From BD2-11 clade cluster bacterium bin43 (GTDB lineage: Bacteria; Gemmatimonadota; Gemmatimonadetes; Longimicrobiales; Gaopeijiaceae): a stretch of 64,000 nucleotides of DNA. This document shows, one piece after another, positions 1 through 64,000 of the stretch. The position numbers and the translations under genes were made by a program. The stretch spans positions 124,001 through 188,000 of the forward strand of contig MPMR01000005.1 of assembly GCA_002238605.1 (NCBI GenBank), given 5' to 3'. Each line of letters opens with the position of its first letter. Within the stretch, counting starts at the first letter, position 1. The notes under the pieces are model-generated. The model saw only the letters and a list, made by a program, of their open reading frames with translations, was not told the DNA's origin and did no database searches.

Positions 1-40
1 CGGGCGAAAGCCCTTGGGGGTTCGAGTCCCCCCGCCTCCG
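1..40 (+). tRNA. tRNA-Ser, 3' portion (cut by window edge)
   Basis: Only the 3' part is in the window. Positions 2-13 form a GGGC-GAAA-GCCC hairpin, which is the long variable arm of a class II tRNA. The T arm follows at 16-32 (GGGGG, loop TTCGAGT, CCCCC), then the 3' acceptor strand CGCCTCC at 33-39 and discriminator base G at 40. A long variable arm with discriminator G indicates serine; leucine tRNAs normally have A there. The next bases are CTG, so the CCA end is not encoded. The anticodon lies outside the window. Confidence 0.85.
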
Positions 41-146
41 CTGCCATTCCGGTGTCCGTCCCCGCGCCCTCCCATGACCGGTCGGGGCGACGATCATCAC
101 GGTCGCAGCTGGCACATGGGCATCTGATCGCCGGGAGGTCCAGGCC

Positions 147-1004
147 ATGCTCGGGCTCGATTTCATCGCCCATCCCCTGTCAGGCACGCCGTTCGGGACC
201 GCGCTCGAGTTGTGCCTGGTGCTCGCGCTGGTGGCCTGGCTCCTGTCCGTGATCACCCGCGAGGTCTCCTGGATCGACCGCCTCTGGTCCATTTGTCCAC
301 CGGTCTACTGCCTGATCGTGGCGTTTGCGCTGGATTTCAACTCGCCGCGCGTGAATCTCATGACGGTGCTTGCGGTCCTGTGGGGCATCCGCCTGACCTA
401 CAACTTCGCCCGCAAGGGCGGGTACCGGCCGGGCGGGGAGGACTACCGGTGGGCGCACGTCCGCAAACAGTATGGTCCGGTGGGCTTCCAGCTGCTCAGC
501 GTCACCTTCGTCCATCCCGGCCAGATGCTGCTCATCTGGCTGTTCACCTCCCCGATCCACCGCGCCTGGCAGTTCCCCGACGCGCCGCTCGGCTGGTTTG
601 ACTACCTGGCGGCGGCTCTGTTCCTGACCCTGCTTATCGGCGAAACCTTTGCCGACAGGCAGATGTGGGACTTCCAGCAGGACAAGAAGCGACGGATTGC
701 CAACGGCGAAGACGTCCGGCAGCCGTTCATGACCAACGGGCTCTATCGGTACTCCCGGCACCCCAACTACTTCTGCGAGATCGCCCTGTGGTGGGTGTTC
801 TACCTGTTCGGGGTCGCCGCCTCCGGTGAATGGCTGCACTGGACGGGGCTTGGCTGCATCGGCCTCACGCTGCTGTTCATTCCGTCCCTTCGCATGACTG
901 AAGCGATCTCTGCGGAAAAGTATCCCGGCTACCGTGACTACCAGGCGGCCGTCCCGGCGTTGATCCCGCTGCCTCGGAAGGACAGGGCAAAGGCTGCCGG
1001 TTGA
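147..1004 (+). CDS. DUF1295 / steroid 5-alpha-reductase-like membrane protein
   Basis: A 285-residue integral membrane protein with about seven hydrophobic segments (roughly residues 20-37, 47-64, 70-86, 116-133, 151-167, 210-226 and 232-247). The C-terminal motif GLYRYSRHPNYFCE (residues 198-211) and the later KYPGYRDYQ are hallmarks of the DUF1295 family, which is related to 3-oxo-5-alpha-steroid 4-dehydrogenases and isoprenylcysteine methyltransferases. The substrate is unknown; a lipid reductase or methyltransferase role would be guesswork. The ATG is preceded by GGGAGG at a normal distance. It stands alone between the tRNA and a lipoprotein gene. Confidence 0.85.
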   Translation: MLGLDFIAHPLSGTPFGTALELCLVLALVAWLLSVITREVSWIDRLWSICPPVYCLIVAFALDFNSPRVNLMTVLAVLWGIRLTYNFARKGGYRPGGEDYRWAHVRKQYGPVGFQLLSVTFVHPGQMLLIWLFTSPIHRAWQFPDAPLGWFDYLAAALFLTLLIGETFADRQMWDFQQDKKRRIANGEDVRQPFMTNGLYRYSRHPNYFCEIALWWVFYLFGVAASGEWLHWTGLGCIGLTLLFIPSLRMTEAISAEKYPGYRDYQAAVPALIPLPRKDRAKAAG

Positions 1005-1121
1005 GCTGAAACCGGCGACGTCCCGGGATCCATCTTCCGCCCGGTGCCCCCTCCGCTCGCCCCGCCCCTGCTCCCGGCATAACTTGCCTGTTCGGGTCAA
1101 TTCGTTACCGGGAGGTGCCTC

Positions 1122-2258
1122 ATGTTCGTAACCGACGACTCCAAGCTTGCCATCAGCCTCGCCATGGTACTCGTTCTCGCAGCAGGGGCCTGTGCTCCGG
1201 CCGACGGCGGAGGGGACGAATCCGCGGAGGCGGAAATGGCCGATCCCGCCGCCGTGACCGATCCCGCCATGGCCGGCGATCTGCCCAACCCCACGTCGGA
1301 GGTCATCACCGGCTTCGGACCGCTTCCGGATGACAGGGAGTGGGGGTCCACCGCGGGCGTGGACATCGGGCCGGACGGGCAGCTGTGGGCCTACGACCGC
1401 TGCGGCGGCAACGCGCTCACCGACGGCTGCGGCACCTCCGACGTGGATCCCATCCTCAAGTTTGACCGGGAAACCGGCGAGGTGCTGACCAGCTTCGGGG
1501 CCGGGCTCTTCATCCTCCCCCATGGACTGCACGTGGATCAGGACGGGAACGTCTGGGTCACCGACTCATCGGGTGACGCGGAGCAGACCAAGGGCCATCA
1601 GGTCTTCAAGTTCAGCCCCGAGGGCGAGATCCTCATGACGCTGGGGACGCGCGGTGTCGCCGGGGATGGTCCGGATCACTTCAACCAACCCTGCGATGTC
1701 ATCACCACGCCCGAAGGCTACATCTTCGTCTCCGACGGCCACAGCGGCCAGAACGAGAACGTTCCTCCCGGCGCGACCGGTCGCATCGTGAAGTTCAGCC
1801 CCGAGGGCGAGTACATGATGGAATGGGGCCAGATCGGGACCGGACCCGGGGAATTCCGGACGCCGCACGCGTTGGAGATGGACTCCCAGGGTCGCCTCTT
1901 CGTGGCGGACCGCGGCAACCACCGCATCCAGATCTTCGACCAGGAAGGCAACCTCCTCGACACGTACCACCAGTTCAGCCGCATCAGCGGGCTTTTCATC
2001 GACGACAACGACATGCTCTACGCGATCGACTCGGAGTCGAACCCGGGTAACCATCCGGATTGGATGACCGGCATCCGCGTCGGTCACGCCAGCGAAGACA
2101 GGGTCACCGCGTTCATTCCCCCGCACCCGGTGGACGACCGGCCGCATGGCGCGGCTGGAGAGGGTGTGGCGGTCGACGCCGACGGGAACGTCTACGCCGC
2201 CGAGGGCCCGATCTCACGGCCGTTCGCGGGCGGAGGGCTGACGAAGTACGTGCGGTAG
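1122..2258 (+). CDS. NHL-repeat beta-propeller lipoprotein
   Basis: A 378-residue exported protein. The N-terminal hydrophobic stretch ends in AGAC at residues 21-24, so Cys24 is a likely lipidation site, although the lipobox lacks the usual Leu at -3. The rest is a series of NHL-type blades, with repeated phrases such as PHGLHVDQDGNVWVTD, PHALEMDSQGRLFVADRGN and GVAVDADGNVYAAEG. Such propellers resemble the lyase domain of peptidyl-alpha-hydroxyglycine lyase and SMP-30-like proteins, but no catalytic assignment is safe. GGGAGGTG precedes the ATG. A strong hairpin at 2287-2322 closes the unit. Confidence 0.85.
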   Translation: MFVTDDSKLAISLAMVLVLAAGACAPADGGGDESAEAEMADPAAVTDPAMAGDLPNPTSEVITGFGPLPDDREWGSTAGVDIGPDGQLWAYDRCGGNALTDGCGTSDVDPILKFDRETGEVLTSFGAGLFILPHGLHVDQDGNVWVTDSSGDAEQTKGHQVFKFSPEGEILMTLGTRGVAGDGPDHFNQPCDVITTPEGYIFVSDGHSGQNENVPPGATGRIVKFSPEGEYMMEWGQIGTGPGEFRTPHALEMDSQGRLFVADRGNHRIQIFDQEGNLLDTYHQFSRISGLFIDDNDMLYAIDSESNPGNHPDWMTGIRVGHASEDRVTAFIPPHPVDDRPHGAAGEGVAVDADGNVYAAEGPISRPFAGGGLTKYVR

Positions 2259-2286
2259 GAGCGGGAGAGTTCAGGCAGCACGACGG

Positions 2287-2322
2287 GCGGCCCGCTCGCG
2301 GACGGTTCGGCGAGCGGGCCGC
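2287..2322. terminator. Perfect 13-bp hairpin between convergent genes
   Basis: GCGGCCCGCTCGC at 2287-2299 pairs perfectly with GCGAGCGGGCCGC at 2310-2322 across a 10-base loop. It sits between a plus-strand stop at 2258 and a minus-strand stop at 2388, so it can end both transcripts. Only TTCG follows, not a U tract. The stem resembles the hairpin at 15508-15548. Confidence 0.75.
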
Positions 2323-2387
2323 TTCGTGGTTCCCGGTGCCAGGCTGCCGGCCGGCCCCTGGCGGCCGATCCATCGTGGGCCTGGCGG

Positions 2388-2912
2388 CTATGGCGGGCTC
2401 AGGACAACGGGAATGGCCAGTCTGGCGGGCGGATAGCACCGCTGCGTCACGTCGCTGCATATCTGATAACGAAGGCTGGCGGTTGCCTCCGTCCCGGGTC
2501 CCGGCACCGGTACGAGCCGAAAGCCGAACTCGGCCTGGCCTCGCAGCACCTGCGCCCCGACCCGGTCGTCTCTTGTGCCGGAAGGCCTCGAGGTCATCTC
2601 GGCCTTGACCTCGGTCCCCTCCAGGTCCGGGAACGAGAACGAGAACGGAATGAAGAATCCGTCGTCCCCCTTGTCGAGGTACCCGTGATGCTCCCTCGGG
2701 ACCTCCACCGAGATTCGAAGCGACAACGCGTCCGCGTGCCGCGCGAGGCTTCCCGGCACCACTTCGGCGGCGACGGAAGGGCGGCCGGCGCCGACCCCGG
2801 TTCCACGCAGTTGTGCCTGAACGGGCTCCGCCTTGAGGACCGTGGCCATGAACATCAGGACAGGGACGGTCCGAATCCTTCGCATCCATGAGCACGACGC
2901 GCGAGCAATCAC
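2388..2912 (-). CDS. DsbD N-terminal-domain-like exported protein
   Basis: A 174-residue protein read from GTG at 2912, which overlaps the upstream stop as GTGA and has GGAG just upstream; an ATG at 2885 is an alternative. The N-terminus is a signal peptide. The C-terminus carries YQICSDVTQRCYPP (residues 149-162), matching the DsbD alpha-domain pattern in which paired cysteines (here Cys152 and Cys159) exchange electrons in the periplasm. The membrane and C-terminal thioredoxin domains of full DsbD are absent. Coupling to a gene with a WCAPC thioredoxin domain suggests a shared redox task (inference). Confidence 0.75.
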   Translation of the reverse strand: MIARASCSWMRRIRTVPVLMFMATVLKAEPVQAQLRGTGVGAGRPSVAAEVVPGSLARHADALSLRISVEVPREHHGYLDKGDDGFFIPFSFSFPDLEGTEVKAEMTSRPSGTRDDRVGAQVLRGQAEFGFRLVPVPGPGTEATASLRYQICSDVTQRCYPPARLAIPVVLSPP

Positions 2913-4012
2913 CGGTTCCTCTCCTCCTCGAGAAGGAGGCGAAGCTCGGAAACCGACGGCGGGCCCCAGCGCACGAGAAGCGCTTCGCCGGCTGAATCGG
3001 TGACGATCGCTGCGGGCAGCCCTTCGACGCGCAGGGCGTCGAGAGCCCCGTTGATCACCGCATCGCGCTGCTTGATTGTCAGTTCGGACAGAATGCGGTA
3101 TGGCGGCTCGTAGCGCTCCGACCATGCGCTGAAGACCTCGGGAGTCTCCTCCGGGTCGTAGGGCACCCCGAAGATTTCCAGCTCCTCGCTCGTGAAGGTG
3201 GCCCTCAGATGATTGAGGCTCGGCAGCTCGTCAAGGCACGGAGCACACCACGTGGCCACGGTCGTATAGAGGACCAGACGCGCCCGTTCGCCGGGAAGAA
3301 TGTCTTGTGCAGCCCGGATCGATGTGCTCGCGGCATAGGCGGTCGTGACCGCGGGATGCTCACCGGGCACCTGGTACGGTGTCAGGACAAACGGCGCCCC
3401 CGTGGGCGAAGCGGCAGGATCCTCGTAGGCCGTGACCAGCGTGCCCGCGCGGACGGCGGTGGTGTCGGACCGCCGGCCGGACGGCCAGCGCACTTCGAGC
3501 CGGGTCACCTCTTCCGCGCTCCCGATACCGACGCGCATCGTTGCCGAATTTTGTGCGGCGAGACCTTCGCCCGCCCGGTGCTCGCGAAGCAGCTCGCGGC
3601 CCTGGATCTCGAGGAGTACGCGGGCGCCGTACGCATCGCGGGCACTCCACTGGCTGCCTGGGAACGCAAACCGGTTTCCCCCCTCGAAGCGAATGGCCAC
3701 CATCCTGCCCGGAGCCCCACGCTCACCCATCCGATTCCGGAACAGCTGGAACAGCGGCGCGTTCGCGTTGACCACCGCCATGTCCTGCCACCCGTCCCGA
3801 TCGTAGTCGAGAACGGCGAAGGCTCTGCTGTCTCCCGGATGATCCAGGCCCGAGATGCCCGAAACCTCGACGTAGTCCTTGCCGCTCCGGTTGAGGAACA
3901 CGTGATTGCGCTCGTGTCCGCTGAAGGACGCGCCCGACTTGAGTCGCTCCGTGGCCTGCGAATAGCGATCCGTCCGCAGCAGGAGCGCCTCCGGATGCTC
4001 GTCCGAGCGCAC
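2909..4012 (-). CDS. ASPIC/UnbV domain plus TlpA-like thioredoxin domain (downstream half of an interrupted gene)
   Basis: 367 residues counted from GTG at 4012. Residues 68-84 are a last FG-GAP repeat (DYDRDGWQDMAVVN), 125-195 match the ASPIC/UnbV domain, and 240-365 are a thioredoxin fold with active site WCAPC at 255-259. It is in the same frame as the FG-GAP gene upstream; only a TGA at 4034-4036 and seven sense codons (TDYWRAV) separate them. No Shine-Dalgarno sequence precedes the GTG. FG-GAP and ASPIC normally occur in one chain, so this is most likely the second half of a single protein. It would lack a signal peptide if made alone. Confidence 0.8.
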   Translation of the reverse strand: MRSDEHPEALLLRTDRYSQATERLKSGASFSGHERNHVFLNRSGKDYVEVSGISGLDHPGDSRAFAVLDYDRDGWQDMAVVNANAPLFQLFRNRMGERGAPGRMVAIRFEGGNRFAFPGSQWSARDAYGARVLLEIQGRELLREHRAGEGLAAQNSATMRVGIGSAEEVTRLEVRWPSGRRSDTTAVRAGTLVTAYEDPAASPTGAPFVLTPYQVPGEHPAVTTAYAASTSIRAAQDILPGERARLVLYTTVATWCAPCLDELPSLNHLRATFTSEELEIFGVPYDPEETPEVFSAWSERYEPPYRILSELTIKQRDAVINGALDALRVEGLPAAIVTDSAGEALLVRWGPPSVSELRLLLEEERNR

Positions 4013-4020
4013 AACTGCGC
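4007..4020 (-). other. Small hairpin just downstream of the in-frame TGA
   Basis: On the minus strand GCGCA-GTTG-TGCGC forms a perfect 5-bp stem with a 4-base loop. The loop starts about 18 bases after the TGA at 4036-4034. The position is compatible with a recoding signal, but GC-rich DNA makes short stems like this often by chance. Confidence 0.3.
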
Positions 4021-4033
4021 GCCAGTAGTCAGT

Positions 4034-5848
4034 TCATATGTCTACGGGCAGTTCGACCGCGGATGGAGCAGTGTAGAAACCGCTCAGGGCATGGATATCG
4101 AGATCCGAGTCGTTGTCCAGGTCGACGAATTGGCTGCCCCAGCCCCAGCCCGCCGCCTCCACGAGGAGCCCGGGTCGCTCGAGGCTCGAGACCCGCTCGA
4201 ACTCACCCTTCCTGTTTCGGAACAGGGTATTGCCCCGGGCCATTCGCCTGAAGTTGCCATCGACATCGTTCAACTGATCGGCGATTCGAAGACCGGCCTT
4301 GCTGTGCATGTTCGTGACGTACAGGTCCTGCAGGCCGTCGGCGTCGAAGTCTCCCCAGGATGCGCCCATGCCGAAACCGAGATCGGCCGTCCCGGTCGCG
4401 TCCGTAACGTCGGTGAAACCGCCATCTCCGTCGTTGCGGTAGAGGTTGTTGGGGGCGAAGTCGTTCACTACGTACACGTCCATGTCGCCGTCGTTGTCAT
4501 AGTCGGCCCATGTGGACTGGTACGTGTTCTTGAAGAGATTGAGCGCGGTGTCCTCCACGCGCGCGAAACGTCCGCCGCCCTGGTTTCTCAGCAGGACATT
4601 GGGGGGTCCGAACCGGTTCTTGATGACGTGGTCTTCGCCGGAGGCCTTCAGCGCCCACAGGCGCGCGCCATCGAGCTGATCGAGGAATACGAGCGTCTCG
4701 ATCGGATGCAGGGCGGCGGCAAAGGTGGAGATGTAGAGGTCGAGAAGTCCGTCGCGGTCGTAGTCGACAGCCGACACCGACGAAGTCAGCGCCGGAAGTG
4801 GATCGTTGACGAGGTCGAGCGAACGATCGACAAAACGACCGTTCTCGTTCAGCAGGTACATGCTCGGTTGCAGGGTGCGGCCAAGAAAAACGTCCTGGTC
4901 GCCGTCGTTGTCGAAGTCGGCGAACAGTGCCGAGGAAGTGAAGTGCGACACGTCGAGGCCGATCGTGCCGGCGATTTCCTCGAACGTCCCGTCCCCGCGG
5001 TTTCGGAAGAACTGGTTGGGACCCCACCGCGCCATGACGTACACGTCGTCGAAGCCGTCTCCGTCCAGATCGGTGACCGCTACCCCGGGATGACGGTCTG
5101 CCGACTGCGGATCGAAGTAGGGGGTGGGGAGCTGGAAGCCGTCCGGATCCAGCAGGTACTCGAGCACGAACTCCTCATGTATCGAGCGGCGGGCCGGGCC
5201 AAGGGCGTCTGGCTCCAGGACCTGATCGAGGACCTCCGCGAAGAGGAGGTGGTCGACCCCCATGGTTCGCAGCGCTCCGGTTCGCCACTCCGCGATGCTC
5301 CATGTGGGTGGCCCGTCCTCGACCAGCGGGGGCCCGGCTGCCCACGTGACGCTCAGGTCGCCGCGCAGCCAGAGCCGCCCGTCCGGAACGTGTGCGAGGG
5401 CGTCGAAACCGAGTTGCGTCTCGAGTAGTCCGGGGTTGCTCGCGCGCAACTGGCCGCGGATCACCTGAAACCTGGCATGGTCGAAGTATTCCACCTGGTC
5501 AAGGAGCGGCCGCCAGAGGGCAAGATCCTGTCGCGCAACATCACTCGCCGTCGGCTCGTGCAAGCCCTCCCCGACCAGGCCGAGCCGGTTCTCGGGCAGG
5601 GGCTCGACCGATACGAGATCTACAACCCGAACCAGATCTCCGAACAACGCCCGGGAAGGCTCATCGGGGAGGAGAAGGTTCAGGGCCGAGTGGCTGAGGC
5701 GCTCCAGATGCGGGGAGATCTGGACGATGGCCTCTTCAGAGGCGATCATCGCGTCCCACCCGGCTGGCGCCCCCTGAGCGCGGACGGCGGTCGTCCAACT
5801 CAGCGCCGCGAGGAGCGCGAAGCCGCCACTCAGACGTGAGCGAGTCAT
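4034..5848 (-). CDS. FG-GAP/VCBS-repeat exported protein (upstream half of an interrupted gene)
   Basis: 604 residues with a signal peptide ending near residue 25. At least six calcium-loop FG-GAP repeats of the DxDxDGxxD type lie at about residues 260-276, 311-325, 362-376, 449-465, 500-514 and 576-590. This is the integrin-like propeller usually joined to an ASPIC/UnbV domain. The chain ends at a TGA after AVELPVDI, in the middle of the region that links propeller and ASPIC domain in relatives, and the frame continues with TDYWRAV. Likely extracytoplasmic; ligand unknown. The start has no strong ribosome site. The last repeat has DNDSDLD, a Gly-to-Ser change. Confidence 0.85.
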   Translation of the reverse strand: MTRSRLSGGFALLAALSWTTAVRAQGAPAGWDAMIASEEAIVQISPHLERLSHSALNLLLPDEPSRALFGDLVRVVDLVSVEPLPENRLGLVGEGLHEPTASDVARQDLALWRPLLDQVEYFDHARFQVIRGQLRASNPGLLETQLGFDALAHVPDGRLWLRGDLSVTWAAGPPLVEDGPPTWSIAEWRTGALRTMGVDHLLFAEVLDQVLEPDALGPARRSIHEEFVLEYLLDPDGFQLPTPYFDPQSADRHPGVAVTDLDGDGFDDVYVMARWGPNQFFRNRGDGTFEEIAGTIGLDVSHFTSSALFADFDNDGDQDVFLGRTLQPSMYLLNENGRFVDRSLDLVNDPLPALTSSVSAVDYDRDGLLDLYISTFAAALHPIETLVFLDQLDGARLWALKASGEDHVIKNRFGPPNVLLRNQGGGRFARVEDTALNLFKNTYQSTWADYDNDGDMDVYVVNDFAPNNLYRNDGDGGFTDVTDATGTADLGFGMGASWGDFDADGLQDLYVTNMHSKAGLRIADQLNDVDGNFRRMARGNTLFRNRKGEFERVSSLERPGLLVEAAGWGWGSQFVDLDNDSDLDIHALSGFYTAPSAVELPVDI

Positions 5849-5926
5849 GAGCCGCTAATCATCCGCCGATGCTTCTCCATTCCTCATGACGGTCCACCCC
5901 GGTACCTGGGAGTCGGAACCACCGCC

Positions 5927-6436
5927 CTAACGAACCGAAATCGAGAACAGGGAGATCAGCGCTCGCGCTCCCGTGAATCCGGCGGGGTCCTCCTCCACGG
6001 GTGGAAGTTCGGGGTTCGGGACTCCTTCGCCGAAGCTCGTGAGGATTGCGGCCACGGCTGCGGCCCCGGCCCCCGCGGTCAGCCAGGTTCGCCTGCGGTC
6101 AAGTTCGCGCTGCTCGAGTTGAGCGATGCGGGTGAACGGAATCGACACGTCCTGCCCGAGGGTCCTGGTCATGATCCCCACCGTCTGGTCTCCAGTGGGC
6201 ACCCGCAGGACGAGCTGGCCAGCGTCGGCACGGAGGAGCGTACCGTCCATCCTGAGGTCGGGCGCGAACTCGGCCAAATCGCCGAGCCCCTCCTGATTCA
6301 GGTGAACGCGTACTTTCTCGCCGGGCGGTACGGTGTCCAATTCCACCGCGGCGTAGCCGAAGCATCCCGAGCAGAGGAGATGGACAGCCGCCATCCAGGC
6401 ACAGGCTCGGACCGGGGATTTGCTCGCGAGCGACAT
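5927..6436 (-). CDS. Small lipoprotein downstream of SusD
   Basis: 169 residues from ATG 6436. The N-terminus has basic residues, a hydrophobic core and LLCSGC, so Cys25 is a probable lipid anchor. The middle part (VPPGEKVRVHLNQ, LVLRVPTGDQ) looks like a small beta domain, and a hydrophobic Ala/Gly stretch follows basic residues near the C-terminus. I do not recognise a family. An ATG at 6484 in the same frame is an alternative start, with GAGGAGG rather far upstream. It lies 82 bases behind the SusD-like gene and probably shares its transcript. Confidence 0.6.
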   Translation of the reverse strand: MSLASKSPVRACAWMAAVHLLCSGCFGYAAVELDTVPPGEKVRVHLNQEGLGDLAEFAPDLRMDGTLLRADAGQLVLRVPTGDQTVGIMTRTLGQDVSIPFTRIAQLEQRELDRRRTWLTAGAGAAAVAAILTSFGEGVPNPELPPVEEDPAGFTGARALISLFSISVR

Positions 6437-6518
6437 TGGTCGGACAGCTCGGGAATGGGGCACGCTGCCCGGCACCGGGTTCATGGGGCCGGTGCGACGT
6501 GCCTCCTCGGTTCCCACC

Positions 6519-7763
6519 TTATCCCGAGAGGCTGGGGTTGTTGAACCGCTCCACATTGGGGAGCGGCATGCACTCATTGCCCCCATAGGTGATGGGGGTG
6601 AAGGGGTGCGTGCCCTTGGTCCAATCGGCAAACCCTCCGTAGCGGCGCAGATCCCCGAACCTCTTTCCCTCGAGGAAGAACTCGCGCCGTCTCTCCTCGA
6701 TGACCTGGTCGCGGATCTCGGCCTCCGAGCCGCCCTCGAAGGCGGGGATGCCCGCTGCTGCGTGGAGCTCGTTGATGATGTCGACGGCCCGCTGGCCTCC
6801 CGTTACCTCGGCGATGATGAGCTGGGCCTCCACGTAACTCGCGAGCCGGTAGGGTGAGGAATCCGAGCTGTACTTGGTCTGGAGCCACAAGTCCGTCACC
6901 CCGTCGGTCGTCTTGCCACCCGTGTTGACGACGGCCACCCTCGGATCGACTTCACCCATCCAGGTCACGTCCCAGTAGTGAGGGTCCATCGAGATCCTGC
7001 GATTCTGATTGTTGTTCAGGTAGATGATGTTCCGCCGCGAGTTGTTGGCGGACGAGCGGGTCACGTCGTAGCGGAAGCCGGGTGAGACCTGTTCGGCGGC
7101 GGAGAGTGCTCCGGAGTTGTCTCCCAGGGAGAGGTTGGCGCGGGCGAGCCCCACGTAGGCGGCGTTCCTGATCTCGGCGTCGTTCGCGAGCGAGACGGCT
7201 TCGGTGAAACGGTTCTTCGCCAGCTCGAACATTCCCGGCGGCTCTACCTCCGGACCGTTGTCGAAGGCCGCGCTGCACATTGCGTCTCCGAATATGACGT
7301 AGTTGAAGCCGGCGTACAGGTAGGCCTTGGCGAGCAACTCGCTTCGACCCCCCACATCCTGGTCCGTCCAGGCCTCGAGCCTCCCGATGACGTCGTCCGC
7401 CAGCGCGCGCGCGGTCGCCATCGGTGCGTACACGCCCGTGCCGCCACAGCCGCTCCCGACGTAGTCGCTGCTCGCCGGGGTGACGTTGCGCTGCAACCAT
7501 TCGGCGCCTCCCGCCTCGACGAACCCTCCAATGATCTCGCCGCCCAGGTGGGAGGTGCCCCAGACAAAGCTCGAGTATGCGCACTCGAACTCACCCTGGA
7601 CGCTGGTGGTCAACAAGGTGGCAAACCCCGGGTCATCCAGTGCATCGGCAGTTGTCGCCCCGGGGAGCTCTACTTCCAGAAGGTTGTCACAGCCGGGCAG
7701 GGTCACCGCCGCGGCCAGGATCAGTCCATTTATGACTCTTTGACGATAATCGTGATGGCGCAT
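6519..7763 (-). CDS. SusD/RagB-family nutrient-binding outer-membrane lipoprotein
   Basis: 414 residues. TLPGC at residues 21-25 is a good lipobox, placing Cys25 at the mature N-terminus. The helical (TPR-like) body and the C-terminal run RREFFLEGKRFGDLRRYGG are typical of SusD/RagB proteins, which cap a SusC-type TonB-dependent channel and capture oligomeric nutrients at the cell surface. It lies 50 bases downstream of the SusC-like gene. GGGGAT precedes the ATG. The substrate cannot be read from the sequence. Confidence 0.9.
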   Translation of the reverse strand: MRHHDYRQRVINGLILAAAVTLPGCDNLLEVELPGATTADALDDPGFATLLTTSVQGEFECAYSSFVWGTSHLGGEIIGGFVEAGGAEWLQRNVTPASSDYVGSGCGGTGVYAPMATARALADDVIGRLEAWTDQDVGGRSELLAKAYLYAGFNYVIFGDAMCSAAFDNGPEVEPPGMFELAKNRFTEAVSLANDAEIRNAAYVGLARANLSLGDNSGALSAAEQVSPGFRYDVTRSSANNSRRNIIYLNNNQNRRISMDPHYWDVTWMGEVDPRVAVVNTGGKTTDGVTDLWLQTKYSSDSSPYRLASYVEAQLIIAEVTGGQRAVDIINELHAAAGIPAFEGGSEAEIRDQVIEERRREFFLEGKRFGDLRRYGGFADWTKGTHPFTPITYGGNECMPLPNVERFNNPSLSG

Positions 7764-7813
7764 GGGATCCCCCGTTCGATTTGGTTCGCTGTTGCTCGAT
7801 CGCCGGCGTCCCA

Positions 7814-10800
7814 TCAGAACCTGACCCGCAGCGTGGTGATGACGGAGTGGGGTAGAGGTGGGGGATTCAGCTGCCAACCATATTCGCGATCCCGAGTGTG
7901 CTTCGATTCCGGATCCAGATCGGTGAAGCTCTCGTGCACGTACGGGGTCCAGAGATTGCGTCCGGTCACGGTGAGCGTGGCCCGGGACATCCCGAAGCTC
8001 TCGACTATGCCGGTCGGCAGGCTGTAGGTGAGTGAGATGTCGCGCAGCCGGATATGGTCTTCCCTCTGGTGGTGCGGCCATTCCACGCCAGCCGTCAGGA
8101 ATGAGGCGGCCAGGACCGGATCGAGCTCACCAATGCGCGCCTGGGCGCCCTGCAGCGAGTTCCCGAACGAGTTGTCGCGCTTCCACTGCGTCGTGCTGAA
8201 CCGGGTGCGGTCGGCATACCACGTGAACAGAGCGTTGAGCGTCAGGTTGTCGCCGAGAGTCAGTTGCGAAGAGAGGCTGCCCAACCATCCGGGCCCCGCC
8301 TGCGCCGTGAAGAAATAGGGGGCGTTTCCACAGGGGACGGGCGGGTGTTGGCCGACCTCCGACTCGTCCATGTTGAAGACACCCGGAGGGCCTCCGTGGC
8401 ACATGATGTTGACCAGGTTCCGGCCCTCCGGTCCACCCCACTGCGCCGAGGCGATGTGTCGACTCCAGTTTGCGCCGAGGGGCCAGCCTTCGATGTGCTG
8501 GAAGCGGCCTCTTCGGTCGATCTGCAGTGGCGGGAGGCCACCGTTGTCCGCCAGCAGGTTCGAATTGTGCGAGACGGTGCCGGTCAGGCTCAGGCCTACC
8601 GCCCGCGTCTGGATCGGACGCGCGGTCAGCGCCAGCTCCCAGCCGTTGTTCTCCACCCTGCCCGCGTTGACGAAACGGCTGCTGGAGAACCCGCCCGAAG
8701 GTGCCGACGCCGCGATCAGGATCGCGTCGTTTGTGGTCTGCCGGTAATGGGTCACCTCAAGGTTCACATAGTCCCCGAGAAGGCTGGCGTCGAACCCTAC
8801 TTCCAACTCCGATCCGACCTCGGGTTTGAGGTCCGGATTGCCTACTTCACCGGGTCTCACGGTAGGCACATTTCCCGGCCCCACGGAAGGCACATAGGTC
8901 CGAACCGCCGCGAACGCGTCCGGCTGCATTCCCGACTTCCCCCACGCGGCCCGCAGACGCAGGGTCTCGACGGCCGGTACGGAGAAAAAGTCGGCGTCGC
9001 TGACTACCCAGCTTCCACTCAGCTTGGGGTAATACGCCGCCTGGAAAGACTCTCCGAAAGCGCTGTTGGCGTCCGCGCGCAGCGCAGCCGTGAGGAACAG
9101 CTGTTCCCGCCATCCGACCGTCTGCTGGCCGAAGACCCCGAACGTCTTGTTCGCGACGTAGGATTCTCCCCCCGTCGCGACCGACCCGGAAGAAACCGTG
9201 GACACCGCCGGGGTCGGCATCTGGATCGAGCTCGCGGAGGTCACCCGGAACTCACGCGTGAAATACTGTATCCCGAACGACGATGCCGCGGTGACCTCGG
9301 AGAACGGCTCGAACGACGCGGTCAGGTTGTAGTCGAACGTCTGATTCACGTCGCGCTTCTCTTCGACACCCTTCGCGCCCTGGCCACCGCCCTCGGAACC
9401 GTGGAAGCCGAAGTACGCAGCTTCCTCGGTATCCGGCATGCGAGGCACGAAGGTCGAGAGCCTGGAGTCGGTGAAGTCCAGCCCCCATATGAGCTTCTGG
9501 CTCAACCAGTCAGTTGGACGGTGGCTCATGGTAGTCGAAACGGTCCCCCGGTTCAGACGGTCCTGCCAGTCGCGCAGTGCCGTGATTTCGGGGGGAGCGT
9601 TGGAAAACCCGCGCAGCGGCGTGTCCTGGGTCACGGGAGAACCGAACTGGTGGGTCGCGATCAGGCCGAAGTCGATGTCTCGCGCCGTGTGCCTGAGACT
9701 GCGGACAACACCGAGATCGACGGCCATGTCGAGTTCATCGGTGACGGCCGCCTGAACATTGGCCCGGACGTTGGTTCGCGTCTTCTCGTTGTTGGGCAGG
9801 TAGCCTTCCTCGTCGTCGAAGGCCCCCGAGAAGTAGTACGTGAGGTTGTCCCGTCCACCCCTGACGTTCACCACATACCCCTGGACCATGCCGGTGCGGA
9901 ACACATCGCGGCCGGCTGCAGCCTCGTCCTGGTACGGATGTTGGGAAATGATGGTCCGCCCACCGGGAGCGATGCCGTAGTTGGTCGGGAGCCGTCCCCC
10001 GGGATTGTGGAACCAGTTGGCTCCCTGCCGTGAGACGACCTCGACCGTCGCCCGACCTGGAACACCTTTCTTGGTAATGACCTGGATCACGCCGGCCGAA
10101 GCCTCGGTGCCGTAGAGGGTGGCGGCGGCTGGTCCCTTGATGATCTCGATCCGTTCGATCTCCTCCGGATTGAGGTCGTTGAGACGGGAAGTGCCGTCAC
10201 TGGCCCAGGGGCCGAAGCCGACCACGCCGCCGTTGGCGCGGACCCCATCGATGTACAGCAGGGGTTGCGTGCCGAGTGCCACGGTGCTCCGCCCGCGAAT
10301 CATGATGCCGCCGCCCGATCCCACCGAGCCACTGCCGACCTGGACGGACACCCCGGGGATCTGTCCCGTGAGCATCTGCTGGATGTTGGCGGGCGCGCTG
10401 GTCTCGAGCTCCTCGGCGGCATTCATCGTACCGACGACGTTTGCCACCGCACGGCGCTGGATGGTGCCGACCGTGCCGGTGACGACGATCTCGTCCAGCC
10501 CGAGGGCTTCGATGTCGAGTTGGAAGTCTACCGTCGCAGTCTGTCCGGCTGCGACGGCAACGGTGGTTTCCTGCGTCCCGTACCCGATCATCTGTACCTG
10601 AAGAGAGTGCGTGCCCACCGGAACGTTCACGAAGAGATAGCGCCCCTGGCTGTTGGCCACGGCGCCGATCCCGGTTCCGGGGATCGAGACCTGCGCACCA
10701 GCCAGCGGGCGCAGCGTTTCGCCGTGAACGACGCTTCCGGTGATGGTGCCTCCGGCCTGTGCCAGAGCGGGTGTCGCCAACATGAGGAGGTAAGCGAACA

Positions 10801-10834
10801 GACCGAGACCAACGAAGAAACCGCGACGACTCAT
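7814..10834 (-). CDS. SusC/RagA-type TonB-dependent outer-membrane transporter
   Basis: 1006 residues. A signal peptide (1-25) is followed by a carboxypeptidase-regulatory-like domain (about 29-115, [17 protein letters not shown]), a plug domain (about 125-255, with IPGVSVQVGSGS, IMIRGRSTV and LLYIDGVRANGG) and a long beta-barrel ending in the aromatic terminus TTLRVRF. This is the usual SusC architecture for energy-dependent uptake of large nutrients with TonB/ExbBD. The start is secure: GGAGGAGG sits just upstream of the ATG. It heads an operon with the SusD-like gene. No extracytoplasmic sigma or anti-sigma gene is adjacent. Confidence 0.93.
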   Translation of the reverse strand: MSRRGFFVGLGLFAYLLMLATPALAQAGGTITGSVVHGETLRPLAGAQVSIPGTGIGAVANSQGRYLFVNVPVGTHSLQVQMIGYGTQETTVAVAAGQTATVDFQLDIEALGLDEIVVTGTVGTIQRRAVANVVGTMNAAEELETSAPANIQQMLTGQIPGVSVQVGSGSVGSGGGIMIRGRSTVALGTQPLLYIDGVRANGGVVGFGPWASDGTSRLNDLNPEEIERIEIIKGPAAATLYGTEASAGVIQVITKKGVPGRATVEVVSRQGANWFHNPGGRLPTNYGIAPGGRTIISQHPYQDEAAAGRDVFRTGMVQGYVVNVRGGRDNLTYYFSGAFDDEEGYLPNNEKTRTNVRANVQAAVTDELDMAVDLGVVRSLRHTARDIDFGLIATHQFGSPVTQDTPLRGFSNAPPEITALRDWQDRLNRGTVSTTMSHRPTDWLSQKLIWGLDFTDSRLSTFVPRMPDTEEAAYFGFHGSEGGGQGAKGVEEKRDVNQTFDYNLTASFEPFSEVTAASSFGIQYFTREFRVTSASSIQMPTPAVSTVSSGSVATGGESYVANKTFGVFGQQTVGWREQLFLTAALRADANSAFGESFQAAYYPKLSGSWVVSDADFFSVPAVETLRLRAAWGKSGMQPDAFAAVRTYVPSVGPGNVPTVRPGEVGNPDLKPEVGSELEVGFDASLLGDYVNLEVTHYRQTTNDAILIAASAPSGGFSSSRFVNAGRVENNGWELALTARPIQTRAVGLSLTGTVSHNSNLLADNGGLPPLQIDRRGRFQHIEGWPLGANWSRHIASAQWGGPEGRNLVNIMCHGGPPGVFNMDESEVGQHPPVPCGNAPYFFTAQAGPGWLGSLSSQLTLGDNLTLNALFTWYADRTRFSTTQWKRDNSFGNSLQGAQARIGELDPVLAASFLTAGVEWPHHQREDHIRLRDISLTYSLPTGIVESFGMSRATLTVTGRNLWTPYVHESFTDLDPESKHTRDREYGWQLNPPPLPHSVITTLRVRF

Positions 10835-10931
10835 ACCGCACCTCCTCCAACGAGTGGCCCCGCGGGCGTCGACCGGGTGTCGACAGGAGTGACCTTAAGG
10901 GTGCGGGGACACAGATAAACTTAAATCCACA

Positions 10932-10960
10932 ATTCTAGCGATGGATAGAGGCGAGCACAA
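10932..10960 (-). promoter_or_regulatory. Candidate sigma-70-type promoter for the SusC/SusD operon
   Basis: On the minus strand TTGTGC (10960-10955) and TAGAAT (10937-10932, five of six matches to the -10 consensus) are separated by exactly 17 bases. Transcription would start near 10925, leaving a leader of about 90 bases before the ATG at 10834. The leader contains GTCGAC-CGGGT-GTCGAC at 10868-10884. The -35 match is weak. Confidence 0.35.
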
Positions 10961-11021
10961 GGAGGCGAGCCAGAGTGTCGGGAGCACCGGCTATGCGGCT
11001 TCCCGCGCCGGGCAGGCCTCC

Positions 11022-12677
11022 TCAGCGTCCGCCGGAACCAGCCGTCCGCGGCACATTCTCCCCCGGCAACGGCGGCGTGTGGACCGGATCCCGGCGCGCG
11101 CGCGTGGCCTGCTCGAAGGCGTAGCCGAGGGCGAACAGCGTGGGCTCGCTGAAGGCGCGTCCGAGGAAGGAAATCCCCACGGGCAACCCCCTTGGGGTGA
11201 ACCCGGCCGGAACGATGAGGTCGGGGACGCCCGCCAGGCTCGCGATGTTGGTGCCGAGCATGCCGCCGAAGTGATTGACGGCGGAGCGCAGGGTCGGCGG
11301 GTTGGCCGAGGGAGGATAGACGATGGCGTCCAGGTCGTGGGCGTCCAGCATCCCGTGCACGATCGCCTGCACCATCGGGAAGCCGTGCGCCCGCATGGCT
11401 ACGTACTCGAAGTCGGTGAGTTCGCCGCTGGCCTCCTCCTGCCTGAATATGTTCCAGCGGACCGGGTTCGGGCGGGAACCGTCCGGCATCAGCGCGACGA
11501 TCTCGTCCGACCGCTCGATCATCTCCTGCAGCGTCTTGGGATACTCGGGCCCGAGGGTCGCGAGATAGTCTTCGATCTGGGACCGGAACTCCGGATAGCG
11601 AACCGTAGTGTACCAATCGCCCTTCACGGCCAGAAGCCACGGCGGATAAAGCACGTCCACGACAGTCGCCCCCTGGGCCCGCATGGTCTCGAGCGCCGCC
11701 TCGATGACCCAGGTGACGGATTCGTCGTCCCCCATCAGGTCGCGCGCGATCCCGATGCGGGCGCCCTCCAGTGCGCCGGCGTCCAGAAACTGCGTGTAGT
11801 CGGTCTCGAATCGGCCGTCGCTCTTCTGCGTCGTAGGGTCGGCCGGATCGACGCCGGTCATGACCCCGAGCATCGCCGCGACATCGTACACGTGACGACC
11901 CATCGGGCCGGCCATGTCGAGGGTGATGGACAACGGAATTACCCCGTCGTGACTCAACAGGCCGTGGGAGGGGCGGAGCGCGACGATGCCGTTGTCCGTC
12001 GCAGGTCCGCGAATGGAGCCGCCCGTGTCGGTTCCGACGCCCAGCTGGGCCATGGCCGCGGCGACGGCGATGCCGGCCCCGGTCGATGACCCGGAAGGCG
12101 TTCGCGCCGGGTCGTGGGGATTCTTGGGGAAGAAGTTGCCCACGGAGCTGAGGATGCCGCCGGACGCGAGCTCGCTCAGGGCGGTCTTGGCGAGCATGAT
12201 CGCCCCGGCGTCGCGGAGCTTCTTCACGATGAACGCATCGTCGGGGGGGATCGCGCCGGCCAGCAGGGCCGATCCACCGGTGGTGGGCATGTCTCCCGTG
12301 TCGACGTTGTCCTTGAGCGCCACGGGGATGCCGTGGAGCGGGGACCGGGGCCCGCTCCGCCTGCGCTCCTCATCGAGCTCCCGGGCCCGGGCGAGCGCGT
12401 TCTCGTTCAGCCACAGCATGGCGTGAAGTTCGGGGCCGGCCTGGTGGTAGGCTTCGATTCGCGCCAGGCTCATCTCGATGAGCCGTTCCGAAGTCAGCTC
12501 GCCGGCATCGAACGCCGCGTTAAGGTCCTCGATGGTGGCCCATCCGATCCCGCTCGGCTCTGCGGGTGTCTGGGCCTGGGCCGGCATCACCGAGAAAAGA
12601 AGGGCAAGCAGCGCCGATCCGCGGCGGTGGACGAGCGACTGCGCGATGCGCGGCCGGGGGAGTATCAGGGCGAGCAT
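11022..12677 (-). CDS. Exported amidase (amidase signature family)
   Basis: 551 residues from ATG 12677. An earlier in-frame ATG at 12692 lies inside ATGGAGGT, which is itself the ribosome site for the inner ATG. A signal peptide ends near MPAQAQ. The Ser-cisSer-Lys triad is visible: Lys122 (VALKDN), Ser197 (PSGSSTGAG) and nucleophile Ser221 ([10 protein letters not shown]). The family hydrolyses carboxamides to acid and ammonia; export puts this enzyme in the envelope. It lies about 90 bases downstream of a second, cytoplasmic amidase on the same strand, and resembles the amidases at 29144-30766 and 61738-63354 in layout. Confidence 0.92.
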   Translation of the reverse strand: MLALILPRPRIAQSLVHRRGSALLALLFSVMPAQAQTPAEPSGIGWATIEDLNAAFDAGELTSERLIEMSLARIEAYHQAGPELHAMLWLNENALARARELDEERRRSGPRSPLHGIPVALKDNVDTGDMPTTGGSALLAGAIPPDDAFIVKKLRDAGAIMLAKTALSELASGGILSSVGNFFPKNPHDPARTPSGSSTGAGIAVAAAMAQLGVGTDTGGSIRGPATDNGIVALRPSHGLLSHDGVIPLSITLDMAGPMGRHVYDVAAMLGVMTGVDPADPTTQKSDGRFETDYTQFLDAGALEGARIGIARDLMGDDESVTWVIEAALETMRAQGATVVDVLYPPWLLAVKGDWYTTVRYPEFRSQIEDYLATLGPEYPKTLQEMIERSDEIVALMPDGSRPNPVRWNIFRQEEASGELTDFEYVAMRAHGFPMVQAIVHGMLDAHDLDAIVYPPSANPPTLRSAVNHFGGMLGTNIASLAGVPDLIVPAGFTPRGLPVGISFLGRAFSEPTLFALGYAFEQATRARRDPVHTPPLPGENVPRTAGSGGR

Positions 12678-12765
12678 CTTGTGAACCTCCATTCATGGGC
12701 GTCCAAAGGCGTATCGCTAGAGGTACGCGGGCCTCCGCAAGGCTGCAAGCGCCGACCCTGCGCCG

Positions 12766-14178
12766 CTACCCCAGCCCCCAGGGACCCGGATCGGGAACCG
12801 GACGCCCCGCGCCGAGCGCGCGCTCCAGCCCGCCGGCGACCGCGAGCAGCGATGCGTCCCGGCCGTGGGGCGCGAGCAGTTGAAGCCCGAGAGGCATGCC
12901 TTCCGCGTCCCGGCTGGTGGGGAGGGCGATCGCCGCTGCGCCGAGGAAGTTGGCGGGCCGGAGGAAGGCCCCCAGTCCCGCGTGGCGCTCATCCTCCGGA
13001 TCGAGGACTCCGGCGCTCTGATCCGAGCCGGGCATCAGCAGTCCGTCGGCGGCACCCATCTCCCGGGCGAAGCGCGTCCTGACCGCCGTCCTGCGCTCGA
13101 GCGCGGCCTCGTAGTCGGGTCTGGAGATGTCGCCGCCGGCCCGGATCCGTTCACGTATGACGCTCCACAGCGGCGTGCTCTCGTCCACGGCCAGCGCGCC
13201 GTAGTGCCGCCAGGCCTCGAAGGCGAGGACAGTGGAGTTGTCCCGTCCCAGGCCAGTGAAGTCGAGGATGTGGGGTGGAGACCAGGTCTCCAGCGTCCAG
13301 CCCGAACCAGCGATGCGCTCCAGCGCCAGCCGCCAGTGCTCCGCCGCCTCCGGATTCATCGGGAAAGGCCACCCGTCCACGGCCAGGACCGCGAGCGTGC
13401 GCGTGCCGGCGGGCATCGAGGGCCGCTGCGCGGTCAGCGTTACGGGATCGCCGAAGTCGGGTCCCGTGAGAACGTCGGTCATCACGCGAGCATCCTCCAC
13501 CGTCCGCGCAATGGGGCCCAGCACATCCAGCGTTGAGCTGAGCGGCAGGCAGCCGGCCCGGCTGATCAGGCCGGAAGAGGGCTTGTATCCCACCAGGTGG
13601 TTCAGGAGCGCCGGCGCGCGCACCGAGCCTCCCGTGTCTCCCCCTATCGCGATCGGCGCCAGACCCGCGGCGACGGCCACCGCGGAACCGCTGGACGACC
13701 CGCCGGGCGCTCGAACGTGCAGCGGATCCCACGGATTGCGGGCGGTCCCGCAGGTCGGGTTCTGTCCGGAGAGACCGAAGGCAAACTCGGTCATGGAGGT
13801 CTTTCCGAGGACGACCATGCCGGTCGCGATCAGGCGCCGGACCACGGCGCTGGTGTGATCGCTGATGCAATCGGCGCGAGCCAGCGATCCCCCGGAAAGC
13901 GGCGTTCCCGCCCAGGCGAGGCTGTCCTTGACGGCCACCGGGACGCCGTGGAACGGTCCCAGGATGATTCCGGCGGAGGCAAGGGCGTCCGCCGCTTCTG
14001 CCAGAGCTTCGGCCCGCTCCGACGCCACGTGCGTGAAGGCCTTCAGCTCCGAGGCGCGTTCGATCCGGTCGAGAAAGAGGCGCGTGATGGTGCGGGAATC
14101 GGTCTCGCCGGCCCGGATGGCTCGGGCGAGTTCCCGGGCGCTGCGGAGGTGCAGCGGCGTCTCCGGCTCTGTCACCAT
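12766..14178 (-). CDS. Cytoplasmic amidase (amidase signature family)
   Basis: 470 residues, no signal peptide. The catalytic triad is Lys84 (VAVKDS), cis-Ser161 (GGSSSGSA) and Ser185 (GDTGGSVRAP). Length and motifs fit small-molecule amidases and the GatA-like superfamily; without gatB/gatC nearby, a role in tRNA amidation is unlikely. It starts 13 bases after the stop of an MHS-type transporter gene, so the two are almost certainly co-transcribed. This suggests import of an amide or its product followed by hydrolysis (inference). Confidence 0.9.
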   Translation of the reverse strand: MVTEPETPLHLRSARELARAIRAGETDSRTITRLFLDRIERASELKAFTHVASERAEALAEAADALASAGIILGPFHGVPVAVKDSLAWAGTPLSGGSLARADCISDHTSAVVRRLIATGMVVLGKTSMTEFAFGLSGQNPTCGTARNPWDPLHVRAPGGSSSGSAVAVAAGLAPIAIGGDTGGSVRAPALLNHLVGYKPSSGLISRAGCLPLSSTLDVLGPIARTVEDARVMTDVLTGPDFGDPVTLTAQRPSMPAGTRTLAVLAVDGWPFPMNPEAAEHWRLALERIAGSGWTLETWSPPHILDFTGLGRDNSTVLAFEAWRHYGALAVDESTPLWSVIRERIRAGGDISRPDYEAALERRTAVRTRFAREMGAADGLLMPGSDQSAGVLDPEDERHAGLGAFLRPANFLGAAAIALPTSRDAEGMPLGLQLLAPHGRDASLLAVAGGLERALGAGRPVPDPGPWGLG

Positions 14179-14191
14179 ACGCGAGGAATCG

Positions 14192-15469
14192 TCAGTCCAG
14201 CGGCTGGCCGACCTTCTCGGGCATCTGGACGAAGGTCACGAGCGAGACGACCGCGCCTGCCAGCACCACGAGGAAGAACGACTGCTCCCTGCCGATGCTC
14301 TGCAGCCAGGTGAGGAGGTAGGGCGTGAGCCCCCCCAGCAGAGCGACCGTCAGGTTATAGGGGATGCCGATGCCGACGGCGCGCACGTTGGCGGGGAACT
14401 GCTCCGACATGATCGCCGGCGCGATGGAGGAATACATCGCGTAGAGCCCCAGGCCGAACAGCTCCAGCATGAGAATCGAACCGAAGGTCGGCTGGATCGC
14501 GGACATCAGGGGATAGAAGAGGACGAGGTAGCCGAGGGCGAAGAAGATGAGCTGCGGTTTGCGTCCGATCCGGTCGGAGAGTGCGCCGAAGACCGGCTGC
14601 AGGAGCATGAACACGATGAGGCCGACGGTGTTGGCCGCGAAGGCCACCGAGGCTTCAGCGCCGACGGCGCGGATCGCGTATGTGGGCAAATAGGGGACGA
14701 AGATGTAGAAGGCGAAGGTCGTCAGCGTGGCGAAGCCCACGATGCGCAGCAGCGCGACCGGATGCTCGCGCAGAAGAACCTGCAGCGGGCGCTTCACGAT
14801 GTCCTTGCCGGACGCGGCCGGCGATGCCTCGGGCTCGGGGACCGCCGCTCGAATCCAGAGGCCGATCAGCCCGCCGACCCCGCCGAGTATGAAGGGAACG
14901 CGCCATCCCCAGGTTCGCATCGCTTCTTCGGTCAAGGCCGTCGTGAGCCCCCAGCCGAGCGCCGAAGCCACGAGGATGCCGGCGGCCAGGCTGAAGAACA
15001 CGAAGCTCGAGAAGAAGCCGCGACGGCTGGCGGGCGCGATTTCGGCGAGCAGGGTGGTGGCCGAGGCGTAGAGTCCGCCCAGCGACAGTCCCTGTACCAG
15101 ACGGGCCGCGGTCAGGATGACGGGCGCGAGGATTCCCACCGAGGCGAACGTCGGGGACAGGCCGATCACCAGTGAACCGCCCGCCATCATGAGGATGCTC
15201 AGAACGAGCGCCGCCTTGCGGCCCCTGCGGTCCGCGAAGACGCCGATGATCCAGCCGCCGAGCGGGCGCATGATGAAGCCCACGGCGAAGATGCCGTAAG
15301 CGGCCAGCAGTGCGGTCGTCTCGTTCCCCGGCGGGAAGAACTGGCTGCTGAAGAAGATCGCGAACGTGGCGTACACGGTCCAATCGAACCACTCGAGCGC
15401 GTTTCCCACGCTTGCTGCGACGATGGCGCGGCGGCGCGAAGGGGTTGGGGCTGGAGAGGAATCAGCCAT
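14192..15469 (-). CDS. MFS transporter, metabolite:H+ symporter (MHS) type
   Basis: 425 residues with about 12 hydrophobic segments. GNALEWFDWTVYATF at residues 22-36 is the first-helix signature of the MHS group (KgtP, ShiA, ProP), and the loop motif DRRGRKAAL follows helix 2. Members import organic acids, osmolytes or related metabolites with protons. A large Ala/Pro-rich loop separates the two six-helix halves. The adjacent downstream amidase suggests a carboxylate or amide substrate (inference). No strong ribosome site precedes the ATG. Confidence 0.9.
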   Translation of the reverse strand: MADSSPAPTPSRRRAIVAASVGNALEWFDWTVYATFAIFFSSQFFPPGNETTALLAAYGIFAVGFIMRPLGGWIIGVFADRRGRKAALVLSILMMAGGSLVIGLSPTFASVGILAPVILTAARLVQGLSLGGLYASATTLLAEIAPASRRGFFSSFVFFSLAAGILVASALGWGLTTALTEEAMRTWGWRVPFILGGVGGLIGLWIRAAVPEPEASPAASGKDIVKRPLQVLLREHPVALLRIVGFATLTTFAFYIFVPYLPTYAIRAVGAEASVAFAANTVGLIVFMLLQPVFGALSDRIGRKPQLIFFALGYLVLFYPLMSAIQPTFGSILMLELFGLGLYAMYSSIAPAIMSEQFPANVRAVGIGIPYNLTVALLGGLTPYLLTWLQSIGREQSFFLVVLAGAVVSLVTFVQMPEKVGQPLD

Positions 15470-15507
15470 TTGCGTTGCCTGTTGGAAGACCCTGGGATCT
15501 CATACGA

Positions 15508-15548
15508 AAGCGGGCCCGTTCGTGGAAGGTGTCACGAACGGGCCGCTT
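15508..15548 (-). terminator. Long hairpin after the ankyrin-protein operon
   Basis: 15508-15524 and 15533-15548 pair over 16 bp with one bulged G and an 8-base loop. It lies 34 bases beyond the minus-strand stop at 15582. On the minus strand CGCTTTCG follows, so the U tract is poor. The arm GCGGCCCGTTCG is close to the arm of the hairpin at 2287-2322. Confidence 0.7.
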
Positions 15549-15581
15549 GTCCTTAACCACGCGCGAGCGCGTGAGAGAGAA

Positions 15582-17384
15582 TCAGCAGAATACGCAGAGA
15601 TGGTTGTTGATGGCGCCCATGCTATCGAGCAACTCGATCGTGTCGTAGAAAGGCGTCAGGCCATTCGCGGGACCGTTGGCGAGGTCGATGGTCGTACGTC
15701 CCGAACGTCCCACGATGAGGGGATCGGCGCCATGCTCGACGAGATAGAGGATGACGTCGTTCATGCCGCGCCCCGCCGCGCCGTGGATGGTCCCGTAGCC
15801 GAGGTGGTCGCGAAGCGTGACGTCGGCGCCCAGTTCCTCTACCAGGTACTTCAGCGCGGGCAGCCATCCGTCCGGAACGTGCCGGTGGAAGTTGCCGGCG
15901 CGCCCCGCGCCTTCGCCGGAGTTTCCGGACGCCGCGTGAATCGGGTAGGTGCCGGGACCGCCCGGGGGAATGGGCGGAATTCCGGACTGGTCTTCCTCGG
16001 GTGCTTCGATTTCGAGGCCCACGTAGAGGTTTCCGGCCGGCGCCCTGGTCGGCATGTGAGGATCTGCTCCGTATTCCACCAGGAGCTTCATCGCGGGAAC
16101 GTCGAGCCCGTGTGCCGCCCGCCAGAAGGGGGTGGCGCCCCAGGTGTTGACGCCGATCCCGCCGAAGTTGTACGCAAGAAACCAGTAGTCGAGGGTGAGC
16201 CGGGCATTGACATCGGCGCCGGCCTCCAGCAGGGCCCTCATCGTTTCGATGTGGCTCGACTCCTGCTGTTCGAATGCACGCTGCTGCGGATACCGGGACT
16301 TGGACGCCCAGCGGGTGTTGATGACCGCGTAGAGCGGCGTGATGCCCGACGGGTAGTTGGCGGTGTTCGGGTCGGCTCCGCGCTTCAGCAGCTCCAGGCC
16401 CAGGTCGTAGTGCCCGTTGATCATGGCGCTGTTGATGGGCGTGTTCAGGTCGCCGCCGCTGGGCTGATTGATGTCCGCGCCGCCTTCGAGAAGCGTGATG
16501 ACAGCCTCGCGGTGACCCTCCCGCACCGCGTGCAGAAGGGCGGTCAGGCCGCCGTGGTAGCCGGCCCGCTCCTGTGAGGTCGGGGCTCTGCCGGCCGCCT
16601 GCGCCGAATCCCAGTCGATGCGCACCACCTCCGACGCCTCCACCGGCGCTACCGCCTCATGGGCGCGCGTGGCCCGCAACGCTTCCTGGGTCTGGGCCAG
16701 GGTGGGTGCCCAGGTGTCCGGATCCGGTGACTTCGCCCTGTAGATCTCGAGCACCGAGTCTCGCACCGCGGCCGTGAGCTTCTCCCGGTCCGCGAGATCC
16801 TGGAAGAGGACGACCTTGCTGGTGATGCCTGCGTCAGCTCCCTGGTCGATCAACGCCTCGATCACGGGAACGCGGTTGCGGGAGGCCGCGAACATCAGCG
16901 GGGTCTGGCCCCACCTGGCCTCTCGGGCGTTGACATCCGCCCCGTGATCGGCAATTGCGGCCACGGCTTCCACGCTCCCGGACATCGCCGCGAAGTGGAG
17001 GGGGGTGGTCCCGTTGGCGTTGCGCGACTCCGCGTTCGCGCCGGCTTCCAGCAGGGCGCGCACGGTACTGCTCCGGCCCAGCTCCGCGCCAATATGCAGC
17101 GGAGTGAGGTAGCCGATGCGGGTAGGGGCCTCAAGGTCGGCTCCCGCGTCGACGAGCAGCCTGACCAGCTCCAGGTTGCCCAGTTCGGTGGCCCAGTGGA
17201 GCGCGGTCATGCCGTCGCTCTGGGCCATGTTCACCTCGGCGCCTTCTTGCAGCAGTGAACGCACCGCGTCGACGTCGTCGCGCATGGCGGCATCGGCGAC
17301 CGGCGAGTCCGGCGGTGGCGCCGCCCAGAGGAGGGCGAGCATCGCCGCCGGCAGCCACGCGTTCACATGAGCCCTGGCCTTCAC
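15582..17384 (-). CDS. Exported ankyrin-repeat protein
   Basis: 600 residues from GTG 17384, with GAGG upstream and only 8 bases after the preceding stop. A signal peptide ends around residue 32. At least eight ankyrin repeats are visible (for example GMTALHWATELGNLELVRLLVDAG and GTTPLHFAAMSGSVEAVAAI), broken by a non-repeat linker in the middle and by an insert rich in Gly/Pro near residues 460-510. The chain ends LCVFC. Ankyrin repeats mediate protein binding. The position behind DUF1592 and DUF1552 genes suggests it works with them in the envelope; its partner is unknown. Confidence 0.85.
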   Translation of the reverse strand: MKARAHVNAWLPAAMLALLWAAPPPDSPVADAAMRDDVDAVRSLLQEGAEVNMAQSDGMTALHWATELGNLELVRLLVDAGADLEAPTRIGYLTPLHIGAELGRSSTVRALLEAGANAESRNANGTTPLHFAAMSGSVEAVAAIADHGADVNAREARWGQTPLMFAASRNRVPVIEALIDQGADAGITSKVVLFQDLADREKLTAAVRDSVLEIYRAKSPDPDTWAPTLAQTQEALRATRAHEAVAPVEASEVVRIDWDSAQAAGRAPTSQERAGYHGGLTALLHAVREGHREAVITLLEGGADINQPSGGDLNTPINSAMINGHYDLGLELLKRGADPNTANYPSGITPLYAVINTRWASKSRYPQQRAFEQQESSHIETMRALLEAGADVNARLTLDYWFLAYNFGGIGVNTWGATPFWRAAHGLDVPAMKLLVEYGADPHMPTRAPAGNLYVGLEIEAPEEDQSGIPPIPPGGPGTYPIHAASGNSGEGAGRAGNFHRHVPDGWLPALKYLVEELGADVTLRDHLGYGTIHGAAGRGMNDVILYLVEHGADPLIVGRSGRTTIDLANGPANGLTPFYDTIELLDSMGAINNHLCVFC

Positions 17385-17392
17385 CGGACGCC

Positions 17393-18817
17393 TCAGCTCG
17401 AGGAAGCGGCGTCGGCGGCCAACCCGCCCGAGTATCCCAGGCTGAAGGCTCCGGTGCTGTCGCCGAAACTGGTGAGGTCGGTGTGCCCCAGCTTGTGCAG
17501 CAGGGTGAGCATGACGTTCGCCAGAGGCGTGCCTTCGGGCGCGTGCAGGTGCGCGTTGCCGTCCATCTGCCCGTTGGCCCCGCCCAGAACGATGAACGGC
17601 ACCCTCAGGTGGTTGTGCACGTTCGGATCGCCCATCGGCGAGCCGTAGATGATCATGCTCTTGTCGAGCAGAGTTCCGTCGACTTCCTCGACCTTGTGCA
17701 GCTTCTCCATGAGGTAGGGGAGCATGCTGACGTGATAGTTGTTGATTACTGCGAAGTCGGCGATCGCCTCTTCGCTGTCCCCGTGGTGGGAAGCCGGGTG
17801 GAACGGGGTGTCGACGCCGCTCTCGGGGAAGGTGCGCGCCGAGGAGTCGCGCGACAGCTTGAAGGAGAACACGCGCGTCATGTCGGTCTGGAAGGCCAGC
17901 ACCTGCAGGTCGAACATCATCTGCATGTGCTCGGTGAAGGAATCCGGCACCCCGGCGGGTGCCTCCGGCATGTCGCGCGGATCGCCGCTGGTGTTGCGTT
18001 CCTCGACCATCTGGATGCGCCGCTCGATCTCGCGCACGTTCTCCAGATACTGGTCCATGCGCTGCCGGTCGCCGGGTCCGAGCGTTTGCCGCATCTGTGC
18101 CACCCGCTCCGCGATCCAGTCGAGGATGCTGCGGTTGGTGGAGCGTCGCGCGAGCCGCTCTTCCGCCGTCGATCCGGCCCCGAACAATTGTTCGAAGGCG
18201 ACGCGCGGGTCGCGAATCACAGGGAGCGGCTCCGTCGGGGAGGCCCAGCTCAGCGAGTCCGTGTACACGCACGTATAACCGTACGCGCAGCCGCCGGCCT
18301 GGTTGATGTTCTCAATGCACAGCTGCATCGAGGGGATGGGCGTGTCCTGGCCGAAGCGGTCCGCGTAGATCTGGTCCAGCGAAGCGCCCACGTAGACGTC
18401 CGAGCCTTCCGTCTGCTTGACGTGCGCCTGCGTCAGGAAGGTGGCCGTGGAGCGGAAATGGTCGCCCCCGATCTCCTCGGGGATGAAGGCCTCGGCCATC
18501 TTTACGTCGGTGTTGCTGACGATGGTGAGGTACTTGCGCCACGGCTCCAGGCTGCGGAGGGAGGTGGGCGACAGGTCGAAGTCGCGGCCGATCGTGGAAG
18601 GGCTCCAGAAGTTCTGCTTCGCCCCCCACGTGGTGCAGCCGGCGGCCCCGTGCGACATCTCCATCGCGATCAGGCGCGTGGCGTCCAGCGCCCGAACCGC
18701 CTCCGCCCCTCCAAGACCCGCCGGGATCATGGAGTCCAGAAGCGGCAGGGCCACGGTCGCTCCCATGCCCTTCAGGAAGATGCGGCGCGGAATGTGCTTG
18801 CCCGTGATCAGTCTCAT
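17393..18817 (-). CDS. DUF1552 secreted protein with Tat signal
   Basis: 474 residues. The N-terminal RRIFLKGMGATVALPLLDS is a twin-arginine signal, so the protein is exported folded, possibly with a cofactor. The body matches DUF1552 (conserved stretches SHGAAG, GGDHFRSTATFLT, FHPASHHG, YGSPMGDPNVHNH), a family found mainly beside DUF1592/DUF1588 haem proteins in environmental bacteria. Function unknown; sulfatase or phosphatase-like folds have been suggested for related families, so a hydrolase is possible. It lies between the DUF1592 and ankyrin genes in one operon. Confidence 0.88.
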   Translation of the reverse strand: MRLITGKHIPRRIFLKGMGATVALPLLDSMIPAGLGGAEAVRALDATRLIAMEMSHGAAGCTTWGAKQNFWSPSTIGRDFDLSPTSLRSLEPWRKYLTIVSNTDVKMAEAFIPEEIGGDHFRSTATFLTQAHVKQTEGSDVYVGASLDQIYADRFGQDTPIPSMQLCIENINQAGGCAYGYTCVYTDSLSWASPTEPLPVIRDPRVAFEQLFGAGSTAEERLARRSTNRSILDWIAERVAQMRQTLGPGDRQRMDQYLENVREIERRIQMVEERNTSGDPRDMPEAPAGVPDSFTEHMQMMFDLQVLAFQTDMTRVFSFKLSRDSSARTFPESGVDTPFHPASHHGDSEEAIADFAVINNYHVSMLPYLMEKLHKVEEVDGTLLDKSMIIYGSPMGDPNVHNHLRVPFIVLGGANGQMDGNAHLHAPEGTPLANVMLTLLHKLGHTDLTSFGDSTGAFSLGYSGGLAADAASSS

Positions 18818-18946
18818 CGTCTTTCTCCCTCGGTACTGCGATGTGAGCTTCGCGTTCGGCGAAGCGACTCTGCTTGCTGTATCCGTCTCGCGCGATCCGG
18901 TGGTTGGGGCCTCTTCAGGCCTCGTCTCCCGGGATCGCGATCGCGG

Positions 18947-21397
18947 CTATCTGCTCTGCGCCTCCTCGACGACGACATCCGGCATCTGGCTGTAGCGAAA
19001 GGCGTCGCTCTCGATGACGCCCGTCAGGAAAGAGGCCATCCGGTAGTCGTTGGCTTCGGCGGCCGCTACGATCGACCGGATCTCGGGCATGTCGTAGTAC
19101 TCGACCCGCCGGCCGAGCGCGTAGGCCATCAGGTTCACCGTGAAGTTGCGAATCAGAGGAATGGGGCGCTTGAGGAGCGCTTCCTGGAGCGCAGCCGGGC
19201 TCTCCACCGGGGTGCCGTCCCAGAGAGTGCCTCGCGTGTCCAGCGGCATGCTGTTCTCGCGGATGCGCCACTTGCCGGTCACGTCGTAGTTGTCCAGCGC
19301 GAGGCCGATCGGGTCCATGAACTGGTGGCAGGCGGCGCACACCGGGCTGGCCCGGTGACGCTCCATGCGCTCGCGCGTCGTAAGCATGCGGCCGCCATCG
19401 CTGCTCTCGGTTTGATCGAGATCCGGAACCCCGGGCGGCGGCGGCGGCGGCGGCGTGCCCAGCATCACCTCCATCACCCATTTGCCGCGCAGCACCGGGG
19501 AAGTGCGGTTGGCGTGGGAGGTGAGGGTGAGGATGCTTCCGTGTCCGAACAGGCCGCGGCGCTTGTCGTCGGGGTACTGGACCCGCTGGAAGGCCTCGCC
19601 CGCGACGCCGGGAATGCCGTAGTGTCTGGCGAGCCTCTCGTTGACGAACGTGTAGTCCGCCGTGAAGAGCTCGATGACGCTGCGGTCCTCCTGGACGATG
19701 TTGTTGAAGAAGAGTTCGGTCTCGGCGAGCATCGCGTTGCCGAGCTGTTCATGATAATCGGGGAACAGCAGGCGGTCGGGGTTGACCTTCTCCAGGTCCT
19801 CGAGCCGCAGCCACTGGGCGGCGAAGCGCGAGCCGAGCGCCTGCGCGCGCGGATCGGCGAGCATGCGCCCCAGCTGTGCACGCAACGTGGCCGGATCGGA
19901 GAGTTGGCCCCGGTCGGCCAGTTCAACCAGGGTCTCGTCGGGCAGGGTCCCCCACAGGAAGTAGGAGAGCCGCGAAGCCAGATCGAGATCGGCGATGGGA
20001 TACAGGTCGCCCGCCCTTGCCCCGGCCGGCGTTTCCTCGACCCGGAACACGAAGTCGGGGCTGGCCAGAATCGCCTGGAGCGCCGTGCGAACGCCGTCCT
20101 CGAACCCCTCTTCGGCCTTCAGGTCGTAGAAGGCCATCAGCGACTCGACCTCGGAGGTATCCAGCGGACGCCGGAACGCTTTGCCGCCGAGGCGCTCCAC
20201 GATTGCGCGGGCGCAGGGGCGTGCTTCGGCCGGAGACGACGGCATGCAGCTGAAGATGGCGCGGCGGCTGGGCGTGTCCGAGATCCCGGTCGGGTTCTCG
20301 GGGCCCAGAATGACCAGGTCCTTGAGATGCGCCAGCACGGTGATGCCGTAGCCGCTCCCGCTCCCGATTTTCCGGTCGCTGAGCGACCAGTCGTGGGGCG
20401 AGAGGATGTCCTCGACCGGTCCGTCCGTCTGTCGAATGAAGACGGCGCTCACCCGATGCGGTCCCGCGGTCACATGGAAGGGCTCGGTCGTGAAGCTCAT
20501 GCCGTTGGGATCGGCAACGTGCATCCAGCGATCCACCTCGAGCAGGGCGAGAGGCTCGCCGTCGAGGGAGACCTCGATCTGCTCGCCGGGGGTGACGCCG
20601 CCGGTGATCTCGCCGGTCGTGGTGTGCTCGAACCAGAGCTGGAAGTTGTATTCGCCGTCGGCCGGGAAGTTGTGCATCACGCTCACGCCCCCGCGGGTGC
20701 CGCGGGGCGCGCCGGGGACCCTGTCCCACTGTGAGGCATAGCCCGAATTCGTGTAGGTCACCGAGTTGCTGGGGGCGTCGGGTATACCCACCGCCAGGCG
20801 GCTGATCTCGTCGGCGGCGCGCAGGTAGGCGTCCAGGTTGGTCGGGGAGAGCATCTGAACGTCGGCGATGTTGTCGAAGTTCGCGCTCTTGGTGTCGAGC
20901 GGCAGATAGTCGCCGCCATCGATTTCGAGGTCGAGCAGGTCGCGGATGGATGCCGCGTATTCGGCCCGGTTCAGCCGCTGGAAGGAACGGTTGCCCGGCA
21001 TCGGGTTGCCTGCGGCGGCATCGTCGATGAGCTGTTCGAGAGTCTCGACCAGCATGACCAGGGTGTCGCCCGCGGGCCTCGGCATTCCTGGCGGAGGCAT
21101 CATGCCCGCGCGCAGCTTGCGGATCATCTTCTCTGCCGTCTCGGCAGACTCCGGGGCGTTTTCGACGTGGAAGGCGGCGAGGCTGAGATTGCCCGTCAGG
21201 AGCGCGTCGTTGTGGCACACCTGGCAGTACATGCGCACGACGCCCGTCAGGTCTTCGGGGGAGATGTCGCGGGAGGCTTCCGCGGCTGAGGGGAGGGCGA
21301 CGAGCTCGGGGTTCCGGTCGGGGATCGACCCGGACTGATGCCCGACTGCCGCCGTCAGGCCTGCGAGCGCCATCGCGCTGGCGAAGTGGAGTCTCAT
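18947..21397 (-). CDS. DUF1592/DUF1588-family secreted c-type cytochrome
   Basis: 816 residues from ATG 21397, with a signal peptide. A haem-binding CQVCH lies at residues 58-62 and a second CAACH at 687-691 (followed by QFMDPIGLALDNYD, the DUF1588 motif). Between them are the DUF1587, DUF1595 and DUF1592 segments (FQRLNRAEYAASIRDLLDL; FRRPLDTSEVESL; LASRLSYFLWGTLPD), and the end matches DUF1585. This multi-domain array is usual in Planctomycetes and other environmental bacteria. An extracytoplasmic redox role is likely; the substrate is unknown. The DUF1552 and ankyrin genes follow on the same strand. Confidence 0.9.
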   Translation of the reverse strand: MRLHFASAMALAGLTAAVGHQSGSIPDRNPELVALPSAAEASRDISPEDLTGVVRMYCQVCHNDALLTGNLSLAAFHVENAPESAETAEKMIRKLRAGMMPPPGMPRPAGDTLVMLVETLEQLIDDAAAGNPMPGNRSFQRLNRAEYAASIRDLLDLEIDGGDYLPLDTKSANFDNIADVQMLSPTNLDAYLRAADEISRLAVGIPDAPSNSVTYTNSGYASQWDRVPGAPRGTRGGVSVMHNFPADGEYNFQLWFEHTTTGEITGGVTPGEQIEVSLDGEPLALLEVDRWMHVADPNGMSFTTEPFHVTAGPHRVSAVFIRQTDGPVEDILSPHDWSLSDRKIGSGSGYGITVLAHLKDLVILGPENPTGISDTPSRRAIFSCMPSSPAEARPCARAIVERLGGKAFRRPLDTSEVESLMAFYDLKAEEGFEDGVRTALQAILASPDFVFRVEETPAGARAGDLYPIADLDLASRLSYFLWGTLPDETLVELADRGQLSDPATLRAQLGRMLADPRAQALGSRFAAQWLRLEDLEKVNPDRLLFPDYHEQLGNAMLAETELFFNNIVQEDRSVIELFTADYTFVNERLARHYGIPGVAGEAFQRVQYPDDKRRGLFGHGSILTLTSHANRTSPVLRGKWVMEVMLGTPPPPPPPGVPDLDQTESSDGGRMLTTRERMERHRASPVCAACHQFMDPIGLALDNYDVTGKWRIRENSMPLDTRGTLWDGTPVESPAALQEALLKRPIPLIRNFTVNLMAYALGRRVEYYDMPEIRSIVAAAEANDYRMASFLTGVIESDAFRYSQMPDVVVEEAQSR

Positions 21398-21711
21398 GGC
21401 GTCTGCCCTTCCGGATGTGCGTCGCGGTGACTCGGACCTGAGTCCCTGGCTGGCCGGAAGATCCGGCGCCGCCCCGCCCGGGGCGGAAACCTGGCACCAG
21501 GAGACGGCTAGCCAGCATACACTGTACTGCCTGCGGACACGGTTCCGCAATATTCGCGCAAGAGTGAATCTACGCGTGTACGCGCACGTGGGGGCATCTC
21601 GCACGGATGAGGGCCGTGTGCTAACGTGGCGGTACGCCCCTCCGGCACCAGGGGCGGCCGGGCCCGACCGGACGTGGCCCGGCATGCCTTCCGAGTACAA
21701 GGAGCATCAAG
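21398..21711. promoter_or_regulatory. Divergent intergenic region between the DUF1592 operon and a creatininase-like gene
   Basis: 314 bases with no gene. On the minus strand TTGCGG (21550-21545) and TACAGT (21526-21521), 18 bases apart, form a possible promoter for the DUF1592 operon. Its leader would hold a CCGCCCC-GCCC-GGGGCGG hairpin (21469-21486) and CCTGGCACCAGG (21491-21502). On the plus side, CGCCCCT (21635-21641) pairs with AGGGGCG (21650-21656) in the leader of the creatininase-like gene, and AAGGAG precedes its ATG. Confidence 0.35.
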
Positions 21712-22614
21712 ATGAAAGCATGGTCCGCTCTATCCGTTCTCATCCTGGCGGCGGTCGGGTTTCTCGTCATGCGTCCCGGCCAGGACCCGGACTCGCAGGC
21801 ACCCACCGCGATGCAGGCGCCGACGCCCGAGGAGCGGGAGGCCGCCTTCCAGGCCGAGATCCGCATGGAAAACCCGATCGCTCCGCTGAACTCGGTCTGG
21901 ATCGAGGAGCTGACCTGGATCGAGGTCCGGGACGCGATGGCCGCCGGCAAGACCACTGCCATCATTCCCACGGGCGGCATCGAGCAGAACGGTCCCTACG
22001 TCGCCCTCGGGAAGCACAACTACGTGCTCGAGGGGGCCTGCGACGCCATCGCGCGTGAGTTGGGCAATGCCCTCTGCACGCCCATCATCAAGCTGGTGCC
22101 CGAGGGCGGATTCGAGCCCAGGACCGGGCACATGCGCTATCCCGGAACCCTCACCGTGCGTGACGAGACCTTCCGGATGATGCTGGAAGACGTGGGGCAC
22201 AGCCTGCACGTGCACGGCTTCGAGCACATCATCTACATCGGCGACAGCGGCGGGAACCAGGCCGGCATGGCTGCCGCGGCAGCTGCCCTCAACGAGCGCT
22301 GGGGCGAGACCAAGGCGCACCACATCGCGGGCTACTACGACAACGCCGGCGTCGTGGCGCGCATGAGCGAGCTGGGGGTGGAGGAAGGCCCCAGCGACGG
22401 CTACCACGACACGTACTGGCTGACCTCCATGCAGATGACGGTCGATCCCTCGTCGGTGCGCTACGACGAGCGCGTCGCCGCCGGGAAGGCCACCATCAAC
22501 GGCGTCTCGATCGCTCCCATGGAGGAGACCATCGCGCTCGGCGAGCAGCTGATGGAGTGGCGCAACAACAAGACGGTGGAGCTGATCCGGGAAGCGATCG
22601 CGGGAAGCTCTTAG
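21712..22614 (+). CDS. Creatininase-family-like exported protein A
   Basis: 300 residues with an N-terminal signal or anchor (residues 5-20). The fold signature of the creatininase family is clear: SVWIEELTWIEVRDAMAAGK, IIPTGGIEQNGPY, YPGTLTVRDETF, GDSGGNQ. The usual metal ligands are changed. The canonical EQHG reads EQNG (Glu91, Asn93), the canonical Asp reads His102 (GKHN), and NGHGGN reads IGDSGGN with Ser179 in place of His. The same changes occur in all four domains in this window. Creatininase members hydrolyse cyclic or linear amide bonds; the reaction here is unknown. AAGGAG lies upstream of the ATG. Confidence 0.88.
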   Translation: MKAWSALSVLILAAVGFLVMRPGQDPDSQAPTAMQAPTPEEREAAFQAEIRMENPIAPLNSVWIEELTWIEVRDAMAAGKTTAIIPTGGIEQNGPYVALGKHNYVLEGACDAIARELGNALCTPIIKLVPEGGFEPRTGHMRYPGTLTVRDETFRMMLEDVGHSLHVHGFEHIIYIGDSGGNQAGMAAAAAALNERWGETKAHHIAGYYDNAGVVARMSELGVEEGPSDGYHDTYWLTSMQMTVDPSSVRYDERVAAGKATINGVSIAPMEETIALGEQLMEWRNNKTVELIREAIAGSS

Positions 22615-22660
22615 CTTAGTTCATCCGACTAAGTCAGGAACTCCTGGCGCACGCCGCGAG

Positions 22661-24559
22661 TCAGAACGCGAACCCTCCCCTCTGGAAGGCCGGGTTTCCG
22701 TCCACCAGCGTGAGCAGGACCCGGTCGCCCATGTCCAGGATCCGGTCCGGCTCGCGCTCCAGCTCCCACAGGTCCTCGAGGTCGAGCACCACCAGGTCGG
22801 CGACCTTGCCGGGCTCCAGGCTGCCGGTCCAGTCATCCGAGTAGGTCAGGTAGGCGTTGTCGATGGTCATCCCGCGCAGCGCCTCCTCGAGCGTGATGAT
22901 CTGCTCCGGTCCATGCTGGTCTCCCCAGAGATCCGTGCGCGTGAGCATGGCGTAGAGTCCGATCCAGGGACTGTACGGCGAGGTGCCGTAGTCGGAGCCC
23001 ACCGCGATGCGCACCCCGGAGTCCAGGTAGCTCCGCATCGGCTTCAGGCGGGCCATGCGCTCCGGGCTCAGGTTGGCGGAGAACGACCGGCCCTGGTGGT
23101 AGATGAAGGACGGGTTGACGGCCGCGATGATGCCGTATTCGGCCATCTTGTCGAGGACGCTGGTCTCGGCTTCCATGGGCAGGTAGGCGTGGATGACGCT
23201 CCAGCGCAGATCGGCGTCGGGGTCCTCGGCCCAAATGGAGTCCATGAGCTTCGCGTAGATGTCGACGGTCTGCTTCACGCCCAGGTCGCCGGTCGAGTGG
23301 ATGTGCGGTTCCCAGCCGCGGTCGACGGTCCGGCGCAGCTGCGCCTCGCGCACATCGTCCTCCACCCAGTGGTAGCCGTGGTTGGGCTCGCCCTCGATGC
23401 TCTCCCAGTCCACGAAGGGCACGGACACCCATGAACTGCGCGTGCCGGCCCCGCCGTCGATCTGCCACTTGGTGCCCCGCCAGCGCAGGAAGCGGTCGCC
23501 GAGGTTGTTGAAGGGGAGGGCGGCGAAGTGGGCGTCGATCGCCTCGGGGGACTGGGTGTTCCACATGCCCTCGTATACCTGCAGGATGCGGAAGTGCAGC
23601 AGGCCGCGGTCGCGGGCGTCCTGGTAGGCGCGCATCACCCGGCCGCCTCCACCGGGGTCCACGATGGCGGTCACGCCCAGGCTGGTCATCTCGCGGCTGC
23701 CGTAGTCGATGGCGCGCAGCTGGGCCTCGTAGTCGCGCTGGGGCGGGTTCACCGTCACCAGCCGCGTCGCGTTCCCGAGGAACATCCCGGTGGGCACTTC
23801 CACCTCGCGGGTCTGCCCGTCCACCGTCAGCGTGCGCATCTCGCGGAAGACCCTGTCCTCGTAGTTGAACCAGTCCAGGTCCTGGAGCCACCAGTCGGGC
23901 CAGGTGGAGGAGTCGGAGTCGTCGATGCCCATCAGGCGGAAGGCGGCCGTGTTGACCGCGACGCCGCGATACACCCGGCCCAGCCGGACCGGATTGTCGG
24001 GCGTGTGCTCGTCGAGTTGCCAGCGGGTGAAGGGCCTCTCGTACTTGTGCTCGTCCCATCCGCGGCTTGTGACCCACTCGCCGGGCCCGGGGTCGAGGCG
24101 CTCCATCAGGTCGGCGATCAGCTGCACGATCTCTTCGGTGCTCATGGCGTAGCGGAGGTCGTTCTCGAATTCCGCCTCGATCCCCAATTGTGAGAAATGG
24201 AGGTGGGAGTCGATCAGGCCGGGCAGGACGACGCGTCCCCCCAGGTCGGTCACGCGCGTGTCCGGGCCGGCAAGGGCGAGAACCTCCTCGTCGGTGCCGA
24301 CCCGCATGATCTCGGACCCGCCTGGACTCCGGCGCCAGGCGATGGCCTGGGCGACCGAGAAGTCGTCGTCGACGGCGACGACCTGTCCGTTGTGCAGGAT
24401 GCGGTCGGGGGTTGCCGCGCCCGTGGACGCACCCTGCCCGCACGCGGCCGCCCCGAGCAGCAGGACGCTGGCGAGGAGCGCGGCAAGAGGGCTGCCCCGG
24501 TAAAGGGGGAGGCGGATGTCCGGGCGCCCGGGCGAGCGGTCGAGTCTGGATGCGCGCAT
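22661..24559 (-). CDS. Metal-dependent amidohydrolase (Amidohydro_3, YtcJ-like) lipoprotein
   Basis: 632 residues. The N-terminus ends in LGAAAC, so Cys40 is a possible lipidation site. The amidohydrolase barrel shows the metal motif DSHLHF (His119, His121), a later HIHSTGD and a terminal AVGSDYGTSPYSP with the catalytic Asp. Composite strands (GGRVVLPGLID; PGKVADLVVLDLEDLWEL) form the flanking beta domain. YtcJ-type enzymes act on N-acyl or formamide-like substrates, mostly uncharacterised. It converges with the creatininase-like gene, whose stop is 46 bases away. No clear ribosome site precedes the ATG. Confidence 0.88.
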   Translation of the reverse strand: MRASRLDRSPGRPDIRLPLYRGSPLAALLASVLLLGAAACGQGASTGAATPDRILHNGQVVAVDDDFSVAQAIAWRRSPGGSEIMRVGTDEEVLALAGPDTRVTDLGGRVVLPGLIDSHLHFSQLGIEAEFENDLRYAMSTEEIVQLIADLMERLDPGPGEWVTSRGWDEHKYERPFTRWQLDEHTPDNPVRLGRVYRGVAVNTAAFRLMGIDDSDSSTWPDWWLQDLDWFNYEDRVFREMRTLTVDGQTREVEVPTGMFLGNATRLVTVNPPQRDYEAQLRAIDYGSREMTSLGVTAIVDPGGGGRVMRAYQDARDRGLLHFRILQVYEGMWNTQSPEAIDAHFAALPFNNLGDRFLRWRGTKWQIDGGAGTRSSWVSVPFVDWESIEGEPNHGYHWVEDDVREAQLRRTVDRGWEPHIHSTGDLGVKQTVDIYAKLMDSIWAEDPDADLRWSVIHAYLPMEAETSVLDKMAEYGIIAAVNPSFIYHQGRSFSANLSPERMARLKPMRSYLDSGVRIAVGSDYGTSPYSPWIGLYAMLTRTDLWGDQHGPEQIITLEEALRGMTIDNAYLTYSDDWTGSLEPGKVADLVVLDLEDLWELEREPDRILDMGDRVLLTLVDGNPAFQRGGFAF

Positions 24560-24664
24560 CTGTCAATTCGGGGTTCGGGGTCGGCGTGGGGGTTGTCCCG
24601 TCATTGTAGCGCGCGAGCGCGCGTTCCGCCCGACTCCCGCAGCGTCCATCCGCTGCCAACCCGG

Positions 24665-24696
24665 AACCCTCCCCGGAGATTGCTCCCGGGGAGGGT
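24665..24696 (-). terminator. Hairpin after the ZnuD-like locus
   Basis: AACCCTCCCCGG at 24665-24676 pairs with CCGGGGAGGGTT at 24685-24696 (12 bp, with two further inner pairs around a bulge). It lies 31 bases past the stop at 24728 on the minus strand. No U tract follows. Confidence 0.6.
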
Positions 24697-24727
24697 TCGC
24701 AGTACTGCCTGGACTGGCTGAGTCCTG

Positions 24728-25207
24728 CTAGCCGTCGTCGTGCTCGCGTACGTGAATGTGGAGTGGTGCGGTCACGAAGTCCGCGTGTCCGGACCCGACC
24801 GCGCCGTGCATCAGGCTGAAGGTGATCTCGGTGTCGCCCTCCGCCTGTCCGTGCAGGTGTCCGCCGAACTCCCCAGGGGTGTCCTGCTCGAATTCGGCGA
24901 TGGATTCGTCCTCGACTTCCGCTTCGAGGTAGTAGTCTTCATCCAGTGTCACCGCCGCTCCGTTGTGGTCCACGAAGCGCACGCTGATGTGGGCGGTTTC
25001 CTCGCCCGGCTCGACCTCCAGTTCTCCGGACCACTCACCATCGTCTCCATCGTAGGACGCGATGGTCTGGCCGCCCAGCACCAGCATCACGCCCTCGACT
25101 TCTTCTGCATGGTCTTCTTCGGGTTCGGTCGCACCCTCGCACGCAGCGAGAGCCAGGATGCCCGCGGTCAGCAGGGCGAACGGCAGTCTCAGTCTCGAAT
25201 GTTTCAT
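24728..25207 (-). CDS. Acidic, His-containing lipoprotein beside a ZnuD-like receptor
   Basis: 159 residues with a clean lipobox LAAC (Cys23). The mature part is very acidic (EPEEDHAEEVEG) and looks like a single beta-sandwich domain. Histidines cluster at GGHLHG and at the end (HADFVTAPLHIHVREHDDG), which could bind metal. It follows the TonB receptor gene by 75 bases and very likely belongs to its operon. I know of no named family. A surface or periplasmic zinc chaperone is plausible from context only. Confidence 0.75.
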   Translation of the reverse strand: MKHSRLRLPFALLTAGILALAACEGATEPEEDHAEEVEGVMLVLGGQTIASYDGDDGEWSGELEVEPGEETAHISVRFVDHNGAAVTLDEDYYLEAEVEDESIAEFEQDTPGEFGGHLHGQAEGDTEITFSLMHGAVGSGHADFVTAPLHIHVREHDDG

Positions 25208-25282
25208 CTCTCTTTACCTCGTTCATGTTGTTCCCTGGCCGTCCCTGTCGCGAAGCGTCTCCGCAACTGCCGGGAGCTCGCT

Positions 25283-27499
25283 CTAGAAGACGACCCTGTA
25301 TGCCACGCTGATGGATCTCCCCGCTTCGGGCATGATTTCCTTTACGCGCGACAGGTGGTTCCTGTACTCGGCATTGCCAAGATTCTCTCCCCGCACGGTG
25401 ATCACGTTCAGCCGCCCCCTGACCGTGATCCGAATTCCGGCGGAGAGATCGAAAACAGCATATCCGTCCGTTGCGCTCTCGAAGGGGCCGGTCCGGTCCT
25501 GGCGAGCGGCAACCCGGGTTTCGGCCTCCACGAACCAGGCGCGCGGCGCGTAGCCGACGGCGAAACGCCCTTGCAGTGGCGGGATCAGGGGAAGCGGTTC
25601 ATCGGTCGCCTTGATCCTGCCGCGGACGTGGGAAGCCACCGCTTCCACGGTCAGATCGCCGACCACTACCCATTCCAGGGCGCTCTCGAAACCGTTGAGC
25701 ACGGCGTCGTCTCCGTGAAACTGGAAGATGGGCAGCCGCACTCGGCTCAACTCTCCCGTTTCAAGGGGGAAGACATACCCCGAGATTGCGTTGTGGAACA
25801 CGGTCATCTCGGCGTTGAGCCGGTCCCCCGTAAAGCGCACGAACATGTCGATGCCGGTGCCGCGTTCGGTTTCGAGCGACGGGTTTCCCACTTCGAAGGC
25901 ATAGGCCGCCAGGTGCGGACCCTCGGAGAAGAGTTCGTTGACGCTCGGGGTGCGGAAGGCCCGGGCGACGGAGGCGCCCACCGTGAAGTTCCGGGTCAAC
26001 CGTCCGAGCGCCCCCAGCGATCCGGATGCCGCGCCGAACGATCTCGCGCGGATGTGGCCTATATCGGATGAGGGATCCTCCCGATCCGGCCGCACGCGCG
26101 CCCAGTCGTAGCGAAGGCCGGCTTCCAGGCGTATCGGATCCAGATCGATTTCTTCCAGCGCGTAGGCGGCGAAGGAGGCGTGGGTGGAGTTCGGGGTGTA
26201 CAATCCGCCGCCGAAGCCGAAGCTCTCCCAGGAAGCCCGCGTTCCCACTCCCCCCGAAGTGAACGGTCCCCAGTCCGCGTGGCGGGCCAGGATCTCGCCG
26301 CTGACCGTCTGGCGCTCGAAGAGCGTCCCCAGAATATCGGGGGGTTCGATTTCCTTGTGCCGGTACCAGGTGTAGCCTGCGTCGATCTCGATGGTCTCGA
26401 AGACCCCATCGGACCTGACCAGGCTCCTGAGCCGGGTTGCGGTCCGCTCCATTTCGACGCGAACCCCGGCTTCGTGACCCCCGATGAATCCTCCAGGGAT
26501 GCCGTAGTCGTTGTCGTAGTAGCGGAAGGTGGCGCCGGCGTGGCCCCAGTCGTCCACCCAGGATGTTCCGCCCGAGAACTCCAGGACATCGGTGCCGGTG
26601 TTCCGGAGCACTCCGGCCGGGGTCTTCAGGTCGCCGCTGGTGCGGCGCGCGAGCTCCAGCCGCACGGGGATATGGTCGGTCAGGCCATACGTGGCGCTCA
26701 GGCTACCGCCGGCCGCGTTGCTGACGCTTTGTCCCTGGAGGGTGAAGGCGCCGGTGAGGTGGTGGGGCACAGAGGCAGGCACGTCGTCGCGCACGACGTT
26801 GATGATGCCCCCGAGGGCGTTGCTCCCGTAGAGGATCGCGCCCGGTCCGCGGATGACCTCGACCCGGCGCGCCGACGAGGCGTCGATTGCCGTGGCGTGG
26901 TCGGGACCGCTCGCGAACTGGTCGCCCACCCGCTGCCCATCCTCGAGCATGAGGATGCGGTCCCCGCTGAGGCCCCGGATCACCGGGTGCGCGGAACCCG
27001 GTCCCATGCTGCTCACGGCGAGCCCGGGTTCGGAGGCCAGCGTTTCCGCCAGGGTCCCGGCCAGGCGACGCTGCAGCTCTTCTCCCGCGAATACGCTGGC
27101 CGGCCGCAACACCTCGTTGGCCGCGCGCGCCACCAGCGACCCGGTGACCACAACGGGCGGCAGCGAGATGGGGTTGGCTTCCATCTCCACCACCACGATC
27201 TCATCGCGCGACGCGTCCACTTCAAGCGAAATCGTGCGATAGCCCAGGCGCTCGACCCGCACCGTGTAGACGCGCAAACCCGGCACGGGCACGTGAAACG
27301 TGCCGTCACCATGGGAGACTGCCATGCCGGCCGCGGCACCGATGGACACTACGGCGCCGGCGAGGGGCTCGTTCGAGTCGACGTCGCGTACGACGCCCTC
27401 GATCTCGCCCTCGTGCTCGACCTGCGCGGACGAGCCTGCGGCCCCGAGAGCCATTGCCAGAACTGCCGGAATGGAACCGGTCAGTCGCCTCAGTTTCAT
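25283..27499 (-). CDS. TonB-dependent receptor, ZnuD-like
   Basis: 738 residues. Signal peptide (1-25), carboxypeptidase-regulatory-like domain (about 32-110), plug (about 125-235, with HPVIRGLSGDRILMLEDGQRV and VIRGPGAILYGSNALGGIINV) and beta-barrel to the terminal Phe. The barrel carries RTPSVNELFSEGPHLAAYAFE and, near the end, EYRNHLSRVKEIMPEAGRS. Both resemble the zinc receptor ZnuD and related receptors. Zinc uptake is therefore the best guess, supported by His-containing proteins on both sides. Haem or another metal cannot be excluded. I found no convincing Zur box. Confidence 0.85.
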   Translation of the reverse strand: MKLRRLTGSIPAVLAMALGAAGSSAQVEHEGEIEGVVRDVDSNEPLAGAVVSIGAAAGMAVSHGDGTFHVPVPGLRVYTVRVERLGYRTISLEVDASRDEIVVVEMEANPISLPPVVVTGSLVARAANEVLRPASVFAGEELQRRLAGTLAETLASEPGLAVSSMGPGSAHPVIRGLSGDRILMLEDGQRVGDQFASGPDHATAIDASSARRVEVIRGPGAILYGSNALGGIINVVRDDVPASVPHHLTGAFTLQGQSVSNAAGGSLSATYGLTDHIPVRLELARRTSGDLKTPAGVLRNTGTDVLEFSGGTSWVDDWGHAGATFRYYDNDYGIPGGFIGGHEAGVRVEMERTATRLRSLVRSDGVFETIEIDAGYTWYRHKEIEPPDILGTLFERQTVSGEILARHADWGPFTSGGVGTRASWESFGFGGGLYTPNSTHASFAAYALEEIDLDPIRLEAGLRYDWARVRPDREDPSSDIGHIRARSFGAASGSLGALGRLTRNFTVGASVARAFRTPSVNELFSEGPHLAAYAFEVGNPSLETERGTGIDMFVRFTGDRLNAEMTVFHNAISGYVFPLETGELSRVRLPIFQFHGDDAVLNGFESALEWVVVGDLTVEAVASHVRGRIKATDEPLPLIPPLQGRFAVGYAPRAWFVEAETRVAARQDRTGPFESATDGYAVFDLSAGIRITVRGRLNVITVRGENLGNAEYRNHLSRVKEIMPEAGRSISVAYRVVF

Positions 27500-27659
27500 G
27501 GACAGCCTTCTTCCAGCCCCACCGACGTGCCTCTCGCTCCTTGCGCCAGGCTCCGCGGTGCGACTCGCCGAAATGCTTCAGCGGTTAGCGCGAATTACGG
27601 GATGGGTTGTTGCCGCGTGATGAGCGGACTGGGTTCCGGGACAACCAGCCCGGAAGGGG

Positions 27660-28034
27660 TCAGGCCCGGGGAGGGGCCCTCGGACCGCTGCCGCCGGGCG
27701 GAATCGGGCGGTTTTGCCAGGCGGTTGCGGTCGGGGTGTCCATGCTGGTTTCGGATACCAGCGGGAGGTCGATCAGAACGAGGGGGGGAACCCTCGACGA
27801 CAACGTGCGCGTCAGCTGGCACAGCAGGTGGCTGTGTCCCGTATCGCAGTGCTCGCTGTTCTCCCCTTCAATATGCACACCGGTGCTCAGCCCTCTGGCT
27901 TCGAGCACCGCATCCGCCGAAGGAAGACCGGCGAACACGGCGAACTGAAGCAGCGAGAGGGAGAGAACGCCGAAGCGGCGAAGGTCCCGCGATCGAGGAG
28001 AAATCGGCTTCACAACTATGCCGGCTGGGTACAT
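27660..28034 (-). CDS. Small exported Cys/His-motif protein upstream of the TonB receptor
   Basis: About 124 residues from ATG 28034. After a basic segment comes a hydrophobic stretch (FGVLSLSLLQFAVFAGLP), then HIEGENSEHCDTGHSHLLCQL, a compact set of His and Cys ligands suited to metal binding. The C-terminus is Pro-rich and low in complexity. Similar small proteins preceding TonB receptors are known to me from related genomes, but I cannot name a family. It lies 160 bases upstream of the receptor, same strand. The start is uncertain; GTG 28013 is an alternative and neither has a good ribosome site. Confidence 0.55.
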   Translation of the reverse strand: MYPAGIVVKPISPRSRDLRRFGVLSLSLLQFAVFAGLPSADAVLEARGLSTGVHIEGENSEHCDTGHSHLLCQLTRTLSSRVPPLVLIDLPLVSETSMDTPTATAWQNRPIPPGGSGPRAPPRA

Positions 28035-28203
28035 CCGGGTGCGGCAGGAGAGCACTCCGGGCTGATGCAGCAAGCTGCGTTCGGCGGCGGAAGGTGTCAA
28101 GACGACAACGCGTGGTTTGACCCCCGCCGGCATCCGGCCCACAATACCCGGATCCCCGCCTTCGGGGACGGGGGGGCGGAGTCACCTGAGAGGAGCGGAC
28201 GAA

Positions 28204-29100
28204 ATGAAACCGGCGAAATGGATACTCGGACTACTGGTTGTCATCCTGCTTCCGGCTTCACCGGCGGAGGCCCAGGGGCGGCGCAACCTGACCCCCGAGC
28301 AGCAGGCCGAACGGCAGCGCCGCATGGAGGAGATGCGAGCCGCCCCACGGCCCATCGAGGGCATCAACTCCATCTGGATCGACGAGCTGACCTGGATGGA
28401 GGTGCGCGACGAGATCTCCTCCGGAAAGACGATCGGCATCATCGCGACCGGAGGGGTCGAGCAGAACGGCCCCTACATGGCGGGCGGAAAGCACAACTAC
28501 GTGCTCGAGGCGATGTGCGATGCGATCGCGCGCGAACTTGGCAACGCGCTGTGCGCACCGGTCATGAAGTACGTACCCGAGGGCGACCCCGAGAACATCC
28601 GCTATCCGGGCACCCTCAGCGTGCGCCAGGTAACCTTCCGCATGGTGCTCGAGGATGTGGCCAACAGCCTGAAGAGCCAGGGGTTCACCGATGTCGTCTT
28701 CATCGGGGACAGCGGCGGCAACCAGAACGGCATGTCGGACACGGCGGAGAAACTCAACGAGTACTGGGGCGGCACGGCGCGGGCCCACTACATCGAGGAG
28801 TATTATCGGGAAGACATCTGGAGCTGCGTATTCCTCGAGGAGGAGCTCGGGATCTTCCAGAAGCCCGATTTCTGCTCCGCCACGCGCGACATTTACCACG
28901 ACGACGTGCACTACTCGTCGATCGTGGCCACCACCGACCCGGATCGCATCCGCGCGCGGCAGCGCATGGAGGAGGGGCTCTACTCGATCAACGAGGTGGA
29001 GCTGGGGCCGGTGGAGCGGACCATCGAGATCGGCGAGAGGCTGATCGAATACCGGACCGAGATCACCGTGCGGGCGATCCGGGCGAGCATGGCGCGGTAG
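28204..29100 (+). CDS. Creatininase-family-like exported protein B
   Basis: 298 residues with a signal peptide (1-24, ending AEAQ). Family landmarks are SIWIDELTWMEVRDEISSGK, IIATGGVEQNGPY (Glu86, Asn88), GKHNYV (His97), YPGTLSVRQVTF and FIGDSGGNQNG. As in the other copies, His-to-Asn, Asp-to-His and His-to-Ser replace the normal metal ligands. A Cys-containing segment (SCVFLEEELGIF...DFCSATRD) is specific to this copy. GAGAGGAG precedes the ATG. It converges with the amidase at 29144 (43-base gap) and is divergent from the ZnuD-like locus. Confidence 0.88.
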   Translation: MKPAKWILGLLVVILLPASPAEAQGRRNLTPEQQAERQRRMEEMRAAPRPIEGINSIWIDELTWMEVRDEISSGKTIGIIATGGVEQNGPYMAGGKHNYVLEAMCDAIARELGNALCAPVMKYVPEGDPENIRYPGTLSVRQVTFRMVLEDVANSLKSQGFTDVVFIGDSGGNQNGMSDTAEKLNEYWGGTARAHYIEEYYREDIWSCVFLEEELGIFQKPDFCSATRDIYHDDVHYSSIVATTDPDRIRARQRMEEGLYSINEVELGPVERTIEIGERLIEYRTEITVRAIRASMAR

Positions 29101-29143
29101 GCGCGGGCAGCCCTCCAGCCGCGGCCGCGGCCAGCGGCGCCCC

Positions 29144-30766
29144 CTATCCCAGAGTTGGCGCGAAGGTCGGCGCCCGGCGGTGCTGCGTGGCCTGCTCGAA
29201 GGCGTAGGCGATGCGGATCAGCACGGGCTCGCTCCACGCCCGCCCGAAGAACGAGACGCCCGCCGGCAGCCCGGACACGAATCCCATGGGCACGCTGATG
29301 TCCGGGTAGCCCGCGATGGCGGCCGGGCCGGCGCTGCTCCCGCCGTCCAGGCGGTCCCCCTTGATGTGGTCGGTGGTCCAGGGGAGGTCGCGGGTGGGGG
29401 CCACGATGGCGTCCAGCTGGTGCTCGTTCATCAGGGCATCGATGCCTTCCTCGCGGTTGCCGCGCTGGATGGTGCGCACCGCGTTCAGGTAGACCTCGTC
29501 GGTCAGGGGGCCGCGGGCCTGTGACGCGATCATGCGCTGCTGGCCGAAGTACGGCATCTCAAGCTCGGCATTCTGCTCGTTGAACTCGATGATCTCCGCC
29601 AGGGTGCGCAACGGCGCGTCCGGTCCCAGCGTCGCCAGGTAGGCGTTGAGGTCGGCCTTGAACTCGTATTCAAGAACGATGAGGGGGAGTTCGTCTCTCC
29701 AGTTGGCCACGGGGAGGTTGGCGGGGTCCACGATCACGGCGCCCGCGTCCCGCATCGCCAGGATGGCATCCTCGAACAGCGCCATGACGCGCGGATCGAA
29801 GCCGGTGAAGGAGCGCGCCACGCCGATGCGCGCACCCCCGAGCCCGCCGGCGTCGAGGAACTGCGTGTAGTCGGTGTGGAAGTTGCCTTCGCTGCGGGAG
29901 GTGGCCTCGTCGCGCGGGTCGACGCCCACGGCTCCCCCCAGGAGGATGGCGGCGTCGCGCACCGTGCGGGTCATGGGCCCCGCGGTATCCTGGGAGTGGG
30001 AGATGGGGATGATGCCGGAGCGGCTCCACAGGCCCACCGTGGGCTTGATGCCCACGATGCCGTTGCTGGAGGAGGGGCACATGATGGAGCCGCCGGTCTC
30101 GGTGCCGACGGTGAGGGCGCACAGGTTGGCCGACGCCGCCACCCCGGATCCGGAGCTGGAGCCGCAGGGGTTGCGGTTGAGGGCGTAGGGGTTCACGCAC
30201 TGACCGCCGCGCGCGCTCCAGCCGCTGGTGGCCCGCTCGCCCCGGAAGTAGGCCCATTCGCTCATGTTGGCCTTGCCGAGGATGATGGCCCCGGCGGCAC
30301 GCAGCCGCTCGGCGACGAAGGAATCGCGCGGCGGAATGGAGCCCTCGAGCGCGAGCGACCCGGCCGTGGTGGTCATGCGGTCGTGGGTGTCCAGGTTGTC
30401 CTTGAGGGCGACCGGAATGCCGTGCAGCGGCCCGCGCGGCCCGCCGGCGCTGCGCTCGGCGTCGAGTTCGTCGGCGATCGCGAGCGCGTCCGGGTTGATC
30501 TCGATCATCGAGCGCAGCTCCGGGCCCTGCCGGTCCATCGCCTCGATGCGGCCGATGTATGCCTGCGCGATGGAGCGCGCGGTGTGCTCCCCCGACTCCA
30601 TCATGCGCTGCAGGTCGTCGACCGTGACTTCGTCGAATTCGAAGGGTGGGACCTCGCTTCCATCGGAGGCGGCGGGCGCATCGGAGGCGGGCGGGGAACA
30701 CGCGGAGGTCATCGCCAGGCCCGCGCTGCCGGCTGCTGTCGTGCCAATGAATGTTCTACGGTCCAT
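29144..30766 (-). CDS. Exported amidase (Tat or lipoprotein signal)
   Basis: 540 residues. The N-terminus MDRRTFIGTTAAGSAG is a twin-arginine-type signal ending in TSACS, which could also be a lipobox (Cys23). The triad is Lys122 (VALKDN), cis-Ser203 (CGSSSGSG) and Ser227 (TETGGSIMCP). Similar to the other exported amidases in the window. It lies 194 bases downstream of the two-domain creatininase-like gene on the same strand, and converges with creatininase-like B. This places amidase and creatininase-like proteins side by side and suggests linked amide hydrolysis (inference). Confidence 0.9.
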   Translation of the reverse strand: MDRRTFIGTTAAGSAGLAMTSACSPPASDAPAASDGSEVPPFEFDEVTVDDLQRMMESGEHTARSIAQAYIGRIEAMDRQGPELRSMIEINPDALAIADELDAERSAGGPRGPLHGIPVALKDNLDTHDRMTTTAGSLALEGSIPPRDSFVAERLRAAGAIILGKANMSEWAYFRGERATSGWSARGGQCVNPYALNRNPCGSSSGSGVAASANLCALTVGTETGGSIMCPSSSNGIVGIKPTVGLWSRSGIIPISHSQDTAGPMTRTVRDAAILLGGAVGVDPRDEATSRSEGNFHTDYTQFLDAGGLGGARIGVARSFTGFDPRVMALFEDAILAMRDAGAVIVDPANLPVANWRDELPLIVLEYEFKADLNAYLATLGPDAPLRTLAEIIEFNEQNAELEMPYFGQQRMIASQARGPLTDEVYLNAVRTIQRGNREEGIDALMNEHQLDAIVAPTRDLPWTTDHIKGDRLDGGSSAGPAAIAGYPDISVPMGFVSGLPAGVSFFGRAWSEPVLIRIAYAFEQATQHRRAPTFAPTLG

Positions 30767-30834
30767 TCTCGATCTCCTCGTCGGTGGCCGGCGTTGGCGC
30801 GTGGCGTTGGAAGCCGCCCGGGAAACGGGACGGG

Positions 30835-30850
30835 CCGGCCCCGAGGCCGG
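30835..30850 (-). terminator. CCGGCC-CCGA-GGCCGG hairpin
   Basis: A 6-bp GC stem with a 4-base loop in the 194-base gap between the two-domain creatininase-like gene and the downstream amidase. It may attenuate or end the upstream transcript. No U tract follows, and the rest of this gap shows nothing else clear. Confidence 0.3.
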
Positions 30851-30960
30851 GATTACCTCCCGGTCCAGGGCCGGCCGCGTCGCCGATGGATGTCGCGTCT
30901 GGGTGTGTTTCCCCTCCGCCCGCCGCTCGCGACCCGTCGGCGGCTGGCGGACACTCGCCG

Positions 30961-32748
30961 CTATCGGTTTCCGATCCTCTCCTCGATGAGGCGCGCGGTG
31001 CGTTCGGCGCGGGCGTCGGAAATCTGGCGTGCGACCTCGAGCGACGCGCCCAGATCGGCGATCGAGACCCCGTTGATGACCGCCTGTCCCGTCCTCACGC
31101 GTTCGGCCCAGCGCACCGAGGCCGGGTCGTCGAGCATCATGTTCAGCGTAATTCCGGGGCTGTCGTGCAGCCCGTCGCGCGGCATGTCGTCGGTTACGAT
31201 GCCCAGGTCGCGCAGCACGTTGGGCGTGCCCGGCGGGGTCCGGTAATACTCCGGGATGAAGTGGACGGCCGCCTCATCGCCCCAGGCCTGGTTCAGCGCG
31301 TTGGCCACGTTGTCCATGCCGCGCTGGTTGCCGCCGCTGTCGCCGATCAGGACGATGTTCTCGAAGCCGTGCATCTTCAGGCTGTGGGCAACGTCGGTCA
31401 GCACCGCCTCGAAGGTCTCCTGGCGCAGGCTGATGGTGCCCGGGCTGGTCATGTGGCCGCTGGGCGGCTCGATGTTGCCTTCGGGAACGGTCTCGATCAC
31501 GGGGGCGCAAAGCGCGTTGCCGAGCTTCTTCGCGATCGCGGGGCAGTTGGCGCGCAGCACGTAGTTGTGCTTGCCGGTGACCAGCCAGGGGCCGTTGGGC
31601 TCCACGCCGCCGGTCGAGATGATGGCCGTCGTCTTGCCGCCGGCGAGCGCGTCGCGGACGTCCATCCACGTCATCTCCTCGATCCAGAGCGTGCTCGTCT
31701 CGGGGAGCGGGTTGGGGGTGTCCGCGCAGTTGTAGGTGTTGGCGCGGCAGTCGCCTCCGCCCATGGAGCGGGGATCGGGTTCCGGGCGCTGCGCCGGACC
31801 ACCACCGGCGGCCCGCATGGCCTCGAAGCGGGCACGCATCGCGGACCGGTCGGGCGCGGGCAGGGTGCCCCGGTTGGCGATGGCCCTGCGGATGGCGTCC
31901 GAGGTGTGTTCGGCGCGGAACTCCACGACCTCGCGGGCCCACTCGAGCGACTGGACCCGGTCCTCGAGGGAGACGCCGTTGATGGTCGCCTTGCCCGCCG
32001 CCACCCGCTCCTCGTAGCGCACCGAGAAGGGGTCGTCGTACAACATGTTCAGGGTGATGATCGGGTCGTCGTGCAGCCCGTCGCCTTCGCCGTCCTCGAG
32101 CCCCCGGAAGGCCATGTAGCGGGTCACGGAGTTGTAGTCGTAGTACTCCTGCACGTGCGCCACAACGGCGGCGCCCGCGAACTGTTCGTTGAGCTTCTCG
32201 GCCACGGCGCGCTGACCGCCCTGATTCCCGCCGCTGTCGCCGATGAAGATGATGTTGCGGAAGCCGTGCATCTTCAGGCTGTGCGCGACATCGGTGAGCA
32301 GCGCCTCGAAGGTCTCCTGCTGCAGGCTGAGGGTGCCGGGGCTGGTCATGTGGCCGCTGGGCGGGTCGATGCTGCCCTCGGGCACCAGCTTGATGATCGG
32401 AGCGCACAGGGCATCGCCCAGCTCCCGGGCGATGGCGTCGCAGTTGGCGCGCAGCACGAAGTTGTGCTTGCCGGTGGCCAGCCAGGGGCCGTTGGGCTCC
32501 ACGCCGCCGGTCGGGATGATGGCCGTGGTCTTGCCGTCGGCGAGGGCGTCGCGGACGTCCATCCACGTCAACTCCTCGATCCACACCGTGTTCGCCGCGG
32601 GAAGCGGGTTGGGCGTGTCGCGGCAGTTGTAGACGTTGGCGGCGCAGTCACCGCCGCCCATGCTGTTCGGATCGCGCTCGGGGCGCTGCTGGGCCATGGC
32701 GGCGGTCGAGGTGAGGAGCAGGGCTCCGGCGAGCAGGGCGGTCTTCAT
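30961..32748 (-). CDS. Two-domain creatininase-family-like exported protein
   Basis: 595 residues from ATG 32748; GGAGGAAGGATC gives a strong ribosome site. Signal peptide 1-19. Two full creatininase-like domains follow, offset by 299 residues. Each starts with a RPExDPxSMGGGDC...YNC...DTPNPLP leader carrying two Cys, then WIEE(L/M)TWMDVRDALA, GGVEPNGPW, GKHN and GDSGGNQ. The changed metal positions are Glu84/Asn86/His95 and Glu383/Asn385/His394. DNA identity between the halves is high over long stretches, so the duplication is recent or under conversion. An amidase gene follows on the same strand. Confidence 0.88.
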   Translation of the reverse strand: MKTALLAGALLLTSTAAMAQQRPERDPNSMGGGDCAANVYNCRDTPNPLPAANTVWIEELTWMDVRDALADGKTTAIIPTGGVEPNGPWLATGKHNFVLRANCDAIARELGDALCAPIIKLVPEGSIDPPSGHMTSPGTLSLQQETFEALLTDVAHSLKMHGFRNIIFIGDSGGNQGGQRAVAEKLNEQFAGAAVVAHVQEYYDYNSVTRYMAFRGLEDGEGDGLHDDPIITLNMLYDDPFSVRYEERVAAGKATINGVSLEDRVQSLEWAREVVEFRAEHTSDAIRRAIANRGTLPAPDRSAMRARFEAMRAAGGGPAQRPEPDPRSMGGGDCRANTYNCADTPNPLPETSTLWIEEMTWMDVRDALAGGKTTAIISTGGVEPNGPWLVTGKHNYVLRANCPAIAKKLGNALCAPVIETVPEGNIEPPSGHMTSPGTISLRQETFEAVLTDVAHSLKMHGFENIVLIGDSGGNQRGMDNVANALNQAWGDEAAVHFIPEYYRTPPGTPNVLRDLGIVTDDMPRDGLHDSPGITLNMMLDDPASVRWAERVRTGQAVINGVSIADLGASLEVARQISDARAERTARLIEERIGNR

Positions 32749-32916
32749 GATCCTTCCTCCTGGTTCCGATGAGTGCACGAGCATGAACGAACCGCGTGCA
32801 CACAGAAGCACATCGTACATCATGGGTGGTTTCGGTGCGAGTTCCCCGCGTAACCAGGGACAGGGGAAAACCGCATAACGTTCGTCGGTGGCCCGTCGGG
32901 AGGCGGGATCGTTGGA

Positions 32917-34098
32917 TCACCCCTCGTGAATCTCCGCCGCGGCGCGCAGACCCGACTCGAGTGCGCCGTTCATCCATCCGCGCGCACCGGAGAGGTGCTC
33001 GCCCGCGAAATGGATCGGCCCCTCGGGCAAGGCGAGCGCGCTGCCGAGTTCGCGATCCTGGTCCGGCGTGGGCTCGGCCCAGGCGCCCCGGCTCCAGCGG
33101 TCCTGCTGCCAGGAGTGGGATGTGCCGGAGGCGAAGTGGCTGGAGGCACCCGGAAGGAGCGGTTCCCAGTGGGAGAGCACGCGGGCGACGCGGGCGGGGT
33201 CGTCCAGTCCATCGAGCTCCCGGGCGCGCGCGCCGCGGACGTAGGTAAACAGGACGCCTTCGGGGCCGGCGGTATCCCAGGTGGGATGCCAGAGTTCTTC
33301 CGGCCAATCGGTCGTCCCCCACCCGTTCAGTCCTTCGGCCTCCCAGAACCGCGTCCGGAAGCGGACGAAGACCCGGGTCGCGCTCTGGTAGCGGAAGCCG
33401 CCACCCATCGCCTCGGATTTCGCAGCCGAGAGGGCCGGCGAGAAGTGGATGTTCGAGAGAAGCGGCACCGGGACGGTCACGAGCACCCTGTCCGACTCCC
33501 GGGTCCGGCCGTCCATGGAAGTGGTGCGGACCGGGGTGCCCGCCGTGATGTCGACTACGGGCGATCCCAGGACCACCCGCTCGCCCAGCGCTGATTGGAA
33601 GGCGTCGGGAAGGCGGTCGCTCCCGCCGCGAATCTTGACGTAATCCGGGCGCTCGGAAAGGAACGAGGATGCGGGAACGATTGCCCGATCTCCGCTTCGG
33701 ACTTGAAGATAGAGCCCGTCGTCGGGGTAGAGGCGGTCCAGCTCCAGCTCGAAGTGGCGGGCGTATCCGAGGGTCAGGCGGTGTTCGGGGGGGATGCGCG
33801 CGGCGCCTGCCTCGGCCGATTGCCCGGGCGCGAATGGGGTGCGTAGCGTCAGCACCCGCCCGCCGACGCGGTCACGGGCTTCCAGCACGGTCACGTCGTG
33901 GCCTGCCTGGACGAGTTCGTAGGCCGCGGCGAGGCCGGAAATGCCGGCGCCGACCACGACGACGCGCAGAGGCCGGGCCGCGGGGGTCAGTACTCCGGGC
34001 GATTCCTCCGGCCCGACGAGATCCGTGCAGGAGACCAGGCCGAGCCCCGCCAGGCCGCCGGCGCGGAGAAGGAAGTCGCGTCGATTCATGCGTTGCAT
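32917..34098 (-). CDS. FAD-dependent amine oxidase (flavin monoamine oxidase family)
   Basis: About 393 residues from ATG 34098 (a GTG at 34119 or an ATG at 34089 are alternatives). [10 protein letters not shown] is a twin-arginine signal, and LVSCTD could add a lipid anchor. The dinucleotide fold [15 protein letters not shown] and the following [15 protein letters not shown] are the classic amine-oxidase FAD motifs, and the C-terminal [22 protein letters not shown] closes the FAD site. It would oxidise an amine outside the cytoplasm to aldehyde, ammonia and peroxide; the substrate is unknown. It is divergent from the TolB-propeller gene. Confidence 0.88.
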
Positions 34099-34180
34099 CT
34101 GCGCTCTATGCGCGTTCACTTCATGAGTTCCGCCGCTCGCCGTCCGTCTCGTCCGCGAACTCCCTTCAGGAAGACATCAG

Positions 34181-37100
34181 ATGCACAGCTGTCGCCTCCT
34201 TCCGCTCGCCCGGGCAGTCCTCCTCGCTCTCGGCTTCGCCGGCGTCTCGTCCCTCGCCCCGCAAGGTGCGCAGGCTCAGGAGCCTCCCGCCGCGGAAGAG
34301 GACGACGACACCCCTGAGAACGAGGACCTTCCCCTCCCCGTCGACCGGACCGTTTCCATCGACATGACGGAGGGCAGCTGGATCTCGCTGGACGTCAGCC
34401 CCGATGGGCAGACCATCGTCTTCGACTTCCTGGGCGACCTCTTCACCATCCCCATCGAGGGCGGCACCGCGACCCGGCTCACCTCCGGGATGGCCTTCGA
34501 CGCCCAGCCGCGCTTCTCGCCGGACGGGACGCGCATCGTCTACACCTCGGACTACGACGGAGGCCAGAACGTCTGGATCATGTCGCTGGACGGCTCGGAC
34601 ACCGTGCAGGTGTCTCGCGGCGCCTCGAACCGCACCGAATCGCCGGAGTGGATGCCGGACGGGGACTACGTGGTCGCGGCGGTGGGCAACTTCCGGGGCG
34701 GGAATCTGCCCAAGCTCAAGATGTTCCACGTGGACGGCGGCGGCGGCATCGAACTGGTCTCCGAGCCCGACAACATGAAAGTGACCGGGCCGGCGGTCTC
34801 ACCCGACGGACGCCACGTGTGGTACGCGCGCCGTACCGGCGACTGGCAGTACAACGCACAGTTCCCGCAGTACCAGCTCGAGGCCTACGACCGCGAGGAC
34901 GGCGAGCGCTACCCGAAGTCGTCGCGCTACGGCTCGGCGGTGCGGCCCACGCTCTCGCCCGACGGACGCTGGCTGGTGTTCGGGACCCGCCACGACGACC
35001 AGACCGGGCTCCTGATCCGCGACCTGGAGACAAGCGAGGAGCGCTGGCTCGCGCATCCGGTGCAGCACGACGACCAGGAGTCGCGGGCGACGCTGGATGT
35101 CCTGCCGGGCATGTCCTTCACGCCGGATTCGCGCTTCCTGGTGGTTTCCTACGGGGGCAGGATGTGGAAGCTGCCGGTCGAAGGGGGGGACGCCGAGGAG
35201 ATCCCGTTCCGGGTGCAGATGGAGCTGACGCTGGGGCCGCGGGTCGATTTCGACTACCCCATCGAGGACACGCCCACCTTCACCGTGCGCCAGATTCGCG
35301 ACGCGGTGCCGTCGCCCGACGGCGGGATGCTCGCGTTCACCGCACTCGACCGGCTTTGGGTTTCCGACGCTGATGGCTCCAGCGCGAGGCGGATCACCGA
35401 TGCCGACCGCTCCGAGCACTTCCCGGCCTGGTCGCCGGACGGGGAGTGGATCGCCTACTCGACGTGGGACGGTGAGGTGGGGCACATGTACAAGTCCCGG
35501 GCCGACGGCGGGGGGGATCCGGAGCGGCTGACCAGCGAGCCCGCGGCCTACTTCTCTCCCGCGTGGGGGCCGGGTAACCGCCTGGTTGCGCTGAGGGGCT
35601 TCATCCGCGCCTACGAGAGCCAGGGCGAGGCGGGTACCCCCGGTAACGAGATCGTCCAGGTGTCGACGGAGCCCGACGGCGATGACGGAGGTCCCGTGAC
35701 CGTGATCGCGCCAAGCGACGGGCGGCGCGACCTGCACTTCGTGGAGGGCGAAGAGGACCGCATTCATATGTTCCGCCCGCCCGACCTGCTGGTGTCGATC
35801 CGGTGGGACGGCAGCGACGAGAAGGAGCACGTGCGGGTGCGAGGCGCCACCCTGACCGGAGCGACCCAGGGACTCGCGCCCACGACCGTGCAGATGGCGC
35901 CGCGCGGGGACCAGGCGCTGGTGGAGCTTCAGCGCGAGATCTACAGCGTGACCGTTCCCCGGATCGGGATCACGCCCACCATCAACGTCTCCAACCCGGA
36001 CAATGCGGCCTTCCCGGCGCGCCAGCTGACCGACATCGGCGGCGAGTTCCCGGCCTGGAGCGGCGACGGCCGCTCGGTGCACTGGTCGCTGGGCAACGCG
36101 CACTTCATCTACGACCTGGATGCCGCCGAAGCGTTCGAGGACAGCGTTGCGGCAGCGGAAGAATCGGAGGAGGAAGAATCGGAGGAGGAAGAAGAGGAGG
36201 AGGCGGGAGAGGAGGAGGAAGAAGAGGAAGCGGAGGACGAAGACGACGAGGAGTACCGCGCGGCGGAGTTCCGGGTGCTCATCGATGCGCCCCGTGACAT
36301 CCCCGAGGGCCTGGCCGTGCTGCGGGGCGCGCGCGCGATCACCATGAACGGCGACGAGGTCATCGAGAACGCCGACATCGTGGTGCGCAACAACCGGATC
36401 GAGGCGGTGGGCGCGAGCGGGTCGGTGATGGTACCGGAGGGCGCGACCGTGATCGACGTGTCCGGCCGCACCATCGTGCCCGGATACGTGGACACGCACG
36501 CCCACCTGCGGGCGCGCGACCAGCTGCACCGGACCGACGTGTGGCCCTACCTGGCCAACCTGGCCTACGGCGTGACCACCACCCGCGACCCCCAGACCGG
36601 CAACACCGAGGTGCTCTCGTACGCCGACATGGTGCGCACCGGGTCGATCCTCGGGCCGCGCGTCTACTCGACGGGCCCGGGCGTCTTCTGGCAGGACCAG
36701 ATCGACACGGCCGAGGAGGCGCACGACGTCCTGAAGCGGTATTCCGACTACTTCGACACCAAGACCATCAAGATGTACGTGGCCGCCGCCCGAAAAGGCC
36801 GCCAGCACATCATCATGGCCGCGCGCGAGCTGGGGCTCATGCCCACCACCGAGGGCTCGCTCAACATCCGCCAGAACCTGACCGAGACCATCGACGGATA
36901 TCCGGGCCTCGAGCATTCGATCCCGATCTTCCCGGTGTACGACGACTACGTCCGCCTGTTCGCCGAAACCGGCCGGGTCTACACCCCGACGCTGCTGGTT
37001 TCGTACGGCGGTCCCTGGGCGGAGAACTACTTCTACAGCCGCGAGAACCCGCACGACGACGCCAAGCTTCGGCGCTTCACCCCGCATGACGAGATCGACA

Positions 37101-37561
37101 GCCGGACCCTGCGCCGCCCGCAGTGGTTCCGCGGCGACCAGCATACCTTCTCGCGCCACGGCGAGTTCGTGAAGGACCTCGTCGAGGGCGGAGGCAAGGC
37201 GGGCGTCGGCAGCCACGGCCAGCTCCAGGGGCTCGGGTACCATTGGGAACTGTGGGCGATGGCGGCCGCGGACATGGACGAGCACGACGCGCTGCGCACG
37301 GCCACCATCTTCGGGGCCGAGGCGATCGGGCTGGACCAGGACCTGGGCACCATCGAGGCCGGCAAACTGGCCGACCTGGTCATCCTGGAAGGCAACCCGC
37401 TCGACGACCTGCGCAACACCAACACCGTGGACCGGGTGATGCTGAACGGCCGCCTGTACGATGGCGACACGCTCGACGAACTCTATCCGCGCGAGCGGCC
37501 GCTGGCGCCGCTGTGGTGGTGGGACGACGAGCCGGAGGGGGTGCCGGGGGTGGGGCGGTAA
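34181..37561 (+). CDS. TolB-like propeller fused to a metal-dependent amidohydrolase
   Basis: 1126 residues with a signal peptide (1-33). Residues about 60-640 hold WD40/TolB-type blades (DVSPDGQTIVFD, FSPDGTRIVYTS, WSPDGEWIAYST). A linker of about 35 residues near 655-690 is almost only Glu and Asp. From about 700 an amidohydrolase barrel follows, with VDTHAHL, a Lys in TIKMYVAA, HSIPIFP and a late GSHGQLQG where many relatives have Asp. The ending AGKLADLVILEGNPLDD is typical. Peptide or peptidomimetic hydrolysis in the envelope is likely. AGGAAG precedes the ATG. Its last 79 bases overlap the convergent YdeI-like gene. Confidence 0.88.
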   Translation: MHSCRLLPLARAVLLALGFAGVSSLAPQGAQAQEPPAAEEDDDTPENEDLPLPVDRTVSIDMTEGSWISLDVSPDGQTIVFDFLGDLFTIPIEGGTATRLTSGMAFDAQPRFSPDGTRIVYTSDYDGGQNVWIMSLDGSDTVQVSRGASNRTESPEWMPDGDYVVAAVGNFRGGNLPKLKMFHVDGGGGIELVSEPDNMKVTGPAVSPDGRHVWYARRTGDWQYNAQFPQYQLEAYDREDGERYPKSSRYGSAVRPTLSPDGRWLVFGTRHDDQTGLLIRDLETSEERWLAHPVQHDDQESRATLDVLPGMSFTPDSRFLVVSYGGRMWKLPVEGGDAEEIPFRVQMELTLGPRVDFDYPIEDTPTFTVRQIRDAVPSPDGGMLAFTALDRLWVSDADGSSARRITDADRSEHFPAWSPDGEWIAYSTWDGEVGHMYKSRADGGGDPERLTSEPAAYFSPAWGPGNRLVALRGFIRAYESQGEAGTPGNEIVQVSTEPDGDDGGPVTVIAPSDGRRDLHFVEGEEDRIHMFRPPDLLVSIRWDGSDEKEHVRVRGATLTGATQGLAPTTVQMAPRGDQALVELQREIYSVTVPRIGITPTINVSNPDNAAFPARQLTDIGGEFPAWSGDGRSVHWSLGNAHFIYDLDAAEAFEDSVAAAEESEEEESEEEEEEEAGEEEEEEEAEDEDDEEYRAAEFRVLIDAPRDIPEGLAVLRGARAITMNGDEVIENADIVVRNNRIEAVGASGSVMVPEGATVIDVSGRTIVPGYVDTHAHLRARDQLHRTDVWPYLANLAYGVTTTRDPQTGNTEVLSYADMVRTGSILGPRVYSTGPGVFWQDQIDTAEEAHDVLKRYSDYFDTKTIKMYVAAARKGRQHIIMAARELGLMPTTEGSLNIRQNLTETIDGYPGLEHSIPIFPVYDDYVRLFAETGRVYTPTLLVSYGGPWAENYFYSRENPHDDAKLRRFTPHDEIDSRTLRRPQWFRGDQHTFSRHGEFVKDLVEGGGKAGVGSHGQLQGLGYHWELWAMAAADMDEHDALRTATIFGAEAIGLDQDLGTIEAGKLADLVILEGNPLDDLRNTNTVDRVMLNGRLYDGDTLDELYPRERPLAPLWWWDDEPEGVPGVGR

Positions 37562-37977
37562 GGTTTCTCCATCCAGCGCATCAGCGGGATCACCTTTCCG
37601 CCGGCGCTCGACTCGATGAGGATGCCGAGACGCCGCTCTTTGTCGCGCCTCTCATAGGCGGCCAGCCCCGGTTGGGTCACGACTCCCTGGGCGAGCAGCT
37701 GCTTCATGCGCGCGAGATTGCGGGCGCTCCAGTGACTCCGCCTTCGGCGCGGCGTGAAGCGGATCTTGTAGGCCTTGGCGTCGACAGTGCGCTTGAGTCC
37801 GTCGATCCAGCCGTAGCAGAGGGCCAGGTCAACCGACTCGGGCACGGTGACGCTGGGCAGCTTCGTCGCTTTCTTGTAGTAGCCCACCCACATCACGTCA
37901 ACCTTGTCATGGTTCGCCTCGAACCAGGCGCGCAGGTCGGCCGGGGTGGGAAAAAAGTGGGGGGTGGCGTCTTCCAT
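37483..37977 (-). CDS. YdeI/OmpD-associated family protein, internally shortened
   Basis: 164 residues. The N-terminal two thirds fit the YdeI/OmpD-associated family well (FFPTPADLRAWFEANH, TVPESVDLALCYGWIDGLKR, IRFTPRRRRSHWSARN). After GLAAYERRDKE the chain jumps to RRLGILIESSAGGKVIPL, which normally comes about 50 residues later, so an internal segment seems lost. The final 26 residues (Ser/His/Gly-rich) are read antisense through the end of the neighbouring propeller gene and are unlike the family. It may be a decaying gene. A palindromic operator-like site lies just upstream. Confidence 0.65.
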   Translation of the reverse strand: MEDATPHFFPTPADLRAWFEANHDKVDVMWVGYYKKATKLPSVTVPESVDLALCYGWIDGLKRTVDAKAYKIRFTPRRRRSHWSARNLARMKQLLAQGVVTQPGLAAYERRDKERRLGILIESSAGGKVIPLMRWMEKPYRPTPGTPSGSSSHHHSGASGRSRG

Positions 37978-38006
37978 TGGGATGTCCGATTCCGACCGAG
38001 CGACTG

Positions 38007-38033
38007 ATTACGTAATTTACGCATTTTGCGTAA
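38007..38033 (-). promoter_or_regulatory. Double palindrome upstream of the YdeI-like gene
   Basis: ATTACGTAAT (38007-38016) is a perfect palindrome and is followed at once by TTACGCA-TTT-TGCGTAA (38017-38033), a perfect 7+7 inverted repeat. Together they form an AT-rich island in GC-rich DNA, 30 bases upstream of the start at 37977. This is the layout of a repressor operator overlapping a promoter; the regulator is unknown and not encoded nearby. Confidence 0.5.
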
Positions 38034-38117
38034 TTGGGCCGAGGGGCAACGCAGTGCAACACGATCCAACGCGAATGCGTCGCCGCTCGAATGACGGGAG
38101 GAGTTGGCCGCGAGCTT

Positions 38118-39815
38118 CTAGATCTCGCCCCGCCTCGAGGCCCAAACCGCGTAATGGCTGGTCCGTGCCGCGAGCGCCATGTAGGTCAGCGAGGGGTTCT
38201 GACATCCGGACGAGGTCATGGCCGCGCCGTCGATGACGAAGAGGTTGGGCACATCCCAGGCCTGGTTGAAGGCGTTGAGCACGGACGTCGCCGGGTCGCG
38301 GCCCATGCGCGCGGTGCCCATTTCGTGGATGGCCAGCCCGGGCGGAGAGACCAACGGCTGGGGGACGATGTCCCGCGCGCCCGCAGCCTCCAGCATTTCG
38401 GCGGCCTGCTGCACGGCCTCGCGCATCATCGCGCGCTCGTTCTCGCTCCACTCGCACCGGATGCGCAGCGTGGGGATGCCCCAGGCGTCGACCTGGTCCG
38501 GGTCGAGGGCCACGTGGTTCTCCTCCCGCGGGAGGCACTCGCCGAAGGCGTGCAGCCTGAACTCCCAGGGGCCCGGGCGCGTGAGCTCGCGCTTGAAGTC
38601 GGCTCCGAAGCCCGGCATGGAGACCCCGCGTCCCCATCCCACCCGCTCGGCCGCGCCCTGAAAGCCGTAGCCGCGCACGAAGTCGGAGGACGGTTCGGTG
38701 ACGTTGGCGAAGCGGGCGATGTAGATGCCGTTGGGACGCCGGCCGCGGGTGGTGCGGTCGTCCCAGCCGTCGAAGGTGGCGCGCGTGTCGTCGCACATGG
38801 CGTGGTCCATGAGGTACTTGCCGAGTACGCCGCTCGAGTTGGCCAGGCCATCGGGGAAGTCGGATGACGTCGAATTGAGGAGGATGCGGGTCGACTCGAG
38901 GGCGGAGGCGCCCAGGAAGACGGTGCGCGCGTGGTACTCCAGCTCCTCGTGCGTCTCGCGGTCGATGACGCGCACGCCGGTCACGCGTCCCCTCGCCGGG
39001 TCCCAGATGACGCTGGGCACCACGCTGTTCGGACGGAGGGTCAGGCGGCCGGTCGCTTCCGCCGCGGGCAGGGTCGCGTTGATGGAGCTGAAGTAGCTGC
39101 GGGTGCGGCAGCCCCGGTGACATGGGCCGCAGTAGTGGCAGGCGCGGCGGCCCTTGTGGTCGCGGGTGAGCACGGCGGTGCGCCCGATGGTCATGCGCCG
39201 GGTGCCGCCGTACGCACGTTCGATCGAATCGCGCATGTGCTCCTCGACGCACGACATCGGCATCGGCGGCAGAAAGACTCCGTCCGGTACCTGGGCCAGC
39301 CCCTCGGCCTGTCCGCTGATGCCGACGAAGGCCTCGACGTGGTCGTACCAGGGGGCGATGTCGGCGTGGCGGATGGGCCAGTCGATGCCGTGGCCGTCGC
39401 GGGCGTTGGCCTCGAAGTCGAGGTCGCTCAGCCGGTAGCACTGCCGCGCCCACATGATCGAGCGGCCGCCCACCTGGCGCCCGCGGATCCACAGGAAGGG
39501 CTCCTCGGAGTCGCTGGTGTAGGGATGCTCGTTGTCGTTGACGAAGAACTTGCGCGCCACTTCGTCGCAGGCGTAGCACTGACTCTGGATGGGCTGGTCG
39601 GTGGCCAGGGCCTTGCGGTCGTTCCAGCCCCGGTAGGGCATTTCCGACGGGCGGGTGTGCTCGGCGTAGTCCCGCTCGGGGTCGATGGCGGGCCCGGCTT
39701 CGAGGACGAGGACGGTGGCGCCCAGTTCGGTGAGCTCCTTGGCCGCCCATCCGCCGGACATGCCGGAGCCGACGACGATGGCGTCGTATTCCTGGCGGCG
39801 TCGGCGGATGTTCAT
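38118..39815 (-). CDS. GMC-family FAD oxidoreductase
   Basis: 565 residues. IVVGSGMSGGWAAKE near the N-terminus is the FAD-binding fold, followed by LEAGP and WIRGRQVGGRSIMW. The C-terminal GTARMG and DGAAMTSSGCQNPSLTYMALA match the GMC_oxred_C domain. A cysteine cluster HYCGPCHRGCRTRS near residues 228-241 is typical of the bacterial subgroup that pairs with a gluconate 2-dehydrogenase subunit 3-like protein. That partner is encoded immediately upstream, overlapping by ATGA. The pair probably oxidises a sugar or polyol and passes electrons to a cytochrome. Confidence 0.9.
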   Translation of the reverse strand: MNIRRRRQEYDAIVVGSGMSGGWAAKELTELGATVLVLEAGPAIDPERDYAEHTRPSEMPYRGWNDRKALATDQPIQSQCYACDEVARKFFVNDNEHPYTSDSEEPFLWIRGRQVGGRSIMWARQCYRLSDLDFEANARDGHGIDWPIRHADIAPWYDHVEAFVGISGQAEGLAQVPDGVFLPPMPMSCVEEHMRDSIERAYGGTRRMTIGRTAVLTRDHKGRRACHYCGPCHRGCRTRSYFSSINATLPAAEATGRLTLRPNSVVPSVIWDPARGRVTGVRVIDRETHEELEYHARTVFLGASALESTRILLNSTSSDFPDGLANSSGVLGKYLMDHAMCDDTRATFDGWDDRTTRGRRPNGIYIARFANVTEPSSDFVRGYGFQGAAERVGWGRGVSMPGFGADFKRELTRPGPWEFRLHAFGECLPREENHVALDPDQVDAWGIPTLRIRCEWSENERAMMREAVQQAAEMLEAAGARDIVPQPLVSPPGLAIHEMGTARMGRDPATSVLNAFNQAWDVPNLFVIDGAAMTSSGCQNPSLTYMALAARTSHYAVWASRRGEI

Positions 39816-40498
39816 GGGCCGAGTTCCGCAGTGGGGGCGGACGCCGCGTGGGGCGCCGGGCTGCCGGATTGCGCATCCTCAGCCCCGGTTGAGCCGCTTT
39901 CCGCGGCCGTCAGCGGCGCGCACCCCTCGAAGGCGGGGAAGGTGGTGCGGTAGCCGATGGCCTCCAGGCCCACCTCCGAGGTGAAGTACGCGGTCAGGGT
40001 GAAGCGCTTCACGTCGTGGAAGAAATGCCGGGTCTCGTCGGTGGCGGGGTCGTCGCGGAGGCGGGTCAGGTCGGCGTCGAGGTCGCCCACCAGAGCCGTT
40101 TGCTCGGCCGGGGTGCAGTCGGCGAAGTCGGCGCCGAAGCGGTCGCGGGCCGCCGGATCCACCATGTCCAGGCCCGTGAGGAAACGGTCGCGGTCGTCGT
40201 CGTCCAGCCACCCGTCCACCAGAGCAGCCACGAATTCCGTCACCCCGGCCTCCGCTGCACCCGGGGTGTCGGTCGCGGGGATGATCACCTCGGCCAGGGC
40301 GGCCATTGCGCGCGCGCGGGGCGGGGTGAGGAGGCTGGGGGCCACCTGCGCCGCAGCGGCGTCGGTTCCCGCGGGCGCTCCGGCGGACGCGCGCACCCGC
40401 TCCGCCCAGGCGACCAACTCCGCGAAGGCGCCCTCGGGCGCGAGCAGAGGACCGCCCACGATCCCGCCCAGCACGCCGATGGCCCGCCTTCGCTTCAT
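39812..40498 (-). CDS. Gluconate 2-dehydrogenase subunit 3-like protein
   Basis: 228 residues. An N-terminal KRRRAIGVLGGIVGGPLLAP resembles a Tat-type signal, which would carry the cofactor-loaded partner across the membrane. The core motifs AEVIIPATDTPGAAEAGV and HFFHDVKRFTLTAYFTSEVG...YRTTFPAFEGC identify the family. The C-terminus is an Ala/Ser/Pro-rich tail. The stop overlaps the start of the GMC oxidoreductase by four bases, so the two subunits are translationally coupled. A hydroxypyruvate-isomerase-like gene is divergent, 75 bases away. Confidence 0.88.
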   Translation of the reverse strand: MKRRRAIGVLGGIVGGPLLAPEGAFAELVAWAERVRASAGAPAGTDAAAAQVAPSLLTPPRARAMAALAEVIIPATDTPGAAEAGVTEFVAALVDGWLDDDDRDRFLTGLDMVDPAARDRFGADFADCTPAEQTALVGDLDADLTRLRDDPATDETRHFFHDVKRFTLTAYFTSEVGLEAIGYRTTFPAFEGCAPLTAAESGSTGAEDAQSGSPAPHAASAPTAELGP

Positions 40499-40573
40499 GG
40501 GTTACCGTTTCCGCCGCCTGACGCGGCCGTGTCGGGACGAGGTTTCTCCGAACGAAATGGAGGCTCGGAAAAG

Positions 40574-41452
40574 ATGCCCAACCTTACACGTCGCCAAGTC
40601 CTGAAAGCAACCGGCGCCGCCTCGCTGGGGCTGATCGTCCCGGGGGCCGCCCAGGCGGACATCACCAGCCCCGTCGCCGCCTCCCAGACCGGCATCATCC
40701 AGTCCGTGGCCCGCTGGTGCTTCGAGGACATCCCCCTGCGCCCCTTCTGCGCGGCGGTCGCGGAGATGGGGCTGCCCGCCATCGATCTCCTGCTCGTGGA
40801 GGAATGGGCGGTCGCGCACGACCACGGCCTCGTGGTCTCGTGCGGCGATGTCGGCGCGGGCACCATCGAGGACGGCCTGAACGAACCCCGCAACCACGCG
40901 GGCATCATCCGCGCCTTCGAGGAGCACATCCCGCGAGCCGCGCGCGAGGGCGTACCCAACGTGATCTGCTTTTTCGGCAACCGCCGCGGCACGCCGGATG
41001 CGCCGGCCATCGAAAACTCGATCCGGTGCCTCCGGGAATGCGCGCCGATCGCCGAAGCCGAAGGCGTGACGATCCTGGTGGAGGCGCTCAACTCCAAGCC
41101 GGGCGGCCACGTGGACTACATCGGCGACCACATGTCCTATGCCCTCGAAGTGATCCGTGCCGTCGACTCCCCCCGCGTGCGCATCCTCTACGACGTCTAC
41201 CACATGCAGATCATGGAGGGGGACATCATCCGCACCCTGACCGATGCCCGCGACTGGATCGGCCACTACCACACCGGCGGCGTCCCCGGACGAGCGGAGA
41301 TCGACGAGTCCCAGGAACTCAACTATCCCGCAATCGTGCGCGCCATCCGCGACACGGGCTTCAGCGGCTACATGGCCCACGAGTTCATCCCGCAGAGCGG
41401 CGACCCGCTGCGCTCGCTGAGGGAAGCTGTGGAGATGTGCGCGCAGGCGTGA
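40574..41452 (+). CDS. Hydroxypyruvate isomerase-like TIM-barrel protein with Tat signal
   Basis: 292 residues from ATG 40574, with GGAGG upstream. LTRRQVLKATGAASLGL is a twin-arginine signal, so the enzyme is probably exported. The barrel shows ILVEALNSKPGGHVDY, ILYDVYHMQIMEGD and HYHTGGVPGRAEIDESQELNYPAI, which match hydroxypyruvate isomerase/xylose-isomerase-like proteins, including the metal-binding Glu, Asp and His. It is divergent from the GMC dehydrogenase pair, suggesting joint sugar or sugar-acid oxidation and isomerisation in the periplasm (inference). Confidence 0.87.
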   Translation: MPNLTRRQVLKATGAASLGLIVPGAAQADITSPVAASQTGIIQSVARWCFEDIPLRPFCAAVAEMGLPAIDLLLVEEWAVAHDHGLVVSCGDVGAGTIEDGLNEPRNHAGIIRAFEEHIPRAAREGVPNVICFFGNRRGTPDAPAIENSIRCLRECAPIAEAEGVTILVEALNSKPGGHVDYIGDHMSYALEVIRAVDSPRVRILYDVYHMQIMEGDIIRTLTDARDWIGHYHTGGVPGRAEIDESQELNYPAIVRAIRDTGFSGYMAHEFIPQSGDPLRSLREAVEMCAQA

Positions 41453-41493
41453 GTTGACGAGACAGGAGGATGGCGTACAAGAGCCAGACAGGT

Positions 41494-41522
41494 GGTCAGA
41501 GTGCTGGTCAAATAACCGGTCA
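41494..41522 (+). repeat. Three GGTCA direct repeats with 12-base period
   Basis: GGTCA occurs at 41494-41498, 41506-41510 and 41518-41522, spaced exactly 12 bases apart, in an AT-richer gap upstream of the Fic remnant. This could be a binding site for a direct-repeat regulator or a trace of an iteron. It could also be chance. The remainder of the gap (41453-41697) shows no other gene. Confidence 0.35.
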
Positions 41523-41697
41523 TATATGTGGCATGACTTTTCGTATCTCCTTGTAGTGTAGTATCTTGATCTGTCACAGAACGTGTCAGACAAGGTACAA
41601 GTTATGGACTGGTCCCGGTTCAGCTTCGAGTACCTTTTCGATCTCTCGGGCTTTCCTGCCGCTGATCATCCGGATTGAAGGGCGTAAGGAGGCGGCG

Positions 41698-42078
41698 ATG
41701 AGCTTGCTCCTTCCCTCGGAGTGGAAGGAAGAGCTCGACCTCCTCAACCGCATCCGAACGATCCATGGATCGACTACTCTGGAGGGAAACACTCTCTCGG
41801 AGACCCAGGTCGGCCTATTGCTCGAAGGCAAGATCGGGATCCACGGATTCTACGGGCTCTCGAACTATTTCTACCGCAACGGGGACGAGTTCAAGAGGAG
41901 ACTTCAGGAAAGCCGCCGAGTCCAGCCGTTCGACGTCGCGCCATCCGTGGGGTTCGGGCTACATGGCTTCGAGGCTGAACTGGGGTTCATCGTCTTCGAC
42001 CATCTGCCCGAGTCCGGCGAATACACCGTTGAAATCGACTTCGGGGTTATCGAGAGGGACTTCGAGGAAAACTGTTGA
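41698..42078 (+). pseudogene. Fic-family remnant lacking the catalytic core
   Basis: 126 residues from ATG 41698. Residues 1-45 match the Fic N-terminal region (LPSEWKEELDLLNRIRTIHG, then TTLEGNTLSETQVGLLLEGK). The chain then passes directly to LSNYFYRNGDEFKRRLQ and PSVGFGLHGFEAELGFI, which resemble the segment beyond the Fic core. The catalytic HPFxxGNGRxxR motif is absent, so it cannot AMPylate as written. Base composition is lower in GC than the surroundings, suggesting transferred DNA that has since been deleted. An open frame also extends upstream to 41566, but without family similarity. Confidence 0.55.
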
Positions 42079-42132
42079 CCGCTGAAAGCCGGGACAGCCT
42101 CGAGGTCGCCGGGAGGGGCGAGTCTGAAACGG

Positions 42133-43191
42133 CTAGTACATCCGCTCCCCCTGGAAGACGTTGCGCATGTCGCCGAGGCGCCCGTCCAGGTAGCAGCGGA
42201 GGTTGTGGCGAAAGATGTCCGTGATCTTCCGGTTCTCGCTTGCGGCATTCGCCGAGGAGTGGGGGCTGACGATGACGTTGGGCAGGTCCCAGAAGGGGCT
42301 GTCGGGCGGGAGCGGCTCGTCCGCGAACACGTCCAGGCCCGCGAGTGCGATGCGGCCGTCGCGCAGCGCTTCCAGGAGGGGCGGCTCGTCGACGACTCCG
42401 CCGCGGGCCACGTTGACCAGGACCGCCCCCGGCTTGAGCGCTCGCAACGCGGCGGCATCCAGCAGCCCGTCCGTTTCCGGGGTGTGCGGGACGCTGAGGA
42501 CCAGGGCGTCGGCTTCGGCGAGCATTTCGTGCATGGCGTCGTTGGGGTAGAGCGCGTCGACGCCCAGTTCCGCAGCCGAGCGGCGCGATCCCGGGCTGGC
42601 GAGAGCGACGACGCGCATCCCGAAGCAACGAGCCACCCGTGCCACCTGGCGCCCGACCTCCCCTGCCCCGACAATCGCCAGCGTCCTGCCCTCCAACTCC
42701 TCTCCGCAGAAACGCTCCCACAGGTGCCGGCGCTGAAGGTCGGCGAGATGCGAGAGCCTGCGCACATGCGCGAGCAGGACCAGGAAGACGAACTCGGCCA
42801 GAGGGCCGCCGTGCACGCCGCGTGCGGTCGTGATCAGCAGATCCGAGTCGAGCAGGCCCAACGCTTCGACTGTCCGGCCCACCCCTGAACTGGTCGCCTG
42901 GATCCAGCGCACATTCGGCGCGTAGGCGAGCCCCCCGCTGCCGTCCGGGTTGCGTGGCGGGAAGTCCCAGAGGATGTCGGCGCGCTCGAGATGCGCTCGC
43001 CAGCGCGCCTGTTGCTCGTGTGTGCGGCGGAAGTCGGCGGGACCGGTGTGGTCGGCTTCGTAGCGTTTGCGAGGGAGCAGCTCCGGGTCGTGGACGACTT
43101 CGAGCCGCTCGGTGTCGACGGCTCGGATGCGCTCCACCTGTTCGGACTCGAGCGGGCTGGCGATGAAGATGTTGAGGCGTTTCGGGGTCAT
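42133..43191 (-). CDS. D-2-hydroxyacid dehydrogenase
   Basis: 352 residues. The NAD-binding fold AIVGAGEVGRQVARV lies in the middle, and the catalytic Arg-Glu-His set is visible as NVARGGVVDE, DVFADEPLPP and SPHSSANAA. The family reduces 2-keto acids to D-2-hydroxy acids or the reverse (glyoxylate/hydroxypyruvate reductases, phosphoglycerate dehydrogenase-like). The substrate domain is atypical and includes a charged insert near residues 40-65. Cytoplasmic. It is divergent from the M14 peptidase gene. Confidence 0.9.
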   Translation of the reverse strand: MTPKRLNIFIASPLESEQVERIRAVDTERLEVVHDPELLPRKRYEADHTGPADFRRTHEQQARWRAHLERADILWDFPPRNPDGSGGLAYAPNVRWIQATSSGVGRTVEALGLLDSDLLITTARGVHGGPLAEFVFLVLLAHVRRLSHLADLQRRHLWERFCGEELEGRTLAIVGAGEVGRQVARVARCFGMRVVALASPGSRRSAAELGVDALYPNDAMHEMLAEADALVLSVPHTPETDGLLDAAALRALKPGAVLVNVARGGVVDEPPLLEALRDGRIALAGLDVFADEPLPPDSPFWDLPNVIVSPHSSANAASENRKITDIFRHNLRCYLDGRLGDMRNVFQGERMY

Positions 43192-43479
43192 GGGGGGCTG
43201 TGGCAGGCGGGGGTTGATGGAATGCGAGGAGGCTGGGAGCCTGTGCGCTCGTCCCGGCCGTTGGGGAGCGCACCTCGGATAACCTATACGTCAAGGCCTC
43301 ACGTGCGGATGGGCGGCATCATGGCGGATGTCCCGAGCGGCCGCCATCCGCCCCCGCGCATCCGTCACTCGGGCTCGCGCATGTTCCGGTAAGCCCGCCG
43401 CCTCCTTAGTATCATCCGGTTCCGGTCCCGCATCCTCCGGTGCTGAGCGCCGTTCGTCCCCCCATCCTCTACGAGAAAC
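43192..43479. promoter_or_regulatory. Divergent intergenic region, 288 bases
   Basis: This lies between the hydroxyacid dehydrogenase and the M14 peptidase, which are transcribed away from each other, so it must hold both promoters. I see no confident promoter pair, repeat or structured RNA in it. The peptidase start has only a weak ACGAGAAAC ribosome site. Confidence 0.3.
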
Positions 43480-46101
43480 ATGCTTGCCACCATCGCCCTC
43501 GCCGCGCTGCTGCAGCTTCCCGGACCCCAGGCCCCCGCCTCGCCGGGCGAGTTCGTTCCCGGTACGACGTACGACCCCGCCATTCCCACGATAGCGTCCG
43601 TGGTGGGGCACGAGGTCTGGGAGGTGGTCACGCCTCCGGACCAGGTCGTGCGCTACTTCGAGGTGTTGGCCGAGGCGGCGCCGGACCGCACCCGCCTGAT
43701 CCACTACGCCGACAGCTGGGAAGGTCGTCCGCTGGTGATCATGGTGATCGGGTCGCCTGAGCGGATGGGGTCGCTGGACGAGGTGAAGGCCGGGCTGGCG
43801 CGCCTGGCCTACCCCGATGGGCTGTCGGACGCCGAGGCCGCGGAACTCATCGCCGGGCTGCCGGTCGTAACCGCGCTCATGCACGGCATCCACGGCAACG
43901 AGATCAGCTCGAGCGGGGCGGCCATGATGGAGGCGTACCACCTGCTGGCGGCCGAGAACGACCCCGACGTCGACCTCATCTTCGCCGAATCGCTGGTGCT
44001 CGTCGATCCGGTGGAGAACCCCGACGGGCGCAATCGCTTCGTTCAGGAGAACACCATGGCGGCGGCGGTTCGGCCCAACGTCGAGTCCTGGTCGGCGGAG
44101 CACGACGAGCGCTGGCCGGGCGGGCGCGTCAACCACTACCTGTTCGACCTGAACCGCGACCTGTTCATCCAGAGCCAGTCGGAGACGCAGGGGAAGGTGG
44201 AGGTCTTCCTGGAATACTGGCCGCATATCGTTGCCGATCTGCACGAGATGGGCGGCGACGCCACCTACTTCTTCCCGCCCACCGCACCCCCGGAGAACCC
44301 CTGGTACGGGGAGCGCCAGATCGCGCTCATGGACGTGTTCGGACGCGCCAACGCGGCCGCCTTCGACGCACGGGGCTTCGCCTACTTCAACCGCGACGTC
44401 TACGACGCCTTCTATCCGGGCTACGTGGACATGTGGCCGATGAACCACGGCGCGCTCGGCATGACCTACGAGCAGGCGTCGGCGCGCGCGCTGGTGCTCG
44501 AGCAGTCCGACGGCGACATGCTGACCTACGGGGACGGGGTGCTGCACCACTTCACCGCCGCGATGGCCACGGCGCACACCTCCGCCGTGAACCGGGAGCG
44601 CATCCTCACCGACTACCTGGAATTCCGGCGCGAGGGGATCGAGCTGGGCGGCCGGGGCGTCGCCGAGTACGTGCTTCACTCGGCGCACGACCCGGGGATG
44701 GCGGAGCGGCTCGCCCGCATGCTGGTGCGCAACGGCATCGAAGTGCGCGAGGCGAGCGGGCCTGTGAACGTGGCCGGCCGCCAGCTTCCCTCCGAGGGCA
44801 CCTTCATCGTCCCCATGGACCAGCCGGCGCACCGCTTCGCGCGCAACCTGCTCGACGCGCACGTGCCCATGGCGGAGGACTTCGTTCAGGAGCAGATCGA
44901 ACGCCGCGCCCGGCGCGAGCCCGACCAGATCTATGATCTGACCGCGTGGAGTCAGTCACTGCTGTGGGATGTCGAGGCGATCACCGTCGAGCGGCCCACC
45001 GGGGCGGCCGGGGCGGCCGTCGCGGCCACGCGCGAGCCGGAGGCGCTGGCGCTTCCGGAGGCCACCGTCGGCTACCTCCTCCCGTGGGGAACGAACGCGG
45101 CCGGAGCCGTGACCGAGGCCCTGAGCGAAGGCGTGCGCGTTCGGGCCGCCGGCGCCCGCTTCACGCTGGACGGACGCGAGTACCCGATGGGGACCGCGAT
45201 CGTGCGCACCGCCGAGAACGGGCCCGACCTGCGCGCGACGCTGGGGCGCATCGCCGGGGCGCACGGAGCCGAAGTGGTTCCGATCGACGGCGCCTACGTG
45301 ACCGAGGGGGCGTCGCTGGGGAGCCGGTCCACGAGAGGGCTGCGCGAGCCGAGGGTGCTGCTGGTCTACGACGAGCCCGGCCAGACCTACTCGGTGGGCT
45401 GGACCCGCTACGTTCTGGAGCGCCGCTACGGTCAGGCCACCACGGTCGTGCGCGCGTCCAGTCTGGGCGGCGCGGACCTGAACCGCTACGACGTGATCGT
45501 CTTCCCGAGCGGCAACTACTCGGGCGCCGTCGGTGGCGGCCTGCAGGACCGGCTGAGCGAGTGGATGCGGGGCGGCGGCACCCTCATCACCATGGCCGAG
45601 TCGACCCGCTGGGCCACGCGGGCCGGCTTGCTTGGCACCACGTCCGAACGCCGCGGTGGCCGCGCCGAGGCCGACGATCCCCCGGATCCAGGCACGCCCG
45701 AACAGCCCATCGAATACCTGGATGCCATCGCGCCGCCGGACGAGGCTCCGGAATCCGTGCCGGGCGCCATCCTCCGGGTGCTGCTCGACGACGAGCACTG
45801 GCTCGCCTCCGGGACCGACGGCGAGATCGGGGTTCTGGTGGAGGGATCGCGGGTATTCCGCCCGCTGACCCTGGATGACGGCACCAACGTCGGACGCTAC
45901 GCCGGCGAGGAAGACCTGGTGCTCTCGGGCATCGTCTGGGAGGAATCGCGTCCGCAGCTGGCCAACAAGGCCTTCCTCATCCATCAGCCGGTCGGATCCG
46001 GCCAGATCGTCGCCTTCGCCGAGGATCCCAACTACCGTGCGTACGCGGAAGCGACCCAGCTCCTGTTCATGAACGCCGTCCTGCTCGGACCGGGGCGCTG
46101 A
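43480..46101 (+). CDS. Exported M14-family zinc carboxypeptidase with C-terminal GATase-like domain
   Basis: 873 residues with a short signal peptide. The zinc motif HxxE appears as HGIHGNE (His138, Glu141), with a third ligand likely His255 in VADLHEMGGD and substrate residues in NPDGRNR. After the peptidase part, residues about 620-760 (VLLVYDEPGQTYSVGW, RYDVIVFPSGNYSG, LSEWMRGGGTLITM) resemble a glutamine-amidotransferase-like Rossmann domain, often present in these large M14 proteins. Probable envelope peptide degradation. A compound hairpin at 46113-46155 follows the stop. Confidence 0.88.
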   Translation: MLATIALAALLQLPGPQAPASPGEFVPGTTYDPAIPTIASVVGHEVWEVVTPPDQVVRYFEVLAEAAPDRTRLIHYADSWEGRPLVIMVIGSPERMGSLDEVKAGLARLAYPDGLSDAEAAELIAGLPVVTALMHGIHGNEISSSGAAMMEAYHLLAAENDPDVDLIFAESLVLVDPVENPDGRNRFVQENTMAAAVRPNVESWSAEHDERWPGGRVNHYLFDLNRDLFIQSQSETQGKVEVFLEYWPHIVADLHEMGGDATYFFPPTAPPENPWYGERQIALMDVFGRANAAAFDARGFAYFNRDVYDAFYPGYVDMWPMNHGALGMTYEQASARALVLEQSDGDMLTYGDGVLHHFTAAMATAHTSAVNRERILTDYLEFRREGIELGGRGVAEYVLHSAHDPGMAERLARMLVRNGIEVREASGPVNVAGRQLPSEGTFIVPMDQPAHRFARNLLDAHVPMAEDFVQEQIERRARREPDQIYDLTAWSQSLLWDVEAITVERPTGAAGAAVAATREPEALALPEATVGYLLPWGTNAAGAVTEALSEGVRVRAAGARFTLDGREYPMGTAIVRTAENGPDLRATLGRIAGAHGAEVVPIDGAYVTEGASLGSRSTRGLREPRVLLVYDEPGQTYSVGWTRYVLERRYGQATTVVRASSLGGADLNRYDVIVFPSGNYSGAVGGGLQDRLSEWMRGGGTLITMAESTRWATRAGLLGTTSERRGGRAEADDPPDPGTPEQPIEYLDAIAPPDEAPESVPGAILRVLLDDEHWLASGTDGEIGVLVEGSRVFRPLTLDDGTNVGRYAGEEDLVLSGIVWEESRPQLANKAFLIHQPVGSGQIVAFAEDPNYRAYAEATQLLFMNAVLLGPGR

Positions 46102-46112
46102 GGAGTGAAGGA

Positions 46113-46155
46113 GGAGGCCTCGAGGCTCGGGGGCGGCAGCCTCGTTCGGGCCTCC
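46113..46155 (+). terminator. Compound hairpin after the M14 peptidase
   Basis: GGAGGCC (46113-46119) pairs with GGCCTCC (46149-46155), and inside it CGAGGCT (46121-46127) pairs with AGCCTCG (46138-46144). It begins 11 bases after the stop. No U tract follows. Confidence 0.55.
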
Positions 46156-46219
46156 GCAAGGCAAGAGCGCGCAACGGAAGCGCGCGGAATTCGAATCTGA
46201 CTGACCGGAGAACGACCGA

Positions 46220-47203
46220 ATGAAGATCTGCGTGGTGGGCGCGGGAGCCATCGGCGGACTGCTCGCCGTGAAGCTTGCGAATGCGGGGGAGGACGTGACG
46301 GTGATCGACCAGGGTCCGCACCTGGAGGCCATCCAGCGGAGCGGGCTCAGGCTGATCATGGCCGACGGATCCGAGCACCAGGCCGCGCTCGACGCCCGGG
46401 ACGACATGGAGGGCGTGGGCGAGCAGGACCTCGTCATTCTGGCGGTGAAGGCGCAGGTGCTGCCGCTGGTGGCTCCCGGGGTCCGCGGCATGCTCGGTCC
46501 CGGGACCATGGTGGTGCCGGTTCAGAACGGGCTTCCCTGGTGGTACTTCGAGAAGCACGGCGGCCCGTTCGCCGGGCACCGGCTGCAGTCGCTCGACCCC
46601 GACGGCATCCTCGCCGACAGCATCGACGTCGATCACATCGTGGGCACCGTGACCTTCCCCGCGGGCGAGATCGCCGCGCCCGGGGTGGTGCGCCACACCG
46701 AGGGCAACCGCTTCCCCATCGGCGAGCTGGACGGGTCGCGCACGGAGCGCGCCCAGCTGCTCGTGGACACGCTCACCCGCGCCGGCTTCAAGTCGTTCGT
46801 CATCGAGGACATCCGCGCCGAGATGTGGCTCAAGCTGTGGGGCAACCTCTCCTTCAACCCGATCAGCGCCCTCACCCGCGCCACGCTCGTGGACATCTGC
46901 CAGTACCCGCTCACGCGGCAGCTGGCGCGCACGCTGATGGAGGAGGCCCAGGAGGTGGCGGGCAAGCTGGGGATCACCTTCCGGGTCGGGATCGACCGGC
47001 GCATCGCGGGCGCGGAGCGCGTGGGCGCGCACAAGACGTCGATGCTCCAGGACGTCGAGGCGGGCCGCTCGCTCGAGATCGACGCGATCATCGGCGTTGT
47101 CGGCGAGCTCGGCCGGCTGGTGGGGGTGCCCACCCCGAGCGTGGATGCCATCCAGGCCCTGGTCGCGCTGCTCGACAAGGGGGTGCGGGAGGGAACGGTC
47201 TAG
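46220..47203 (+). CDS. 2-dehydropantoate 2-reductase family protein
   Basis: 327 residues. The N-terminal CVVGAGAIGGLLAVKLA is the NADP-binding fold of ketopantoate reductases. VILAVKAQ, VPVQNGLPWWY, the catalytic Lys in MWLKLWGNLSFNPISALT and HKTSMLQDVEAGRSLEID with its conserved Glu/Asp fit the C-terminal domain. It could make pantoate for coenzyme A, or be one of the common paralogues acting on another 2-keto acid; no pantothenate genes are nearby. GGAGAACG precedes the ATG. It follows the M14 gene by 118 bases and converges with the DUF2723 gene. Confidence 0.88.
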   Translation: MKICVVGAGAIGGLLAVKLANAGEDVTVIDQGPHLEAIQRSGLRLIMADGSEHQAALDARDDMEGVGEQDLVILAVKAQVLPLVAPGVRGMLGPGTMVVPVQNGLPWWYFEKHGGPFAGHRLQSLDPDGILADSIDVDHIVGTVTFPAGEIAAPGVVRHTEGNRFPIGELDGSRTERAQLLVDTLTRAGFKSFVIEDIRAEMWLKLWGNLSFNPISALTRATLVDICQYPLTRQLARTLMEEAQEVAGKLGITFRVGIDRRIAGAERVGAHKTSMLQDVEAGRSLEIDAIIGVVGELGRLVGVPTPSVDAIQALVALLDKGVREGTV

Positions 47204-47208
47204 AGGCT

Positions 47209-47233
47209 GGACCTGGTCAACAGAACCAAGTCC
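47209..47233. terminator. Imperfect hairpin between convergent genes
   Basis: GGAC-C-TGGT pairs with ACCA-A-GTCC around a 5-base core, with mismatches. It fills the 36-base gap between convergent stops at 47203 and 47240 and may serve both. Confidence 0.35.
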
Positions 47234-47239
47234 GACGAT

Positions 47240-49510
47240 CTAAAGCCCCAGCTCGTTCCAGGCCTCCATCCGCCGCAGCATCATGTCGGCGGTTGCCGTG
47301 TCGCCGCGCAGGCCGGCTTCGCGGTAGAGGGCGAAGTAGGCGAGGGCGTAGTAGGTGGGAATCCCCAGGCTGCTGGGGTCGCGCCAGTAGTCCCACCCTT
47401 CGGGCAGGCCGCTCCGGTGCACGTACACCTCATCCACCAGCGTGCGGGTGCGCTCGGTATCCACCCAGACTCCGACCCCGGACACCCGGTTCGGGTCGCC
47501 CACCTGGGCGATCCCCCGGGCCTGCAGGGGCGCCGGGTCACCGGGCCAGAGTCGATAGGCCACCCCTTGCCGGACGATGTACCTGCGCAGCCCCATGTCC
47601 TCCGGGGCTCCGACGGCGGACGCGAAGTAGATGGGCCGGTCCTCGATGGAGTTGGCGATGAACGACAGCGCGAACTGCATCCACGGCTGCATCTGGCGCC
47701 CCTGCGCGACCGCCGCCGTGACCGGGCCCAGGCGAAAACGGCGCTCCTCGGGCAGCGGCGCGACGCCGGTCACGACGACCCGGTCGATCATCTCGTCGGT
47801 CAGCTCGGTGCTCACCACCGATCGCGTCGGGGGCGAAAGCGGCTCGCGCAGGACCAGCGGCACCAGTCCCGCGGCCTGCGCCGAGGCCGGGTCGTCGGTG
47901 TACAGCGCCGCCGTTCCCACCGGGGTGTAGGGACGCTGGCACAGGATCCGGGTCGGGTCCGCGTCCGGGTCCTCGCCGGGACTGCAGGGGCGGCTCAGGC
48001 CCCTCAGCTGCTTCACGTACCAGTCGGTGTTCAGGTACGACGTCACCGCCACGACGACATCGCGCCGGATGCCCTCCACCTCCTGCAGATACCAGAGCGG
48101 GAAGGTGTCGTTGTCGCCGTTCGTGAAGATGAGCGCGTAGGGCTCCACGCTCATGAGCAGATTGTAGGCCCAGTCGCGCGCGGAATAGTCGCCCGTCCGG
48201 CTCGCCCGCTGGAAGTTGAGGACCAGCGGCACCAGCGCCAGCAGAAGCACCGGCGAGGCCATCCTCAGCGAACCCAGTTTTCTCGACAGCGATTTCCACA
48301 GGCCCGCGAGGCCGATCCCCGAGATGAGGCCCCAGACAGAGAAGCCGACGATGAAGAAGTAGTCGCGCTCGCGCACTTCCTTTTCGATTCCCTGGTCGGG
48401 GAAGGAATAGCCGAGCCTGAAGTTCAGATAGTAGACCAGCCCGACGGAGAGAATGCCGAAGAGCGATGCCAGATAGAGCCAGCTGGCCCGGTCCCTCCGG
48501 TAATGCTCGCGCAGGCCGAGAGCGCCCAGTGCCAGGAAGAGCAGGGTGAAGAGGAGCCGGCCGGGCGGAAACCGGTTGTCCGCGAAGGCCACGCCGCGCG
48601 CCCACTGCCAGTCGAAATACTGCATCCAGTTCCCGTACTGGGCGAAGAGCGGCGCCTGGCGCGGGACGAGCGGCGGCTTGGCGTACTGCTCCCGCTTGAG
48701 CGCCGACGACAGCTCCTCGCACCCGGCGTTGCCGTAGGTGGCGATACTGACCAGCGCGTCGGAGACCCCTTCGCAGGTCGGCTGCCCTTCGTTGATGACC
48801 GGGTCCAGCCCGGAGCGGATCGGGAGGAAGAGGTGGATGCTCAGCCCCAGGAGGACCGCCACCAGCGAAGTCGCGTAGAGGCGCGGGCTGAGGAGCGTGC
48901 GCCCGCGCACCGCGAGGATGAAGACGAAAAGGGAGGGCAGCACCAGCAGCGCCATGAGGTGGTTGCCCACCGAGAGCGCCATGATGAACGCCATCAGCAC
49001 CAGGAGGTTGTCTTCCCTTCCCTTCCCGAGGTTTTCCTGCCAGCGGAAGGTGAGCCAGGTAAGGAGGGCGATGGTCAGGAGGGATACGGTGTAGACCTTC
49101 TCGTTGACGTTCGACTGGTTCCAGACCGTGAACGCCGTTGCGCTGATCAGAACCGCCGCGCACGCGCCCACCAGCCGGAAGCGGCGGTCGGAGGAGAAGA
49201 AGCGCAGGATGTGGTGGACGACGAGGAACCAGAATCCGTGCGCGGCCGCGCTCACCGCCGCTGAAAACAGGTTGATGCGGACCGCGGTCGAGATACCGAG
49301 CGGCGCCAGCAGGATGTCCCAGGCGCGGGCGAGCACGACGAAGAGCGGGTTGCCCGGGGGATGCGGGATGCCGAGCATGTGCCCGGTGGCGATGTATTCG
49401 CTCGTGTCCCAGAACGCCGTGGTGGGGGCCACCGTCGCCGCATAGAGGAGGAATACGGCACCCGCTACGCCGGCTGCCCAGCGGTAGGGAGGTGTGTTGT
49501 CGTGGGCCAC
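47240..49510 (-). CDS. DUF2723 polytopic membrane protein
   Basis: 756 residues from GTG 49510, which overlaps the upstream stop as TAGTG; GGGAG lies upstream. The first half has about ten membrane helices. The motif WDTSEYIATGHMLGIPHPPGNPLF near the N-terminus is the DUF2723 signature, with the acidic residue expected of GT-C glycosyltransferases using polyprenyl-linked donors. The C-terminal half is a soluble domain (NGDNDTFPLWYLQEVEGIRRDV). Family members resemble protein O-mannosyltransferases; the acceptor is unknown. Coupling to the propeller gene suggests that protein as a possible client (inference). Confidence 0.88.
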   Translation of the reverse strand: MAHDNTPPYRWAAGVAGAVFLLYAATVAPTTAFWDTSEYIATGHMLGIPHPPGNPLFVVLARAWDILLAPLGISTAVRINLFSAAVSAAAHGFWFLVVHHILRFFSSDRRFRLVGACAAVLISATAFTVWNQSNVNEKVYTVSLLTIALLTWLTFRWQENLGKGREDNLLVLMAFIMALSVGNHLMALLVLPSLFVFILAVRGRTLLSPRLYATSLVAVLLGLSIHLFLPIRSGLDPVINEGQPTCEGVSDALVSIATYGNAGCEELSSALKREQYAKPPLVPRQAPLFAQYGNWMQYFDWQWARGVAFADNRFPPGRLLFTLLFLALGALGLREHYRRDRASWLYLASLFGILSVGLVYYLNFRLGYSFPDQGIEKEVRERDYFFIVGFSVWGLISGIGLAGLWKSLSRKLGSLRMASPVLLLALVPLVLNFQRASRTGDYSARDWAYNLLMSVEPYALIFTNGDNDTFPLWYLQEVEGIRRDVVVAVTSYLNTDWYVKQLRGLSRPCSPGEDPDADPTRILCQRPYTPVGTAALYTDDPASAQAAGLVPLVLREPLSPPTRSVVSTELTDEMIDRVVVTGVAPLPEERRFRLGPVTAAVAQGRQMQPWMQFALSFIANSIEDRPIYFASAVGAPEDMGLRRYIVRQGVAYRLWPGDPAPLQARGIAQVGDPNRVSGVGVWVDTERTRTLVDEVYVHRSGLPEGWDYWRDPSSLGIPTYYALAYFALYREAGLRGDTATADMMLRRMEAWNELGL

Positions 49511-50679
49511 TAGCCGGCTCCCGGCACGAGCGTGATGCCTCCGGCCTGTTTGCCCACTTCCGCGACCCCGACGCGGGCGTAGGTCGCGAGGTCGATGACC
49601 TCGACGATGCCGGGCTGCCCTCCGATACCTTCGACGGTGACGAAGGCGAAACGGTTGTCCGAGGTCACGGCGACCCCGTGCGTAACCTTCCGCGTGCTCT
49701 CGATCTTCGCCAGCTGCTCGCCGGTTGCGAGGTCCCACACGGCCAGGTGGGCGCTGCCCTTGAGGGTCGCGAGCAGGCGGGAGCCGTCGGGGGTGAGGGC
49801 GAGGTTGTAGGGCGCGCCGTCGGCCGGGATGCGCCGGGTCACGCTCCACGACTCGATGTCCACCTGGACGATCTCGTTGCCCCGGTTGCAGGCCACGTAC
49901 ACGAAGCGCCCGTCGCCGGAGAGGGTGGTCCAGGTGGGCGAGCAGGCGGCCATGCCGGAGCTGGCCATGTCCCCGGCCATCGCACCGCCCGCGCCACCGG
50001 CCATCTCGCCGCCCGCGCCGCCGGCCATCGCACCGCCCGCCATGGCCCCGTGCACGACCGGATCGGTGACCGGCTCACCCGTCGCCAGGTTCAATCGCCG
50101 TGTCACCTCGAGCGAAAAGGTGGACATCTCCACCAGCTGGTCGTCCATCATGCAGGCGGAGTAGTTGTGCATGCCGTCCGGCGACATGCGCGACCCGTGC
50201 GGCATGGTGCACGTGGTGACCTGTTCGATCTCGTACATCTCCTCGGTGTCGACCACCGACACCGTGCTCGGGACGTGGTCACCGTAGAAGTTCGAGTTTA
50301 CCGCGAAGGCCAGCACGCCGTCGGGCGTGAGCGACACGGTTGCGGGGAAGAACCCGAGTTCCGTCGCGGCCACCACGGTGTCCGGGCCGGTCTCGTACTT
50401 GAGCAGATAGCCGTTCGGGAAGCCGTGCCCGAGCGTCAGGTACCAGTATTCGCCGGACGGATCGAAGAACATGCCGTGCGGGCCCTCGATCTCGGCGGGC
50501 CAGCGCCCCACCCGGATGACTTTCTCCACCGAGAGCCCGCCTTCGGGCGTGAACTCCAGCACCGCGACCTCGTCCTCCGACTCCGCGGCGACGTAGGCCC
50601 GGTAGGACTGGGCGTGGGCGGGGCTGGCGGCCACGAGCACGGCCAGCAGGGCGATGGCGGCGAGTCTGCGAGGCATCAT
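49510..50679 (-). CDS. Exported YncE-like beta-propeller with Gly/Ala/Met repeat insert
   Basis: About 389 residues from ATG 50679. Signal peptide ending SPAHAQ, then seven-blade-type repeats (SLTPDGVLAFAVNS, TLSGDGRFVYVACN, ALTPDGSRLLATL, AVTSDNRFAFVTV). A low-complexity insert of about 35 residues built from AMAGGA/GGEMAG units interrupts one blade (DNA about 49955-50048). Such propellers are extracytoplasmic and often bind small molecules or quinones; no catalytic residues are evident. The stop overlaps the start of the DUF2723 gene by one base. Confidence 0.82.
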   Translation of the reverse strand: MMPRRLAAIALLAVLVAASPAHAQSYRAYVAAESEDEVAVLEFTPEGGLSVEKVIRVGRWPAEIEGPHGMFFDPSGEYWYLTLGHGFPNGYLLKYETGPDTVVAATELGFFPATVSLTPDGVLAFAVNSNFYGDHVPSTVSVVDTEEMYEIEQVTTCTMPHGSRMSPDGMHNYSACMMDDQLVEMSTFSLEVTRRLNLATGEPVTDPVVHGAMAGGAMAGGAGGEMAGGAGGAMAGDMASSGMAACSPTWTTLSGDGRFVYVACNRGNEIVQVDIESWSVTRRIPADGAPYNLALTPDGSRLLATLKGSAHLAVWDLATGEQLAKIESTRKVTHGVAVTSDNRFAFVTVEGIGGQPGIVEVIDLATYARVGVAEVGKQAGGITLVPGAG

Positions 50680-50827
50680 GCCGGCCTCACCGGCAAGTCT
50701 GCCGCCCGGCGCGGGAATCCGACGCATTCCGTGGACGCGCCGCAACGCAACGGCATCGCGGGCGAGCTGCGTGCCATACCCGGGCAGCGAACAGGCACGG
50801 GGCTGCGGCGATGCTCCGGCTCGTCGC

Positions 50828-52813
50828 TCACGGAACCAGCGTCCTCCTCGGCTGCAGCCTCACCGACCAGAGTCCGGAGTGGTGTTCGGCGATGAACAGG
50901 TGGCCCTTGTGGACCTGCGGGCCCCAGCTGAAGGGGGCGTTGGGCACGAAGGCGTCGGGGTCGTTGGCGGCGTAATGCGCGATTTCGCGGCCCTGGAGGC
51001 CCAGGTTGCCCTTGAGTTCCCCGGAGATGTCGATGACGCGGGTGCCGCCGTTGTAGAAGGCCGCGTAGAGGCGGTCTCCGTCGATCCACATGTTGTGCGA
51101 CCCGGCCTCCGGGATCTCGTAGCGCGCGACCTCCTCGGGGTTGTTGGGGTCGGTGAAGTCGACCACGTGGATGTAGCCGGCCATGCGCGGCGGCGTGCGC
51201 TCGGCGTCCAGGTCGTTGAAGCCGGGGCGGCCGATCTCGTCGCCCATGAAGATGTAGAAGCGCCCGGTCGGGCTCCAGTACGGGAAGGCCGCGTGGGTCG
51301 CCCCGCCGATGTCGGCGAATTGGCTCATGAGCACCGGGTTGGAGGGGCTGCCGCCCCGGTCGCCGCCGCCCACGTCGATGACCGCCACGCCGTCGGCCCA
51401 GTTGGAGGTGTAGGCGATCCCGTCCACGATCCAGATGTCGTGAATCCCATGGCCGGGGGTGTCGAGCTCGAAGCGGCCGACGCGGTGCGGATTGGTGGGG
51501 TCCTCGATGTTGATCACGTCGAAGCGGACGCCGTTGTTCACGGCGTAGACGTGGTTGTCATGGACGAAGACGTTGTGCACGCCGCCGGTCAGCTCGTCGT
51601 CGAAGGTGGAGAGGATCTCGACGTTGCGCGGATCGGAGCAGTCCACGATGACGATGCCGTTGCGCCGGTTGGACGCGCCCTCGCGCGAGATCACGCAGAC
51701 GCGGCCGTCCTCGGAGACCTTCACGTCGTTGGTGGTGCGCGCGTCCACCACCAGGGAGTCGGTCATGACCGGGGCGGCCGGGTCGGTCACGTCCCACCAG
51801 TAGGTCGCGCCGAACGCGCCCCAGGTGCCGGTGATGGCGTAATCGCGGCCGTCGATGCCCTCCCACACCCACAGATCGGAGGTGGGGACGTCCTGCACCG
51901 CGCCCTGGCCGATGAACTCGACCGTCTCGCTCACGTTGCGGGGCTCGATGCGGATGGTCTGGTTGGCCGAGTGCCCGGGCACGGTGGCCATGACGGTATA
52001 CACGCCCGGCTGGTACGCCACGAAGCGGCCCTGCTGGTCGATCTCGGCGGGCGCGAAGTCCGCGGTGGCCTCGATGTCCGCGTAGGGCACGACCGAATAG
52101 GTCACCGGAACGTCGGTGGGCTCGTCCCCCGCCATGGGCGCGGCCTCGAAGCGGATCACGTCGCCGGTGCGGCCCACCTCCTGGCTCCCCGACAGCGAAA
52201 CCGAGGTGACCGGGCTCGCGACCACGTCATAGACCACCTCTCCCGCGACCCCTTCGGCGGCGGCGCTCAGGGTGACCTGGCCGGGCGCATGCGCGACGAA
52301 CACGCCGAAGCGGTCGACGCTGGCGACCGACTCGTCGCTGGTGCTCCAGCCCAGCTCCACGTCGCCGCGAACGTCGTCGACCGCGTCGTACACGGTGGCC
52401 CGGTGGCGCATCACCGTGCCCACGTAATAGCGCCCGCTCTCACCCGGCGAGATCTCGACCCGGTCGAGCGGCGGGAACGGAACCGCGACGGTCATCTCGG
52501 CGCGGATGTTGCGGTCGGTGGCGACCATCAGCGTCACCAGGTACTCGCCCCCGTACACGGCCTCGATGGCCCCGGTGGTGCGGTTGACATCCAGGCGGCC
52601 GCGCGCGCCCCGCGCCATGTACATGATCGGGGCATCGACCGGATTCCCCCCGGCATCGACCACGCTGGCCGCGATCTGCCCGGTCTCCCCGGGCTGGAGG
52701 GTGAGCCGGTCTTCCTCCACGACAATGCGCGCCGGCTCCTGGGCGGCGAGGGACGACGCGCCGAGCGCGAGCAGGGCGGCGGACCAGAAAGCGGCGATCG
52801 GACGAATCTTCAT
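50828..52813 (-). CDS. Exported Ig-like plus LVIVD-repeat propeller protein
   Basis: About 661 residues from ATG 52813; an earlier ATG at 52828 lies inside ATGGAG, the ribosome site for the inner one. Signal peptide ends SSLAAQ. Residues about 25-290 look like three Ig-like (Big_2-type) domains (TLQPGETGQIAASVVD; LGWSTSDESVASVDRFG). Residues about 300-650 hold LVIVD repeats (GIVIVDCSDPRNVEILST, FDVINIEDPTNPHRVGRF, IHVVDFTDPNNPEEVARY). A cell-surface or secreted adhesive role is likely. It is read towards the propeller/DUF2723 pair, separated by about 150 bases. Confidence 0.83.
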   Translation of the reverse strand: MKIRPIAAFWSAALLALGASSLAAQEPARIVVEEDRLTLQPGETGQIAASVVDAGGNPVDAPIMYMARGARGRLDVNRTTGAIEAVYGGEYLVTLMVATDRNIRAEMTVAVPFPPLDRVEISPGESGRYYVGTVMRHRATVYDAVDDVRGDVELGWSTSDESVASVDRFGVFVAHAPGQVTLSAAAEGVAGEVVYDVVASPVTSVSLSGSQEVGRTGDVIRFEAAPMAGDEPTDVPVTYSVVPYADIEATADFAPAEIDQQGRFVAYQPGVYTVMATVPGHSANQTIRIEPRNVSETVEFIGQGAVQDVPTSDLWVWEGIDGRDYAITGTWGAFGATYWWDVTDPAAPVMTDSLVVDARTTNDVKVSEDGRVCVISREGASNRRNGIVIVDCSDPRNVEILSTFDDELTGGVHNVFVHDNHVYAVNNGVRFDVINIEDPTNPHRVGRFELDTPGHGIHDIWIVDGIAYTSNWADGVAVIDVGGGDRGGSPSNPVLMSQFADIGGATHAAFPYWSPTGRFYIFMGDEIGRPGFNDLDAERTPPRMAGYIHVVDFTDPNNPEEVARYEIPEAGSHNMWIDGDRLYAAFYNGGTRVIDISGELKGNLGLQGREIAHYAANDPDAFVPNAPFSWGPQVHKGHLFIAEHHSGLWSVRLQPRRTLVP

Positions 52814-52954
52814 CTGTCTTGACTCCATGCGACGGGTACCTCGGCGAGCCCTGAAAACTTGAGCGACGAGCGGTTTTGCGCAAATGAAATCGGGACTCTG
52901 CGCGTCAGGTATGGCCCTGCGCCTCACCTTGGGTCCTTCCGGCATTCCCGGGAC

Positions 52955-53878
52955 CTAGAAATTCACCACCAGCGCCATGGTCAGCACCCGGTCCGACTTG
53001 GCCAGCGGGATCGGCACCTTGCCCGTGGACTCGCCCGCCACGCTGGTCAGCGAGACGTCGACCAGCGAGGGCCGGTTGTCGAACAGGTACTGGAACTTGG
53101 CCTGCAGCCCGAAGTGCTCGCTCATCGAGACGCCCAGCGCGGTTACCCAGTCCGCGCGCAGGTCCGCCGGATTGAAGCCGTTCTCGTCCACCACCAGGGT
53201 GCTCTTCAGCTCTGTGTTGTCGGTCAGCTGGATCTCGTATTCGCCGGAGACCTGGAGTCCGATGAAGGTGTTGGCGGCGTCGGGATCGGGCACTACGTCG
53301 TCCTGCCTGGTAAAAGTCAGCCCGTAGGAGCTGCGCAGCTGGTGAACTTCATCCTCCATCCACCGGGTCGCCATGCCGGCGACCAGCACGTAGCGGCCAT
53401 CGATGCCGGTGAAGGTGTTGCGGGCCCACCCCAGCTGGCCGAAGACGGACGAGCGCTCCGAGAACTCGCGGTCGCCGCGAAAGCGGATGTGGTAGTTCTC
53501 CGCGGACACCCGGGTCTCGTTCTCCTCTTCGACCCGATAATCGTCGGCGGTGCCGATGGCGGAGCGCTTGAAGCGGGTGGTGTTGGTGCGCAGCGCTCCG
53601 AACTCCAGTCTGGTCTCGGTCCGCTCCCACTCGGTGATCAGCTCGTTGGCGAGCCCGAAGGTGGTCGATTCGGTGTTGCCGCGCGTCTGGATGAAGCTGA
53701 ACTCGCTGGAGTTGGACCACTCCGGGGGGAGGGAGATCGGCGGGATCTGCGCGCTGGCGTCGGAGTTTGCGGCCAGGAGCAGAGCGAGGACAAGCGAGAA
53801 GCCGGGAACGCCCTGGCTGCGGGCGAGGCAGTGGCGAAGGAGAAAGCCCGGCGCCGGCAAGGAGCAATGGCGAGGCAC
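52955..53878 (-). CDS. DUF481 outer-membrane beta-barrel protein
   Basis: About 307 residues; the start is uncertain. GTG 53878 is chosen because the frame further upstream runs into the rhodanese gene and looks non-coding. A hydrophobic signal (FSLVLALLLAANSDASA) precedes a barrel with repeated amphipathic strands (SEFSFIQTRGNTESTTFGLAN, HIRFRGDREFSERSSVFGQLGWARN, ALVVNF at the end). DUF481/YdiY proteins are salt- or acid-induced outer-membrane proteins of unknown role. The DNA around the signal peptide has imperfect repeats of GTGGCGAAGGA/ATGGCGAGGCA type. Confidence 0.78.
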   Translation of the reverse strand: MPRHCSLPAPGFLLRHCLARSQGVPGFSLVLALLLAANSDASAQIPPISLPPEWSNSSEFSFIQTRGNTESTTFGLANELITEWERTETRLEFGALRTNTTRFKRSAIGTADDYRVEEENETRVSAENYHIRFRGDREFSERSSVFGQLGWARNTFTGIDGRYVLVAGMATRWMEDEVHQLRSSYGLTFTRQDDVVPDPDAANTFIGLQVSGEYEIQLTDNTELKSTLVVDENGFNPADLRADWVTALGVSMSEHFGLQAKFQYLFDNRPSLVDVSLTSVAGESTGKVPIPLAKSDRVLTMALVVNF

Positions 53879-53970
53879 GAAGCCCGCAGGGCGGGCGAGT
53901 CCCGGACGGATGCCCGAACCCGCGTCCGGAGCGTGCTCGTCCGGCGGCTCGGCCGGCGAGCGCCCGCGTA

Positions 53971-54426
53971 TTACCAAACGCCCTCGTAGCCGTCCGCGGC
54001 CAGATTCCATTTGGGGCCGAAGACATGCAACCGGTTCGTCGGCGATGAGCCATCGGTGAGCTCTCCGCCGGCGTGGGTCCAGGCGAGCAGGCTTCCCTCC
54101 AGGTTCAGCACCGGAACGCCCTTCCTGCCCATGCGCCGGGCATATGCCGAACTGCGCGCTCCGACCGTGCAGTATGCGACCACGGTACAGTCCCCCAGCT
54201 CGTCGAGCCGGCCCTCGAGCTCCTCGGGCGTAATCGCGTCCGGGAGGGTGGACACCGCCCGTTCAGCGGGAGGCCGGACGTCGACCAGCACGGTGTCGTC
54301 CGCGGGCAGGCGCTCGCGCAACTCGACCGCGTCGATGGTCTTCACATCCGGAAAGCGCCGGCCCACCTGCGATATCATTCCGTCCAGCGCGCGCCGCCGC
54401 TCATCCTGCGAAGCCTTCCTGTTCAC
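53971..54426 (-). CDS. Rhodanese-domain protein
   Basis: About 151 residues from GTG 54426, with GGGGACGAAGG just upstream; ATG 54384 is an alternative. VLVDVRPPAERAVSTLPDA and the active-site loop CTVGARSSAYARRM with catalytic Cys identify a single rhodanese domain for sulfur transfer. A C-terminal tail (PTNRLHVFGPKWNLAADGYEGVW) appears in other small rhodaneses and may close the active site. Cytoplasmic. It lies between the formyltransferase-like and DUF481 genes on one strand, but the gaps of about 95 bases leave operon membership open. Confidence 0.82.
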   Translation of the reverse strand: MNRKASQDERRRALDGMISQVGRRFPDVKTIDAVELRERLPADDTVLVDVRPPAERAVSTLPDAITPEELEGRLDELGDCTVVAYCTVGARSSAYARRMGRKGVPVLNLEGSLLAWTHAGGELTDGSSPTNRLHVFGPKWNLAADGYEGVW

Positions 54427-54521
54427 CCTTCGTCCCCTGTCCCAGGTACGTTCACGTCCATCGACCACACCCGGCCATCCATGCGCCGCGCCCGCGGGCA
54501 TCGCGCTGGATTCCGGCGTCC

Positions 54522-55436
54522 CTACACGAAGAAAACGCCCCTCTTCAATCCGGCCGACTCCGCCCACTCGCCCGCGGCCATCTTCTTCCCCCCTTCGGGC
54601 CTCACCTTTGCGACCAGCAACTGGCCATCCGGGGCCGCGATGCGGATCCCCTCCGGGCCGACGCCGCTCACCCGGCCGGGACGAACCGACAGCGCCTCAT
54701 CGATCCGCGAAGCGCCGTAAAGCTTTACCCAGGCGCCGTTGAAGGTACTCCAGGCGCCCGGCTGGGGATCCGCCCCGCGCACCAGGTCCCACGTGCGGCG
54801 CAGCGGCAGATTCCAGGACACGCGCACGTGCTCGTGCCTGCACCAGCCCTCGTAGGTGGCCGCGGAGTGGTCCTGCGCGATCTTCGGCGCCTCGCCCGCG
54901 CGCACCAGGTCGACCCCCTCCAGCATGGCGTCGACCCCCATGGGGAAGAGGTGGTTGAAGTAGAGACTGCCCAGGGTGTGATCCCCGATCCCGACCTCCT
55001 TCTGAAGCAGGATCGGGCCCTCGTCGAGCCCGTCGTCGGGCCAGAAGATCGAGAGCCCCGTCTTCTTCCTCCCCCAGATGATGGGCCAGTTGATGGAGCT
55101 GGGTCCTCGATGGAGCGGGAGCAGGGAGGGATGATACTGGATCGTCCCGCGGGTCGGGATGTTGAGCGCCTGCTCGGGCACGAAAAGGGTGACGTAGGCC
55201 ATCACGCCCAGATCGGGACGGAGCGACTGCATCTGCGCCCAGGTGTCCTCGCTCTTGAAGGAGGAGGGCTGGAAGAGGGGCAGGCCGTGTTCGCGGGCCG
55301 CGTCCGCGAGCGGATCCGGGCGCTGACCGGGCTTTTCGGGACGGGTGTAGACGCCGACGATCTCTTCGCCGCGCTCCACCAGCGCCTTGAGCACGGTTGC
55401 GCCGAAGGCCTGCTGGCCGTTGACGATGATTCTCAT
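54522..55436 (-). CDS. ALDH1L-like formyl-tetrahydrofolate-binding protein
   Basis: 304 residues of the formyltransferase fold. It resembles the N-terminal hydrolase domain of 10-formyl-THF dehydrogenase (ALDH1L) more than bacterial Fmt: IQYHPSLLPLHRGPSSINW carries the catalytic His, and LSIFWPDDGLDEGPILLQKE the catalytic Asp. LYFNHLFPMGVDAM and the C-terminal barrel (WDLVRGADPQPGAWS) follow. No aldehyde dehydrogenase domain or acyl-carrier linker is attached. It may hydrolyse or transfer formyl groups from 10-formyl-THF; the acceptor is unknown. It follows the S9 peptidase gene by 40 bases. Confidence 0.85.
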   Translation of the reverse strand: MRIIVNGQQAFGATVLKALVERGEEIVGVYTRPEKPGQRPDPLADAAREHGLPLFQPSSFKSEDTWAQMQSLRPDLGVMAYVTLFVPEQALNIPTRGTIQYHPSLLPLHRGPSSINWPIIWGRKKTGLSIFWPDDGLDEGPILLQKEVGIGDHTLGSLYFNHLFPMGVDAMLEGVDLVRAGEAPKIAQDHSAATYEGWCRHEHVRVSWNLPLRRTWDLVRGADPQPGAWSTFNGAWVKLYGASRIDEALSVRPGRVSGVGPEGIRIAAPDGQLLVAKVRPEGGKKMAAGEWAESAGLKRGVFFV

Positions 55437-55476
55437 GAGGGTTCTCTGTGAGGGACGATGGCGTCCGGCGCGTGCC

Positions 55477-57516
55477 TCAGCTCACCGGGCGGCTGGCGTT
55501 CATGACCCAGCGGTCGTACCAGGCGAGGTAGCGCTCGTAGCGGTCCTTCTGATAGCTGGGGACGCGGATGCCGTGGCTCTGGCCCGGGTAGACCACGAGC
55601 TGGGTGGGCACGCCGCGCCGGCGCAGCGCCTGGTAGAGCTGCTCGGAGTTGAGGATGGGCACGTTCCAGTCATCCTCGCCGCCCATGATGAGGGTCGGTG
55701 TGCTGACCTCGTGCACCTTGTTGAAGGGGCTGATGCGCTCCCAGTTGTCGCGGTTGTCGCCCTCCCAGGGGAGCCCAAGTTCGGCCTCCCACTGCCGCTG
55801 GTAGTGGTCGTGCCCGTAGTTGGCGATGTAGAGCACTTCGCTCGCCCCGGTGATGGCCCCCTCGAAGCGGTCGGTCTGGGTGATGACGTAGTTGGTGAGG
55901 ATGCCGCCGTACGACCAGCCGCCCACGCCCAGCCGGTCGGGGTCGGTCCAGCCCTGCTCGATGGCGTAGTCGATGCCCGCCATCACGTCCTTGAAGTCGG
56001 GGTTGCCCCAGTCGGCCCACAGCGCCGCCGAGAAGTCCTGCCCGTACCCCGACGAGCCGCGCGGATTGGTGCGCACGACCACGTATCCGTGGGCCGCGAA
56101 GAGCTGCGACTCGAACTGGAAGGAGTGGCTGTACTGGGAGACGGGGCCGCCGTGGATGCGCAGGATCGTGGGATAGGCGCGGCCTTCCTCATAGTCGGGC
56201 GGGAACGTGACGAACCCCTCGACTTCGATTCCGCCTTCGGAGGGGAACTGGATGTTGCGGGTTTCGGCGATGTTGACGGTCTGGAGGAAGTCGTCGTTGT
56301 GGCCCGTGACGCGGCGCAGCGCGGCGTCGCCGCCGTCGAAGTCCTCCACGGCGTAGATTTCGCCGGGACGGTCCAGGTAGTTGACCCGGGCCGCGAAGGT
56401 GCCGCCGTTCCAGTCGAAGCCCGATGCCGAGAGCCCGCCGGAAACCGGCCGCTCCAGGTCCGAGCCGTCCGGGCGGATGCGCGCGATGTGGTTTTCAGAG
56501 GAGTCCTCGAGCCCGAACCAGATCCATTCGCCGTCCGGAGAGAAGCGGGGCGAGCGCACATTGCGGTCCAGGTCGGTGGTGAGCAGGCGGGGCTCGCCCC
56601 CGTCCGCCGGGACAACCGCGAGGTGAGTGGTGGCGTACCAGATCAGGTCGGGACGGATGCCGGTGCTGTAGGCGAGCCAGCGACCGTCCGGGCTCCACTG
56701 CGGTGAACCGTCCGAGCCGGGGTTGGTGGTGACCTGCCGGGGGGAGTCCGTGGGCTCCTCGAGATCCGCGGACACCACCCAGATGTCGTTGTTGGCGTTC
56801 AGGTCGGGATCTTCCGTGCGGTTCGAGACGAACGCGATCCGGGTTCCGTCCGGGCTCCAGACGCCCAGGGATTCATTCCAGCGTCCCGTGGTGAGCTGCC
56901 GCAACTCTTTGGCATCGATCTTGTAGACATACAGGTGCGTCATGCGTGAGCCGGTCAGGTAGCCGGCGCCGTCCCGCTTGAACTGGATGCGGTCGATGAC
57001 CCAGGGATCCTGCGGAGCGTTGGGCTTCGCATCCTCGTCCTCCTCCTCGGCATCGCGGATGGTGAGGAGGAGACGGGTGCCATCGGGGGACCAGCGATAT
57101 CCGCTGATGCCCTGCTCGACATCGGTGAGGGGGAAGGCCTCGCCGCCGCGCCGGTCCAGCGCCCATACCTGGGTCGCGTCCCCGTCGCGAGCCGCGGTGA
57201 AGGTGAGGTATCGGCCATCCGGGCTCCAGGCTGGAGAGCCGGCCGACTGCTGGTCGCGCGTGAGCGGGACGGGGTCGCCGCCCGAGACCGGCGCCATGTA
57301 TACGCGGGTGTAGGAGCGTTCATCCTCCAGGGAGGTGCGCGAGACCGTATACGCGACCCAGTCGCCCTCGGGGCTGACAACGGGCGAGCCTACGTTCTCG
57401 AGCTCGAAGAGGTCGTCGACCGTGATGTTGCGCCGCTCCTGCGCGACTGCGGCTGGAGGGGCGAGCGCAGCCGCGAAAAGCACGAAACCGAGGGCTGCCG
57501 TTACGAGAGCCTTCAT
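55477..57516 (-). CDS. Exported S9-family (prolyl oligopeptidase/acylaminoacyl peptidase-like) serine peptidase
   Basis: 679 residues from ATG 57516 (CAGGAG upstream). Signal peptide ends AAVAQ. An N-terminal propeller (WSPDGRYLTFTAARDG, WSPDGTRLLLTI, FSPDGEWIWFGL) is followed by an alpha/beta hydrolase domain with nucleophile Ser535 (GGWSYGG), a catalytic Asp near 615 (GGEDDWNVP) and His648 (GQSHGI). The propeller restricts access to short peptides. It is likely periplasmic peptide turnover. It heads a run with the ALDH1L-like gene and is divergent from a small lipoprotein gene. Confidence 0.92.
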   Translation of the reverse strand: MKALVTAALGFVLFAAALAPPAAVAQERRNITVDDLFELENVGSPVVSPEGDWVAYTVSRTSLEDERSYTRVYMAPVSGGDPVPLTRDQQSAGSPAWSPDGRYLTFTAARDGDATQVWALDRRGGEAFPLTDVEQGISGYRWSPDGTRLLLTIRDAEEEDEDAKPNAPQDPWVIDRIQFKRDGAGYLTGSRMTHLYVYKIDAKELRQLTTGRWNESLGVWSPDGTRIAFVSNRTEDPDLNANNDIWVVSADLEEPTDSPRQVTTNPGSDGSPQWSPDGRWLAYSTGIRPDLIWYATTHLAVVPADGGEPRLLTTDLDRNVRSPRFSPDGEWIWFGLEDSSENHIARIRPDGSDLERPVSGGLSASGFDWNGGTFAARVNYLDRPGEIYAVEDFDGGDAALRRVTGHNDDFLQTVNIAETRNIQFPSEGGIEVEGFVTFPPDYEEGRAYPTILRIHGGPVSQYSHSFQFESQLFAAHGYVVVRTNPRGSSGYGQDFSAALWADWGNPDFKDVMAGIDYAIEQGWTDPDRLGVGGWSYGGILTNYVITQTDRFEGAITGASEVLYIANYGHDHYQRQWEAELGLPWEGDNRDNWERISPFNKVHEVSTPTLIMGGEDDWNVPILNSEQLYQALRRRGVPTQLVVYPGQSHGIRVPSYQKDRYERYLAWYDRWVMNASRPVS

Positions 57517-57752
57517 GATGAACTCCTGAACCGATGAGTGATGATCCTGACCGTGAGGAGGCAAAGATGAGCGATGAAACCAGGGGAAGCCGGGCGCACG
57601 CAAGAATAACAGCGAGTGAACGGGGGGCGCGACCCGAATCGGCCGCGCGCCCGCGGGGCGTGGAGTTCCCGGTGAGCAGGAGCGGATCGGGAGTGTCCGC
57701 TACGGTGGACAGTGCCGGACCCGGGGGTGCTCGCCGGGTGACGTTTCCGTTC

Positions 57753-58145
57753 ATGCGCGTCATGCTGGTAGCTGCGGTGACCGCCCTCGGCGCAGCCTGC
57801 GCCGCGGGTGCCGGGGAGGGAAACCCGGCCATCACGCCCGGCCTCGAGGATCAGATCGAGATCCGCATCATCAACAACAACTTCAGCGACGCCCGCATGT
57901 ACGCGGTGCACCCCCGTGGGCGGGAGTACATCGGCATGCTCACCGGGAAGACCGAAGCCAACTACACCCTCGACTGGGACATGTCGCAGACGCTCTCGAT
58001 CGAGATCTCGCTGCTCGCCGGCGGGACCTGCACGACGGAGGAACTGATCGTCGATCCCGGCGAAGCCCTCTTCCTCAGCATCGATTCCACGCTGGCCACG
58101 ATGACGAACTGCCGGGGGAACGCGACGGGGATCGGCGGGGGTTAG
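57753..58145 (+). CDS. Small lipoprotein of unknown function
   Basis: About 130 residues from ATG 57753. [16 protein letters not shown] gives a signal with Cys16 as the likely lipid anchor. The mature part ([31 protein letters not shown] and [16 protein letters not shown]) looks like one beta-sandwich domain with two Cys that may form a disulfide. The frame is open further upstream to 57534, but that part is Arg/Ser-rich and non-coding in look. The start has no clear ribosome site. Its stop overlaps the stop of the convergent DprA-like gene as TTAG. Confidence 0.65.
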
Positions 58146-59575
58146 TCGCGGTCGGCTGGCAGGCTCAGTGCCCCCAGACGATCTTGTCCCGCTGAGGTAA
58201 GGCGAAACCGCTGGTTTACGCTGCTCGGCTTCTCGGGAATCGTCATCTCGATCCAGCCCTCCTCAAGGCAGGGCTTGAGATACCGCTCACGCAGGTTTCC
58301 GAGGCTCCGGAGCCCCAGCGCGGTCAGGATATCCTTTCGGCTCATGTCGCCCGAGATGGCGAGAAGAAGTTTCTCTCGTGGTGTGAGAACGGACACCGGT
58401 GCCGGGACCTCCGGCAAGTCTCCCCTGGGATGTGGCCTGGGGTCTTCGACGCCATTGGCGGTCCGGTCATCCCGTTGCCCATGAATCGGCCGACCCGATT
58501 GATGCTCCCGCACCTCCCGGTTCCCGAGAAGTGACAGGTCGTACTGTCCGGACGCAGGTTGTGAAGCCGGTGCGGCAAGTTGGTCCTGTAGAGGGTCACC
58601 TCGAAGGACTCTGTGCAGCGCCTCCGGCGTCTTCGGACTTGGCCAGGGCTTCGCACCACGATCAAGTAGCCGCTCAAGGCCCTCGGAACGTTCGCCGCAA
58701 GCGCGAACGTAAACCGACACGAATCTCAGCTTGTCCAGTTGGTCGGTCGCCCCTGACCAGGTACCCCCATGCCCATAGTCCGAGTTGACCACAAGGGCGG
58801 CGTCCGACAGCGCGTAAATGAGCTTGTTGCGCTGCATGGCGTGGCCCACCAGGAAACGGACCGCCGGATCGTAAGGACAAACCAAAACGAGTCGCCCGTC
58901 CATCAGGGCGCCGCGGTTTCCCCGGTTCAGGGCCGCGCGTTCGAGGCCGTTGGCCAAGACGCCGACCGACCCGCCTCCGGCCTCTAGTGCGCCCCTCATT
59001 GCGGCCTGGTCGATTCCACGCGCTCCACCGGATATGATCGCCGTTTTCGCTTCAGCGCTGAGTCGACCCACGTTTTCGGCGTACTCGACAAGGTCTTCCT
59101 TGACGTTCCGCGAGCCGACCACCGCCAGCCCGCCACTTTCCAGAATCGTGCGATCTCCGCACCCGTAGAGGACTGGCGGGGCGTTTCCTCCCATCCGGGC
59201 CTTCAGCCGCCGCGGATAGTCTGGGTCAGCCCGGGTTACGATCCACAGGGCGCGGGCACGCCACCGTTCAACCGCCTGTGCGAGGAGGAATCCGCGGTCA
59301 AGCAGCCGTTGGATTCGTTCGCCGTCCAGGCCGGCCCGGCATTGGCGCAACACGTTGATAGCCTCACGACCGAGCAAATCGGCTGGCTCCCGTCGGGCGG
59401 CCCGAAGCTGCTTGGCGAAATCGCGGTACTCGGCGGTGGTTAAGGGACGGGGGTTCGCAGAACGGGCACTCCCCTTCACAGTCCGTGGCCGCGACGGGCG
59501 CCTGCGGGAGCCCGCGAGCAAAGGCGCGGTCAACAGCAGAATCGCCTGCGCGTTTGGGCTTAGGTCGGCGGTCAT
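58142..59575 (-). CDS. DprA-like protein with C-terminal winged helix
   Basis: 477 residues from ATG 59575, which overlaps the upstream stop as TGATG; GGGAGC lies upstream. Residues about 105-295 are a DprA/SLOG Rossmann domain: [18 protein letters not shown] (152-158), [22 protein letters not shown] (180-201), VGHAMQRNK (243-251) and [11 protein letters not shown]. Residues about 405-475 form a winged helix ([42 protein letters not shown]). A charged Pro-rich linker joins them. DprA binds ssDNA and loads RecA in transformation. The operon with PRTase and helicase resembles the antitoxin ShosA rather than housekeeping DprA. Confidence 0.85.
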
Positions 59576-60267
59576 CAGCTCCCACGCAGTGACGAGAGAG
59601 CGAGCGGCCACACCTCGCCGCTTCCGTAATGGCGCAAGAGCCACGCGGCCACTGCAAAGGTCCAGCGCGAACCGACGATATCGTCCACCAGAAGGACGGA
59701 CCCGGGCAGTGGCTTTTCGTGCACTTCCAGCACGCCGTCGAGGTTCAGTGCCTGTTGCAGGCTGTTGGCCATCGACTTTTGCTCTTCGGGCGTCCTCGTC
59801 TGTTGGAGAACCGCGCGAAACGGCAACCCCAGAGCACGTGCAAGCCTTCGGGCAAAGTCTGGAACCAGGTCCGGGTTCCGGCGCGAGGGAATGCAGGTCA
59901 CCCACGACGGAGTGGGTTCCGGGTTCCATCGTTGCATCATCCGGACGCAGGCGTCAACGAGCTCATCGTCGAATCCACTTCCGAGTTTTTCTTGCCGGAC
60001 CCTCTCGCCCCATCCCCCGTCGCGCCAGACTGACAGCGCCCTCCCTTCGTTCGCACGAAGCTCATCGGGAATCTTCCCCTTGATCTCGTATTGGGGCAAT
60101 CCGCCAGCGGGCCACATCTTGCGCGGCTCAATCACCAGAGCCCGGCGGCGGAGAAACGCTACGGCCGCTCGCACGAGAACAGGGGTGACGCTCGTGGAGA
60201 GTGACGGCAGATTCGGCGGCTCAAACGCTTCAGGGTCACCATCGAGTGCCTGAACCAGGAATTCCAT
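59575..60267 (-). CDS. ComF-like phosphoribosyltransferase (ShosT-like; split RecQ C-terminal half)
   Basis: 230 residues from ATG 60267, which overlaps the helicase gene by 32 bases in the +1 frame. Residues 1-115 are not PRTase: [15 protein letters not shown] resembles the RecQ zinc-region phrase normally followed by CGRC, and the rest looks like a winged helix. Residues about 120-230 are the PRTase ([34 protein letters not shown]; the PRPP motif [14 protein letters not shown] at 191-204). The usual TTG of the PRPP loop is GSR. Relatives occur fused to RecQ-like helicases. The stop is coupled to the DprA-like start. Confidence 0.82.
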
Positions 60268-61687
60268 GTGTCTCGACCCGGAGTGCGACGTACTCCTGCA
60301 TCTCACTCTGCTCCACTCGTCGCAAGCCGGTCAATCGCTCGGCGCGGTCCCAGAAGGCCTGGCCCAGAGTTGTCGCCGTGAGCTGCCACCTCGAACCCTG
60401 CTTGACGACTGGCGGCGGCGACTCCAGAGACAGCAGTTTCATCGTCTGCTTGATACGGCCACCGCTGATGTTCAGGCCACGCCGAAGGTCTGTCAGCGAT
60501 GCCCCCTGCGGTGACTCTTCCAGCGTGTCGATCACTCGCTGTACTTCATCGCGGGTAGGAAAGGCGGTGTCGATGAAGTAATCCGTGATGTCGGTCTCCT
60601 CGTCGCCGCTCAGCAGCACACCGTAGGCAGCCTCCAGAGCTCGACCGGCACGGCCTACCTGCTGGTAGTAGAAAACAACGGACCCCGGCGTCTGGTAGTG
60701 GATGACGAAACGGAGGTCGGGCTTGTCGAAGCCCATGCCGAGAGCGGGCGTCGCCACCAGGGCTTTCACGCGATTCTCGAGCAATGCCTCCTCGAGCTCT
60801 TCTCGCTCCTCTGGTGGTGTCCGGCCCGTATACGCCCGGACGTCGAGAGATCGTGATCGCAGCCAGGCTGCCACGAGTTCTGCATCACGGATGGTGAGAG
60901 TATAGATAATGCCGTGTCCCGAGAGACGCGGCAGCGTCTCCGCGAGCCAGGCGAGCCGCTCCGCCTGGCTGGGTAGCCGGATCGTCTGCAGAGCGAGGGA
61001 CGGTCGAGCCAAGCTTCCCCGGGCAACGGCCAGATCGGGTCCGAGGACATCTCGCAGATCGCTCATCACACGGTCGTTCGCCGTGGCCGTCGTCGCGAGC
61101 AGCCTCAGGTTTGGCGGAAGGGTGCGGGCGATGCGTTCGATCAGCCGATAGTCGGGACGGAAATCGTGTCCCCAATCGGAGATGCAGTGCGCTTCATCGA
61201 TGACGAGCAGGGAAATACGCCCGGCGATGGGGAAGAGTACTTCGTCACGGAAACGTTCGTTGGCCAGCCGCTCAGGGGCGATCAGCAGGATGTCCACTTC
61301 ATCGCGCACCAATAGCTCTTCCACTTCGGACCATTCGTCCACGTTATCTGATGTGATTCGCCTGGCACGGACTCCCATCCGTTCTGCGGCGGCAATCTGG
61401 TTACGCATGAGGGCGAGCAACGGGGACATCAACAGGGTTGGTTCGGCGCCCGATTCCCTGAGCAGCCTGGTCGCGATGAAGTAGACGAAGCTCTTGCCCC
61501 AACCCGTCTTCTGCACAACGAGGAGTCGGCCGGCACCCCTTACGACATGACTGATGGCTTCTTCCTGCCCCGGGCGGAATCCGGCACCCGGAAGACCGGT
61601 GCCGATCCTGAGGAGTTCACGGGCTCGGTTGCTGTCGTAGGCCAGTCTTCGCACGTCGGATCTCTCGGTCTTGGCCCGTCCCGACAT
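60236..61687 (-). CDS. RecQ-family ATP-dependent DNA helicase, short form
   Basis: 483 residues. Helicase motifs are complete: motif 0 (GFRPGQ, 36-41), Walker A (TGWGKS, 61-66), DEAH box in VIDEAHCISDWGHDFRPDY (162-180), motif III (TTAT, 199-202) and motif VI (QQVGRAGR, 342-349). After about residue 385 a winged-helix segment follows (TDLRRGLNISGGRIKQTM). There is no Cys after motif VI and no HRDC domain. The last phrase [12 protein letters not shown] fits the start of the RecQ zinc region, whose continuation lies in the next gene in another frame. The ATG has no clear ribosome site and lies 50 bases after the amidase stop. Confidence 0.88.
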   Translation of the reverse strand: MSGRAKTERSDVRRLAYDSNRARELLRIGTGLPGAGFRPGQEEAISHVVRGAGRLLVVQKTGWGKSFVYFIATRLLRESGAEPTLLMSPLLALMRNQIAAAERMGVRARRITSDNVDEWSEVEELLVRDEVDILLIAPERLANERFRDEVLFPIAGRISLLVIDEAHCISDWGHDFRPDYRLIERIARTLPPNLRLLATTATANDRVMSDLRDVLGPDLAVARGSLARPSLALQTIRLPSQAERLAWLAETLPRLSGHGIIYTLTIRDAELVAAWLRSRSLDVRAYTGRTPPEEREELEEALLENRVKALVATPALGMGFDKPDLRFVIHYQTPGSVVFYYQQVGRAGRALEAAYGVLLSGDEETDITDYFIDTAFPTRDEVQRVIDTLEESPQGASLTDLRRGLNISGGRIKQTMKLLSLESPPPVVKQGSRWQLTATTLGQAFWDRAERLTGLRRVEQSEMQEYVALRVETHGIPGSGTRW

Positions 61688-61737
61688 CCGCAGATGTTCG
61701 AGAACCAGAGCTGCGACGGGATCGCCGCGTCGAGTCG

Positions 61738-63354
61738 CTAGCGTAGCGCCGGGGCGCTTTCGGGCGGGCTCCGGTGTCCCGTCGCCTGCTCGAAAGCATA
61801 GCCGAAGCGCATCAGCATCCCTTCAGCAAAGGGGCGGCCCAGGAACTCGATTCCGATGGGCAGGCCGTCCGGGGTGAAGCCGGCGGGGACGGTGACCGCG
61901 GGCCAGCCCGTCACCGGACTGAGCAGGCGGTTGTCGCCGAGCCCGTAGTCGTCGGCCGGGGAGGGATTGGTTTCGACGTCGGGGGCGATGAGGGATGGCG
62001 GGTGGTCGAAGGTGGTGTGCACCAGCGCGTCGAGGCCGTGGTCGGCCATCACCTGGTAGACATCCTGGCGGAGCTGGTCGCGGGCCAGCATATAGGCCAG
62101 GTACCCGGGGTCGCGGGTGGTCTTCCCGAGTGAACCCGCCAGCCCGGTCGCCCGCCAGGGCGTCACCCGCCCGCTGAGCAGGATGGAGCGCAGGGTCGTG
62201 TAGGGCGGGTCGTCGAGTGCCGCCAGGTAGGCGTTGGTGGCGGCCTCGGTCTCGTGGGAGTTCAAGGAGTAGATGGCGTTGACCCGGTCGACGCCCGGGA
62301 TGGCGACGTTGTCCACCACTTCGGCGCCCAGCGCACGCAATTGGTCGACGGCGGCGTCGACGCGCGCGCGCACCTGCCGGTAGCCCTCCGAATCCGTGTC
62401 CAGCGCCTGGTCCATGGGATCGCGGATGATGCCGATGCGGGCCCCGTCGAGCCCATCCTCGGAGAGCCCGTCGCTGTAGGAGTCCGGGACCCGGCCCACC
62501 GACACCGCGGTCACCGGGTCGTTGGGGTCGTACCCGGCGATTGCGTCCAGCAGAATGGCCGCGTCCATGACGGTGCGGGTCATCGGCCCCATGGTGTCGG
62601 TGGTGGGGTTGGCGGGCATCATCCCGTATCGGCTGACCAGCTGCAGCGTGGGCCTGAGCCCGACCAGCGAATGCACCGCGGACGGCCCGCGGATGGAACC
62701 GCCGGTGTCCTCTCCGATGCCGATCATCCCCAGGTTGGCGGCCACGCCCGCGCCCGTTCCGCCGGACGAGCCGCTCGGGTTGCGCCGCGGGTCGTACGGG
62801 TTGCGGATGAAGCCGAAACCCGAGCCCACGTAGCGCGAGGCGAACTCGCCCATGTTGGTCTTGGCGAGGATGAGCGCGCCCGCGTCCTTCATGCGCGTGA
62901 CGATGGTGGCCTCGCGGGAGGACACGAACTCGCTGAAGAGCGCCGATCCGTAGGTGGTCGGCATGCCGCGGGTCTCGACCTGGTCCTTGAGGAGAACCGG
63001 GATGCAGTGCAGCGGCCCGCTGAGTCCGCCGGAGGCGAGCGCCTGGTCGAGGCGGGCGGCCTCGTCGAGGGCGGCGGGGTTCAGGTTGGCGATGGTGTTG
63101 AGCCGCGGTCCCTGCTGGTCGTAGGCCTCGATGCGGCCGAGGTAGCCCTGCACCAGGTCGACGCAGGTCAGCTCCCCGGAGAGGAATGCGGCGTGCACCT
63201 CCGCGATGGTTGCTTCCTCGAGCTGGAAGTCCTGGGCGAATGCGGCGCCGGGGGCAGCCAGGAGCAGGCTGGCGCCCAGCAGGAGCCTCATCGGGCGCGG
63301 AGTGCGAGAGCGGGTGCGCGTCTGCCGTTCGAGGGGAAGCCATCCGGGATTCAT
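61738..63354 (-). CDS. Exported amidase (amidase signature family)
   Basis: 538 residues from ATG 63354, with GGAG eight bases upstream; ATG 63291 is an alternative. A long basic n-region precedes the signal core ([20 protein letters not shown]). The triad is Lys123 (VLLKDQ), cis-Ser196 (SGSSGGTG) and Ser220 ([10 protein letters not shown]). Closest in layout to the exported amidases at 11022 and 29144, including the shared ending of the type [12 protein letters not shown]. It is divergent from the dehydrogenase at the right edge and lies 50 bases upstream of the RecQ-like gene on the same strand; a functional tie to that operon is unlikely. Confidence 0.92.
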
Positions 63355-63550
63355 CGGCGTTCTCCGGCGGGGCATTGTGGTGGACTTGTGGAAGGGCATC
63401 TACGTTCTCTCCCCGTTTCCGGGATGGCAAGCAAAACCGCTTGCATCCGCTTGCGGCCGGGGCCATGGTGAGACGCCCCGCCACCCGTGGGTGACCGCAA
63501 CCCGTCTACCATTCGGTATGACCCGGCAAACATGGCAGAGACCGGAGAAC

Positions 63551-64000
63551 ATGGCAGATCTCGACATTCAACCAGGCAGGACCCGCATCGGCTGGATCGG
63601 GCTGGGCGTCATGGGGCGCAGCATGTGTGCGCACGTGATGGACCGCGGATTCGAGGCGACCGTCTTCACCCGCACCCGGGCAACGGCGGCGTCGGTGCTG
63701 GATAAGGGCGCGGTATGGGCGGACAGCCCCCGGGCCGTGGCCGAGCGGAGCGACGTGGTCTTCAGCATCGTCGGCTTTCCGCGCGACGTGCGCGAGGTGA
63801 TCCTGGGCGAGGAGGGCGCGCTCGCGGGATGCAAGCCCGGGAACATCCTCGTGGACATGACCACCAGCGAGCCCTCGCTCGCAGTCGAGATCTACGAGGC
63901 CGCGCGCGCGAAGAGGGTGGCCAGCGTGGATGCACCCGTATCGGGGGGCGACGTCGGGGCCCGGGAAGCGCGCCTGTCGATCATGATCGGCGGCGACGAG
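63551..64000 (+). CDS. 3-hydroxyisobutyrate dehydrogenase-family protein, N-terminal part
   Basis: 150 codons reach the window end without a stop. The N-terminal [21 protein letters not shown] is the NAD(P)-binding fold of the beta-hydroxyacid dehydrogenase family. [17 protein letters not shown] and [14 protein letters not shown] carry the conserved substrate-binding Ser-Gly-Gly. Members oxidise 3-hydroxyisobutyrate, tartronate semialdehyde or related acids, or reduce succinic semialdehyde. GGAGAAC precedes the ATG. The C-terminal helical domain with the catalytic Lys is outside the window, so the substrate class cannot be judged. Confidence 0.88.

Follow-up and report, generated by a model that had tools for sequence, protein, structure and literature searches.

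The three overlapping genes on the minus strand of the analysed DNA (the window, 64,000 nucleotides of contig MPMR01000005.1 from BD2-11 clade cluster bacterium bin43) very probably constitute a PsyrTA (RqlHI) toxin-antitoxin and phage-defence pair whose toxin gene is frameshifted, that is, a locus of a known family rather than a new three-part system. What appears to be a three-gene defence module would accordingly be a known pair in disguise, a trap for the discovery of systems from gene order.

Identity of the locus

An initial annotation of the window described a helicase, a phosphoribosyltransferase (PRTase) and a DprA-like gene in this order on one strand. Our analysis confirmed the order (61687-60236, 60306/60267-59575 and 59575-58142) together with the overlaps, which comprise 32 bases between helicase and PRTase when the latter starts at ATG 60267, and TGATG between PRTase and DprA-like gene. 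The trio is also unrelated to its surroundings, as had been stated, because the genes closest to it encode an amidase and an S9 peptidase. The possibility left open there, that a system with exactly these three parts is undescribed, does not hold, since they are the parts of PsyrTA/RqlHI, in which the toxin is normally one RecQ-PRTase protein. The features are:

61738..63399, minus strand: amidase gene (PF01425, E 7.8e-92), left flank, outside the system; adjoins all filled and empty slots
58152..61726, minus strand: psyrTA cassette, 3.57 kb, delimited by empty-site comparison
60236..61687, minus strand: 5' part of psyrT (rqlH), RecQ-like SF2 helicase lobe; 483-aa ORF ending just past the frameshift
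60236..60306, minus strand: frameshift region common to the helicase and PRTase frames; in the DNA alignment its length differs by one nucleotide from that in sister genomes
59575..60306, minus strand: 3' part of psyrT (rqlH), PRTase domain, in a frame other than that of the helicase
58142..59575, minus strand: psyrA (rqlI), DprA-like antitoxin whose C-terminal domain resembles a winged helix; 477 aa, beginning in the TGATG overlap
55477..57603, minus strand: S9 prolyl oligopeptidase gene (PF00326, E 1e-54), right flank, outside the system

Comparison with the 689-position PADLOC PsyrT model revealed that the helicase ORF matches positions 5-449 (E 1.5e-192) and the PRTase ORF positions 453-684 (E 8.5e-66), the two matches covering nearly the whole model. 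The helicase ORF also matched RecQ TIGR01389 far beyond chance (E 6.7e-78), and direct reading of its sequence identified a Walker A motif (KTGWGKS), a DEAH box and QQVGRAGR; the top PDB fold matches of a PsyrT model from an intact relative were RecQ cores. The PRTase ORF, which may start at GTG 60306 or ATG 60267 and ends at 59575, gave a weak Pfam match (E 0.0055) and shares 87-88% identity with the C-terminal region of the fused proteins in sister genomes. Modelled alone, this half is compact with a PRTase fold, matching the folds of APRT, ComF, PurF and ShosT with modest TM-scores. Directly downstream of psyrT on the same strand, psyrA matched the PADLOC PsyrA model (E 6.6e-114) and its product carries the Pfam domains PF02481 (DprA, E 3.7e-37) and PF21247; the longer 595-aa start at 59929 in the ORF list is unnecessary.

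We take PsyrTA and RqlHI to be two names for one family, as their shared architecture supports. The window locus shares with them the toxin-then-antitoxin order, the overlapping ends and the succession of RecQ-like helicase, PRTase and DprA-like parts, and differs in the frameshift that separates helicase from PRTase. It also differs from an E. coli plasmid homologue, whose CxxC motif is absent here. In RqlHI of extraintestinal E. coli, the RecQ-like helicase carries a PRTase at its C-terminus and the gene of a DprA-like partner comes next (PMC4670107); the passages of PMC9122126 and PMC8790059 that cite psyrTA attribute it to Sberro et al. 2013.

The locus had been proposed to be a ShosTA-related three-gene module. 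Of this proposal, the PRTase effector, the DprA-like antitoxin, the defence-type toxin-antitoxin character and the distant kinship to ShosTA stand; the count of three genes does not. A PADLOC and profile comparison with ShosT and ShosA, as the initial annotation had suggested, did return ShosTA as a distant relative: the PRTase and DprA-like families are common to both systems, with distant similarity in sequence and fold, and a ShosA structure was among the matches of the PsyrA profile search. However, the PRTase half scored 220.6 bits with PsyrT and 19.9 with ShosT, and the DprA-like protein 379 bits with PsyrA and 76 with ShosA. ShosT, moreover, is a 237-position PRTase model in PADLOC without a helicase, which is present here, and membership in ShosTA was rejected. 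Given also that all intact relatives have two genes, and that the unbroken PsyrT frame of sister genomes refutes a third, a new ShosTA-related three-gene system is hardly credible. The Dpd system was rejected as well: several DpdF models did match the RecQ-like helicase and the PRTase-like region, but the helicase half scored 291.6 bits with the best of them against 639.6 with PsyrT, and the immediate neighbours are the amidase, the S9 peptidase and others.

It is likewise very improbable that the locus serves housekeeping recombination or competence through RecQ, a ComF-like PRTase and DprA instead of acting as a toxin-antitoxin pair. Housekeeping relatives exist for all three families and the genes are under purifying selection, yet a better DprA lies elsewhere in the genome (C18, 248 bits), together with other RecQ matches and a ComF-like protein, and the cassette is missing from four sister species. 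The DprA-like gene is therefore not the genome's only DprA nor the PRTase its only ComF; had they been, the reading of the initial annotation would by its own terms have been refuted. One of the genome's other RecQ-like genes (C28, L024) has an internal TGA within its match to the PsyrT model.

The frameshift between helicase and PRTase

In the window, helicase and PRTase lie in two frames instead of forming a single polypeptide. They share one frame in all five relatives first examined (four genomes of the same genus and one of the same order) and in most class-wide matches. The initial annotation had suggested a search for the ordered trio in many genomes; in the 80 loci from other bacteria that were the best 80 matches of the genome_contigs scan, a sample in which split copies could be under-represented, helicase and PRTase were fused in one gene followed by psyrA in every case. 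The window differs from its sisters at the join by one nucleotide, located between the domains, and in the model of the intact relative this position falls in a loop between helices 441-465 and 471-478. The genes neighbouring the window psyrTA map to the sister genomes in single frames. Comparison of the window copy with its sisters gave dN/dS values of ~0.15 for the helicase, ~0.22 for the PRTase and ~0.25 for PsyrA (range 0.15-0.28), indicating that both halves of psyrT as well as psyrA were under purifying selection until recently, and that the break is either recent or a sequencing error. The one-nucleotide difference, the fused relatives and the selection on both halves together argue for a two-gene PsyrTA/RqlHI locus. 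Judged from these alignments, the window toxin gene is a single psyrT gene cut by a recent one-nucleotide frameshift, whether by mutation or by sequence error.

Could the split be real and working, so that two proteins are made by translational coupling in a three-gene variant of PsyrTA? In favour of this, neither half is interrupted and each evolves under purifying selection, the break falls between domains, the PRTase half alone gives a compact model, and the start codons at 60306 and 60267 have a purine-rich stretch upstream. The same upstream bases, however, also occur inside the fused sister genes and so provide no evidence for a PRTase start site; a single nucleotide sets the window apart, and helicase and PRTase are fused in all sister-genus copies as well as in the wider loci described above. 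We therefore regard a two-protein variant as very unlikely. Programmed frameshifting was rejected too, as the split is kept in no sister or wider relative and a conserved slip site was not seen.

Damage to psyrT extends beyond the window. The class-wide sample contained 13 genomes with a PsyrT-type PRTase; psyrT of G001 changes frame near helicase residue 50, on a contig with 6x coverage, and psyrT of G256 (L161 2810-5125) is without the helicase core, residues ~86-463, beside an intact psyrA. No internal stop was found in psyrA of the 11 relatives checked. The disruption of psyrT in the window and these two relatives with psyrA intact, like the clean presence or absence of the cassette described below, would suit a costly toxin that is gained and then disarmed, although three cases, of which two are possibly assembly errors, fall short of proof.

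The PRTase motif and the proposed mechanism

The PRPP-loop motif reads VDD[IV]VGSRWT across the genus, VDDMVDSRWT in most wider relatives and VDDIVDSGWT in the E. coli plasmid homologue. By sequence alignment, the glycine of the genus motif coincides with Asp663 of RqlH, a difference between RqlH and the window genus. The same glycine is found in G122, G175, G186, G256 and G298 of the same family and in L090, while G201, also of this family, carries Asp at this position; in the tree, six Gly rows cluster as a single clade and L090 stands separately. Related PRTases whose activity is known vary at this position. RqlH with Asp663 changed to Ala no longer inhibited growth or induced SOS (PMC4670107), and the presence of Gly at a residue needed for toxicity counts against a toxin role in this genus. 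A natural Asp-to-Gly variant at this residue gives a modest starting point, amenable to testing, for understanding PRTase function. That the PRTase chemistry is altered in the PsyrT subfamily of the genus, and that this species runs the protein as two separately translated halves, is a distinctly improbable reading; if it were true, a covalent join between helicase brake and PRTase effector would not be needed.

Normal PsyrT is a single polypeptide that begins with the RecQ-like helicase and ends with the PRTase, and the DprA-like PsyrA is predicted to restrain it. By analogy with RqlHI and ShosTA, the helicase lobe and PsyrA of intact copies would together restrain the PRTase on DNA; phage or another disturbance of DNA would upset the complex, and the released PRTase would act on PRPP or purine nucleotides, with genotoxic stress and arrested growth or death as the outcome. 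Toxicity of RqlH requires the PRTase, both RqlI and the helicase domain exert restraint, and the PRTase domain alone did not inhibit growth (PMC4670107). ShosT is reported to disturb the purine pool, working in purine metabolism both as phosphoribosyltransferase and as pyrophosphatase (2025 review, PMC12593503). In the window copy the frameshift separates the halves, and this copy has probably been inactivated recently or its sequence is in error; that the two separately translated halves still cooperate is less likely. Since RqlH reduced to its PRTase domain failed to inhibit growth, the window copy has probably lost toxin activity.

Anti-phage activity of the window locus is inferred from the PsyrTA family, for which the literature on protection is mixed. 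In P2-like phages, a DprA-PRTase pair confers protection from T7 and lambda (PMC9122126), but PsyrTA of one E. coli strain gave no detectable phage protection and only a growth defect on expression (PMC12409345), indicating that defence by the family is not universal.

The cassette and its chromosomal slot

The slot between the amidase and S9 peptidase genes holds psyrTA in G000, G001, G003, G007 and G010 and is empty in the sister species G004, G005, G008 and G009, in which 61726-58152 is replaced by a short shared spacer of 18-25 bp. A tree of the flanks revealed filled and empty slots interleaved. By this comparison, psyrTA is a self-contained 3.57 kb cassette that occupies a single chromosomal slot and has come and gone among the sister species. 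The initial annotation had named conservation at one position with vertical inheritance as an argument against a mobile module; presence is patchy in the genus, and a mobile module is not refuted. The immediate surroundings of the trio are not a defence island. Inspection of the junctions showed no direct repeats, integrase or target duplication at the cassette borders. The psyrA stop (58142-58145) overlaps that of a small ORF on the opposite strand (57534-58145, plus strand), which is conserved in sister genomes; the bases of the stop overlap are also present in empty slots.

Synonymous divergence between window and sisters was ~0.6 for the helicase part and psyrA, ~0.3 for the PRTase part and 0.24-0.32 for the flanks. 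This pattern suggests that the cassette was exchanged by recombination via flanking homology, and the difference between helicase and PRTase parts may reflect recombination inside psyrT. Carriage by phages was rejected, as no PsyrT match was found among 50,697 phage records at E 1e-60; 13 of 72,556 plasmids matched at 1e-80. On an E. coli plasmid (L149 1832-7848), psyrT-psyrA is flanked by the S and R genes of a type I restriction-modification locus. The contig matching G007 is publicly labelled Gammaproteobacteria and that matching G298 Gemmatimonadetes (L069, L084); both genomes are placed in the family of the window, and one label is probably wrong.
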